From Ptiloglossa arizonensis (lineage: Eukaryota > Arthropoda > Insecta > Hymenoptera > Colletidae), in assembly GCF_051014685.1 (NCBI RefSeq), contig NC_135055.1, positions 17,906,001-17,970,000 of the forward strand: 64,000 nt of DNA, read 5' to 3'. The position numbers and the translations under genes are program-made. Under the pieces are notes generated by a model that worked only from the letters and a program-made list of their open reading frames with translations, searched no databases and had not been told where the DNA came from. The first letter of the stretch is position 1; each line of letters starts with the position of its first letter. Shown here piece after piece: positions 1 through 64,000 of the stretch.

Positions 1-3000
1 TGCGGCTTCGTTACAGGTGCGTCGCACTTCCGGTACACGAGTCCTCGGTCCCATGTGGCGTTGGATCACGAATTTATTGGTCCGGCCGCAGAACCGAGAA
101 ATTGGATTTTTCCTGTCGGAGCGTTTCAACCGAAACCGTGGCGGGCCAATCCTTGGTGACTGGCGAGATCGATGCCAGCTCGCACTTAATTGCTACCCCT
201 GACCTCCCCCATGCAGCTCCGTTTCTCTCCTCCAGCGATTCTGGCTCGAGTCTGTCGTCGATGATGTAATTACCAACGCCAACGTTTAACGGTAAATTCA
301 GCGGAAGCTTATCCCATTGGTCTTTGCTCCTTCGGGTTAATTAGCGGAGATAAATTAATCGACGAACTGGATAAACCATCGAGCTGGGAAAAATTGAAAA
401 GCAACTCGCGGTAAGCGAGCGATTATCACCGAGAACGAGAAACTCTCGACGATCGAACGATAATTGAGACTCGGGGACGGTCGAGTTGCGACGAAATAAA
501 GTCCTCCTTCGAAATTAATTCCAATCGAGACTTCTCCTTTCGCGCGATGTTTACTTCTATCCCGAAGGGTGAGAAAACTTTGTTTTCGTTGTGTGTATAC
601 GTATTAAGGATAATATTAACTCGATCGGTTTAATTTCATTTCGTAACCTGGGGACTAGTTCAATTTCTCGGATAACGTTATTTAATATTGTAGGGAGTAA
701 AATCATTTTCAATGGACAATTTTCTAGGAAATGACGCTTAATTTGTTGCATTACCTTTCTTAACGCGAAGTTTTCGAGATTACTTTTCTTTATGCATAAG
801 TTTTATGCTATCATTTTTAGGTTTAAAAAAATCAAATGTCTCATCTCGTACGACGATAAAGAGAAAATATCGATTCGTGCTCTGGTTGAAAATAACATCG
901 AAATTTCCTCGAAGAGAATTATTCTAGAATCTATGAAAAAGGAGATCGAAACAAAATTAACAAAATGGTGCACAAAACAAAGCATCGTTTTCCATCGAAA
1001 CGGATTTTATTTTCAATCTCCGAAAGCAAAGTTTCCAAAACCGTTTCAGAGTTTCCGTCCGAAATCGCACGTACTGTAAACGCGCTGTATTTTTTTTTTT
1101 TTTTTTTTTAATCAACCCAAATCTTCGAAATCGAGTCATCGCTGCAAAATGAAGAGAGAAAACACGTTTAAACTTTTCCGCTCTCGAGTACGCAATTTTG
1201 CGAATTCTCGGTCCAATCGAGCGACCTTTCGCTCCGGAAAGACGATACATTCGCGCAATTCGATAAACAAACGACTCGATACCTCGACCGTTCACTCGCC
1301 TAACACACCAAAGTGGGAGACTTCGATGCTTGGCAATCGTCAGGAGTATCGCGTCAAAATCCCTTTATACGACTCGGTTTCCGATCGTAATCGTTTGAAA
1401 CTGTCCCCGTAGCCAGGAGAGACACCGAACGTTCGAAGTAACCGGGAACTACGTTGACGCGACAATGGAACATCGAACGCAAGCTGGAGATTTAATTAAA
1501 AAGTTTAATTAAAGTCCGTTCGGATCGTAGTCTCCGAAGACACCCTGTCCTTCGCGCCGCCCTTGCAATTTATACACGATCGGTCGATCCATTTTCGAGA
1601 GCTCGGAACGACGAGCTTGTATACTGTACTCTCTCTCTGCACCTGTCTCTTTTCCTCTGCCTTTTTTCAAATTTATACAATCAGCCGACGTTGAACGCGA
1701 GAAATTAATTTCCACGGGCCGTCGACGGTCGAACGTTTCACAAATAAAACGTGCACGCGCGTGTTACGCGTGAAACGGGAGCATCGCTGGCCCTCGGGAT
1801 AAATGAAACGGGGTTCCCCTTTTAGGCGAGGCATCCATCGTTGAATACTCGTGAAAGAACCAAGACAAATTGTGGAGCTTCCAACGGCACGGAGTTACGT
1901 TGGTCCACGTCGTAAAAATTCGTTTTCAAAAGGGGAAATCCGTATTTAACGAAAGAATTCGTAATTAGGGCTACTTCGTGAAAGTTTCCACGAGATACAG
2001 CGACGAGCAGAGGGGGTGGGGGATGGGTGCTGGAGAGTAGGGCGACATCAATATTAAAAGCCTTTTTAAATCTCGAGCCAGACTAGGTGTACCATTTTTA
2101 CCTCGAGTCGCGTAATTCTGTCTCTCGCTTTGCGCGAATACGTTTTCACGTAGGGTGCCGCCCCCTGCCCCCCGTCCCGCCCCCTCCCGTCCCGTCCCGG
2201 CTCACTCCCTTAATACGTTATAAGTTAGCTTCCCGCGAAAGTGTTTCAGCCATGGCACATTTCACGAAAGACTGGTCTCGGTAAATATGCTCTTTACGGG
2301 CAAATGAGCTTACATTTCCTCGCTCTGTCGTTCCGCGTCGTTTTTCTTTCCCCACGCCCCTTCACCCCCCACCACGCGCTCCGGCCAATGAAGTTACGGG
2401 ACTGTGTGTTTTACTCGCCGCGGTAATACGGAACGTACGATACGAAATGTTTATGGAAGAAACGGTTCGCGGTTCGTACCGGGCAAATGTACCTCGAAAC
2501 TTGAAAGTTTCTTTTTAATTACCCACCATTTTTTACCCGGCCACGACCCGACGGGACGCGTACGCACTTGTTTGGATAAAAATTTCGCACAACGAACGAA
2601 AGACGAAGAACACTTGTCCCGTTATTTTCTCAGTGAAGAGTACAGTGTGAATTATCAAACGAAATTGTATTTCGCGTTACGTGGATAAAAGCTTCGAATA
2701 ACTGTGCGGTGGAAAATGTTCGTTGTTCGTTGTTCGAATTAAATTTTGATTTGAAAATTCTGATCGGTTGGAGTACAGTAAAGAGACGTTTGAGGGTCGA
2801 TCGAATTGAAATCGATTTCTTATTGAAATATTTTTCTATTCGAAAGGAGAATATTCTCGTGCGAATGTTATAGTCGATGGTGATTAATAATTAATTAGCC
2901 GAAGGAACGAAAGCAAGGGAATGTGTAGAATTTTTTCAACTCTGATCTTGGGAAGTACGTTGGATCGAAATTATTGAGCAAAGTTTGGAAATAGATGAAT

Positions 3001-3221
3001 GAAAATGATAAACCAAATTTTGAAAATATACTATGTTTTTTTCTTCTTATTCGATCCAAACGAGACTAATTTTCTTTTACCTTTGTTAGGAATGTTATAC
3101 ACAACCAAAGTTTCGATTGTGCAACATGAACAGGATCTCTGGAATGTCCCTTCCTTTTGGAAAAAAGGAGCTTAATGCTCCTGTAACAAAAACAGAACAA
3201 TATATTAAGAGACTTTATGGT

Positions 3222-3268
3222 AGAAGGACTTCTGGAAGTACGTCAACCTTAACTGGGTTAAGATGGTC
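3222..3268 (-). repeat. Dispersed repeat, copy 1 (inverted)
   Basis: The reverse complement of this stretch shares TTAACCCAGTTAAGG.TGACG and .CTTCCAGAA with 34826-34866, about 30 of 33 bases. It is the only clear non-tandem repeat shared between distant introns. The surrounding 3100-3310 has a plus-strand open frame ending RRTSGSTSTLTGLRWSSSRF, a phrase partly echoed at 18790-18857. Confidence 0.5.
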
Positions 3269-5099
3269 GTCGAGCAGATTTCGTACATTCCACTGGAATA
3301 TTCTGTAGAGCGTTCCAGTAAAAATTTGACCAGTAGGGAACATACGAAGCAGAAAAATTACCAAATAAGTATAAATCGAAGACAGATCGTTTAAAGAATA
3401 ATATTCACCATTATTTTGTCCATTTACAACCACGATAACACTACCGATGCTCCTAAATTACTCCTAAATTAATACTCCTAAAATTATTTCTCAATTTTTG
3501 ATTCGTCGAAGAGTAAACACATCACTACCAAAGATGACACATTATTTAATAAAAAACAACAAAAACCATTATTTCGTCGTTTGCTCCAATATTCCTAAAA
3601 TAATTTCGTAACTCTTGATTCGTCGAAATGTGAACAGACCGTTACTCTCTAGTAACAATACTCATCGTAGATCCATATTTATCGATAATTTCCGAGCATC
3701 GTTCCCCTCCATTATTACGAACATTAACAACCTCGCGATCCGGTTGGCTGTATCTCTTTCACTCGGAATACATTTTTATTATTCCCGATTGGGATCCCCG
3801 GACCGGAGCTTTCGTATTTATTTCGAAACCCACGGTTTCCTTGGTCTTATCGCGGCCATTATTCCACTCGTATCGTTCTTCGTTTATCTTTATCTTCGAC
3901 TCTCCGTTTCACCTCACCGGCCCTTCTCTGTCATTTCCACTCGGCCCGGGGCGAAATCGTCGGTTCAAAGGACACGTTAATGGGCCGGATATTAAAAAAT
4001 AAACGAAACAGAAGAACACGGGACCAAAGTGGTAAATGGAAAGCGGCGCTGCGATTCGAAATACCGCGCCATTTTGCTTCTTTCCGTCTCAACCCCCGTC
4101 CGTGAATTTCCAAGTACGATTACTTCGTTAAATCGTGAATTAATCGTCCTGTTTCAACGAGCGACTCGTTCACACCGCCGTTGGTTTCTTTGCGTAAACG
4201 AAAACTTGGACTTGTTCGCGTTCGATTGATTTCCGTGACGCGTTTCCGGTCGTTTGGAACAGGAGTCGCAAAGTTTGCCTTTCGAACACGCTCGTAACGT
4301 GCACGAGCACCTCTTCGCGAGGTGAACAAACGTTTGATCGTTTTGTCGAGCGATCCGATAATCGTCGAACGTTTCGAAATCATTGCGGGGAGAGAAAGAA
4401 AGAACGCGGTGTTCAATATTGCATCGCGTAGGAAATAAAAACGGACAATAAAATAGTCGACGAACGATCGAGCGGCATAGATTTGCGTACGGTGGTTCGT
4501 AACGCGAAAAATAGAAACAAAGAACGGTGAAATTTCTCTCGTTTCACCGACGCTGCTCAATTTCCTCGAGCTTTCTGTCACGCGGCCAACTCTCCGCCGA
4601 CATTCTCCCAAAGGTGTACTCGCGTTTCTCTCTGATAAGCGCGCGAGCTTTTTTTACGATAGTACACGGATATCCGGGAATAGATCCAAGGCTGGGGATA
4701 CACAACGGGGGCCCGGCGAAGTAGCCGTAAGCTAAACAAATTTCTCCAGAGAGGATTTCAAATCCTTCGCACCGAGTTTACGAGTTTAAACCACCTGGTT
4801 AAAAAGTGCGCGATAGCTGTTGTTTTTTGAACGAAGGGTTTAAATATGCGCGCGTGTTTCGAACGCGGTGACTATGCCTCCCTTGGAACCTATTTGGTAA
4901 ATTAATCGTTTTCAGGGAAGAATTGAATATTTTTACTGTGCTTTTATAAAAAACTGCTTTTGTAATGTATTGTCTTCGTCGATGGGGAGACGTTGATCGA
5001 TGTTGAAACAGTTTTTGATTTTTTATATGCTAATCTTTTGATCGAGTTGTTTCTATTTCGATCGAATAATTGATTTACGGTTTCGTGTTTCCCTTCTTG

Positions 5100-5480
5100 A
5101 TCGTTTCGAAAAGAAATTTCTCTTTTCGATAATTTTGTAAAGATTGTTTCTTCTTCTCTGTAATTTTTAAAACACTATTTTTCCTTTTCAATTTTTTGAA
5201 AAAAATGCTCCTCGATAATTTTTGAAAAACTATCTTTTCTCTTTCTCGATAATTTTGAAAGGATTATTTTTTCTCCTTCTCGATAATTTAAAAAAAAATT
5301 ACTTTTTCTCCTCCTCGATAATTGTGAAAAGATTACTTTTCCTTCTCGATAATTTTGGAACGATTATTTTTTCTCCTTCTCGATAATTTTGGAAAGATTA
5401 TTTTTTCTCCTTCTCGATAATTTCGAAACGATTAGTTTTTCTTCTGGATAATTTTGAAAAAACTACTTTCTCTCCTACTC
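5100..5480. repeat. Minisatellite, about 30-40 base units
   Basis: About ten imperfect copies of a unit like CTCGATAATTTTGAAAAGATTA followed by a T-rich, CTCCTT-type stretch. Copies differ by small indels. Confidence 0.85.
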
Positions 5481-6459
5481 GATAACTATGAAAAAACTGT
5501 TTCCTCCCCTTCGAGCAGCTACGTTCGGAAAATAAACCGATCTCTCTCCGAATTATCCCTCCGTATTCCGTCCGTTTATTATTAAATATCCACCCCCGGA
5601 ACACGAGAGTCCGTTACCACACGTGATAAAGAAATTTTGATACGGAAGAAAAATGAGCCAAGGCCGGCGTAATTCGCGTATAATGACCACGATGGCGCTC
5701 CAGAATGTGGCGCGATAATGGACCACCGAAATCCCATTATCTCGTTCGCTGAGAATTCATTACTCGTTAGCTACTCCCACCTCTCTACAACCGTTGGTAT
5801 TTTTCGGTCAGATAATCGAAGGAACCGGAACGAGGGAGCTCGTAAATTCTGGTGGCTCGTTGTCATAATTTACAATCCGGTGGAACCTCTGTTCCACGAA
5901 GTGGCGTCACGACGGAACGTTCCTTGATCGTCGACGCTGTACCAAGTACGCGACGTCGGGCGTCTCTGTGACGGAACGATGATAGATACCGCTTTTATTT
6001 TATCTCCACGTGCACGAAGCACCGCTCTGAAAGCCACTTGGTCGTTGTCGTAAGTAGATAAGTCCCTTATACAAGGGACTCTTCGAGTACTCGGAGGGAC
6101 CGGTCGACCCTACCGGAAGATTAAGCGACCCGGCGAGGAATTTCCGGAGCGGATTACGCTCCCGTTTCATTTTTCGGCGCGTCTCGAGCCACTTTTGCCC
6201 GGCCCGATCGGCGTTGAATCTTGTATCGAGCCACGTTCAGGCTATACCGGAAGGATGAGGTTCTCGATCCCTCGGGAGAGTTCCTCGCCTAAACTTGGAA
6301 CAATTCGAACGACGTTAGCTCGCGGAAGCGTTGGACGAGCTCTTACACTCGGGGGGAGTCTAAAATTGGTTTCGGTTCGAGTTAACATGGCGAGGATCGA
6401 AACTAATTTCTTCCTGGGCGAGTCTTAACCGCTCGATCGAGAAGAATCTTCGTAAGAGG

Positions 6460-6860
6460 AGTCGAGTTGTCGCGAGACGTGTCAGGGTAGCTCTCAGATC
6501 TGTTATCGAAAGATTTAGCTTCGTTCTGTGACACGACTATCGAATGTTCGGGAGATGACACTTTAATCGAGTGAATGTGTGAGAAACGAGGACAGTGTTC
6601 ACTCAAGTTGCCACGAGACGTGTTAGAGTAACTCTCTGATTTGCTATTGAAGAACTTAGCTTCGTTCTGCAACATGACTATGAGAAATTTGAGAAACGAC
6701 ACCTGGGTCGAGGTGAATATACTTCCACGTGTAAACAATGAGGATAGTTTTGAGTCAAGTTGTCACGAGTTGTTCTCAGATCCGCTGTCGAAGGATTCAG
6801 CTTCGTTCTGCAACGAGTGCAATGAATATAAGGAGTTTAAAGGCTGACACCTGGATCAAA
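6460..6860. repeat. Three-copy tandem repeat, 141-152 base units
   Basis: The phrase AGTTGTC.CGAGA begins at 6465, 6606 and 6758. Each copy contains a GCTTCGTTCTG block about 70-85 bases later. Copies are strongly diverged. Confidence 0.75.
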
Positions 6861-8642
6861 GATAACGACGACAGCAATTTAATAAAGTTAAACTCACAAT
6901 TTTACACCAATTGCTTGCTACTACTCTTCTCTCAATTTTTCACTTCGTTCTTCGCAACTCCAGTGCCAACAAAATTATACCTTTCCTTCTCCTCTGACTC
7001 CCTCAGTAGTGACAACGAACAGTAAGAATCCAGTCTAATTCGACAGAAGTCGTCCTTAAATAGCACACCAGTCGTCTCATCTACCAGGACAGTTCGTGCA
7101 ACTTTTTCCAAGTACTTGGCAAGTTCCATTTTCCAGTAAAATTACTTCGATCCTGTTTCAGGACCGCGTGGTCCTCGCAGGATCGATCTTCTTGTTCAGT
7201 ACAATTAATCGCGCTTCGTTCAACACGTGTCTTTCGAAACATTCGATCGTGGGACTCGCAAGTGGAGACCCTTGCTCCTTAAACCATTCCAGTCCTGGAG
7301 TTCGTGTCCCGTGTAATGTATTAACTTGGCAACATAAGGGCCGGTTGTCTGAGGTTTGAAAGGCATCGCGGAGAGTTGGCTAACTTAGGATCCTGAATAG
7401 CACCCACGCCGACCGTAACGACACTTGCAAGTGAGGCAAGATAACACCCGGGATCCGGGACAACTACTCGGTCATTCTGCGCGTACACCTGCACTTATGC
7501 CAGTGCACCGTACGCCGAAGACTATGCAAGGAACAGCTTTACGAACAACGCGATCTTTGAGGTAGTTCGGTCGAGCGTTAACGCGATAGTAACTTCGTAC
7601 TCGCGTCCCACGAATCATCCAGCCGTTAGATTTCTCGAAAATATCATTCGTCACCTCGAAGTTTAAACATTGACGAGAAACTCGAGTGATTTACGTAAGG
7701 ACTTCCATTTATTCGGAATCGTTCACAGGCTGGATAATTGAAATATTCTTTAGAAAATAGGTTACGTATTTTTCCAAAGGCATTGGATATGTTGAAACGA
7801 TTCGTAGAATGTACAATTTCAATATTTACAAGGCACAATTTGCATACTTTATAGAGAATTTACAGTCTGAGAATTCAATACGTTTCTGAATGAACAAACG
7901 GAGATTTTTATGCAGAGTCGACTCGAGCGTTATGTTTCGTCTCTTGGTTAACGGTTGAACGAACAAACTCTCGATTAATTTCTGTTTTCAATACACTATC
8001 GATCGTACGTTTCTGTATTGTAGATTATTTCTAAAGGTTGGCACACTCCTTGTAACCACGTTCATCTTTCGATAGATCGATAAAACCATCGTGAAACATT
8101 CTCCTTACAATAATCTTCTTACACATTAGTACATTCCTATTTAAGTTGACAAATCCAATAAATTGTCCACGATTTTTGAAACTTTCAAAATGCACAGGGA
8201 ATCGTGAACTAAAATAATCCAATGTTTCAATATCGTTTCATTATCGTGTATTATCATTAACGTTAACACTCTCTGTGTACGTAAGAGGGAAAACAATGGC
8301 AGAGATACGCAATGAAAGAAACGATCGCCAGAGAATTCGAAAGCAACGATACCGTTGCACACCGCCAGTCAGAAAACAGATACGACCTGGTGGTTTCAGG
8401 GATTGCGGTAACGCCGGGGTAAGCGTATCGCCATTATCGGTAATAATCGAGATTTCTCCAGCCGGTGCAACAACTTCGAACAGCCATAAAGGAAGTGTAC
8501 GTCGTTGAACGACAACCACGGTCATGTGTTCAGCTTAGCGAGGCGTTAATGGCGCATTAACATCGTTCCCCAGTCGTTCTACGCGCTCACGATCTTAATG
8601 GCGGTAGGGAGGGTACGTTTACTCGCTCGCTTGCTCGCTCGT

Positions 8643-8660
8643 TCGTGCGCATGCGCACGA
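8643..8660. promoter_or_regulatory. Palindromic NRF1/Erect-wing type site
   Basis: TCGTGCGCATGCGCACGA is a perfect 18-base palindrome containing TGCGCATGCGCA, which matches the optimal site of NRF1, called Erect wing in insects. It lies 720 bases before exon A in a locally CG-rich stretch with repeated CTCGCT. It could mark an internal promoter or enhancer, but a motif alone does not prove binding. Confidence 0.35.
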
Positions 8661-9379
8661 CCGAGTCGTCTCTGACCGATTTCTCCGTGTAATGGTTCAT
8701 CGAACCAACGACCAGGGAAATTGTGCCGGTAGATAGCTAAGCAGATTCGCGAGTTCTCTTAACGAGAATCGAATGAACCAGTCGGTCGAGTAGTCAGCGT
8801 TTTAAACGAGACGCGTTACGATATTACGATATTCAACCCTTTCGACCTCCGATAAACGTTCGAGAGACTTCGCTATTCGTTTCCCATTGGCGTCATTGAT
8901 TTTCTTCCGGCGAAGAATCTCGTCCAACTGGAACGAAACCTGTCTTTCGACGGTGATGAGTAATTAATTCGACGATGCGACTGGGTTGGATATTTCTTTG
9001 ACGATGGGAGAAAAAATGATACAAAGTTGTTACAACGTGGTGCGTCTTTCCACGACCTCACCTCTCTCCTTCGTGCACCGATGCACCTGTAAAGTGCAAT
9101 TACTTTTCCTCTTCTTCTTCCTCCTTTTTTTTTTCTTTCTTCCTTACCTTTGCATCTGCGACTTTATGAATAGAACGAGGTTCGCGAGAGTCTTCTCAGG
9201 TCCGTGTAGATCCATTCAACGATTTGTACGGACTCTGCTTCTTTTCCCACGTCCGCGACCCAACAGAAGGAGGTACATACCCTTTTCAGAGTACGTGGCT
9301 CGCTGTTAAGGTTACGCGATTCGATTATTTTCAAGACTCGAGGACGCGTTAAATGACGGTCCCTTCTTTTTGTTCGCAG

Positions 9380-9631
9380 CGTGTCAACAGGTCAAATACG
9401 GCGTGCAAGCGGTATTCGGGCCGTCTGATCCGGTACTGGGCCAACACATTCACAGCATCTGCGACGCACTGGACATTCCACACCTGGAAGCCAGGCTGGA
9501 CCTGGACCCGGAGGCGAAAGAGTTCAGTATCAACCTTTATCCCGCACAAAGTTTGCTCAACGCCGCTTATCAGGACATCATGGAGTTTCTTAACTGGACC
9601 AAGGTCGCTATCATCTACGAGGATGACTACG
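9380..9631 (+). CDS. GRIK2-like: Kainate-type glutamate receptor, internal exon A (amino-terminal domain)
   Basis: This exon encodes the first part of the receptor's extracellular amino-terminal domain that is visible here, starting with ACQQVKYG and containing the family hallmark VFGPSDPVLG, then ICDALDIPH, FSINLYP and WTKVAIIYEDDYG. The order matches animal kainate receptors (GluK1-3 type), where this clamshell domain directs subunit assembly. The acceptor is TTGTTCGCAG before 9380 and the donor is GTGAGT at 9632. The exon starts with the last two bases of a codon and ends with one base of a Gly codon, so it is internal and at least one exon lies upstream. An N-glycosylation sequon (NWT) is coded at 9592. 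The first Cys (9382) corresponds to one half of a disulfide described for mammalian GluK subunits. Recognition is at family level; the exact orthologue is not certain. Confidence 0.95.
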
Positions 9632-12600
9632 GTGAGTGGATTCTTCGTCTCGATTCGTCACGGTATTGTTTACAATTGACCAAGTTACTCCGACGACTCG
9701 AGAGTTCTTTGAAATTATTCACCAACTACTTCCATTTCGTAATCAACGAAACGAAGATCCCGACAGGGACGAACAACATTTTATTCGTAACGTGAAACTG
9801 GTATAATTATATATTTGTAACGTTTGGAGTATAATTCATATTGCAATTTTTATCGAGAAAGTAACCTATCGGAGGTTATTCACCTTTGATTCGTTACTCG
9901 ATAGTTTTATCTGGACAAAAATTTTAGTTCTTCATTCGTGAGAAATTAATTTGATTTTTATCCGTCTCTTGTTCTTGATTCGTAAGAAATTAATCTACGT
10001 TTGTACGTCCCTGGTTCTTCGTTCGTAAAAGAATTAAAAATACTTGTACGATTTTTGGGGAGAAGAGAACGTGTCGTAGGAACGTCCTATTCTAATTCCA
10101 AGTAGTTACTAAACTGTTATAATAAATGTAGGAACTACCGGTAGCCAGTTGCTTCCCGTGTCTGACTACGGACGCGCTATACTACTTCCCGCGCTCGTTT
10201 CACTCTAAACGTAGCGTCGAATTTCCAACGGGGAAATTAAAAACGAAAAGTGCTGATAAAACTAGCGTTGTAAACTTTAGGGCTGTTAAGTTTTAAACCT
10301 ATCATTTTTACAAACTGTTTCAACTAATATTAGCCCGTTGAATGGTCTCGTTTACACGCGCAATAACACGAGAGTATAACCATTCGAAAATGAAATTCTT
10401 TAAACGAATATCTAAATTTTCGAATCATTTCCATTCCTCGAGGAATATAAAATTCGATAACAACTTATTCTCCATCTCGTAGATTTCTACTTCCGTGGCG
10501 GACTATTTCCCATATTTTCCAACACCTCTGTGAGCCGACCCAAAAGAAAAGAATTCCACTTTGGTTAATTATTTATTCGAGAATTCGTTAAAAAAAGTGA
10601 CTCGCGGTAAAACGAAAAAACCTTCAACCTTCTTCTCCCTTGTGAAAATACACACTCGGTCCTCTGGTTCCGACCTCGAAAAGCAAGAATTTTTCACCGA
10701 AAAGCAGAGCCTCGTGAACATTCACGATGAAGAAAGTAACGGCGAGTGTGCTCGCTGCTTTTTGCCAGGGACATTAACCGGAATGCATATTCATAATCTC
10801 GTCGTCCTGTTCGACTTCTCGAGGACGCAGGACCGTGAACAGTGGCATCGTCCTCGAAACTTTCGGCCCGCGTCGTTTCTAGTGCACTCGTTCGTTATAA
10901 TTCGACGTTATAAAAAGCAGCGTGCTCGAGAGGCCGGTCCCGAATATTAATTTAAATCGTTCCGATGAATCGGTCTTCGAACGCCTCCTTTGGCTCCCCA
11001 CCCACTCCCCTCCCACTCTCGAGTAGAAAGTTTCGAGCCAACGAAACGACTGGAAAATCCGTGAGTATCGTTAATTGTATCGATACTCTCCACCGATTTA
11101 CCCGAGGTTTGATTATCAATTTGCGCGACACTCTACCGGTAAGAAAAGTTCCTTCCAATTACGGGGTTCCCATTAGGAACGATCACCGCTGGTAATAACC
11201 GTTGATTAATAACGCGGGGAAAAATTGGAATAATGAAATTCATTCGTAACGAGAGACCTCGTCTATTCGGTCCCCTCGTTTCTATCGCGAAGAAACCAGT
11301 TTCGCGTGGAGGGAATTCCGTCTAATTAATTCATAAAATGGCAGTTTAAACCGAGCGAAGATTCCATTCGTCGACGGTTCAACGGTTCCTCGTACCACGT
11401 ACCGCCATTCTTCGGTCCCGATCTTCGACGATGAATAATGTAAGGGATCGAGGGGAATTATGTAAGCTGCACGTGAGCGATATCAAACCCCTTGGTGGTG
11501 TCGCTTCGCGTTCACCGGTTCCACGGGATTTTAATTAACATTTGCTACATACCGCTCGTCTTCGATACAGCAACGAAACGATAACCATTCTTTCGAAATG
11601 TACCCGGGAGATGGATCAGAAACGACACGAGGAACAGTGGATTCAATGAACGGGACCGATCGTCGGTGTCTGATCGGGTACTGGTGTAATCTACTCGGTG
11701 CAGACTGAGATGTTTAGAATGGCATTTAAGTTCGACATTGTTATTCCTCAGAATGGTTTCCTAGGAGAATGTGTTTGTGCCATTGGAGAATTAACTGTGT
11801 GGTCATTGTATCCACCGATTGTATTTGAATGTAAGGATTATCTTTATTGTACAACACGTGACTAAAGTTTAGAGGTTTGAAGAGTAACGAAACTTTTTTA
11901 ATAATACTAGTATATTTATTTAAAAAGAAAAAGTAACGTAGCAGCTCTCGCTAGACTTTCTTCGATTCTGACTTACTTCGAGAAATCTCCAACAAGTGTT
12001 CCAATTGCGTTTCTCTCGTAACTTATATTCTCACGCGCATTTATTTACTTTTATTCTAATTCTTAATCTTTCTCACTCCATGTATTTGATTATATTCAAA
12101 ATTCTTTAGTCTGGTGCCATTTTAATTGCTCATCTTTCGCACCTTAGTTCGGATATGTCATTTTGTTCAAGCACTTTTTTTTCACGCCTTGAAAACATTT
12201 AATTCACTTTGTCTATCTCGAACACTCTTCACAATTTTGTCAGATTGTATTTCGTTACAGTCCCACATATATATATATATAGCTTGGTAGTTTGTTAATT
12301 ATGGTTATCTGGCGCAATCTCCTTAGCGCAGCCCTGGAAGTTATTATTCACGTTCGATATTATGGATAAATTATACTAAGTTTGTTTTCCAAACTCGGTG
12401 CCTATTTAAGATGGAAATCTAATAAATTTTCCACGATTGGCGACTAAAATATTTCAATATTTCGTAACTTTATTACTGTCGTATATTTTCGTTCTCATTA
12501 ACGATTACACTGCCCGTGTACATAAATAATATACCACGAGGGAGAAGAATTACGAAAAGATGATGCAATACAACATGAAAATTTTAACAAGTTCTCGCTT

Positions 12601-14759
12601 TTAAAAGGTCACGGAATAATTCACGGAAGAATAACGAACGCTCCAATTGATGAATAAGAGTAAATCAAAATTACCATCAAATGTGCATGTACCCAAGACA
12701 TTGTCACTTATTTACAAATTAAAAAAAAAAAAAAAATACATCGTGGCATAGACGTACCGGTAATCCACACTTTGATCCCGAAAAACCACAGAATTTCTCG
12801 CGACAAGGTATCGAATAGAGTATCCTCTAACTACTCCACGTCCCCAAGAGAATTAAACATCAGTCCACCCGAGCTGTGGTTTTCCTTTTTTTTTTGCCTC
12901 TCTCTTTTTTAAAAACGGTTCAAAACGTCACGTAGTCGGTCGACATTGACGCACGTCCCGCAATCGGCTGATCGAGCAGCTTCAACCTGGATTACAGCAG
13001 GTGCAGGAGAAATCATCCGCCATAAGCCCGCGTTGTACGTGGGACTGTCGGAATATTCTTGTGACAGATTGTCGGAGCACGTGCATCGCTGGTGCATTTC
13101 GTGCGCAATGAACGTGACTCTTCCCTCGACGAGTACGAAGGACTCCTACGTTGTCAGTGAAGGGGAAATGGCGTATTCGTCGTCGGAGCGTTACCAATTC
13201 TGAATTATAAACGCGCCGGAAGCGCGTCCCGGAAACTGGGAAACTTCCAGTCGCTTAAGTATCGCGATAAACTCGTATGGGGACGGATACCACTTAGGAT
13301 CTCGGGATATCGATAGGTAAGGGGGCCCTTTTGGGATTCAAACGTTCATTTATTTAAACAAACGGAAGCTAAAATGTTGCTCGGGATAATCTAAATCTTT
13401 AAAATAGTTTCACTTTGTACGCTACTATTGTAATAATATAGACTTTTACTTCAAGTTTCGTACTAAGACGTAGTTTCTCTCGCTTGCTCTCTGCACTGCA
13501 TTTTGTGCCTCTAATATACTTTTAAACGAATGAATTTTAAAGTCCACCGAAGGAACGGCTTGTTAATTTTGTACGTGTTATATTTACAGAAATATGAATA
13601 GTAACCTTGTGTTTTTTAAAGACACTGTATATTTAAATATATATATATATAAATTTCCCGATAGTTCGAACGGTCGATAAATTTGTGAAGTTGGAGCAAC
13701 TGAATTGATATTCATCGTAACGAAGATCGTTCACGGTTATCATCCAGCCCCCTCTGGACCCTCGGCTTACCACGGCCCTGCTCGAAACTCCCAGACAGTA
13801 GAATCGTGTTAAGACCGATTGGCCTACCAGCGTCCATTAGTAGACTCGTTGATAAGAGGATTGTTTTGGAAAATAGGATTCCGATACCGCATCGAATCGT
13901 CTCTATTGCCAAACGAGATCCAATTTACACTTCAATTAATACCACGAATCGTGGAATCGACGTTCGAAGTCGATCGGGGACGTGTTCGTCGCGGTGCATC
14001 GTATCGTATCGAAGGATTTCGTTTTCTTACCGGGATCGAAGACCCGATAGGATTTCGCCGTAAGTTAAACAACGTCGATGAAAACATCCCTCGGCTTAAC
14101 CGTCTTTACCAACGAGCTTACCTATTTGCGGAGGTGCACGAAAGTTACGCGTACAAGCCGATTAGGGCACCCGTAACCCATGGTTCGTTCTCCAGCTATC
14201 GTACCCTCTCTCCATCCACGTTCCATTCCAACCCCCTCGACAAACTGATTTCCTCCAAAGATTTACCGGAGCTCCAGAATTTCGGTGTTTCCTCCGCTAT
14301 CAATTCCAGCCGGCGGTTGTAACCACGGGAGGCAACGAATCCTGGCTCCGGGAAAGGAACACGTCTGGAGTCGTGTTCAAAGCCACCGACCGACCGTTCC
14401 CGGTCGTCTAACCGTCTCCTTGCCCCGTAGGGTGAGCCGAGCTACGAAACCGAAAGAGCGTGACGATTTTCTGACGAGTCACGGAGAAGTTTAATCCGTT
14501 TTGGCCTGCGGGCTGGCCAATTTGAGAACGAGCCGGGAACCTGTGCTCGCGTCCTGCGGTTCCAGCGCAAACGCTAAACGACTGGAAACGTGGACATTAA
14601 TCCCACGGCGGGTGGTCACTGCGATGACAAATTACTTAAACTCGTTCGCGGTGGAGCCGCGTCTGGCAGGATACATCGTGTTTCTTTGTACGGATACTCC
14701 GAAGTTCCAAAAGTTATTGGTAGTGATGGTATTTTCTACTGCGGGGAATTCTCTTAGAG

Positions 14760-15415
14760 GCTACTGGAAAACAGGGTATTTCTTTCATCGTGGTCAGAGT
14801 GAGTTTAGGAGTTACCGAAGAAAAGGGTATTTTTTACTGTGGTGAGAGTAAGTTTTAGAGTTATCGAAAATAAGGGTAGTTTTTATCGCGGTGGGAGTAA
14901 GTTCAAAAGTTAAGGAGTAAGTTAAAAGATCATTTGAAAAGAAGGGTATTTCTTACCGTGGTGGGGGTAAGTTTAAAAGTTACTGAAAATAAGGGTTTTT
15001 TTTACTGTTGTGAGAGTAAGGTTAAACGTTTCTAAAAATGAGGGTATTTTGTAGTGCAGTGAGAGTAAGTTTAAAAGTTACTGAAAAGAAGGGAATTTCT
15101 TACCGTGGTGGTAGTAAGATCAAATGGTACTGAAAATATTTTTATCAGGGTATTTTTTACCGTGATGGCAGTAAGCTCAAAAGTTAAGGAGTAAGTTAAA
15201 AAAATACCTTGAAAAGAAGGGTATTTCTTACCATGGTGGGAGTAAGTTTAAAAGTTACCGAAAATAAGGGTATTTTTTACTGCGATGGAAGTAAGTTCAA
15301 AAGTTACTTGAAAAGAATTTTTTTCACTGCAGTGAGAGCAAGATTAAAAGTTACCAAAAATAAGTGTATTTCTTACCGTGACAAATTCTCTCGAAAGTAA
15401 CCGAAAATACGAATA
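14760..15415. repeat. Minisatellite, about 50-base units
   Basis: About twelve copies of a unit like AAGGGTATTTCTTACCGTGG, TGGGAGTAAGTTTAAAAGTT and ACCGAAAAT. The copies are diverged and some are partly deleted. Confidence 0.85.
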
Positions 15416-16784
15416 CTTTTCACCGCGGTGATACTGGTGAGCGTTATCCGCAACCTTTTCGTTCTTACATTATTCCATTGTGTTACACGAGAGCTTTCAA
15501 CTCTCCAAGTTGGTAATTTTCCAGATAATATCAAATTCAGGGGAAGAAGTTTCCCGAGATTATCCTCGCTTATCCTACACGCGTTATTGCATCGTTGTTC
15601 CGTCTAATAAAGAGACGAAAAATAAAAAATAAAAAAAGAAATCCGTAAATAAAAACCGACCGGAACATTCGTTAACAATCTCCGCCCGTGGAACGTTACA
15701 CGGATTCTAATTACAGCGAGCCATCATTCTCATCCGGCCTTTATTCCGCGACTTGTTGAATTATACCAAACTGCGCACTTAAAGCGCCACCGTTTTACAC
15801 CTATTACAACGAGACCGTAGAAAATTACAACGCCCGTTATACAACCCAATTACCGACCGGTATTTCACCCATAAACTCAAAGAAGCACAAAGAGACGTAT
15901 CCCGTTCGCGCGGAAGTATACACGCTCGTGTTTGAAACTAAGGTTTCCCGCTAGCGAGCATCGCCCATTCGACGTTGGAATTTCCAACGATCCGAATGAA
16001 GCTCCAACAGGGCCCCACCCTTCGTTATTTCTCCATTGTCAGCGTTAACACTCGTTAACGTAGGATCTGCCGTCTTTCGTGAGAGTTGGCTAGACTTCGT
16101 TTCCTCTCCGAGCCCTATCGTCCCCCTTACGACCCTTGTACGATCCAGGAACTCGAAAATTTCCTTTCCTCGGTCACGCGAGGCACCTTCCATCCGGTAA
16201 TAACCAACGTTCAACGCGTGTTAATCGCGCTCCTTTGATCGTTCCCGCCTTATTAAACAGCGGCAAGTACGCGCGTTAAAAGTTACCACGCCACCGTCTA
16301 CGCGACGCCCCCAAACCCCCCTTACCCTCGGTGAGATTCACCCTAGGGAAAATTTAAGACCACGGAGCTCTTTTGCATCGCGGGCACATTCCTCGCGCGC
16401 CCTTGGCGGTGTAACTTTCGTCCAGCACCGGCCCGACCACCCCTTCCCGTTAACATTGTAATTTTAACTTCGCGGACGCGGACAAAGCAACGACCAAGAG
16501 GGGGTGGGGGCAAATGGGGAATATTTCTGGTCTCGATGTCCCCGGCCGGAGAATACTATTCTAGAGGAGACCGAAAACCCGATTACTTACCGGGATTCCA
16601 ACTTTTGTGTTCCCTGTATTGTTTCGGGCATCGTGACTTAATTAAAGCAGAGAAATAATAACGCTCGACCGGCTTAACATGAATTTTTCGAACGTGGAAT
16701 TAAGATTTTCTTTCGAGATTTCCAGACACTTACCGCTTCACCGTGTGACGTTTTACTCTAGGGAGTTTGTCGATTGAGTTTTTC

Positions 16785-16925
16785 TTCGTATCTTGTATTT
16801 TCCGAGACATCGTGGTGCGTTTTGTAGTTTTAGAGGTATCGAGGTGTGTTTGGTATTTTTAATGGTGTCGAGGCGACTTTGACTTTCTAGAGATACCAAG
16901 GTGACCTTGAGCGTTTTAAATGATA
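16785..16925. repeat. Short minisatellite, about 40-base units
   Basis: About four diverged copies around GAGACATCGTGGTGCGTTTT, GAGGTATCGAGGTGTGTTTG, ATGGTGTCGAGGCGACTTTG and GAGATACCAAGGTGACCTTG. Confidence 0.65.
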
Positions 16926-17989
16926 GTACATTTTTCAGTGACGATGAAACGACTAATTACCGGTAATGAGGTTACCTCGAAAAATTCAAGGCCATCTGGA
17001 TATATCTGAAAATACAAAACATGACACGTTAATTCGATACACCTAGTAAACTTGAGTGCAATGTATCGCGTAATGTTTTCTGATCGGATCGATACCTAGT
17101 GAAATATTTTAGGCAGTTAAAAACAATCTTACTCATACACACGTTTATGTACACAATGCACGGTAATTGCCGCTTTCGAGCGAGCGATTTGCTCGGTGTA
17201 CAGCGATTCCCGTCTCGAGCGTCGAAAGTGAAAGGGACGCGCAACGAGTGCGAGAGAGACGGAGCATCGGCGAACGAGTCTCCCATTACGTGCCCACGGT
17301 AGCCGAAACTTCGAAGCGATGCTACTCGCGTATCTGGCGCGACGTCGTACCGATATTTCCATACAAAAATTTCTATAAGAGTTTCCCAGACTTTCCCCGG
17401 AAAATATTACCATAATATCGATATTCCGTGTTCGGTGGCGAGTCTCTGATTTCCACGCGCGTTTAACGACTTTATTCGGTGTAACGAGGGGGCAGGGGAA
17501 TCTTCAAAATCGATCTCCGCTCGGAAGAGGTCCAAAAAAGAAGCAAACAAAAAGAAAAAGAAACAAAGGAAGAAAAAAGAAATACAGGGGTCAGGATCCA
17601 TCTCTTCCTCTAATTCCGGCCAAGCGGATTCCGTTCCCTCGCGCCTCGAGAATCGTCAATGAACCTTCAACCCGGTCCATCACCGACCATTGTGCAACTT
17701 CCAGGACCTTGTTCTCTCCCGCTCTTTCGTCGTGCCTCCCTCTCGATCCCTCTTATTCCCGAAACTTCGTTCGCGCTTCTCACGAAACATTCCCGACAAT
17801 GGGAGCGCTGTCAGAAGGGGGCGGAGGGGGCGGATCGACGGTGGCGCGCAACCCTGCATTTTAAACTTTAACACAGAAAATATCGCTTATCCTTTTCCCC
17901 TGTGTTGTCCGCGGTACTTGGACCGAATAGTATTCTTGTCATTCGGCTCCGGAGGGTTGTCACCCCCGAGGGGTTATTCCGGTTTATCG

Positions 17990-18575
17990 AGGAAGTATCA
18001 CCGCTCTCGCTTTGACCTTTTCGATTTCCGGGCATTTCGAATGCCTGAAAATAATAACTGGAAATTTTCAAATTTAGAATCGATCGAGTTGAAAATTGTC
18101 GACAGAGGGTTGCTTCGATTTTTTTTTCGATTTTAGGTACCTTGGAGTGTTGCGAATATTAGGTGGAAAATTTTCAAATTTAAATTGCCCGAGTAGAAAA
18201 TTTTTAATCGAGTTACTTCGGTTTTTTTTTTTAATTTTTGGACATCTTGGAAGGCTGAAAATAATAACTGGAAATTTTGAAATCTAGAATCCATCGAGTT
18301 GATAATTATCGACAGAGGGTTGCTTCGACTTTTTTGTTTTCGATTTTAGGTACCTTAGAGTGCTGCGAATAATAGGTGGAAAATTTTCAAATTTAAATTG
18401 GTCCAGTAAAAAGTTATCAGCACGGATGTTCATTTATTGTTCGAACCATTAATTTTTAATAACTGCTCGTGATGTCGAGCAATTAATAACTGGACAATTT
18501 TCCAATTCAAATTGCTCGAGTAAAATATTATCAACACGGGAATTCATTAGTTATTCGAGCTGTGAATAGCAATTG
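17990..18575. repeat. Dimeric tandem repeat, about 212-base higher-order unit
   Basis: The block GAAAATAATAACTGGAAATT recurs at a distance of about 210 bases (18045 and 18256), and GGTACCTT.GAGTG.TGCGAAT at about 213 bases (18136 and 18349). Within each unit the two halves share GGAAA.TTTTCAAATTTA.A, so the array is a repeat of a dimer. Further degenerate half units continue to about 18575. Confidence 0.75.
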
Positions 18576-18789
18576 CTCGCATTACGAAAGCTATTATTAT
18601 TGTCAGTCATGAAAGTCTTTGTACATAGTCTTACAAGAATAATTCGTAGAACAGCGAGGTACAGTCAGAAGCTGCGTTTTAATCTAACCTCAAATTTACT
18701 GTGCAAGCACCTACTTATACATTGTGTGGATATTGTTATACCAATTTGTATATTCAGTATAATCGGTACATGTGGAAGGGATATGAGGT

Positions 18790-18860
18790 CTAGAATATAC
18801 TCTAAATCTTTGAGAAAATGGAGAACTTCGGGCAGCACAACTTCGATCACGTCTTGTTAG
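18790..18860 (+). repeat. Possible third, diverged copy of the dispersed repeat
   Basis: The plus frame reads WRTSGSTTSITSC, resembling RRTSGSTSTLTGL near 3225-3268. The minus frame reads VVLPEVL, resembling VDVLPEV there. Nucleotide similarity is weak, so this is a tentative assignment. Confidence 0.3.
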
Positions 18861-21473
18861 TATATACTTTGAATTTAATATCTCTTGACATTTTTTTCAA
18901 ACAACTAATTTTCTTCCAACCTTTCCGTGTTAATTAGCGTCATCCGCTGCGGCCAACGTTACAAAGTTCTCTGTGGTCTTAACTCGGTTTAAAAGCATGG
19001 CTGCCAACAGCGTGTAGAGTTTCTAGACGATCAATCACTTAAACGTTAATTTAAGATGAGAGTGTTAAAGAAGACCAGACTAAATGACATATTACATTTT
19101 ACTACTCCGCAGATAACAAGCTTTCCAACGAAAACTTTACATTTACTCTTTAAATATACTTTGATTGACACAGAAAAAATTCGTTCAAAATATTAACTTC
19201 AAATTCTTACAAATAATACATTCCAGATCTCGTATCCCTTCCAAATATACTCGATACAAATAATAGTTCGCGTAACAATCTCCACACGGTACACACTCCT
19301 ACAACAACATTACTGTTAGCTCGATAAATAGCCTCTGGTCAACTAATAGTTGCACAAACCGTTTGTACAAGACGATCCACAAGTACATTTAACAATAATA
19401 AAATCTCTTCCGTGACGCTTCGACGTCAGAAGCAACTGGCAAGGATTCTCCAGAAACCAAGGATTATTTTTTGCACAGAAATTCTCCATCGTCGATTTTT
19501 AAAATCTACTCGATGTACTCGATACAAGTACTTACTACCTATAAGTACTCGCTGATGCAAATAAAGGTACGAATCCTAGCACAATGTAAATTTCCGGAAA
19601 CATTTCGAGATTAACGCTTCGACGTCACGAGCAGCAGCCAAGGATGACGTAGCCCCAGCTCCCGTGGAATTCCAGCGTCAATTTGTTCGCGAAGGATTCC
19701 GAAATGGGAAGCCAACGTTCCCGATTCCTACAGCCGCGCAAACACGGACTTATTTCACCCTATCGCGAGGACAGATGAGAAAGAGAAAAAAAAAAGAACG
19801 TCCCGTACAGTGCACGAAAATCTTCGTGTCAGAAGCAGACTCGTGTCTCCGCAGCCGGGCGATATTGGCAGGCGTGGTGAAGCTTCACACCATCCCCCGT
19901 AGGCGAACGTCGTCGAGAAAGTGGCGAGTAACGTACCCCACGTCCCCCCAACGAACGAGGGTGAGAGAGGGTGAGAGAGATTTGCGAGCGACCACTTCAG
20001 GAATACGTATCCGGTTTGCCACGTACGCGTTGCGCGGCAGCTAAATCACTGAGACGGAGAGCTGACGCTGTCTCTTCTTTACGATTCGCTCGTGAGAGCT
20101 GAAAGATGGAGCGGAAGCGTGCTGGAGACCATCCGGTGAACGAGATACCGGATGGGAGGAAAACTCACCATGAAAACATGGAGAAATTTAACCTAGACGG
20201 GATTCTAATTCGAATCTCGCTCTTATTGAGGAGGAGGAGTTCCCTAACTCTTAGGGAGAAGTTCATCGAGCAGGGTGATTGTACACGGTGATCTGGAAAT
20301 TTTTACACGCGTCAACGACGTATCCTTCGTCTTGAGAACGCAAGAGGTAATCGGTAAATACTGGAGACTAGAATCGAGGCTTGAGTTTCTCAAGAAAGGC
20401 GTAAGTAGGATTTTGTTGGATCTGAGGGTACCTAAACTTTTCGAGTATCTGGAGTGATTGTACTAACCAGAAAAAGAACGAGAAATTTCAGTAATTTTAT
20501 TAATCGGTGAGATTGAAGAATGCATCGAAAGCTGCACTGGACGACCACTTGTAATTGTAGACGGATCGCAATAGCGTTTAAAGGAATTCTAGTACGTTTA
20601 CGTCTCGAGTTCGCGGAGAAGGGTACAATCGTTTGGAAAACTTGAATATACCCACGCCTCTCGAGTAATTTCATTAACCGGAAAAAAATGCAGGCGTGAG
20701 AAATGCATCCCAGAGGGGTGACGAGACGCGTTGAACCGGTTGAGCCAAGGACGCGGGATAAGAAGCTACCGGACGAAAGGGGGAATTCAGGGGGGATCTA
20801 CCAGTTGGAGAAAAAAAAAGAAAAAGATCCTCCCCGTTGGAGGGTGCTCTCGTGACTGACGAGGGGATTAAAAAGTCCCGTGGCCAGGACGGTAGACGAG
20901 GAACGTCGCGATATAATGAAGGATCGCTCGAGGTCTCGTTGTTCGAGTAAAAACGGTAGGCAACAGTCGTTGACGTTATCGTAAAGGGTGGGCGAAACGT
21001 CCCGTGAAACGAAGCTCTAAACGTCAGGTCGACGCTTTATCGCAGTGTTCGGGAAAACTCGTCTGGTGTGTTGGGGGGTGGGGTTGGTTTCGCGAGGTTT
21101 ATCGTGTCGCTCGCGTTTTGAGTGGTTGCGAAGTAGCTTAATCAGCGTCGTTTAAAACGACGTTAAAGTCAAACGACGCCGCGGCGAGGAAACGAGAGGG
21201 TGTTGCACGAGAGAGAAGTCATCGAAACGCACCGACCATCAATCTCTCGTCCTAATAACCGGTACGCAGGCCTGACGCGAAAGGGTTGAACGGTGCATTG
21301 TCGCGGGCAATTTATCATCGTTATCGAGACACCCCCCCCCCCTCTCACCACCGCTTGTTTCAATAAAATATGTACGTCGAAAGACGCGAGCAATTCAATT
21401 TCCTCGGATATCCACCCCACCACCGATCGAAGGTCGAGAGGGTGAAAAAAAAAGAAAAGAAATGAGGGAACGA

Positions 21474-21502
21474 CTTCCTTCCTTCCTTCCTTCCTTCCTT
21501 CC
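21474..21502. repeat. CTTC microsatellite
   Basis: Seven uninterrupted four-base units of CTTC type. Confidence 0.97.
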
Positions 21503-22084
21503 ACCACGACACCGCAATATTTCATCCCCCCGGGGGCGGTTATCGGTATTCGCGGCACGATCGCGAGCGGTTGTCATTAGAGTACGTAAATGCCGATATA
21601 ATAATTTGTTTCGAGAAGCTTCTTCCTGGAACCTGTACCCCCCGAGGGAGAATCGTCCCCCTGGTGCCCCATTCTGACTGGTTTCTTCGTTCATCGTCGG
21701 TACGAGTTGGGCCCAATTCGAGCAATTATCGTCGCGTGTTTCGTGCCAGGAATTTCTAGGTTCTTTCTTCTTGGGTTCATCCCCGAGGTGGGGATGGAAC
21801 AACCCCCCACACCCCTAAAGATTCACGCGACCGTTATTCTTCCAGTGTTTCGCGATCGTGGAAGTTTCGGACCGCTTCGAGGGCAGATATTTGTCGAATA
21901 CGGTGCTCACATCGTGTTTGGAACCGAGAAACTGTGTCTATTTGATCGTGGCGACGGGATAGATCAGGGGTGCAATTAATTTCGGGCTTCGAGACACGTC
22001 AGAGGTTAGGTTTCGTGACAGTGCACGCGTGTGTACGAAATGCTTCACTGGCGATTCAATCAATTAACGTCTTCGCTGTTTTGA

Positions 22085-22410
22085 ATTACGGAAGTGTTGA
22101 TGGAACAGTTATATAAGTGTTGATAAAATAGTTGTACAACTGTTGATAGAGATGTTGATAAAATAGTTGGACGAATGTTGATAGAGGTGTTGATAAAATA
22201 GCTGCACAACTGTTGGTAGAGGTGTTGATAAAATAGTTGTACAAGTGTTCATAAAGGTGTTGATAAAGTAATTGTACAAGTGTTCATAAAAGTGTTGATA
22301 AAATAATTGTACAAGTGTTCATAAAAGTGTTGATAAAACAATTGTACAACTGTTGACAGTGGTGTGGATAAAATAATTGTACAAGTGTTAATAGAAGTAT
22401 CAATGCAAAA
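22085..22410. repeat. 35-base minisatellite
   Basis: About nine copies of TGTTGATAAAATAGTTGTAC, AACTGTTGATAGAGG. Successive TGTTGATAAA starts at 22118, 22153, 22188, 22223 and 22258 give an exact 35-base period. Confidence 0.92.
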
Positions 22411-25400
22411 ATTGTATAGTGCACAATATAGCGAGATTTTTTTTCTCTTGAAAGAGAACATCGGTAGAGAATATTTTAATATTTTTATTTCACGTTTTCA
22501 ATGTTAAAGGTAACGATAATTGTCAAGTTGAAAGTCGAGTGTTTATAAATTCTTGGAAACGAATGACCCGACGACAATTAAATTCTCGATTAATCGCTCC
22601 GATCCTGGTTTCGCCCCGTTAATTGACGAGTCTCCGATAAGAAAAAAGACACTCGCGACTTTTGTAGCACGTGAGACTATTTGCTGACACGTGGTAACCA
22701 TTTTCTCCCGCGCGATAATTCGTTTGTGTTCGTTCGAAATTACTAATTGCGGCACGATCGTTATCGAAACAAATTTTCGTGAAAATATTAACGTAATCGC
22801 GCACCCCAATCGCCCCTCAATAATCGATCGAATATAATTAACTCTGGTTTATCTCGCGTTGAAAATTAATTTCATACTGCAATTTGCACGCGAATCGCTC
22901 GGACGAGTGGATACACCGCTTGAAAGTTTTAGAATGCGTAGTTTTGTAGAAAACATTTATACCTGGCGCAGATTGTGAATTTTTAACTACTTTCTTCACC
23001 TATTATGTTTGTACAACAATTACCGGTTAATTTTCACAATTATCGCGTAAAGCCAGTGAATTTTATTCCCACAGATATGAAATTTTTGCATTGGTTTTTT
23101 GTTCTATCCCCGTTGTATTTGACAAATTAATTTACACTGAGTTTGGCTCCGCTTCGACGTAAAATAATACGATGCTTATTTTTATAGGATTTATCGTATC
23201 GTTTCGAAGAGGACAACGCCCCGAGTGGTTGAAACGTAAACAACTGCACAGGCAGAACGTAAACGCGTTCTCTTGTTTCTCTGAATGCACTTAAATAAAT
23301 ACATTTTTACGAACAACGCGCAGCGTGATATTTATTACAGCAAAGAAAGGAAAATACAACTTCCAGGTTGTGGAAGAATGAAATAACATCGCGGCAAAAA
23401 ATGCGAGAAATTTAATCTGAAAAATATGAAATACCACCACAGGTTATAATTGAAAAACTGACATATCGAAGATATAAAAATATAAATATTATACAAATTT
23501 TTTTTTGCGTGTGTAACTTTCCAAGATATTAAAAAGCGTAAATATTCGCTAAAAAAAATACTTTCTTCGCATTTATCAAGTATTAAATGAAATCTTGTGA
23601 AAATTTACAATTTTCCTCGAGCTTGAATTATCTTCAAAATTATGATCAGTGTTTTATACATTATTTCTTCTTGTTTCTCTCTCATTCCAAAGTGGTGCAA
23701 TGAGGATATTTAATAAAATTTAAATATCAAAGGTAGTACATTTACTTTTCAATTTGGTAAAAGAAAATTAAGATTCTAAATATTAGAAATTCTTGTTAGA
23801 ATTTTATCGTTCGAAGAACTGAACGTAGAATGAATCCCAAGTGACACTGGCCATCTCCTGGTTGATTTAATTATTTCGTAACGGTGCAATGGACGTTCTG
23901 AGTAACGGAAAATAAAAAATAAAAATTCGACAACTGTCCCAAAAGTTTCGCGAGGGTATATAGAGATCCATGGAGGTTCTCCTCGTCGAGATTTACGCGG
24001 AAAGATTAGATTGACTCAAGTACCGAAAGGATCCCAGAAACACTGGTCCCCACGGAGTGTCCCGAGGACAGCGAAGTTCTCGTGGAAACTTGAAAGGGAA
24101 CGAACTCGAACCTCGGAAGACCCGCAAGTCGAGATGATACCTTGATTACTTAGGCGGTGGGAAGTATTGATTTCATCGGGCGACGCGATTCACGGGTTTC
24201 CGTCCCATTAAACGGCCGGTCTAACAATATCTAAGAAGATCCGCGAAGAAACCATTCCGTCTCTCCCGCGGCTATTATTGGAATCATAGAAGTGGACTTC
24301 GTAAATATCGTTCGATCCAAAAATTGCCCGGAGTGCCCGTGAATTCGATGGAGAAGAGTCAAATAAACGAAACGTTCGATCTGATTGTAAAATTTTCAAC
24401 CGTGTGAAAACTACTCGTATCGTTGATCCGAACGTTTCGTCCAGGAACTAGATTTTTAATCCCCCTTTAAATCGAAAATTCATCGACGAGAATTAATATA
24501 CAATTAATAACAAACACCGTCTTTGACGAACCACCCGGTGCAATTTATAAATTATATAATCCGCTCGAAATAATCGGGCGAACGTTACGGTATTAAAAAT
24601 ATCTGGTATTTTCGCGATAAAATAACGATATGGAGTATTATTCACTTGGTATTGTTTACGTCTTGAAGTGTACGAATAAAGAGAAATTTTACGTGGAGTG
24701 GAGAGAAAGGGGTTTCAATTCATTTGTTTTAAAATTTCTATAATCGTCGAAAGTAAAAAATTCGAGCGATATTATCCGGTGGGATTCGTTGGTATCCCGA
24801 TGATCGATAAATTGATTGGAAATGGTACAGGCTTGTCTTCCATAAAGAATTTTATTTAATTCCGGTGGATAGATACAAAAATTTGGGAAATATTCGTAAA
24901 GGTTTCTTTTCTTTCCTCGCAATGAGTAACATTGCTCGAAATCATTGACCCGTCTCGCGAATCTGCATTCGCAAATAGCACGACCACGGAGTCACTTCAC
25001 GAAACACACCCGAGTACTCCGAATTCCGTTTCCGCGCCTCATTTTACTCCGAATTTACGAGGTCGTTAACATTCCGCTAAGACGTCGAGGGTGTAGTTTT
25101 CGTTCGCCGAGTCGAATTCTATTGCTCGGGAAAAACTCCCTTTACCGACGGGTGTTCTGGAAACACCCTTCGCGAGTTTTGGCATCCGTTTGAATCGCGC
25201 CCGCTGGATTACGAGTACCCGGGGTATACTTTACGATTTTCACGAGAGCTGTCGCGGATAATTGAGGCATCCGCGCGTACAAAAGAATTTGAGTGACAGA
25301 AAGAAAATCCAAAATTACATTCCGCCATGACCGGAATCCGAGTATCACCTACCAACAGAATTGGACGAAAATATACATCCTTTATGATATTATTTAATTA

Positions 25401-25449
25401 TTTCTCCATTTTTTTTACGCGTGACTGTACAACCGAATTAATCTATTAT

Positions 25450-25815
25450 TTGTAAAATTCACTTCTCGCAGCTTAGATAACAAACGTAACCTGAAAATAA
25501 ATTTCGGTAGAAATATTATCCCAAATTCGAATTTACCTACACAAAATAAACTACTCGAGTAGATCATCGATCCCACCATCTCTCTCTCCTTCAAAATTCA
25601 CTTTTTGCAACCTATGTAACAATTATCCAAAAAAATTATCCAAATTCGAACTTACCTTCATACTTAAAACTCTCTCAAATGAATCATCGATCCCACCATC
25701 TCTCTCCTACAAAATTCACTTTCCCCAACCTATACAACAAACAACACCTACAGAAAAATAAATCTCGTTAGAAAAATCACCCGAAATTCGAACTTATCTT
25801 CGCACCTGAAACTCA
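25450..25815. repeat. Three-copy tandem repeat, about 120 bases
   Basis: Two clear copies contain TCATCGATCCCACCATCTCT and AAAATTCACTTT..GCAACCTA. An earlier, more diverged copy starts near AAAATTCACTTCTCGCAGC (25456). Confidence 0.7.
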
Positions 25816-26342
25816 CGAATAAATTCAAGCATCGGCTCACATATCAAATTCCATTTTCCTCGAGTTCCACCCACCCCCACAACCCCGAGTTCTGCGTCAA
25901 CGCATCGATTAATCTCGACACGCACCGTTAACCACACATTTGAAAAATCATTTCGATCGGACGCGACGCACCGTTGCCTGTTAATTTTTCCGATCCAATA
26001 GGCCATAAACCACCCGTTCCGTTACAAATCGAAGTCCAATAGCTTTCCGCGCTGTTTACGACGATATCATTTCCCGCGGTCGACGACGCTTTATCGTCGC
26101 GAGAGAGCGAGCGAGCGATTTCCGAGCGGAAGTTAACGTGCACCGATATTCGCTCGTGAAATTGGCGACGTGGTTGTCGGTGCGTAGAAGGAGCTAAAAA
26201 AAAAAAGAAAAATAATAAAAATAATAATAAAAAAATATATCACCACCAACTATCCGACCCCCTCTCGAGGAGGTCTCGTAGATGATTGGTTCCGCTTTAA
26301 TCGACGCGACGGTTGCTTAATGGTGCCACGCGTGGGTTTCAG

Positions 26343-26518
26343 GGCTGGTGAAGCTACGAGAGCTCGTCAGGTCGCGGAAGTCTCGGGAGATCGAGGTGAA
26401 CCTCAGGCAAGCCGACCCGGATTCCTACCGGCTGGTTCTCTCCGAGATGAAAAGCAAGGAAATACGGAATCTCATCGTGGATACTAGGCCGGAGCACATG
26501 CATCATTTTCTACGAATG
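26343..26518 (+). CDS. GRIK2-like: Kainate-type glutamate receptor, exon B (amino-terminal domain)
   Basis: The exon continues the previous one: its first two bases complete the split Gly codon, giving DDYG followed by LVKLRELV. It ends in frame at HHFLRM. It carries the segment that in the family links the two lobes of the amino-terminal domain (compare GLIRLQEL in mammalian GluK2), then the LRQAD..SYR..L.EMK pattern and the conserved beta strand IRNLIVDTRPE. The acceptor is GGGTTTCAG ending at 26342 and the donor is GTAACT at 26519. It is separated from the upstream exon by 16.7 kb of intron. The coding assignment rests on family similarity, frame continuity and splice sites. No frameshift or stop is seen. 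Confidence 0.93.
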
Positions 26519-28367
26519 GTAACTGCATATTCGTCTATCGATTTCCCGCTCGCCGCGGCTTCGGTAATCCCGACGAGGATATATCCGCGATATTTTCCCG
26601 CCTCGCATCGTACACGGGCTGCCTCGAGCAAATAACGTTAACATTGCCACGGTATTAATCGAAGGTCGAGTTGTTCTCGTAAGGGCGATTATTCGCGATT
26701 CTTCCACTCGAGCCTCGGGGAAACAATGCGAACGGATTGTTTTTATGCGAGATTAATTCGTTTTTACGGAGTTTTGGGTATCTCTGCTCGGAATATTTAA
26801 AGTTTTGGAAGGATCGTGGATAGAAGCTTTTTCGTAGTGATATCAAGGTCGTTTTGGAGTTTTCATATGGAACTTTTGAAAGATAAATGGATTTTTTTCG
26901 TTGTATTGTAGAAGACGTCGAAATTAATTTCAAAGTCGTATAAAATTGGTTTCTTTTTTGTATTAATAGTATCTTGTTTGAATTTGAATTTTTCATATTT
27001 TTCGAGCGAAGAAATGTACATGAGATAATTGTATTTATCGATCAAAACACCTTGTACATTTTCGATCTCGATTCGTAGATTTTGAGACAATTTCGAAAGC
27101 GAGAGAATAGATTATAAAAGAAAAAGAAAAATTCGAAACGGGAGAATAACAATATCGAGCGTATTTTTAAAGAATATTCATAAAAATCCTAAATAAATAC
27201 GTAAATGGAATACGAAACCTAAAATGAATGTTTGTTTACCTTTCGTTTCATTGCTCGAATTTATCGTCAAAATAAAAATCAAATCATTCGCGTGTGTTTC
27301 AATACAGACGAAACTGTTCGTGTAGGTGTTAACACTTTTCCTTTTTTTTTCTTTTTTTTTTTCGAAGCACGCCGTATTTATTTTCAACCCGACACCGGTT
27401 GCGGATTATCGTTATCTCGCTCGCGTTTAAATAATACAACGCCCGTGAAATTTGCCCCGTGCCTTTTATATATGTTTCAATATAACCCAAGGTTTCCGAA
27501 TTTTTGGAAACAGACCCGGTAGTTATCGTCCGGGTATCTGGGTCGTGGGTAATTGCAAAAATTTCGCTCCGAATTTTTCCCATTGTCGCAAATCCCACGA
27601 TCTTGCGAGGCGGGCCAGTTTTGCTGTGTACCTAAACGGAAATGGAATTAAATTAAAACCCGGGACTGTACAGCGTACGAGTACAGGAGATGACTTTCAT
27701 GGAGAGGATAAGTTTTGAACGCGAACGAGACACCGAACGTTATTACACAAGTTTCCGTTTGTTTTTCTTTTATTTTTTTTTTCGATAATAAGAAACTATC
27801 ACCATACCTTATTTTCCAAGAGTAAAAATTTCTATACTCAAAGTCATTTCAAGGTCAAGTTATCATTCGTTTCGATATTAGTTACATCGTCTCCAAATAA
27901 TAGGTATCTAATTAATATTTTTTAAATATTAATCGACACTCGTTCAAATAGTATAACCTTGAACGAAGTAAACTAGAAATAGTAATATTTCAAAAATCGA
28001 ACAATTTTTTCTTTTGTTTCCATTGTCAAAGAGAATGGAGATACTTTGGAGAATGGAGATACACCTGTATTTCGAACAAACGCTAAAAGTATGATACCAC
28101 CCTAACGTTAATTCGTTTCTGCAACGTTCACGCGAAAATAAAATATCCCTAGACGAGATTTACCCCCGAAAATGATTCCAAACGATCGTACGCGAGACTT
28201 CTCGTCGCGAATTGTTTCGAAACGTCCGAGTGGCGCTCTTAACTTTTATTAGCAAAGAATCGAGCACCGAGAAAATCGAAACGAGAGGGCTACGAACAAT
28301 AACGTAAATATTACCCGAGCGATCGCAGCTGGCTCGGTGATAAATCTTCGTACGTACTTACTTTCAG
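26519..28367 (+). other. 1.8-kb intron between exons B and C
   Basis: A GT-AG intron with donor GTAACT and acceptor TTTCAG. It is AT-rich with T runs near 27340-27362 and 27770-27782. I see no gene, RNA gene or mobile element in it. Confidence 0.85.
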
Positions 28368-28421
28368 ATTCTGCAGCTGCAAATGAACGACTACAAGTAC
28401 CACTATCTCTTCACGACTTTC
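28368..28421 (+). CDS. GRIK2-like: Kainate-type glutamate receptor, 54-nt exon C
   Basis: This small exon encodes 18 residues, ILQLQMNDYKYHYLFTTF, in phase 0 at both ends. It matches the kainate receptor segment ending in YHFIFTTL in mammalian GluK2, which to my recollection is also carried on a separate exon of the same size. The acceptor is TACTTTCAG ending at 28367 and the donor is GTAAGT at 28422. It is too short for a simple ORF search, and its identification depends on joining it to its neighbours: FLRM plus this exon plus DIETFDLEDF. It lies only 67 bases before the next exon. Skipping it would keep the frame but remove part of the second lobe of the domain. Confidence 0.92.
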
Positions 28422-28488
28422 GTAAGTACCCTTCGGGCACGGAGAGAGACAGCCACGAGCTTCGGGATCCATCTGTCCCTTTTTCCAG
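28422..28488 (+). other. 67-base intron between exons C and D
   Basis: A short GT-AG intron with donor GTAAGT and a pyrimidine-rich end (CCCTTTTTCCAG). It is close to the minimum intron size typical of insects. It is recognised by intron definition in a gene whose other introns here exceed 1.8 kb. Nothing else is visible in it. Confidence 0.9.
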
Positions 28489-28653
28489 GATATCGAGACC
28501 TTCGACCTCGAGGACTTCAAGTACAATTTCGTCAATATCACTGCCTTCCGTCTGGTGGACGCCGAGGACGTCGGCGTCCGGGGTATTCTGAGGGACATGG
28601 AGCGGTACCAGCCATCCGGGAATAAGATCCTCAACAAATCGAGAGTCATACAG
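28489..28653 (+). CDS. GRIK2-like: Kainate-type glutamate receptor, exon D (amino-terminal domain)
   Basis: Fifty-five codons in phase 0 at both ends. The start is DIETFDLEDFKYNFVNITAF, matching the DL..LDLEPYRYSGVNLTGF stretch of mammalian GluK2, followed by RLVDAEDVGVRGIL and ending with NKSRVIQ. The acceptor is TTTTTCCAG ending at 28488 and the donor is GTAAGA at 28654. N-glycosylation sequons are coded at 28534 (NIT) and 28633 (NKS), as expected for an extracellular domain. The NIT site sits at the same place as the family's VNLTGF sequon. The following intron is 25.2 kb and holds most of the repeats, the mariner relic and the hammerhead candidate. Confidence 0.95.
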
Positions 28654-29192
28654 GTAAGATTTGTCCGTGTACTGGAACCCCTGGGCGATCGAATATCCGC
28701 TCGTTGAATGTTTACGCGATTCGAGACTCGAGCAGCGACGAGTTGCGTTTTTCTTCGCGCGCTCGTTTATCTCGTTAACGGGAAATAGCGGTTAGAAAAA
28801 ATATACAACTGGTTCTTTTATCGCACGGTTCGATGATCGATATATATTCCGAGATGCATTCACATCGATATATTTCCAACCCTTCAGAGTTGAAGAATTG
28901 AGGTAGTATCTTTTCAAAGCAAACTGCTACCAATGTGTACAATATGTACCATTTTTTGAGGCACGATGTGCGTTTTGTTTAACGTATACTTGAACGACAG
29001 ATCTCGAGAATGTTCGAGAGTGGAATTTTTAAGAGGAGTGTAGGCAAAAAAATTACGATGACACGGTTTCCTGATGTTTTAGAGCGTTGCTTGTTTAAGA
29101 CCGTAAAATAAATCGGTGAACGGTTAAAATTTGCAAGGTAGGTTTCTTTGAGTTGTATTTTCTAGGGGTATTGTGTCTTCGATGTTGTCCAT

Positions 29193-30100
29193 TTCGATAA
29201 TTGTCCACGAATACTGTAAGCAAAGACACCATCGATAATTAAGTAATTTTAACAACAAATTTACAACAAATCAAATTGATAATTTTGATCATTCTAGTGT
29301 TAAAACTGTGCTCATAAATTCCACGTCAGATCAAATAGGTATCTTCGAAGTTAGCTGGGGAAATTAATTTACGATCAGTTGTTCATTTCAGTAATTGTCC
29401 ACGAATACTGTAAGCAAAGACACCATCGATAATTAAGTAATTTTAAAAACAAATTTACAACAAATCAAATTGATAATTTTGATCATTCTAGTGTTAAAAC
29501 TGCGCTCATAAATTCCACGTCAGATCAAATAGGTATCTTCGAAGTTAGCTGGGGAAATTAACTTACGATCAGTTGTTAATTTCAGTAATTGTCCACGAAT
29601 ACTGTAAGCAAAGACACCATCGATAATTAAGTAATTTTAAAAACAAATTTTCAACAAATCAAATTGATAATTTTGATCATTCTAGTGTTAAAACTGCGCT
29701 CATAAATTCCACGTCAGATCAAATAGGTATCTTCGAAGTTAGCTGGGGAAATTAACTTACGATCAGTTGTTAATTTCAGTAATTGTCCACGAATACTGTA
29801 AGCAAAGACACCATCGATAATTAAGTAATTTTAAAAACAAATTTTCAACAAATCAAATTGATAATTTTGATCATTGTAGTGTTAAAACTGCGCTCATAAA
29901 TTCGATGTCAAATCAAATAGGCATCTTGGAAGTTAGCTGGGGAAATTAATTTACAATAAATTTTTCATTTCAGTAATTATCCACGAATACTGTAAGCAAA
30001 GACACCGTCGACGATCAAGTAAATTTGAAACGAGATTTAAAACGGATGAAATTGACCACGTTGGTAGTTCCGGTGTTAAAACTGGGCTCATAAATTCGTT
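29193..30100. repeat. 194-base satellite-like tandem array, nearly five copies
   Basis: AATTGTCCACGAATACTGTA starts at 29199, 29393, 29587 and 29781, and as AATTATCC at 29975. Each interval is exactly 194 bases. The first four copies are nearly identical, while the fifth is clearly diverged after its first 50 bases. Confidence 0.96.
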
Positions 30101-31784
30101 CGACGCGGATCGTGTGAACGATCGCCGCGACGATTGAAAAATCAAGCTTCATTTGTTCACCCCTAAACGCAGAAACAGTCGGTCTGTCCCGCGACGCGAT
30201 ACTTTATTGATCGTAAAGCTCGCGTTCGAATCGAGGCCGGCGCGGCGTCCAAACTGCGAAACACGTGTCGGCTCTCGCAGCCTGCGGATGTAAAACAATG
30301 CGACGCGGAAAAAGCTCCGCTTGGAAACGGCCCGTTAGAGTTCCCGTCGTCGATACCAAAACGGACGTTTCGTACAACCATAAAATAATTTAAAAGCTTT
30401 CGCACCACGCGCGCCCCGAAATCACCCTCGCGAAACGGTCACTCGTTAGTACGCGCGAAATTCACACGAATCGAACGTTCAAATGTTCAAATTATCGCGC
30501 TACGATTTCAGTTTCGATAACGCGTGTCGTAATTAACATCGAACCTACGAATGTGGACAAGACTCGTTTCAAGTTTTTACATCCGGTCTGACTTGTCGCG
30601 ATAGACGAAGGGATTAAGGGACGGTTTGGCGCGTTAGAAAATAATATACATTGTAAATAAATACCGAAACATTTGGTGGGTATAGATTCTTGTCGTTTAA
30701 TTTACACTAGAACAGAATTGTGAAGAACATCGGCAATTTTTTAACGAACGAAATCGAGCTTGTCGATTTCAGAAAAAAAGAGTTGGTTCGACGCTGAGAA
30801 AAACGTAGAAAGTTAATATCGAGTACGTACGAAAACGAAAGAAACGCAGAGAATCGGGAAACCGATATTTCAAGCTCACCACCTGTCCGATGTTACAATT
30901 AAACGCGTGGTCGCGAAAGTATCCATATTTCAACCAGAAATGGATATTTCCACGGTCGGGAAGAATGTGAAAATTTCCGCGAAACTCGTTCGAACGAAGA
31001 TGCGAAATTTGAAAATGTTATTGTCGATGGAAGTAACGAGAAAATATTGAGAAAAGAAATATTCGTTACGCTCCACTTGAACCCATTACGGCTGTAATTC
31101 GTGACTCGTAAATTGCGAATCTCTCCCGTTCAACGAACAATGCCCGATGTTCCATTGTTTGTTACCGTTTTGTAACGTTGGTTCAAAGCCCTATGGAGTA
31201 TTAAACGGTAATACGGAACGCAATTAGTTGCTACGAATGCAACTCGTTTACGTCACGTCTCGGGCCGTAATTTATATCACGGACGGGACTCGTGTTCGTT
31301 ATTCTTTTTTTTTTTCTTTTTTTTTGGCTCGTAATACCTGCCCCAGGAGTCCGACTCGATATTACCAGGGGGTTTGGGAGGAGCAGCTGGCTCTGGAAAA
31401 TGGCGCGCGCCGGGCGTACTCGTATCGTAAAACCGGGTTTGAAACGTTCTAACAGGCGCTGAAAGTCCCCGCAAATGCGTTCGTTACGGGGACGTTGGGC
31501 CAACGGGCGAGGCCGGGGGACGGTGGTATTAGTCAAATTTCGTCGGTGATATTCTTTAATGAAACGGTACAGTCGGCCGACAGACCGAGAGGAGGAGTAT
31601 ACTTCGCGCCGCGACGTGCTTACGACGCGTGAACTTTAACATTTTTCCTCGATTTACATGCAGATTAGAACGCACCCGGGGTTCACCGGCGTCCTCGAGT
31701 CGTCTGGCGGGCTCGAGGTTGCGCGTGTAATCAGTTTTCAAACCCGCGTGTATGTCTTTTCGTGAACGGTCGTGGAGAAAATCA

Positions 31785-32935
31785 AATTGAACGTCACGCT
31801 CGCGTCAATCCACTGTCGCTATCTCTGTTACGGTAGTCCACGAAATTATGAAATTCGGGGAATTTTTTTTCTTTTTTTTTTTTTTTTATTGTGAAAATGG
31901 AGCAGGTTCCCGAGTTACGGGAATTCTTACGCGATTAGTTCTAATTTCTTATAATGTAGCTGAATAAAAAATGTTTCCCGATTATCGCTATCTCTGTTAT
32001 GGTCGTTCACGAAATTATAAAACTCGGGGAATTTTTTTTCTTTTTTTTTTTTATTGTGAAAATGGAGCAGGTTCCCAAATGGGAATTCTTACGCGATTAG
32101 TTCTAATTTCTTATAATGTAGGTGAATGAAAAATATTTCCCGATTGTCGCTATCTCTGTTATGGTCGTTCACGAAATTATGAAATTCGGGGAATTTTTTT
32201 TCTTTTTTTTTTTTTATTGTGAAAATGGAGCAGGTTCCCAAATGGGAATTCTTACGCGATTAGTTCTAATTTCTTATAATGTAGATGAATAAAAAATAAT
32301 TTCCGATTGTCGCTATCTCTGTTATGGTCGTTCACGAAATTATAAAATTTGGGGAATATTTTTTCGTTTTTTTTTTTTTTTTATTGTGAAAATGGAGCAG
32401 GTTCCCGAGTTACGGGAATTCTTACGCGATTAGTTCTAATTTCTTATAATGTAGGTGAATGAAAAATATTTCCCGATTGTCGCTATCTCTGTTATGGTCG
32501 TTCACGAAATTATAAAATTCGGGGAATTTTCTTTTCTTTTAGAAAATGGAGCAAGTTCGCCAGTGGGAATTCTTACGCGATTAGTTCTAATTTCTTATAA
32601 TGTAACTGAATAAAAAATGTTTCCCGATTATCGCTATCTCTGTTATGGTCGTCCACGAAATTATAAAATTCGGGGAATTTTTTGTTCTTTCATCGCGAAA
32701 ATGGAGCAAGTTCCCGAGTGGGAATTCTTACACGATTAGTTCTAATTTCTTATAATGTAGGTGAATAAAAAATATTTCCCGATTATCGTTATCTCTGTTA
32801 TGGTCGTCCACGAAATTATAAAATTCGGGGAATTTTTTGTTCTTTTATCGCGAAAATGGAGCAAGTTCCCGAGTGGGAATTCTTACGCGATCAGTTCTAA
32901 TTTTTTATAATGTAGGTAAATGAAAAATACTTCTG
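31785..32935. repeat. Seven-copy tandem array with embedded poly-T, 151-170 base units
   Basis: CGCTATCTCTGTTATGGTCG-type starts occur at 31817, 31986, 32148, 32311, 32481, 32632 and 32787. Length differences come mostly from the T tract after CGGGGAA. The last three copies lack the long T tract. A shared block is GGGAATTCTTACGCGATTAG. Confidence 0.95.
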
Positions 32936-33309
32936 ACAAATTGGGAATGTAAATGAGAACTTTTCTTTTTAGTCGTACAAATGAAATTGGATCGACTGTA
33001 CGAAAATACACATCCAAGCGTTAAAGTTCTTTTGTATAAAAGTCGGTGACGTATTCGGGAATTTGCAACGAAGAAGGAATCGATCTCTCGCATCGAATAT
33101 TCCAAGTTATCTATATTCGTTTTAGGCCATCGTTTAAGGTGATAGGTCGTGTTAATTTTGATCCAAAGATGACCTATTTACATACGAGCCAAATAGAGCT
33201 TATCAATATTCTTGAATCGATTGACACAGAAAAGCTTCCGTTAATCTCGAAACTAAGATAATTACGACTCCTTACGCATCGAACGTCTTAAATATTTTAA
33301 ACACTTCGG

Positions 33310-33580
33310 GACAAAATCGATCTTTCGCTTTTCCAGAAACAATTTAAAGCAATGTTTCTTTTCCAAATCAGAGACAGAAGGAAATGTCTTACAACCCAAA
33401 TAAAAGAAAAGTTTCAACGTAGAAAAATGTACAAAAATCAAACACAAAAAATCGATCCTTCACTTTTCCAAAGACTTCTTAGAGCAATGTTTTTCTTTCA
33501 AATTGACGAAAAGGGAGGGTATCTTACCACCCAAGTAAAAGAAACATTTTAACATACAAAAATTTGTACAAATCGAACAC
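33310..33580. repeat. Two-copy tandem repeat, 135-base unit
   Basis: ATCGAT.CTT.CGCTTTTCCA starts at 33316 and 33451. Both copies contain AGAGCAATGTTT-type and TCTTAC.ACCCAA.TAAAAGA blocks. Confidence 0.8.
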
Positions 33581-34825
33581 TTCCTTCTGTTAATATCGTC
33601 GAAACTTATCAACCGTAAGTGTATAATTAAATCTAACATCTCGGGTGGGAAAATTTTCTTTTTCGTTTTGTAGAAAGTTTCGAAAGCACCGGTTTAGAGT
33701 CTACGACACTAGAAAATTCTTTCTCTCTCGATTCGATACTCCCAATGGTTGTTCCCAGCAAACGAGACGCGTGAACAAATATGGCCACATCGACGGATTA
33801 GATACTCGTAGATCTTTCGTTCGTGGTACGACGGGTCTCTAACCAATTACGGTCTCCGCACAGGTTTCTTTTACTTAACATTCCAACTGACTGCCGTCTA
33901 ACTGTCAACACCTCTTTTGCCGCGTTTCTGCTGAATCAATTTGCCACCGTCTCGGCCGAGACTTGCCTAGCAACGGGTGACGAGTAAACGAGCAATGGTA
34001 AAATTTATTTGTTTGTACGCAGTGTACTCGAACCGAAGAAAAAATGTACTTAAAATATGTAGTCTATATATTCACCTAATCTCCTCTTGCGAAGATTTAA
34101 ATTCCACGACGAAATCTTTTAATTCGTCGACCGTAAACCTATTTTAATTCAAAAATTTAATTTTCACTGGAGAAAAGGATGAAAATTATCGAACAAACGT
34201 ACGGTGATATTTTAAATATAAAATATACGTTATATTTTAAAAGGTGTCAAATTTTATTTGCTTCTTAGGGGTTCAGAAATCGTGCAAACTTATCAGATAA
34301 CAATATCGTGGTGTAACTTTTCTAAAGTTTGACGAATGCAAATTTTCAATCGTGAACGAAGAGAATATAGTTACTCGTGGAAATAAAATTCAATGTCCAT
34401 CGATAGCGAGATTAAACGGTCAGATAATTTTCGTGTAATGTATTGCAACGAATAACTTTATTGTCAAAATTTCGTGACAATCCGCGATTTCGCGCAATGA
34501 CTGTACAAGTAGTTCGTTTAATAACGCGAGTTTCACGCGTTGAAAATGCAAACGGGTGTCAAAGTTTACTCACAGATACAATATTATTTCATCCGGCGCG
34601 GTTCGTCAAGATAACCAGATTCCTGTGTAAACGTGTCCTATTCGAGCTCCTCGTTCGTCTGAAATATCGGCTATTATTATACACAGTGTTCCTGAAAATC
34701 AGTCCCAAATCACCCACCATTTTTCTCCCACGCAGTCATCTGTTATTTTTTTACCCTCGCGAAGTAGACACGTGGGAGATTTATCCTGAACGTGGACGAG
34801 AATATAGCCAAGCCACGATAAACAT

Positions 34826-34866
34826 CGTTAACCCAGTTAAGGCTGACGTTCTTCCAGAAATTGCAC
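34826..34866 (+). repeat. Dispersed repeat, copy 2
   Basis: This is the plus-orientation copy of the repeat at 3222-3268. In the plus frame it reads NPVKADVLPEI. The minus-strand translation of the other copy reads NPVKVDVLPEV. Substitution mainly at third or tolerant positions hints at a former coding tail of a mobile element, unidentified. Confidence 0.5.
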
Positions 34867-35514
34867 AAACTTTTTAAATATACTCTTTTATTTTTTTATC
34901 GCCAAGGAGTTTGAATTTGCGTCGTAGAGGGGTCGTAACTCTCGAGTTTCGATAAATAATATACGTATACGAATCAGTAGTCTTTTATCATTTTTAAATG
35001 TTACTCCATGATCAAATTACGCGAGAAAATTTAATTGTATACGGTTTAACACTTCGAAGAATTTTCTATTCCCCGAGAAGTAACGAAAGATACTTTCTTC
35101 TTTTTAGAAATTATTTGAAAGTAAAATATGAAACTAATTTTTCTTGACACGAGCGAGAATTCATCTTCCGAAATAATATTAATCGTTAAGGGTACCGATG
35201 GGTTTCGAACCATTTCGTGGTACTTTCGACCAGAGAGAACAAAAGTCGAGAAGTCTCGAGAAGTTTGACGTAATTTTTTGCGTCGAAAACCTTGCAAATT
35301 CGCGAGAGTCTCGAAACTTTTGACATTCTTACGAATCTTAGCGAGACGTTGAACGAATGTACAAGAAATTTACGAAAAACATAAGAGAAGATTTGAAGCG
35401 ATTTCTTTGGAACAGCAACGATACCAACCAACGGTATCAAGACAATGGAAAAGTTTAAAAAAGAAAGTTTATGTATTAGCAAGTCGGTCGAAGCTTTTAA
35501 AACTACGATGACAT

Positions 35515-35665
35515 ATAAAGTATTCAAGAGTTGCGAAATATTCAAGAGTCTTTAGGTATTTAAGATCTTCGAAATATTCAAGAACGAACGAAATCTACGA
35601 GACTTTCAAAATATTCAAGATCAATGAAAACCTCGAAGATTTTTGAAATATTCAAAACTTTCGAA
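35515..35665. repeat. Short minisatellite around GAAATATTCAAGA
   Basis: About seven irregular occurrences of a phrase like TCGAAATATTCAAGA, spaced 18-40 bases. A separate triple CCCTAATAAA follows at 35729-35776. Confidence 0.65.
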
Positions 35666-36125
35666 ACTCATTGTAGTCTCGAGAAAATCTCAGAGTGAAA
35701 ACTTCGCATTCTTGACTTGCTTGCTTCTTCCCTAATAAATGAAAAACCCCTAATAAATTAACCCTAATAAATTAAAAGAAATATATAATCGAACTTGAAC
35801 GTACGTTTATAATTATATGGAATGATAAAAGTAGTTCACGATTTATAATCCATTCGTGTTATAGGCTAATTTTTTGTTAGAAACAACTGGTGTTCTAACA
35901 CTTCTAATCGACAGTGTGCAGCTGTGCTCAAAGTGTTCACGGAACATTTTTTTCCCTTCTGTTGGCACATCTAGCGTCGACCGTGTAGGGCCAGTGAATT
36001 CTCCCGTATTTGTTATTCGTTTATTGCATGTGACGAAGTTCTATCGCGTATTGGTGATTTATTGTGAATTTTTTATTATTGTCACGTCGAGACCATCGAT
36101 CAGACGAATGGATCGAAGTGAATCG

Positions 36126-36266
36126 AGTTTCGACAATGCATCAGGACACGCCTCGGTCACCATAAAAGAGTTCATCGACCGAAATTTTACTATAGCGCTT
36201 CACCATCCTCTGTATATTTTTACATTGGTCCCCGGTAAACTCTTCCTGTACCCTAAATTCAAATAA
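36126..36266 (+). pseudogene. Relic of a mariner-type transposase, catalytic region
   Basis: The frame ending at 36266 reads FDNASGHASVTIKEF, then HHPLYIFTLVPGKLFLYPKFK. This lines up residue for residue with the mariner block (Q)DNAPAH...LPHPPYSPDLAP.D.FLFPKLK. The second catalytic Asp (DNA, 36132) is present, but the third, expected 34 residues further on, is a Lys (the GK of VPGK), and the YSPDL motif reads YIFTL. The fragment is therefore inactive. Sequence upstream in the same frame is open from 35874 but not clearly transposase, and the C-terminal end and terminal repeats are not recognised. It sits in the plus orientation within the 25-kb intron. Confidence 0.75.
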
Positions 36267-37779
36267 CTCGTGCTAGGGACTCGTCAGAACGACGTAGATA
36301 CGATTTAGTCAACGATTACGTAACATTTAACGACTTTTATCATTTCACTGTCGATGATAATTATCTTTTTAAATATTTGAGTATTTTCTTAGAGCTTGTG
36401 ACTGTGTACCAATGAACTGCCATTGCAACTGACTTCGTATCAAGAAAATTATTTCAATAATTGTGATACATTTTACAATTGGAATTTTTATTTTCAATTT
36501 TCAAGCATGGAACCTGATTGTGTAATTTCAAATAGAAATATATGTTTCACACTGTATAATAAGCGAACTCGTTACAAACACACGCGAACGTATAAATATC
36601 GCGAATATTATCTCTTCTGACTCTTCATAAATTTCACGTTATACAAATGTACTCGTATATTAATAACACTCGTGCATAATCTCTACATTCACACGCATCG
36701 AAATCACCAACGTAATAAGAAAGATGAAAACTACCTTCGAATGGCGAGCTCTAGAATTTTTAAAAATTCCCAAAAAATCCACCTCCTCGTCACATTTATT
36801 ACTATAACGCAGCAAAACTGTAACACGGTACTTTCAAGAAATATTTCACGACCCGTTTCATATCCCAGCAAAATGACAATTAAAAGTAGCGCGAATCCTC
36901 TCGATGCCAACTTGAAAACGACTTCTCGTTTGGTGGTGATACATTCCCCTGTGAGTTATTAGAGCAGCACTTGAGAAATAGATTTTCCAAGCTTTTCCGC
37001 ACCAAGGCGGCCCGTTTGCGTAAAATATACGAGAGAAACGAGACACGGTCGGAGGTGTGTATATCTGCCCCCCACGGCCCCGAAAGAAACCGTATTTCTT
37101 GTCCCAGACCGAAGGACTTAATTCTCCGCTTTAAAAGTCCGTGGCCCCCACTCTTTAAAGGTGCGCGAACGGTGCTCGTTTGAATCGACAATCGAGAGCT
37201 ACGATCGTGAAAAATAAATTCAATCGTGGACGAAGAATTTTCTCCTAGCCGAAAAAGGGGGAAACCACCGATGCTTGGAGAGGATTCGCGCGTAAAGAAC
37301 GCGAAGAGGAAACGCTTTTTCACGAGATTTAATTGAGCGGTCGCCGTCTCGGTCGTGGTTCTGGCTCTTTCTTCAATCCGCCATCTTCCCCCTCTACAAA
37401 GGGCGAAACGTTCAGTCGATCCTTCCCCCCACCCCACGCCCCCTCTTTTGAAGAGAAAAAAGCGAGCGAACTTTAAACAGAAAAATGAGAGAACACTTTC
37501 AGCCGAGTCGCCGGTATTAAAGAACTCGAGAAGATTTACGATTCGCGGGGATGTTGGGGAGACTCAGAAAGAGTTTCCTAATTACATCCGTTGCAACTTC
37601 CCGCCGTGGGTCGAGCTTGTGTTTAATGTTTTACAGAGCTATCCGGCGAAACAACATTCAGCAACAGCCGGTACGAACGATGTATCAATTTTAGATTCCA
37701 CATTTAATCCGATACTTTTTTAATAATCCGGCGAGGATTCCTTAAATCGGTGCTGCACCTTTGGTGGAATTTTTTTTGG

Positions 37780-38130
37780 AAGTTATTACAATGTGGATTT
37801 CTATACCGAGGACCCCTTCGTAGAGGATAAGATCGTTTGGAATTGACTCGATTGTGGCTCAAGAAAAATGTTTTCTTTGCGATAGGTAATACCAAAGTGA
37901 ATTTTAGATCCGAGTAGCATATACAGGAACACTTCTTTTGAGAGATTTTAAACAATTAATCGATAATGCATGTAAGATTGTCACTTCCTGGCAATTGTAC
38001 TTGAATTTATTTAAATTGATTTGCAAGTGGATTTCTTTCTCGAGGATCCCTTTGGAATAACTCAGTAAGGTATTCTAAGGGAATTTCAAATCAAAGTATT
38101 CAGTACAGGGAAATTTCTTTGCGAATTAAT
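37780..38130. repeat. Two diverged copies of a unit of about 240 bases
   Basis: GTGGATTTCTATACCGAGGA (37792) and GTGGATTTCTTTCTCGAGGA (38030) head two related but heavily diverged stretches. Confidence 0.45.
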
Positions 38131-38839
38131 TTACAAATAAGATTACTCTTCTATTTCGTTCATTCTCACCGAATATTGCGAGTAAGAGCACAGGTTAACC
38201 ATTGGGTGATTTTTGAAAGAAGTTCGAAACAGACTGCTAAATAGCGTTAATTATTAAAGAAAAAAAAACACGAAACATATCGTTCGAAGAGATTCGGATT
38301 ACATCCGCTGTGGTTCGTTCATCTTGTAACAAATTTTCGTAATTTCCGGTTCATGAAATTAATCCCTCGCGTGATAATTCCGTGCAACTCCGCCACAATT
38401 CTTTAATAACATCGATAATTATCCACCGGGTGTGTGGGATTGCTCGCGTCGCCTCGTTAACGCTGATTGGCCGAATCCGTCAAAAAATTGAAATGGGCGT
38501 GGAGCACACGCACGCGGGTGTAGCGTACACGTGTTCGTCGATTGACAAAAATTCCGTGGCGTGTCAGAGATAGCCGGGATAAATATGTCGGGTACGCTTT
38601 TCTCCTTTTTTTTTTCTCCTCCTCTCTTTTTTTTTTTCGTTGTTCACTCGATCGGATAAAGTGGAAATATGCGAGGCCACTGTTTCGCGATTCACGGTGT
38701 AAATAAAACGGTGTTCCGTTTTTCATGCATCGACGAGCGCGTGGCCAATCGAAGCTCTGTCACCTTGTTTGCATTACAGGAAACGTTTTGCGCTAAAGAA
38801 ACGGAACGGGGCACGAGGGAGGAATTTTTCTTCGCAAAT

Positions 38840-39335
38840 AAAGGAATCGAATTAAATTCGTAATGATCGTCACGGGTGCTTGGAAATGTAAACTAAGAAA
38901 TTAGATTTTCTTTTCTCGCGTAGAAAAAGAAAATGTACACGCGTGTAGAGAAAAGGAGTATCAATCGAATTGAATTAAATTCGTAATGAGCGTCACGGGT
39001 ACTTGGAAATGTAAACTAAGAAATTAGATTTTCCTTTTCGCGTAGAAGAAGAAAGTGTACACGCATTCAGGGAAAACGAGTATCAATCGAATTGAATTAA
39101 ATTCGTTATGGACGTCATAAACGCTTGAGAATGTAATATTCTTTTTTCACGTGGGAAAAAAAAGTGTACACACATGCAGAGAAAAGGAGTATCAATCGAA
39201 TTGAATTAAACTCGTAACGAGCGTCACGAGTGTTTGGAAATGTAAACTGGGAAATTAGATTTCCTTTTTCGCGTACAAAAAGAAAGTACTGACGCGTGTG
39301 CAGGGAAAACGAGTATCAATCAACCCGACTGAGAT
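38840..39335. repeat. Four-copy tandem repeat, 110-123 base units
   Basis: AATTAAATTCGTAATGA.CGT starts at 38850, 38973, 39095 and (with CTCG) 39205. Shared blocks are TTGGAAATGTAAACTAAGAA and GAGTATCAATCGAATTG. The third copy has an internal deletion. Confidence 0.92.
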
Positions 39336-40869
39336 TAAAATATACGAGACGAGTAATCGATATCAGTCGGAAGGTAATCGAGGCTCGTGCAGTGATTCGA
39401 ATGCAGAGAGTCTTTTTACGTTGGAGAACAATTTTTTTCTTCTTCTTCCTCCATCGTGGCTGAGATTACAGACAACACGATCGTGGCGCGGAAGCGGAGA
39501 TCGTTATTAGTTTTACTCGATAAGTGAAACGGGCGCAGAGGTAACGCGTCACGTGACGAGGACTCGTATGGTTTCGTTTTGCTTTTGCAGTGGAACGAAT
39601 GAGAAATCGTTGTCACCGTGATCGGATCGTCAGTTTCAACGATCGACGGGCCAATGAACAACGAGGCCTTCGGGTGGCAAATATTCGCGGCAAAAGTTTC
39701 ACGTTTAATAACTTTCGTACCGAGAATGATGAATCTTGAAATGAATGGGTGGCCCCGTTCGAAGGCTTATTGTTCCAAATGGAGTGATAAGTTTCGAGTC
39801 AGTCGTTTCGCCGAGTATAACAATTTTACGAACAATGGGAAAAATATAATCCCGGTCCCCGAACCTGTAGGGGATTTAATTATGCTTTCGTTCGAACCGT
39901 TTGAAATGTACGCGCTAACAACTTGTAAATGAAGTTTCGAGTTCCGGACGGCGAAGAAGAATGGAAACTTTTCTATGGGGCACGATAAATTTCATTTTCT
40001 ACGATACAGCACTCGGAAGAATCTTACATTCCCTGAGAAATAACGAAAAATACTCGTGCACCTTTCGTGTTTAAAATTCTACAATTCTCGTCCGATAGAA
40101 TTTGTTTCTATTTTGATAAAAGAGAAGATTTAACCCAGACCTAACCTAAATCTACATTAGAATCTAGAAGATCTAACCTAGACCTAACCTAACTTATCGC
40201 TTCGAGGAATCTTACGATTCCTGAGAAGTAACGAAACATAATCGTATATATATTACAATTAAAAGTTTGAGAAAAAAAAAGCAAATATAAATGTAAAATT
40301 TCAATCTTTACAAAACGGAAAAAAATAGGTGTCCATTGGTATTTAATGCTCTGTAACTTTCGATTCTATTTCCAAGTTGTTATCGTCCATGTCACGCGTA
40401 TTATTATTCATTGTATTCACCGTGTGCAAAATCTGAACGAAATCAGTGACCTACATCACGCGAGGACCACTTTCAAGTACGAGACACGGTGTATATTCGT
40501 TCCTCGAGCGAAAAAAGCGATCCATTCCGGATCTAGAGGAACCTATCGACGCGTCTGTCCATTTTAAAATTCAATTCGTTCGTCCAATACTTCCAATCGC
40601 CCGCGAACCTCGTCTTCGTTCACTTGATTACCGAGCGCGATACCCCCGACCGTGAAAAAGAAGAATACCGTGCAAGAAGCGAATCAGTATGCAAGTATCG
40701 TCCGCGCGGTGTAACAAGCTCTCTGGGGGTGAGGGGGTGTGTCAGACACATAGAAGAAGAACTCGTTTATTTTTCCAACCTGGAGAGAACCCATCTCTAC
40801 AGGGTGTATCATCGTACACGGGACAAAAGGTAACGAAAAAGTTCATGCAAACACGTGTGCCTTATTTGA

Positions 40870-41310
40870 CCTTGTTTCCAGATTGCAACCGTTTCTCTCC
40901 ACCAGTGATTCTTGATAAAAAAAATTGAGCCACTCTTTCTCCGCGATGTTCGATAAGTGCTCGGTGTCTATTCTGTTCCAAAAGTGCAAGGTTTTGATTA
41001 GATTTTAAACACGTCTACCCTATTCAATCTTTCTCGAAAATTCCAACTATTTTTTCACCGAAATAATTCTCGATCGCAGATTGAGCTACTGTTTCTAAAC
41101 AATACTCGATAAGCGCTCGATTTGACTATTCTATAAGTGGAATCAATCAAATTTCATGCAGACAGATTTTTCATATTCAACCGTATTCTCAACTTGCGTC
41201 CAGTTTCCAATTTCAGTAATTCTTGTTTGAAAATTGATCCATTATCTCCACCGAGTACTCGATAAGAGCTCGACGACTCGTTCGACAAGCCGTATCACTC
41301 GAATTCGGTC
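40870..41310. repeat. Three diverged tandem copies, about 155 bases
   Basis: TTCGATAAGTGCTCGG (40948), CTCGATAAGCGCTCGA (41105) and CTCGATAAGAGCTCGA (41258) mark three old copies. Each is preceded by a TTGA.CCA.T.TCTCC-like block. Confidence 0.65.
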
Positions 41311-41377
41311 ACATTTGATAACCAAATCCAATTCGTGAACACACTCTCCACAAAGATATGAAAAATATCAGATGTCC

Positions 41378-41522
41378 GTCCAAGCATACGGTTCATCTTT
41401 TATTCACGAGCCTGTTTTAGGTCTCTCTTCTTCGTCTCATTCTTCTTATTCGAAAACTTATGTCGAAGACCAATGAACAAACAGGTCGAAACGTTCATGA
41501 ATAACAAACGAACCGTGTGCTC
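41378..41522 (+). other. Imperfect 145-base hairpin
   Basis: GCATACGGTTCATCTTTTAT near 41378 is matched by the reverse complement of 41498-41522 (GCACACGGTTCGTTTGTTAT), continuing as TTCA.GA. Twenty-one of 26 outer positions match. The inner part also shows weaker pairing around CTTCTTATTC. It could be a decayed small inverted-repeat element or a precursor-like hairpin. Confidence 0.45.
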
Positions 41523-44500
41523 CGTTCGACTGTTACTTTACACCGAGCAACAATGCCATTATTCCCTCCAAAATTAAATCCATGCGTCACTAGGTTACAA
41601 GGGCGGTTCAAGAACTAGGGAACAATGTCAAAAACACACATCGACACGAGCTCGTCTCTCGTCCACCAATCTCGTCCACGACTGTAGGTGAGCTCCACAT
41701 GTTCCACACCCGATACCACCCTGTATTTTCCCATGGGAGGACAACTTAGAACCCCTATTGGAGTACGTGCCACCCTTGTATCGTCCTCGCCCCATCTTCG
41801 TTCGTCTTTTGCTTTCGGCGTTGATCGAGACCGTTCTTTTTTTCGGAACTTTGCCCGGTCGTTTAACAACGAGTAAAAAGAACCATAGTCGTCGTCAGGG
41901 GGATGGCGAGGGGATGGATGAAGTCGAAAGGGGGATCGAGAGGCGCGAAAGAAGGGGACAGACCGCGAGCAGACGCCGGTGGATTTTCGTGGGATGTCTC
42001 GTCGTGGGAGAACCTTTGGGGAGTTGCGAAAGAAAAGCTGTCCCAGGTAATTTCACCGTGACAACTCTCTATGGGAGCACAGAGGCATCCCGAGGTGAAC
42101 GGGACGTGCGGATGACAGAGAGACGGTGCCTCGACAACCCTTACCTAACCACGAAAGAATTGTTCTTGGTGAACTACGGAGAGCTCGAGGATCGGGGACA
42201 TCGAGTTTCCTCGACGATCGATCGCGCGATAGAACTATCGTGAACGCGATCAGGAACGGGGAAAGTGTCTTGGCAAACGTAGGTCGACCGATCTTTTTTC
42301 CAGAAACAATAGCTGGGGGAATACATTGCGGAGACTTGATCATTTTCAAGGTGAAAGAAAGTATATGTCTTTGCTGAAGGATATTAAACACCGGTGGATG
42401 ACATTGGAGAGTTGTTTGGGTGATATTTTTTTATTTTTTCGTCTCTTTATTTTGGGGGTGTATGTTTTCTTCTTTTGGGATTGCAAGTGGGGAGAAGATG
42501 ACATTTTGACAGAAAATAGTACGCGATAGTGATCTGGGTTAGGTACAATTTTGAAGACAATTAACATTTTTCGAGTCCTCTTCAGATATCTATTCTATGG
42601 AGAAAGATGGATCAGTTTTCCAAGGAACTGTGGCTAGTAATGGGTCAGACGCTCGGGGTTAGGTATAATTATTATAAAGACAATTAATATTAAAGGGTTC
42701 GACCCTTTTACCGGTGCTACCAGATTCCTCTTCGCTCTTAATCTTCTCCCTGCAGTAGATTAATATTTCGAACGAAAAATGTATTTAAAATAAACTTAAT
42801 TTCAAGATTAACGCTCGATTCGATATTCTGGTAAATGTAATTTATTTCCTTAAACTCTATTCGAGAGATTCTAAAAAGGATTGGATTTATCGATACTATC
42901 GAGTACTCGCAAGGATCGTAGCTGCATTGTAGATTCCATCGACGTTCTCCGAGAAAAGACAAGTTCGATCAACTTCCTCCCAGTTACTTAATTCACCGTA
43001 AATTAGAAAATTTATCGAGCGCAGCGATAGGAAAAGTGACGACAGATTTCCCCGTGGTCGTTCTCTCCTTTTCTTTTTTTCTTTTCTTTTTTTTTTTTTC
43101 TTCTTTCACCCCGGACGTTCCAGTCAGCCAATGAATCACTGAGTTTCCCGCCACGAAGAGGGATAACCTTTGCTCTCGCCGTCGTAAATCAGACTATCTC
43201 GTACTCGAAAGGTTTTATTATTTTATCCGGTACTCGTCCCAGCGTGGTTCTCGCGACGAAGAATTTCAGATGGCGGGGTCGTTCCGGCGCGGGAGATGCC
43301 CGAAAATTCAACGAGACGCTTTCCTGATCGGTTTACTAGATTTTGAGTTTCATCTGACCGTGGATACGCGTTTCAGAAAACGTATCGCGAAATACTTCCG
43401 CTTGCAAAGTAGAAAAACGTCACGCCAACGACCCCTGTAAATATCGGAAACCGGATTAACCGCGGTATTTGTTGTTCGCGAGCGATGGTCCGTCCAAAAT
43501 ATCCATCACTCTGTGGATTCGAAATTTCGTGTTCAGTTTGCGAAATGAATCGAGTATCGCTTCTGAAACAAACGGTAGAACTTATTTATACGTTCGTTAT
43601 CGGAGTAACTTGAATTATTTTTCACTTTTGAGGAAAATTACCCGGTGAGATATAAATGGAGGGGTATGTTTAAAAAGAAAGTATTGTACACGAAATGTAA
43701 CTTTTGCGTACAGTTATTTATATTGTAGGTAGTGGAGTTATAATGGTGGGGAAAAGATACAATTTTTCAAATATTTATTTAAATACGTGGATCGAAAATA
43801 ACACGAGATTGTAAGTTGTTGATCGATAAAGTATAGAAAGAAAAAATATGAATCTTGAATTCAGAGAAACCTGGAAACACGAGGATGTACAATCTGCATC
43901 TGAGAAAGTGCATCTGCATCCAAAGACACGATGGGTCCTATTCGTTCATAGTCGATCTCAAACGCGTACTGAACCACGTAAACAATCTGGAATACTTTCA
44001 CATTAATCAAAATTGATCCAGTTGACTCCCATCTCCCAAAATATTTCCCCACAATAATTCCAATGTCCCCATCCCTCTTCTTTCGACAAATGCAACACGT
44101 AGAGCCAACGAGAAAGGAAACGAAACAGCGACGACAATTTAATCTACACTGTAATCCAACCCCGTATACCGACGCATACATTTTTCAATAGTTCGTAAAT
44201 CATCCCGAATCCTTGCACTTCCCCTGGTACCATGAAATGTTCACATTGTGGAGTAATTTTGCATTAGTCAGAAATCTCGCGAGAGTTGACCCAGTGTAAC
44301 TCCTCTTAGGATCGATCTTCCTTTCTCGGTACGGTATGAAGATAAATTGCAACGTATTCCTCTTCCCTCGATGAATAAAACCGATGGAGTCAATGAGAGA
44401 AAGAAGAACAATTCCGATGCGTTCTCCAATGGTTCGTGAATCACGCTCGAGTCCCGCGATACTTCTCGCGAATACCGGTCCAGGAGCAGCCCGGTTTATC

Positions 44501-44599
44501 GGTGTTATCGCGTCGCGGTGGTGTGGCGACGCTACCCACGCTTGCCACCAGAGGGAAACTTACCACTAACCGTTTCCCGCAAGTTCCCGTACCTGCTCC

Positions 44600-44629
44600 G
44601 ATCGGTATATATACGATCCCATACCGATC
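44600..44629 (+). other. Small hairpin just upstream of the hammerhead candidate
   Basis: GATCGGTAT (44600-44608) and ATACCGATC (44621-44629) form a perfect 9-bp stem with a 12-base loop. It ends 13 bases before stem III of the hammerhead candidate. The stem and loop include TATATATA. Whether it belongs to the same RNA structure or is chance is not clear. Confidence 0.4.
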
Positions 44630-44641
44630 TTCCAATGTCCC

Positions 44642-44710
44642 GGCGTATAAGGCAGGGCCTGCTAGGATGCCTTACCGACGAGTCCACTAGCAGGCCCGGG
44701 ATGAAACGCT
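44642..44710 (+). ncRNA. Candidate type III hammerhead self-cleaving ribozyme
   Basis: Read 5' to 3' on the gene's coding strand, the sequence folds as a type III hammerhead. Stem III is GCGU (44643-44646) with ACGC (44706-44709), extendable by one G-U pair. The cleavage triplet is G-U-A, with the expected cut between 44647 and 44648. Stem I is UAAGGCA (44648-44654) with UGCCUUA (44668-44674), seven perfect pairs. The core is CCGACGA (44675-44681), against the consensus CUGANGA. Stem II is GUCC (44682-44685) with GGAU (44699-44702). The GAAA core is 44703-44706. Loops I (44655-44667) and II (44686-44698) are 13 bases each and complementary over 11 bases. The only core deviation is C for U at position 4, which may lower activity. 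It lies inside the 25-kb intron, so cleavage would cut the pre-mRNA intron. No second copy was noticed. The fold is seen directly; activity is inferred. Confidence 0.72.
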
Positions 44711-47700
44711 TCTCCCCACTTCCTTATATTTCCGTTCTCTCCTTCCTCTTACATCTTCAAATTTAGAGCCGCCAAAGTGGTATTCCGATTCCGTCACGTG
44801 CATAAGGACGACGATACCCGTTTCGCTTTAAATGCTAATGAACAAGCTCCGATCCCGGCTACCCGAAAACAGGAGCCAGTCGCGAAGTGGCGGAGTTCGC
44901 GGACCTGGCTGGCGCAGCGTGGATGAAAAATGACATGGCTGGCCGAATTAATTTCGAGCGACAATTATTCCAGAGGGACGGATCGTGGATTAAGACGTTC
45001 CCTCTGGGAAGTTCCAGCCACGTTCCTACGGACCTTGTAATTTCGATGCTCGCGCGGAACTTGCGAAATTTGTGGCGCGCGACAAATGTCTACCAACTAA
45101 CCGGCAATCCGTCTAATCTACTCCACCCTGAACCGGGCATTAGGCCGCCAGCTTGAAACCGGGATTACGGAATCCTCTTAGACACCGCGGGACTTTTAAT
45201 TTCGATTAATTAACTGCCGCAATCGCCCGTGAACGTCCCTTAATTTATCGCTGAGATTTCAGGGTGCGTCGAAGTCTTCCGGTTGGCGAGCTGGTTGCCG
45301 GTCCTTTGAGGAGACACTCGACGATATAGCCAACCCAGGTGTAACTTGGACTTTATCCTTTGAGAAAACACTGGACCGTAAACTTAGCCCAGACTTTGCT
45401 TAGACCTTCGAGGAAACACTGGTCAAATTTAACAACTTTAACTTAAACTTAATCTCGATCTAACTTAGACCTAATCTTTCAAAAAGATACTATAATAGAT
45501 GATAGATTTAACCCAGATTTGGTTGTTGGAGAAAATCTCAATCCTAACGCTCGAATAAGTTGCCATTTTAGCCTAGCTTGGTTCGAGGAACTTGTCTACG
45601 CGTGCGTTGATGTCTCTTTCGAGGCTCCAGAGTCGAAAACCAAACGCAAACGCGCGAAATCAACTCGCACTGCTTGTATTGTTGATCCATTTTTATGAAA
45701 TCGTCCAATCTATGGACAATTCATATCCAAAAGAAAAGAACTCCCATTTTTGAAAATCGTCTAAACGAAAATATCTCCTACGTGTTTTTAGACAAAATTT
45801 AGTGACCAAAACGAGAGACATTAAAGAAACGAAGAAGTACAAAGGATCCTGGAACGATGAATATAAAAAGAATTTCAATTATCTATCCTTTTATGTACAC
45901 AAAGTATGTTCTTTTTTCTCACGATAAAGCGAAGTGTATTTATAAATTGATAAGAGGAAACGAATGAAAATTTTACCGATCAATTTTACAATTTCTCTCT
46001 CGGGAGACTGTTTCGCTTAATTAAGTTACCCGAGCCGGTGTTACCTGTTCGAAGACTATTATGCTAAATGACTAGCATCCGCGTAAAGAAAATTATACGA
46101 ACTGGTAGAACAAGGAAGACTCCAGACACGATTCCAGTTGAAACCGGAGAGCCGGTGCGTGTAACAAAGTGCTGAACGCGAACAAGCTCGACGTCGCAAC
46201 TTCGTCGCGTTACCTCGGACTTCGGCTAATTAAAACTACGCTCCAATTAGCTCGAAATAACGGTCGTGTGTTCCTATAGCAACAATTATAGCAAGTTTGG
46301 TCCGACGATGGTGAGATTTCCGATTACGTAGCTCCTTACCAACACGAGTTTTTCAACAGCCGGCTGCGGACTGAATTTTTCGTCGATTTTAATAGCGATT
46401 TAATTTTCAACGACTGCGAATGAAAACTAAAAGAGCATAAAAGCGTTCACGTTGCCAAGTTTCTTCGAGGAACGATGGAGAATTGATTCGTAAGTACTAA
46501 ATTTGTTGTAATACTCGTTGTAATTGGTTGTAATTGGTATAAAGCAAAGCTTGTTTCATTGATAAACTTCGTCCGCGTGTATACAGTTAACTCAATTCAA
46601 TCACCGCAATTTTTACCGTAATTAGTACACGAATCAATATTTTTCTTCTTATTACAATTGATACGATTTTGAAGAATTTTTACCTATATTAATAAAAAGT
46701 CTTTCGAACGTTTAGGAATACCTTAGTGGGCAGTTCTCTGCACGGGGCCATTCCGAGACGTCAGTACTCAACGTTCGAAAATAGTAATCGAATATCGTTA
46801 AGGTATTGAAGAATTAAGAGAACAGGTGTCCAGTAAATCGTGAATAATGTATTTTAATTTTCTCGACGCACGCGATCGCACTTGGCAGACTTTCTCATTT
46901 TCCTCCTCGCAGTTCACTCTTAACTGACTTTGCAGGAAAGTGCACGCTCTCCGGGCAACCCATTCGTGCGCGTATTCCTCTAAGTTCCTCTAAACGTAGC
47001 ACTTCCTATAAGAGCCTAATGTAACGTAAAGCTGACTGAAGATACGGACGCTCGAAGCTAAAAGCCCTTCTAAATGAAAACTTACCTCTACTGAATAATT
47101 CGCCCAAAGGGTTATCAGAACTTTTTTCCATAAAACGAACCTTTGAAAATACTACAGAACTCTCGTTGGTGCAGCAACAATATCACCGGAACGTGTACCA
47201 TTCACCTCGCGGATGAGTTCAATGCTATTTTGTTCCTACGTTTACAATGTACCCGTACAAAATTTTGTATCGAAATTCATACAATAGCTTATTATATAAT
47301 AATATTGGAATATTCTCCCTTCCCAATCGTTCTACTTTTGTCCAAAACATTCTCCACCGCGGTTAATTGTAGCGATGTAATCTTCGTTTATGGTAAAAAT
47401 GTATTCACAGCGAAAAGAGAATCTTATCGTTACGTAAAAATGATTCTTACAGAGATACTATTTTATCAAGACGGTGTAACCTCTTTGAATTTCCACTTTT
47501 CAACTTACTCGGAGATGGTTTTCCGCGGTATCGTGGGTTTCTTCTCTGTTCTTTCGATCGAAACAACTTCGACGAACCCCACACTAACTTCGCAAAAAGT
47601 TTATTTATTTCTCAGCCAACGAACCCTCCAACTGTGGTTACATCGGATCGTTAACCAAGTTCTACGGATTTTGAACTCGAAAATATCCAAATATTGCTAT

Positions 47701-48594
47701 TACAATATTTTTTCTTACTCGAAACTATAATCGAAGCAGCGAGCTCAACAATACAACAATACACTAAATAAAATATAAACCTTTGTAACAACAAGTAACG
47801 ACCTAACCCTCTTACAATTACTCATGTTTACACGATAAATAATTTACGTTCAAAAATTAAATTCTTCCTTCTTCGAACAATTGGAAAATTATCAATCTTC
47901 CTACGAAGCCTCTAAACTTTCGTTCATCGAATCTCTTCTACTTAAAAACTTCGATGTGTCGAAAGCTCTGTAACTTCGATAGACTCGGAATACGTGTAAC
48001 TCGAAGATCTCTTAGCTTTTCCTTTAAGATTCGAGTTAATACTTCCGCTCTCGCGAATTAAATTCGTGGAAATATTTAACATTATTTTCGGTTCTGAGAC
48101 CGTGCGAGAACGCGCGCGTACCGGCGCGAAGGAACGGGCCGCACACACGAGAAATGCTGTTAGCGCTGATTATTTCCGAGGATAACAACATTTCGACGCC
48201 TGGGCTTTGTGCGCGCGTTTCCATCGAATTTCCTGGCATGCCTCGTAGAAAACGCAGGCCACTGGGCGTCGAATAATTCCCACCCGGTCCGTTCATCGAG
48301 CTATCCGCGTCATTGCTCTCGATTTTGTTCCGAAACAAAGGCCACGCGGGTCGAGGAGTCTCATTCATTTGTCCGTTCGGTCATGCTGCTTATTAACGAG
48401 AGAGCTCGGCCTGATAAATAGCTCGATCGAACAACGATTATTCCACGCTCGTTTTTCGGCCATTGAAGTTAATAATCTTTCAAACGACTCGCTACACGTC
48501 ATTCAGCGTGATAATTCGTGCGGAAGAAAGTCTCTCGTTAAGGGTATTGAAGATCGCGACGAGATCGTCTCGCTCTGCTGCACGACGCGCGCGT

Positions 48595-49190
48595 GTACTG
48601 TGAGCAGCTGAGAAAATTACCTCCGGAAGAAATTGTGAATCGCGTCGAGTCAGAGGTCGAGTCGCGTAGATCTTCGAAGATCTACGACTTGGCAAACATT
48701 GCTCGACGTTGTCCAGATTCTCCTTGGACGAGGTGCTACTGTGCGGAGCTGAGAAAATTACCTCTGGAGTGAATTGCAAATCATATCGAAATTGTATACA
48801 GTGGATCATGGAAAATCTGCGACTTATCAAAAGATTACTCAACGCTTTCCATATTACCCTTACATGCAATGCTACTGTGCGGAGCTGAGAAGATTACCTC
48901 TGGAGTAAATTGCAAATCGTATCGAAATTGCATATAGTGGATCTTCGAAGATCTGTGACTTAGCAAAAAATTACTCGACGATGTCCATATTCCTCTTAAG
49001 GGAATGCTACTGTGCGGAGCTGAGAAGATTACCTCTGGAGTAAATTGCAAATCGTATCGAAATTGCATATAGTGGATCTTCGAAGATCTGTGACTTAGCA
49101 AAAAATTACTCGACGATGTCCATATTCCTCTTAAGGCAGTGCTACTGTGCGGAGCTGAGAAAATTACCTCTGGAGTAAATTACGTATAGT
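48595..49190. repeat. Five-copy tandem repeat, 134-137 base units
   Basis: GCTACTGTGCGGAGCTGAGA starts at 48735, 48871, 49005 and 49141, with an older copy at about 48598. Copies three and four are nearly identical and each contains the palindrome GATCTTCGAAGATC. Confidence 0.95.
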
Positions 49191-50427
49191 ATCTACATAT
49201 GTATAATTGGTCTAAACTATTCACTCGCTCTTCGATTATTTTACACGATAAACTCCTTATTGCGCATATTTGACAAGTACAACGATTTAATTACACAACC
49301 CCGATCAATCCTACAAAATAAGATTGATTAATTCCAACTTAAATTAAATCACTTGCTATTCGACACTAGTTTCTTTAGAAATTATTATCGAATACTGTAA
49401 CTCGATATTTAACACACCTGTTACTGTTTCGTATCATCTACCTTCGTGAGATTTTTCTTAAATTACATTTCCTTGAGTTCTACCAAAACCATCCTAGTTG
49501 CAACTTGTGTGCAATTTCCCGCAACCTTGCACCTCGGTCGGTGACACGTGTCAAATATTACATTCGACGCGGCACAATATCAACGAAACTTTACCAGAAT
49601 TGTAAGACACAACCAGAAACTAGTCATACGTTTCCAAGCTGTGGTAACTCAAGCTTAAAAGAAAAAAGTTTGCGCACTTTCTCCTTGCCAACAATAACGA
49701 AACTCTTGCGATCAGAGAAGGACTATTTTTCCTCGAAAATCGTAGAAAATTTCTTACAATTTCTTCCATCTTCTACAGTTCTCGAGCCAACACCAGCCAC
49801 CCCCAAAAGTTTCTCTCTTTAATTCGTTCGTCGTCTGTATTCTACACGACGAAGAAAATAAATAAATAAATTCTTGATTTAGTCGTTCCGGTCGGATTCG
49901 ACGGTTTAATGAAAAACTTCTGTATAGTTTTCGAGCAACACCAACAGTAATCTATTATTCTCGCGGAGAGTGTTATCGAGTTAACGCGTAAAGACTCGAC
50001 GCTGATGGTTAACGATCGGCCCGGTTACCATCGACATCGAGCGTTTTAAAACGCTCGATCGAATTTTCCACGAAACTGGTGACGTGCGCCTCACACCATC
50101 CCGTAATGTCGGCTCGGTGAACTCAGCCCCGGCAATTCGCTCGACGACGTTAATTACGCGAAGTTTCCCGGCCGCAGAGACGATAATGAGCCACGCTCCG
50201 CCAGAAAACTTCGCCCCGTTGAGTCGAACGTCTCTCTCGAAGACGATTAAGAGATTCGACGGGCTACACGCGCGTCTTAGCTTTCAGAGAAAGCACCCCT
50301 TGGTATTTCGGTTCGCTTCGGGGTAGACTGCACCGCGTGTCTTCGAGATTTTACCCGTTTGTGTTTGTTCCGAACAAACACGTGGCTCTCCGGGACCTCT
50401 ACGCGCGGAAACGAGCTGGAAGAAACC

Positions 50428-50432
<5 letters not shown>

Positions 50433-50474
<42 letters not shown>
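50433..50474. repeat. GA microsatellite
   Basis: An uninterrupted run of 21 GA units. Confidence 0.98.
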
Positions 50475-50477
<3 letters not shown>

Positions 50478-52262
50478 GTGTTTCGGAAAAATTTCAACCC
50501 CCAAAACGGTTTGCCTTTTCCTGGAGAGATCAAGAGGTCAAGAGTTAACAGAGATGATACACTTCTGGGAATTTTTTTCTCGAAATTTCTGAGACCTCTT
50601 CCAGTTAATGTACCTTCGTCGGAAAGAGTAGACTTTGGACCGATGATTGTATTTTTTTTTTTTTAGTTACAAACACGCAAAAATGATTAAGTTACTGGAA
50701 TTTCTCCGAGGGCTTTCCCCTCAGAAATATATACAATACTTTGTCACGGAGAGCGTCACTGAGTTCGCGGTTATTTAAAATTACGAAGGAAGAACATTTT
50801 GTTGGACGATAATGTAAATTTATCCTCGAGCGAGGGAGTTTTTCGAAATTCCTGGCAAAATGGCAAACGTTCGTTGGGAATGTTTTGATTTTTTTTTTAC
50901 GTTGAATGGCTAGTTAAAAATCAAAATACTCTATCGAAAGAGAATTCTTTATTTCGAGGACGAGTTGTTTACATGCGAAAAAGACTGTGAAAATTTCGTC
51001 CAAATCGATACACTGGTCTTCGAGATATCCTGTCCATCGATGATAAAAATACAGTTTCGAGGAAAACGCGTGCGAAATTTCAACGCGTGTGTTTACTTTA
51101 ATCGTAACGCTTGAACATTTGAACGATGGTGAATCACGTTTCGGGAAAATTTCACGCGGAAAATGCTTTGATTTTTCCAGGAAAGATTAATTCGATTCGT
51201 GAATCCTTTCTGACGAGAGGATTGCACAGATGTTGGTTCGTTGGTCGAAATTCGTCGACGAATAATTTGTTAGCCCCGTTTGGGGGCTGGGAATCGGGTC
51301 GCGCCCGCACCGGGGCTTCATTAACGCGTATGGTATTGTCATCGGTGGAAATTACGAAAAATTGCGATTGGAGGGATGAAAAATAGGGTGCAGAGACATG
51401 ATAAATTTTAGGGTGATTAAACACGAGTCCAGGGCTCGAATGTGCTTCTGTATCGATTAAATGCACAACGCAACGAAATATTATCGATAATTGGATGATC
51501 TCCCGTTGGAACGATGCGCAATACCTTAATGGCGTAATTAGGTGCTCGGTAAACAAATATTATGGCCACGAATGCGGTCGAGTTTATTCAACAAGGAACG
51601 GATGATATTTTCGAAGCTACGGCTACTTTTTAAAGAGTCCATTATTTGTTTATTAATTTAACCCAATTGCATCATTAGCGTATGTACGCGCAATTTTCCT
51701 GACCATTATCAGAGCGGCGACCTCGGTTACCTTCGTCCACATTGTGAGTGAATAATGTTGTCCGAGAACAGGATAATAGAATACACAATGTATTGTACAT
51801 TTTAGTTCTTTTATTTATATTTCAATTTACCGGTATGTTTTTGAAACACGTCTACCGTGTAGAAATTGCAGGTATTGTATAACTATGAAATGTTATTACC
51901 AAAGAAGAGGACAAAAAATATGTACGCATAAATATGCATATACGAATATTTGACTTTATTTTTAACTTTCAAAAAATCACCGAATTAACTTCCAGGTATA
52001 TTTTAAAATATTTATTCTTAGATTTAACAAAAAAAAATTTAATGATAACAATTTCCATTCTTTTTCTATCTTTGGTACGATGCAAATGGGTTAATAATTC
52101 ATATTCTAACAAAGGAACTACCGAACGACTTACTCGTCTCGTAATACGCTCTTATGCTTCCTTGTAATATACAAAGTTTCATAAATTCTTAAACGTTGCG
52201 AAACATTTCTGTGTTACAATATTATATTTATTCATACGTCTCGAAAAACTGTTTCAACTTCG

Positions 52263-52400
52263 CAATCAATTACCTCGGTATTATCCACGACGAAAATTAT
52301 ATTATTCTCCCGAATAATACCAATTACCAGATCTCGCTATGAAAAGATTGCCACGAGCTGTGTCACGAAAGAGATCGATGGAACCCCGTATAAATTAATA
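52263..52400 (+). repeat. Diverged relative of the foldback terminus
   Basis: The segment beginning CGCAATCAATTACCTCGGTA aligns with 54613-54735 in the left arm: CTCGGTA.TA.CCACGACGAA, then AATACC.ATTACCAG.TCTC, then GAGAT.GATGGAA. Similarity is roughly 70 percent by eye with small indels. The hairpin-forming halves (GGTATTATCC and GAATAATACC) are kept. No matching inverted partner was found nearby, so it looks like a solo end left by an older insertion of the same family. Confidence 0.65.
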
Positions 52401-53436
52401 CCGTATCATTGTACATCGATACGATACGAATCTCTTACTGGTAAATCGGCGCGAAAGTCAAACGTTCTTTCGTTACAATTTAATCAGCCCATAATTAAAT
52501 GGATCGTCGATAATGATCGTTCTAAAACAACCAACAAACGAATAATTCACGGGGCAAATAATCGTGGAATATCAACAATGTGGCGCGTAATTAAAATGGA
52601 AATTAATTACGCCGCAGTCGCGGCCAAGGTAGAGCTAGATGAATTAATGTTTGTAATCAACGCGCGAAATAATGAATTAAAAAGTTAGCTCGTTTCAACA
52701 ATCCGCCGACAGAAACTGTATCCAACTTCCGCGGAAGTGGAAGGCGAAGGAATGCGAAACGCATTTCCGGGCCCGCTCCGGTGCAGCATCGGCGACGTCC
52801 ACGACCTCGCGTACTTTTCCAAGGAAGCTCGAAAGCTGACGGAGCTTAGATTATTTTCATAACGGCGCGGTACGCGTAGCTGCGTTTATGAAGATCTCAC
52901 GCGACGCGAAAAATGACGCGCGACCGAAATTAATACCAGTCGCGAAGAGCTGGGAATCCACGCCTCCGTCTACCCCCCTGAATATTGAATTTTTTCACCA
53001 CCAATAACGCGTCCCGGAGTTTTATCCAGTGATCCGGTTTCGCAATCTATTAAAGCGACCCACGGGGAAATATTGAACACCTTTGCATAAATAAAATTGA
53101 AATTCGCGCTCGCCAATTGAGAGTACAAGGTTGGGTAATAGGTGAGTAGGTATATTATTATTTTTAAAAGGTTTGGATCAGTGGTTTGCGCACTGTTCGA
53201 TATTTATGGATTGTCGATTTGGAAGAAGGCATAGAAGAATTAAGTATGGTAGATAGCAAGTGGTCGAAATATTACAAAGTTAAATGAAATCTTTTGTCGC
53301 GTTAATTTATATAAAAATATTACCTTCGCGAGTATTTTATTCACCGAATTCTGAATCGATGGAACGTGCTGTCGGCAAGGGCCGGAACAAAGTGACGTAA
53401 ACGTGAAAAAATTATCGACAGAATATTCATGTTCGC

Positions 53437-53622
53437 GCCTTATTGTTTGATAATTTATACAAAAATGTTTCCATCGCGGCTACTACGCTCCGTTTATTCG
53501 AAATTAACGTATCATCGCCGAGGGTTGTAATAAAGGAGTGCAAACGATCAAAAAAATTGTTAAAATATTCGCCAGTACCTTATTGTTCGGTAATTTACGC
53601 AAAAACGATTCGATTCAAGGTT
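53437..53622. repeat. Two diverged copies, about 138-base unit
   Basis: CCTTATTGTTTGATAATTTA (53438) and CCTTATTGTTCGGTAATTTA (53578), both followed by a CAAAAA.G stretch, suggest a second copy of the unit. Confidence 0.5.
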
Positions 53623-53841
53623 AGCTGAAACGATCCATTCTCGTGTCTCTTTCATGGTACTATCGTCGCGAAGCGTTTAATAATTTTCGGCCACGCCATT
53701 CGCAGGAAGTGATTTCGCACTTTCGGTGTAATTTATGCCGCCCTTGGACACTCGTCCGGAAAAAAGTGGCGGCACGTGAAAATATTTAATGCCCCGAAGA
53801 CCGCCAAGGCGTAGAACTGAGGTTAACGTTAACTTTTTCAG

Positions 53842-53994
53842 GCGGAGCCAGCCCTGATGTACGACAGTGTGCAGGTGTTCGCCGTGGGATTGAGGACCCT
53901 GGAGCAGTCGCACGCGTTGAGGCCAGCGAATATCTCTTGCGAGATGGAGCACCCCTGGGACGGTGGACTGTCCCTCATCAACTACATAAACTCG
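53842..53994 (+). CDS. GRIK2-like: Kainate-type glutamate receptor, exon E (amino-terminal domain)
   Basis: Fifty-one codons, phase 0 at both ends. The start is AEPALMYDSVQVFAVGL, equivalent to TDAALLYDAVHIVSV in mammalian GluK2, and the end is DGGLSLINYINS, equivalent to GGRFMNFIKEA. The acceptor is AACTTTTTCAG ending at 53841 and the donor is GTGAGT at 53995. A sequon (NIS) is coded at 53929 and the Cys just after it (53938) is the expected disulfide partner of the first Cys of exon A. The next family block (the end of the amino-terminal domain and start of the ligand-binding domain) is not found in the remaining 10 kb, so the gene continues beyond the window. The foldback element begins about 530 bases after this exon. 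Confidence 0.95.
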
Positions 53995-54254
53995 GTGAGT
54001 TTCCGCGACTTACGTGCACGTGTACCTCTTTAAGAGATCGCGGACGTGTAATTTCGCGAAACTTGATCCTCGTTTTGCTCCTTTCGCGCGAAATCCACGT
54101 ACATTTACGAGCAGTTACGATAAGTAACATTTTTCTGGCGTCCGATAAGAAGTATTTGCGATACTGGTCCGCAAATGCGGCATTCGCAGGGCTACCGTCG
54201 TTTCTGAATCGAGTGGGTGGAGTAATAATTTTATTTCGAATCGATGGAGATTTT

Positions 54255-54500
54255 TTAATCGAAGAAAGGGAGAGGGTGAGAAAGTAGCCCTCGAAGAAAA
54301 TACTCACTTGTAATTGTTTACTAGGGTAAGATTTTTAAGTGGAACTTTAATCTTAGATTTGAGATACGTTTCATCGTTTTTCTTTTCGATAGAAAGATAT
54401 TGAGAGAGGGAAAGGGGTTGAAGATAGCCCTTGAAGAAAATACTCAGTTCGTAATTTTTTACTCAGGAGAAATTTTTAAGTGGAAATGGAATTTTTCAGA
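54255..54500. repeat. Two-copy tandem repeat abutting the foldback
   Basis: Both copies contain GTAGCCCTCGAAGAAAATAC or ATAGCCCTTGAAGAAAATAC and then ATTTTTAAGTGGAA. The spacing is about 152 bases. The second copy ends shortly before the left limit of the foldback homology. Confidence 0.7.
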
Positions 54501-54570
54501 GTTCTGTTTCTTTTTTCTCGTGTATTTTCGAGAATACCAATCATCAAACTATGATGTACTTCTCAATCAG

Positions 54571-55984
54571 TTTCAATTAATAGAAATCTTATTAATGCAA
54601 TATTCTAAATTCGCAGCCAATTAGCTCGGTACTACCCACGACGAATTATTGTTCGTCGCGAGTAATACCGATTACCAGGTCTCACCACGTGGAGGTTGCT
54701 GCGAGCGGAGACCCGGAGAGAGATAGATGGAATCAAAGTTCCATCGATCTCCCTCGATACGCAGTACAAACGAAATTACTAAACCATGGAGATGGAAGGA
54801 ATCAAAGTTCCTTCGATCTCCTGGTTTAGTCCTGCCGAGCAATTACATGATGGAAAAATGAGGCAAAATTGGGAAAGACGCGACGCGAACCGTGGAGTTG
54901 GTCTTACTAGGTCTATCCCGTTTCCCCTCAGTGGGCCCGATTCTCAAGGAAATGCGCGACGCCGTCCACTCCGAGGAGTGCCCCGTTTCTCCCAACTCCG
55001 CAGCCAGGAGCCACGCAGAGCGTGGACCTGACTCACGGAGGATGACGAAGAGAGGGTCTTATGGAACAAGGGCTTCCGCAGGGACCGGTGCGAACACCTG
55101 CCCCTGTGTTCGCAGCATGTTCTCTCTCAAAGCGGACGCACCAGAAGAGACGGCGATCGACCGTTCGGACCACCTACACGGCCGGTCACTTGCTTATGCA
55201 ACAAGCAGAGGTGGCCGGACTGAGAAACGAGCAAGCGAGCAAAAATAAGCTAAAGATTGGATAATTGCTCGGCAGATCACATTATTCGTACACGGTGGCC
55301 TTAATACTAACTTAGTCTAACCTTAAAATTATAGACGCTCGGAGGATGCGACGAAGCAGTCCTCTTCGTTCTTCTTTTTTCGATAAATCTAGCTAAAGTA
55401 GCCAAATGAAATTTGCAATAAATATTAAACAAGTCAAGACAAGATCAAAAGATCGACACGGTACGTGTGGGTTAATGGTTAAACACAGTTATGCAGTAAC
55501 GAAAGAAATAAACATGGAAAAACAAGTACAAATAAAAATCGGAGACCAAACAAAATAAATAAGAAAAAAAAATTAGAGGGAGGTCGCCAGTATTGACCAC
55601 CGCCTACCAACTGTCAGTACCGGTCACCAAGGGGTCCACCAGTGTCCGCGTGGTCCGTGGAGGGGGGCCAGATACCTAAAAAGGAAGAGATCCATCCATC
55701 TCCGTGGCTACCTGTGGAATGAAATTGTCGGTAACCGGCGGTTCTATATATAGCTCCTCGAAGGTGACTTACCCCTACTTCGACCGCCTTTGTTCCATCT
55801 AACCGAATATTTCAACAAATCGATGGCTTTTCAGCTATTGTTTGTACCAGGATATTGTTAACAATTGTTTAAACTATGTTTCGACGACGATTGTTAACAA
55901 TTATGATAAATAAACATCAAGGTATTGCGAAATCCGCGAAGATGAACGGTTTCTGCGTATGTTTGTTCGTCTGCGCGATTGTTA
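54571..55984 (+). repeat. Left identical arm of the foldback element
   Basis: This 1414-base arm is identical, as compared by eye, to the reverse complement of 57047-58460. It starts near TTTCAATTAATAG. The subterminal part carries three hairpins (54628-54669, 54720-54751, 54781-54827). The middle is GC-richer (54890-55240) with a 118-codon open frame that is mirrored in the other arm. The inner part has the palindrome CTATATATAG at 55744-55753. Confidence 0.9.
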
Positions 55985-57046
55985 TTAACATTTACGCATA
56001 TGCTGAATATTAATGTTACAGTATGCAATTTATGTATGCATTAAAACATTTGAAATTCAATTAATCACTTGTCTAGATAAAAAGAGATCATCGTAATGAA
56101 TACTTGTGAATCGATAATCGATCTCAACGGAAAATTCATTCGCGAACATACAATATTTCAACGAAATGAAATTTTAAGCTATTATTGATACTAGGATATT
56201 GTTAATAATTGTCTAATGTATGGTTCTACGGTGATTATTATTAATAATGATAAATAAACAAAAAGATATTGCGAAATCTCTGTAAGCACGTTTCGAATAT
56301 TAATGTTACAATATGCATTTTATTCATGGAATATACATCATTAATTAGTTTACAGAAATTAGTTTTGGTCGAAAATCGAGAAACATGTAAATACCAATCT
56401 TTTACTGTGATTTTCGATCAAAATTAACTAATTAAAATGATTTGTCTTGCATAAATAAATGCATATTGCATATATTAATATTCGGAACATGCGTAGATAT
56501 CATTAACAATCGTATGGAGGAACAAACATGGATAGAAACCGTTTACCTTTACAAATTTTGCAATATCTTGATGTTTATTTATCATTATTATTAATAACCG
56601 CTGTAGGACCATACATTAAACAATTATTGACAATGCCCTGATAAAAATAATGCCTTAAAATAACATTTCGTTGAAATATATTTTGTTCGCGAACGAATTT
56701 TTCGTCGAGGTTAACTGACACTGTCAAGGCTACACGTATCGATTGTCGATTCACAATTGTACAACACGATGATTTTTCTATCTAGAAAGACGAAAAATTA
56801 AATTACGGCGCTTTTAAATAAAAAATGCAACTTTTACGCGTATTGTCTAAATTACGAGAATTGAACAAATGCTAAATTAATGTACCTAATCAACAATTAT
56901 TACTTTCCATGCTTTAAAACTTTATGAAACATGTTTTTACTTCGAATCTTGAGCAAAATTAATTTCTATAGTCAAATTAATCATTCTTAATGAATAAATA
57001 GGATGCATACTGTAACATTAATATTCAGCACATGCTTAAATATTAG
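55985..57046. repeat. Diverged core of the foldback with four mirror-arranged motif copies
   Basis: A motif of about 180-230 bases running from ATATTTCAAC to AATATTAATGTTACA.TATGCA occurs four times. Two copies are in plus orientation (about 55808-56027 and 56152-56317) and two inverted (about 56464-56680 and 57004-57223). The outer pair mostly lies in the identical arms. The inner pair is diverged by many substitutions and small indels. The terminal loop is about 31 bases (56378-56408), flanked by GTCGAAAATC and GATTTTCGATC. Confidence 0.75.
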
Positions 57047-58460
57047 TAACAATCGCGCAGACGAACAAACATACGCAGAAACCGTTCATCTTCGCGGATT
57101 TCGCAATACCTTGATGTTTATTTATCATAATTGTTAACAATCGTCGTCGAAACATAGTTTAAACAATTGTTAACAATATCCTGGTACAAACAATAGCTGA
57201 AAAGCCATCGATTTGTTGAAATATTCGGTTAGATGGAACAAAGGCGGTCGAAGTAGGGGTAAGTCACCTTCGAGGAGCTATATATAGAACCGCCGGTTAC
57301 CGACAATTTCATTCCACAGGTAGCCACGGAGATGGATGGATCTCTTCCTTTTTAGGTATCTGGCCCCCCTCCACGGACCACGCGGACACTGGTGGACCCC
57401 TTGGTGACCGGTACTGACAGTTGGTAGGCGGTGGTCAATACTGGCGACCTCCCTCTAATTTTTTTTTCTTATTTATTTTGTTTGGTCTCCGATTTTTATT
57501 TGTACTTGTTTTTCCATGTTTATTTCTTTCGTTACTGCATAACTGTGTTTAACCATTAACCCACACGTACCGTGTCGATCTTTTGATCTTGTCTTGACTT
57601 GTTTAATATTTATTGCAAATTTCATTTGGCTACTTTAGCTAGATTTATCGAAAAAAGAAGAACGAAGAGGACTGCTTCGTCGCATCCTCCGAGCGTCTAT
57701 AATTTTAAGGTTAGACTAAGTTAGTATTAAGGCCACCGTGTACGAATAATGTGATCTGCCGAGCAATTATCCAATCTTTAGCTTATTTTTGCTCGCTTGC
57801 TCGTTTCTCAGTCCGGCCACCTCTGCTTGTTGCATAAGCAAGTGACCGGCCGTGTAGGTGGTCCGAACGGTCGATCGCCGTCTCTTCTGGTGCGTCCGCT
57901 TTGAGAGAGAACATGCTGCGAACACAGGGGCAGGTGTTCGCACCGGTCCCTGCGGAAGCCCTTGTTCCATAAGACCCTCTCTTCGTCATCCTCCGTGAGT
58001 CAGGTCCACGCTCTGCGTGGCTCCTGGCTGCGGAGTTGGGAGAAACGGGGCACTCCTCGGAGTGGACGGCGTCGCGCATTTCCTTGAGAATCGGGCCCAC
58101 TGAGGGGAAACGGGATAGACCTAGTAAGACCAACTCCACGGTTCGCGTCGCGTCTTTCCCAATTTTGCCTCATTTTTCCATCATGTAATTGCTCGGCAGG
58201 ACTAAACCAGGAGATCGAAGGAACTTTGATTCCTTCCATCTCCATGGTTTAGTAATTTCGTTTGTACTGCGTATCGAGGGAGATCGATGGAACTTTGATT
58301 CCATCTATCTCTCTCCGGGTCTCCGCTCGCAGCAACCTCCACGTGGTGAGACCTGGTAATCGGTATTACTCGCGACGAACAATAATTCGTCGTGGGTAGT
58401 ACCGAGCTAATTGGCTGCGAATTTAGAATATTGCATTAATAAGATTTCTATTAATTGAAA
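57047..58460 (-). repeat. Right identical arm of the foldback element
   Basis: The reverse complement of 54571-55984 with no indel and no mismatch seen. It carries the same hairpins in mirror order (58362-58403, 58280-58311, 58204-58250), the mirrored open frame at 57783-58139 and the CTATATATAG palindrome at 57278-57287. Confidence 0.9.
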
Positions 58461-61400
58461 TTGACTGAGAAGTACATCAGAGTTTGGTGATTGGTATCGA
58501 AAGAAAGTCAAATATTATTTGCACAAAGTTTCAGTTTGTCGAACAGTGTAAATAGAAAATAATGATTCCTTACAAACCTATCGTATAACTGTGTCGAATA
58601 AGTTTGTTCCAAAATAAATACGAACTAAAGAATTTTGCAAACGCTATGTTTGTCGAGATAAGATTCTTTACTGAATACTTCCGAGACTAATGTCAAGCGG
58701 TATGAAAGTTATTGCGTTATACGTTCAGAAATACTTGAATAAAGCCATGGAGATCTCTTGAAAGCGGAATTCAACGTTTCCTTGCGTTGGCAAAATATTA
58801 GATGGGAAATGCCTCGGAATGCTTATGATGGTTGTCGGAAATAATAAAAAAGGCCAGAAACTTTTAATTCGTTTTAATTTATCGTGTAAATTGAAAAAAT
58901 CCTTTGAGTACACATACGTATCGTTAAAAATAAGTATAAAATATATGAGAGCTCAGTGAAAAAGTGAATGAGAAGTTATTACGTAAAAACTAAAATGATG
59001 TAACGATTAATTCCGTCCAGAAAAAAATGAGAAAAGTTCGTCTTGATTACGATACAAGTTTCTATCGATATACATGCGGTATAAATAATTAAACGACTCG
59101 TGTAAACTGTGTTCGATGAATCTTTCAAACGATTTGAAAATAATAGAAAATTCCACGCTACGTAATATTTCCCAAGCGAGAAACGAAATCGTTTAAATAT
59201 TTGTACATAAATAAGTCTCGTTGGCCATAATCGTGACACGGTATTGTGGAGGAAAGCTTCACTCTTTATTACTCTAACCCGCTTTCAACAAACAACGACG
59301 TTTATCACGCGCACGAAGAAACCTACACTGTGGTTGGCGATAAATTACGAATGCAAAAGGATTGGACGAACGCCAAAAACTACTCTGGATAATCGCGAAC
59401 AGCGGTATCGAGTTCTTTCGGTGAACGAGGATCGAACAAATCATGGTTTATAAATTTGAAACAGGTCGAAGCTGAAAATGAAAAAAAAAAAATATCCATT
59501 AACGATACATCTTGATGCTACGGTTCCTACGACGGCTATAAAATATTATTCTTTTAAAATTCGGAAAATTTCGTTACACGAAAATTCAACACTTGATTGC
59601 CAATTGTTGCTCACAATGTCAATTGATTGTCCATCGTTGCGCCTTTTCGCGAAAATTCTCGTTGATTAACGTATCCCATTTCGCGTGTCGAATAACTCCG
59701 AGAATTCTGAATATAAAAAAATAAAATAAAAAAAAAAAAAAAAAAAACGATGGAAAGAATAAATTCAATACTCGGGGAAGATTACGTTCGCGAGAAAATT
59801 GTTCTCAAAATTCGTGCAGCTGTCAGTGAAAAATCGTGGCGGTCCGAGAAGCGAGTAAAAAAAAAAAATGAAAAAAAAAAACACGTAAAAACATGGCCCG
59901 ATCGAATATTAGGCGTTTCGACAATGTCGACGTGCATGTTAATTGGAATTTACGCGACTCTGACGCAATTCGAGCCCCGTGTAATGAAACTTCCAAAGCT
60001 AGTCGATTTCGATAATGAACAATCTCGTTAGGATCGGAAACGAGTAAATCAAACAGCTATAATTGCGGGGTGGGGCGCGCCTAATTGTAGCTGTTTCGCT
60101 ACTAACAGAATAATCGCGATGGCAATAACAGAACTAACGATGTTCTCGATAACTGATTTTATTTTGAAAACGTTCGACGCGCCTCCCTAACGTTGATGAC
60201 TTTTCGACCTAGGCGAAGGGCTCCGAAACTCGAAAATATCGATGGACACGATGGATAAATAAATTTCTATCTCAAAAACCGACGTCTAATTATTCGAGGA
60301 AGAAAACAAAATGAGTCTCGAATTAAGAGAGTAATTATATCGATAAAAAAAAAAACATTAAATTTATATATTTTTCTCCTGCGAAGCAATAATTGAATTA
60401 AAATGAAAACTAACAGACATATACCTCGTGCAACGTACTTCGATAAGATATTATTTTTCCAAGCAAGTTTTCATCGTTACTCCTAATATTATTTTATATA
60501 AAATTACCAGACCAGGAATAATATTACCCGCGTAATTTTCTCTCGCAGAAACTATTCCAACATTTCCTTCCAAAATCTTTTTCTCTTCCTATTTTGATCT
60601 CCCTGCAATACTATAATACGCAACGATCGAAGCAGAAATAATTTCCAGCTACAATACGCGATTCAAAGGATGCCGGGTTTCATTGTAGCCGTTTCACCGC
60701 TATTGTAATAATCGGTTCAGGCAATAACTGTGCTAATAACGTTCTCGATAAATGATTTTATTATTTTCCCTGTGTTTCATACGCGCGACAAGAATTGCAG
60801 ACACGTACGAATCATCGGCTCGCTAATGACAGGTTCCCGACCCTGGCCCTGTCGAGGGCACGAAAATTCGAACATACCGATGCATAATGCTCGAAATGCG
60901 GCAATATTCGGCCGCTTTGTGCGCCAGCCAGTGACAAGCTGAAAGCCAGTTTCTATAAATTTCAATCAACGTTTTACAACCGGTGCGCCCGCCCCCCGGG
61001 CCTGCGGTTCCGCAGGAGCTCGGATAAATTGTTTAATACAATAATGAACGGCTGCAAACCTGTCACCGCCATTGACCGCAAAACCTTCTGCGGTCTTGCT
61101 CCTCTTTTACAACGGATTCGTACCTTCCGATCGAAACACGGCCATTTTTGCGCGACAAATAATTAAAACTGTCAGAGAAATGGAAATACGTGGATTATTT
61201 CTCGTCGCGTTGAATACGTTCGTCAAAAGACCCTGAACGCAACTGGTATACCTCCGTTATTCGAAATTACAGGGCCGCAAAACGTTTGCAATGAACCACG
61301 GGAATAAAGGGACGGAATATTTAAACATCGGGTATAATTTGTGTCATCGAGCGCGGTTACAATATCGTACCGATCGAGGCGGGGTGAATAAATTTGATTC

Positions 61401-62309
61401 TCCCGATAGATCGTATTTATTAGTCCGACGCGGGTTATAATTCTAGATTATAATTTTTGTCGAACGAATAAAGCGTAGGAAAATTTATCTCCTCTCGTCG
61501 TTCGAAATTTGCGCGAAATTAAATGTTTCGTTAATCTTTGATAATTGGAAAAGGGTATCGATTTCTTTCGTAATCACGATCGTTTCAAAAGGACTCTCCG
61601 AAATCAAAATTCCGGTTAATCGACGTTCTACTGTACTTTCGATTTGGGATCTTTGTAAAATTGCATCCGTGGACATTCAATAAGAATAATTGATAATTTA
61701 AAGGGACAAAAACTTTGACCATTTTATACGTGATTTTTTTCGAAAATGTAACTATACATTGTCTACGAAGTTTTATATATACAATTGGTTGTTGACACTA
61801 GGTAAACACGAATTAATTCCGAGTTAGTTATTGTCACACCTTTAACGACGTTCGATAGTTTTCACCGCGAAAAACAGTCTCGGTTCCTTCGTAATCCAGA
61901 CGGTCCTCGTGCCCGAAGATCTTCCCTCCACACATTATGGACCACCATTAATTTAATAGCGGGATGGCTGAATTCCAATATCGGTGGTTCCCCTAATAGT
62001 CTCCAGATATTTGCACCGTCCCGCCTCCCTCGGATTCCGGGATGACAGAGTGCATACTTTCGTCGCGTAGGTGGACAACGGAATTTCGATTTACGACGCG
62101 TTACGTGCAATTTCCGTGTCCGAAGATAACGAGTAAGATTGAACAAGATGAACAGTTTTGTAAATGGAATTTTCTCAACCCCCCCACGATCCACTATCGC
62201 GACTTGATAACTTTCTGGGGGGATAATTCGATCATTCGACCAGCGACGAAGCTGAACATTGAACACCACAGGATTAGTCGAGTTTAGGGTAACGTAGAAT
62301 CGATCAACG

Positions 62310-62940
62310 TGGTGCGACTTGTACAGTATGCGCGCGAGAAGATTGCATCCGGAGTTATGGTGGCTTCTATTCGTCGATCGACTCTTTGAGTGCATATGGA
62401 ACAAATATATACACATTTCTAAACGAATAGAACTCGCCGAAACTCTAAATGCAATCTTCTCGCGTGCATACTATACATTAGCCATAGTTCTCTGCGTTCG
62501 TGTGGCTCCTGTTATTTCAAGGACCTCTAAGTATACCTAAGCCATACGTTCTTGAAGAAGTAACCTCTGAACGAATAGAACTCGTAAAAACTTCAGATGC
62601 AATCTTCTCGAGTGCATATTATACATGAACCTCTGTCGTCTATGTTCTTGCGAGTCCTACTCTTTCGAGGGCCATCTCCTCGGCACATCCAGTCCGTTCG
62701 TTTCAGAAAAAATTACCCATAATCGAACAGATCCCACAAAAACTCCAGATGTAATTTTCTCGTGTGCGTATTGTACAATAGCCACAATATTCCGCGTTCC
62801 TCCATGTTCTATTCTTTGAAGGACTGTATCTTCGGTATATCCACTCTTAAAATATTTCCCCTGAACCCACCGAAACTCCAGATGCAATTTTCTCACCCAC
62901 GTACTGTACACGAGTTCTGCGTTCGATGATCCTCTATACC
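62310..62940. repeat. Diverged tandem repeat, 133-152 base units, with one inverted member
   Basis: GATGCAATCTTCTCG-type blocks, each followed by TGCATA.TATACA, recur at 62451, 62599, 62751 and 62884 in plus orientation. At 62318-62350 the same block occurs inverted (CGCGCGAGAAGATTGCATCC). Confidence 0.75.
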
Positions 62941-63284
62941 AATGTTCTGTACCGTCTCACTATGTTCGATGAAATTTATGCAAGACGAGAAATTGGAGCA
63001 GAAACTACGTTTCATTGTACTGCGTTCATAGTTGACGATAGAGGTTAGCGGTTCATGTCAGGGTTTCCTGACAATTTTAAACATCCTCACTGTTTACGAT
63101 TTAACAGCGGTAACGAGCTGGCCCGTTCATAAACGGTCCTTTTTCCCTTTGAGAGCGTCGCGCGATAACGATGAAGCTGTAAAACTGCTTGGCGGCCCTC
63201 CAAACGCGTTTATCGCGGGATTAGCTATCCCGCGTTGTTTGTCCGTACGCTTTTCCCCGAGCATCTTTCGGCAAAAATTTGGCA

Positions 63285-63305
63285 CGCGCGCGCGCGCGCG
63301 CGCGC
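63285..63305. repeat. Pure CG dinucleotide run
   Basis: About ten consecutive CG dinucleotides, a potential Z-DNA tract. Such runs are rapidly lost in heavily CpG-methylated genomes. Confidence 0.95.
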
Positions 63306-63479
63306 TTCCCCTGTTTATCCGCGTTGGCACCGATCGCGCTCGGGGTTCGTTTCTCAATTTAGAAACGCTCGCTTAAGGCGAGTGCAGCATGGAAATGGGT
63401 CGTTAGGGTTTGGTTACGAAAGTTCCGACGCTCGAGGAAAATCCGTGATCGCTTTCAAAAATCTTGCCTCTCCTCGAAT

Positions 63480-64000
63480 GCAGAGCCCTTGCAAATTGAA
63501 GTATCTTATTTTAATAAAAATTTATATTTTTCCCTCTCTTCAGTTATTTTCTAAGATAAAATCTAAGCAATGATAATTCAATAGATGAAATCAGTTTGAT
63601 AATTAATTTTTCAAAATCTTAACTTCAGTCAAATTGAGTCATCTTAAAATACAAAAATATATTTCTAAGTCTCTTCAGTTATTTTCTAGGATAAAATCTA
63701 AGCAATGATAATTCAACAGATGAAATTAGTTTGATAAATAATTTTTCAAAATCTTAACTTCGGTCAAATTGAGTCATCTTAAAATAAAAAAATATATTTC
63801 TGGCTCTTCAGTTATTTTCTAGGATATAATCTAAGCAATAATTATTCAATAGATGAAATCAGTTTGATAAATAATTTTTCAAAATCTTAACTTCAGTCAA
63901 ATTGAATCATCTTAAAATAAAAAAATATTTCTCAGTCTCTCCAGTTACTTTCTAGGATAAAATCTAAGCAATGATAATTCAATAGATGAAATAATTTTGA
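63480..64000. repeat. 133-135 base tandem array running off the window
   Basis: CAGTTATTTTCTAGGATAAA-type starts at 63541, 63676, 63809 and 63942. Copies are about 90-95 percent alike (AATCTAAGCAATGATAATTC, TTTTTCAAAATCTTAACTTC). The array continues beyond 64000. Confidence 0.95.

What the first reader, a model, noticed from the sequence alone, without database searches (positions are those of the whole stretch)
44642..44710. Candidate intronic type III hammerhead ribozyme in a kainate receptor gene
All parts of a hammerhead are present in order and at correct spacing: stem III GCGU/ACGC, GUA cleavage triplet, seven-pair stem I, core C-C-G-A-C-G-A, stem II GUCC/GGAU and GAAA. It is on the transcribed strand of a 25-kb intron. 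From general knowledge, intronic hammerheads conserved in vertebrate genes are known, and the animal hammerheads best known from mobile elements are mainly type I, so a single-copy type III in an insect neuronal gene would be unusual. The core has C instead of U at position 4. Activity is an inference.
Basis: partly seen in the sequence, partly recalled or inferred. Interest (0 to 1): 0.9.

Follow-up and report, generated by a model that had tools for sequence, protein, structure and literature searches.

The report
Jumping element carrying self-cutting RNA
The self-cutting RNA motif in this gene's intron is not a private switch of the gene but the remnant of a mobile element with many copies in the same genome, built like the plant 'retrozymes' that the papers seen here describe as a plant form.

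Summary
It is not single-copy. It lies in a 255-bp solo LTR (44522-44776) flanked by a 4-bp target duplication, GTGG. The window's own genome gave 1122 first-look candidates; the 40 scored were 95-100% alike. Full copies read LTR, about 505 bp without recognisable coding content, LTR, with a primer site for tRNA-Trp (68 of 69 internal regions), a polypurine tract (69 of 69) and 4-bp duplications (57 of 64 elements). Of 133 LTRs, 120 have the core CUGANGA; the window copy is in a C4 minority. The ribozyme is the most conserved part of the LTR. Loops I and II are complementary over 11 nt, a possible kissing helix. Two loci carry tRNA-Trp with CCA joined to the LTR end, pointing to the primer. 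This is the layout of plant LTR retrozymes; papers seen here describe animal retrozymes as non-LTR, type I. Cleavage and RNA circles are inferred. Rfam scores stay below cut-off, covariation is uninformative, no partner was found, other species could not be tested.

The parts
44518..44521 (.). left copy of the 4-bp target-site duplication GTGG
44522..44776 (+). solo LTR (TGTGGCG...CCGCCAAA), 255 bp, of the retrozyme-like element
   Evidence: one of 133 LTRs compared
44777..44780 (.). right copy of the target-site duplication GTGG
44606..44613 (+). TATATATA, putative promoter; the predicted cut lies 42 nt after its first base
   Evidence: sequence; distance measured on the L003 LTR; function inferred
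44643..44709 (+). type III hammerhead (U4C variant)
   Evidence: sister copies with U4 match RF00008 below its cut-off
44643..44646 (+). stem III 5' strand GCGU; pairs with 44706-44709
44647..44647 (+). A17, predicted cleavage after this base
   Evidence: by analogy with hammerheads; not tested
44648..44654 (+). stem I 5' strand UAAGGCA; pairs with 44668-44674
44655..44665 (+). loop I part GGGCCUGCUAG, exactly complementary to loop II
44668..44674 (+). stem I 3' strand UGCCUUA
44675..44681 (+). core CCGACGA; position 4 (44676) is C, U in most copies examined
44682..44685 (+). stem II 5' strand GUCC (G10.1 pairs with U as a wobble)
44687..44697 (+). loop II part CUAGCAGGCCC, partner of 44655-44665
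44699..44702 (+). stem II 3' strand GGAU
44703..44705 (+). core GAA (G12 A13 A14)
44706..44709 (+). stem III 3' strand ACGC
28426..28704 (+). open frame holding the likely kainate-receptor exon upstream of the intron
   Evidence: GluK2 chain 229-271, E 0.044; no Pfam match at E 0.1
53833..54030 (+). open frame holding the kainate-receptor exon downstream of the intron
   Evidence: PF01094 E 3.1e-5, just below its curated cut-off; GluK5 chain 285-343, E 9.7e-5

Best explanation
The feature is a solo LTR of a non-autonomous LTR retrotransposon whose LTRs each carry a type III hammerhead: an animal LTR retrozyme by architecture. Shown from sequence: paired LTRs around about 505 bp without recognisable coding content, primer site, polypurine tract, 4-bp target duplications, dispersed copies, the canonical hammerhead core in most LTRs examined, and tRNA-Trp sequence joined to the LTR end in two loci. 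Inferred: transcription starts between the TATA box and the ribozyme. The hammerheads of the two LTRs cut out an RNA of about 760 nt. That RNA is joined into a circle and primed by tRNA-Trp. The enzymes of an unidentified autonomous LTR retrotransposon copy it and insert it as solo, two-LTR or multimeric units. The loop I-loop II complementarity is taken as the contact that holds the ribozyme fold. The intronic copy is a passenger with a C4 core, so probably weakly active.
For: Own-genome searches give 95-100% identical LTR matches (40 scored of 1122 candidates) and full-length matches of 91-100% (one search also lists two short ones at 89 and 94%). 68 loci gave 133 distinct LTRs in 64 elements (52 with two LTRs, 7 with three, 1 with four, 4 with one), and 4-bp duplications in 57 of 64. 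By flanks these are 43 insertion groups. TGGTGACCCCGTC follows the LTR in 68 of 69 internal regions, and AAGGGGGTTA precedes the next LTR in 69 of 69. The genome's tRNA-Trp gene matches the first 11 nt of the site and a further exact 16 nt of the leader. Two loci carry 38 nt of tRNA-Trp plus CCA (39 of 41 bases like the gene's 3' half plus CCA) fused to the LTR end. Core CUGANGA in 120 of 133 LTRs. The ribozyme has mean variability 0.0035, against 0.0088 upstream and 0.085 downstream in the LTR. RF00008 aligns to the same core. LTR start-to-start spacing is 756-769 bp; in Jatropha retrozymes the cut sites enclose 697-776 bp (PMC4918200, passages).
Against: No cleavage or RNA data. RF00008 scores are well below its cut-off, and RF00008 run on the whole genome reported nothing at E up to 10. 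Stems are nearly invariant in the family. Of 20 substitution types at paired positions 7 keep the pair and 13 break it; the 7 include both sides of one compensated pair (stem III G-C to A-U in L056). By chance 27 of 52 transitions, or 27 of 156 substitutions of any kind, would keep a pair, so covariation does not support the fold. Alone the strand folds best as a long hairpin that leaves most of stems I and II open (-27.9 against -12.2 kcal/mol for the hammerhead without loop-loop pairs). The 11-nt kissing helix may be too long to form in full. Tandem units also occur in TRIMs without a reported ribozyme, so they do not prove circles. Copies were picked as best matches to the queries, so young copies are over-represented.
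Confidence: 0.85

Rival explanations
1. An ordinary TRIM-type element that moves by conventional linear RNA; the conserved LTR stretch is a hairpin (11-bp stem plus outer stem) with some other role, and the hammerhead likeness is accidental or dead.
For: The hairpin dominates the minimum-energy fold. TRIMs for which no ribozyme is mentioned occur in ants, bivalves and cestodes; those of ants share the LTR/PBS/PPT layout and 4-bp duplications. RF00008 scores are below cut-off. No cleavage data.
Against: All three stems and the core fit a descriptor that gives 0 hits in 80 simulated windows. The hairpin leaves open the bases that form stem I, stem II and the core, yet these are about as invariant as the hairpin arms apart from position 4.
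Confidence: 0.1
2. The ribozyme is active, but the element moves by conventional LTR retrotransposition of uncut RNA; cleavage only limits transcripts or processes their ends, with no circle.
For: PBS, PPT, 4-bp duplications and the tRNA-LTR junctions are explained without a circle; multimers can arise by recombination (proposals reported in PMC6934838, passages).
Against: The cut falls 42 nt after the start of the TATA box, so it would probably remove the repeated R end needed for strand transfer unless the RNA is circular or escapes cutting (inference; the transcription start is unknown). Plant retrozymes with the same layout do make circles (PMC4918200, abstract and passages).
Confidence: 0.25
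3. One reading: a conserved intronic ribozyme that serves the kainate-receptor gene.
For: Sense orientation in a 25-kb intron of the gene.
Against: Solo LTR with target duplication, one of many dispersed copies; core of a kind reported to be slower in vitro. Orthologous introns could not be examined.
Confidence: 0.03

Closest known systems
Plant LTR retrozymes (Cervera et al. 2016, PMC4918200; abstract and passages)
   Same: Type III hammerhead in each LTR, non-coding centre, PBS and PPT, 4-bp target duplications, solo LTRs and dimers, some 700-770 bp between cut sites (Jatropha).
   Different: Animal host; primer tRNA-Trp instead of tRNA-Met; LTR 255 bp instead of 300-400; loops I and II share 11 complementary bases instead of the non-Watson-Crick contacts given for most type III hammerheads (PMC7936874, passage); GC 54% in one unit against more than 55% on average (PMC7229834, legend); partner unknown.
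Metazoan non-LTR retrozymes (Cervera and de la Pena 2020, PMC7229834; passages)
   Same: Non-coding, multi-copy, hammerhead-bearing animal retroelement; tandem units.
   Different: Those have type I hammerheads, RNAs of about 170-400 nt, GC below 50%, and no LTR, PBS or PPT.
Animal TRIMs, e.g. PbTRIM of harvester ants (PMC3532108), biv-TRIM (PMC6934838), Helenus (PMC10886601)
   Same: Small non-coding LTR elements; PbTRIM and animal Helenus have PBS, PPT and 4-bp duplications, and both occur in Hymenoptera.
   Different: The word hammerhead does not occur in the PbTRIM and biv-TRIM papers; PbTRIM uses tRNA-Leu and biv-TRIM has no clear PBS; Helenus LTRs hold tRNA-like promoters, and ARAGORN finds no tRNA in L003.
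Type III hammerheads of HDV-like circles and of insect genomes (PMC7936874; passages)
   Same: Animal type III hammerheads with loop I-loop II pseudoknots.
   Different: Those lie in HDV-like RNAs or as isolated motifs, with longer helices; the authors' structure searches for that shape found none in hymenopterans.

Membership tests
Hammerhead ribozyme, type III | Core CUGANGA...GAA with U16.1-H17 and three stems, ends in stem III | tested here: met
   120 of 133 LTRs have CUGANGA before GUCC; the window copy departs at position 4 only
Hammerhead ribozyme, type III | Rfam RF00008 above gathering score | tested here: not met
   22.8 against 48.5 bits for U4 copies; no hit for the window copy or L002; none in the whole-genome search
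Hammerhead ribozyme, type III | Covariation of the stems | tested here: inconclusive
   family too uniform; one compensated pair; 13 of 20 substitution types at paired positions break a pair
Hammerhead ribozyme, type III | Self-cleavage | not testable with these tools
   needs transcripts
LTR retrozyme | Hammerhead embedded in both LTRs | tested here: met
LTR retrozyme | PBS next to the 5' LTR and PPT next to the 3' LTR | tested here: met
   exact PBS in 68 of 69 internal regions (the other has one changed base), PPT in 69 of 69
LTR retrozyme | 4-bp target-site duplications | tested here: met
   57 of 64 elements, 5 bp in one, none in two, four not readable
LTR retrozyme | No protein-coding capacity | tested here: met
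   one copy examined (L003): longest + strand frames 126-176 aa, best Pfam E 0.087, below its cut-off
LTR retrozyme | Circular RNA intermediate | not testable with these tools
   no RNA data; one unit folds as a circle more stably than 40 shuffles, z -5.6
Metazoan non-LTR retrozyme | Type I hammerhead, no LTR, PBS or PPT | tested here: not met
Helenus (TRIM with tRNA-like LTR) | tRNA-like sequence in the LTR | tested here: not met
   ARAGORN finds none in L003; no tRNA family in the Rfam scan of L002, L003, L008

The most novel reading that the evidence does not exclude
An animal lineage of LTR retrozymes that spreads through hammerhead-made RNA circles primed by tRNA-Trp, holds its ribozyme together by an unusually long kissing helix, and assembles its LTRs and tandem units from more than one RNA template.
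Probability: 0.45. Interest if true: 0.85.

Novelty: new variant of a known kind. Interest (0 to 1): 0.72.

Why it matters
A 2024 review and a 2025 paper divide retrozymes into plant LTR elements with type III and animal non-LTR elements with type I hammerheads (PMC11722881, PMC12029980; passages). An animal element with the plant layout breaks that division. It bears on where LTR retrozymes, and the viroid-like circles proposed to descend from them, came from; de la Pena et al. 2020 named insects among possible sources (PMC7761336, passage). It raises the question whether other animal TRIMs hide ribozymes, and gives a high-copy animal system in which a ribozyme-circle model of LTR transposition can be tested.

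Tried and rejected
Autonomous partner: copia-type gag pieces downstream of an LTR copy (L084/L087; PF14223) looked at first like an autonomous element with the same LTR. Rejected: the gag belongs to a separate copia family with its own LTR and another primer site, and the retrozyme LTR plus tRNA piece sits inside that copia LTR. Gypsy as partner is only a guess from the 4-bp duplications.

Covariation inside the family: uninformative. RF00008 over the whole genome: nothing (68 of 95232 candidates scored). Exact 21-mer in viral contigs: none. Pfam on three frames of one copy: nothing above cut-off. Receptor motifs (recalled) of the ligand-binding and pore part: no convincing exon in the window. 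Multimers as proof of circles: rejected, since recombination has been proposed for TRIM tandems. Helenus: no tRNA-like LTR found. A single-copy or gene-specific role: rejected. The C4 core as decay of this one copy alone: rejected, since it recurs in older copies; but two young C4 cases (C410 and C2:28222835, 98-99% like U4 copies) look like fresh changes, so one origin is not shown.

Not done: a test in other species (no eukaryote collection here), and a scan for diverged hammerhead LTR families and for other tRNA-Trp elements (pattern searches of the genome did not complete).

Full report
Check of the observation. A type III descriptor allowing one core mismatch finds only this site in the window and nothing in 80 simulated windows; without a core mismatch it finds nothing in the window. 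Rfam at gathering score finds nothing in the window. At E up to 10 the local stretch gives only a weak unrelated match. One feature was missed: eleven bases of loop I are exactly complementary to eleven of loop II. On a U4 copy, the hammerhead stems alone score -12.2 kcal/mol, the competing hairpin of stem III plus the eleven pairs -27.9, and the eleven pairs as a duplex -22.3. The hammerhead with kissing loops contains all pairs of that hairpin plus stems I and II, so the two need not be alternatives; whether all eleven pairs fit sterically is open.

What surrounds it. A search of the window's own genome (999 Mb, 2016 contigs) with 161 bases gave 1122 first-look candidates; the 40 scored were all 95-100% identical, several in pairs about 760 bp apart. 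Comparing copies shows an LTR of 255 bp, TGTGGCGG...CCGCCAAA. The window holds one solo LTR, 44522-44776, with GTGG on both sides; the element has no other match in the window. Full copies are LTR, about 505 bp without recognisable coding content in the copy examined, and LTR.

Family statistics. 68 fetched loci gave 133 distinct LTRs in 64 elements: 52 with two LTRs, 7 with three, 1 with four, 4 with one. Target duplications are 4 bp in 57 of 64, 5 bp in one, none in two; in four an end was cut or not found. Several elements sit in duplicated DNA; by flanks there are 43 insertion groups, 7 with three or more LTRs. Eleven further older solo LTRs were fetched and aligned. The loci are best matches to the queries, so young copies are over-represented.

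The ribozyme in the family. The hammerhead block is identical and canonical in 111 of 133 LTRs. The core before GUCC is CUGACGA in 119, CUGAUGA in 1, CCGACGA in 11 and something else in 2. One of these 2 is a C4 core with a changed stem II, so one search counts 12 with C4. Among 147 copies (the 133, the eleven older ones and three from C14) 17 have C4. C4 copies are on average further from the column majority (91.7% against 97.3% identity) and clustered on the tree, four changes against 11.3 for shuffled labels, near-copies included; one origin is neither shown nor ruled out, and two C4 cases look recent. So C4 is no accident of this one copy: several C4 copies with their own target sites exist. 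Perreault et al. 2011 state that a U4C variant, though considerably less active in vitro, sustains viroid infectivity (PMC3088659, passage). The ribozyme is the most conserved part of the LTR: mean variability 0.0035, against 0.0088 for the part before it and 0.085 for the part after it; its 67-nt window ranks third of 189, the best starting one base earlier. Copies with U4 align along the whole type III model RF00008 at 22.8 bits (E 0.0047 against all 4227 models for 121 bases), below its cut-off of 48.5.

Against the fold. The family is too uniform for covariation. Of 20 substitution types at paired positions 7 keep a pair, two of them being the sides of one compensated change in stem III; 27 of 52 possible transitions, or 27 of 156 possible substitutions, would keep one. 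RF00008 searched over the whole genome reported nothing, with 68 of 95232 candidates scored.

Reverse-transcription signals. Of 69 internal regions, 68 have TGGTGACCCCGTC after the LTR (the other has one base changed) and 69 have AAGGGGGTTA before the next LTR. The genome's tRNA-Trp gene (L080, ARAGORN) with CCA added matches the first 11 bases of that site. In L003 the leader then has a further exact 16-base match to the complement of the same tRNA, a two-part primer site. Two loci on contig C14 carry 38 bases of tRNA-Trp plus CCA, 39 of 41 bases like the gene's 3' half plus CCA, joined to the reverse complement of the LTR end. The CCA is not encoded in the gene. I read these as fossils of tRNA-Trp-primed minus-strand DNA. 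They lie inside the LTR of an unrelated copia family and are probably one event, later duplicated.

Arrays. All eight elements with three or four LTRs have matching outer duplications. The units inside often differ; in C6:18609602 units one and three are identical and the middle one is 92.4% alike, whereas in the two C9 arrays the units are 99.6% alike. After grouping by flanks, 12 of 49 neighbouring LTR pairs are identical, and in 26 the two LTRs differ from each other more than either differs from its nearest LTR of another insertion. Copying from more than one template, gene conversion, or recombination with new cDNA could each explain this.

Gene context. The + strand carries kainate-receptor N-terminal-domain exons: 9310-9792 (PF01094 E 1e-14; GluK2 E 2.4e-15, against 0.002 for the best AMPA receptor), probably 26321-26632 (E 0.079), 28426-28704 (GluK2 E 0.044) and 53833-54030. 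The last two match neighbouring stretches of the receptor chains, and the element lies between them, sense to the gene.

How it most likely works. Shown: LTR element, primer site, target duplications, canonical hammerhead core in most LTRs examined, tRNA-Trp joined to the LTR end. Inferred: promoter at the TATA box, whose start lies 42 nt before the cut; double cutting to a unit of 756-769 nt; ligation to a circle; copying and insertion by another element's enzymes. The unit of L003 (760 nt, GC 54%) folds as a circle more stably than 40 shuffles (z -5.6).

Comparison with what is known. Plant LTR retrozymes have 300-400-bp LTRs with type III hammerheads, a tRNA-Met site, polypurine tract and 4-bp duplications; in Jatropha the cut sites enclose 697-776 bp (PMC4918200, abstract and passages). 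Animal retrozymes are described as type I, lacking LTRs, PBS and PPT (PMC7229834, PMC7761336, passages), still so in a 2024 review and a 2025 paper (passages). Structure searches for the HDV-like type III shape found none in hymenopterans (PMC7936874, passages). Animal TRIMs with a similar layout are known. The PbTRIM paper (first part read, and passages), the biv-TRIM paper (passages) and the cestode TRIM paper (word search only) do not contain the word hammerhead. My ten library searches listed no paper that I recognised, by title, start of abstract or the parts opened, as describing an LTR retrozyme in an animal; most subscription journals and preprints are not held.

Verdict. The motif is real and the intron is supported, but the thing is a mobile element. 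By architecture it is an LTR retrozyme in an animal, a new variant of a known kind; catalysis and the circle remain to be shown.

Noticed in passing
L083 and L084 (C14:2735400-2737200; C14:2602600-2603400): 38 nt of tRNA-Trp plus CCA joined to the LTR end, inside the LTR of a copia family: a likely fossil of tRNA-primed reverse transcription that runs past the usual (recalled) 18-nt copy of the primer.
   Followed up: partly
C6:18609602-18612146 (L068) and seven other arrays: Tandem LTR-internal-LTR arrays with matching outer 4-bp duplications; in most the units differ by several percent (A-B-A in C6).
   Followed up: partly
L003:918-952: Two-part primer site: after 11 bases complementary to the tRNA-Trp 3' end, a further 16 bases complementary to the middle of the same tRNA.
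   Followed up: partly
LTR positions 191-250 (window about 44712-44771): The LTR part just downstream of the ribozyme is many times as variable as the rest of the LTR.
   Followed up: no
L003:1-662 and 1674-2715: A satellite array of about 20-bp units into which a full element inserted (duplication AAAC); other elements share flanks and seem to have been multiplied with repeated DNA.
   Followed up: no
L087-L089 (C14, C69, C6): A copia family with 17 gag stretches 84-85% like L087, with an LTR and primer site unlike the retrozyme's; in L088 it lies next to what looks by eye like part of a non-LTR reverse transcriptase frame (no search made).
   Followed up: partly
C9:8975843 (+) and C9:8985982 (-): A three-LTR array with the same flanks in inverted orientation about 10 kb apart: a palindromic duplication or an assembly artefact.
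   Followed up: no
L003:663-1677, + strand: All three plus-strand frames of the element have long stop-free stretches (142, 126 and 176 aa), with no Pfam match above cut-off.
   Followed up: partly
window 1-64000: CpG observed/expected is 1.62, unusually high.
   Followed up: no
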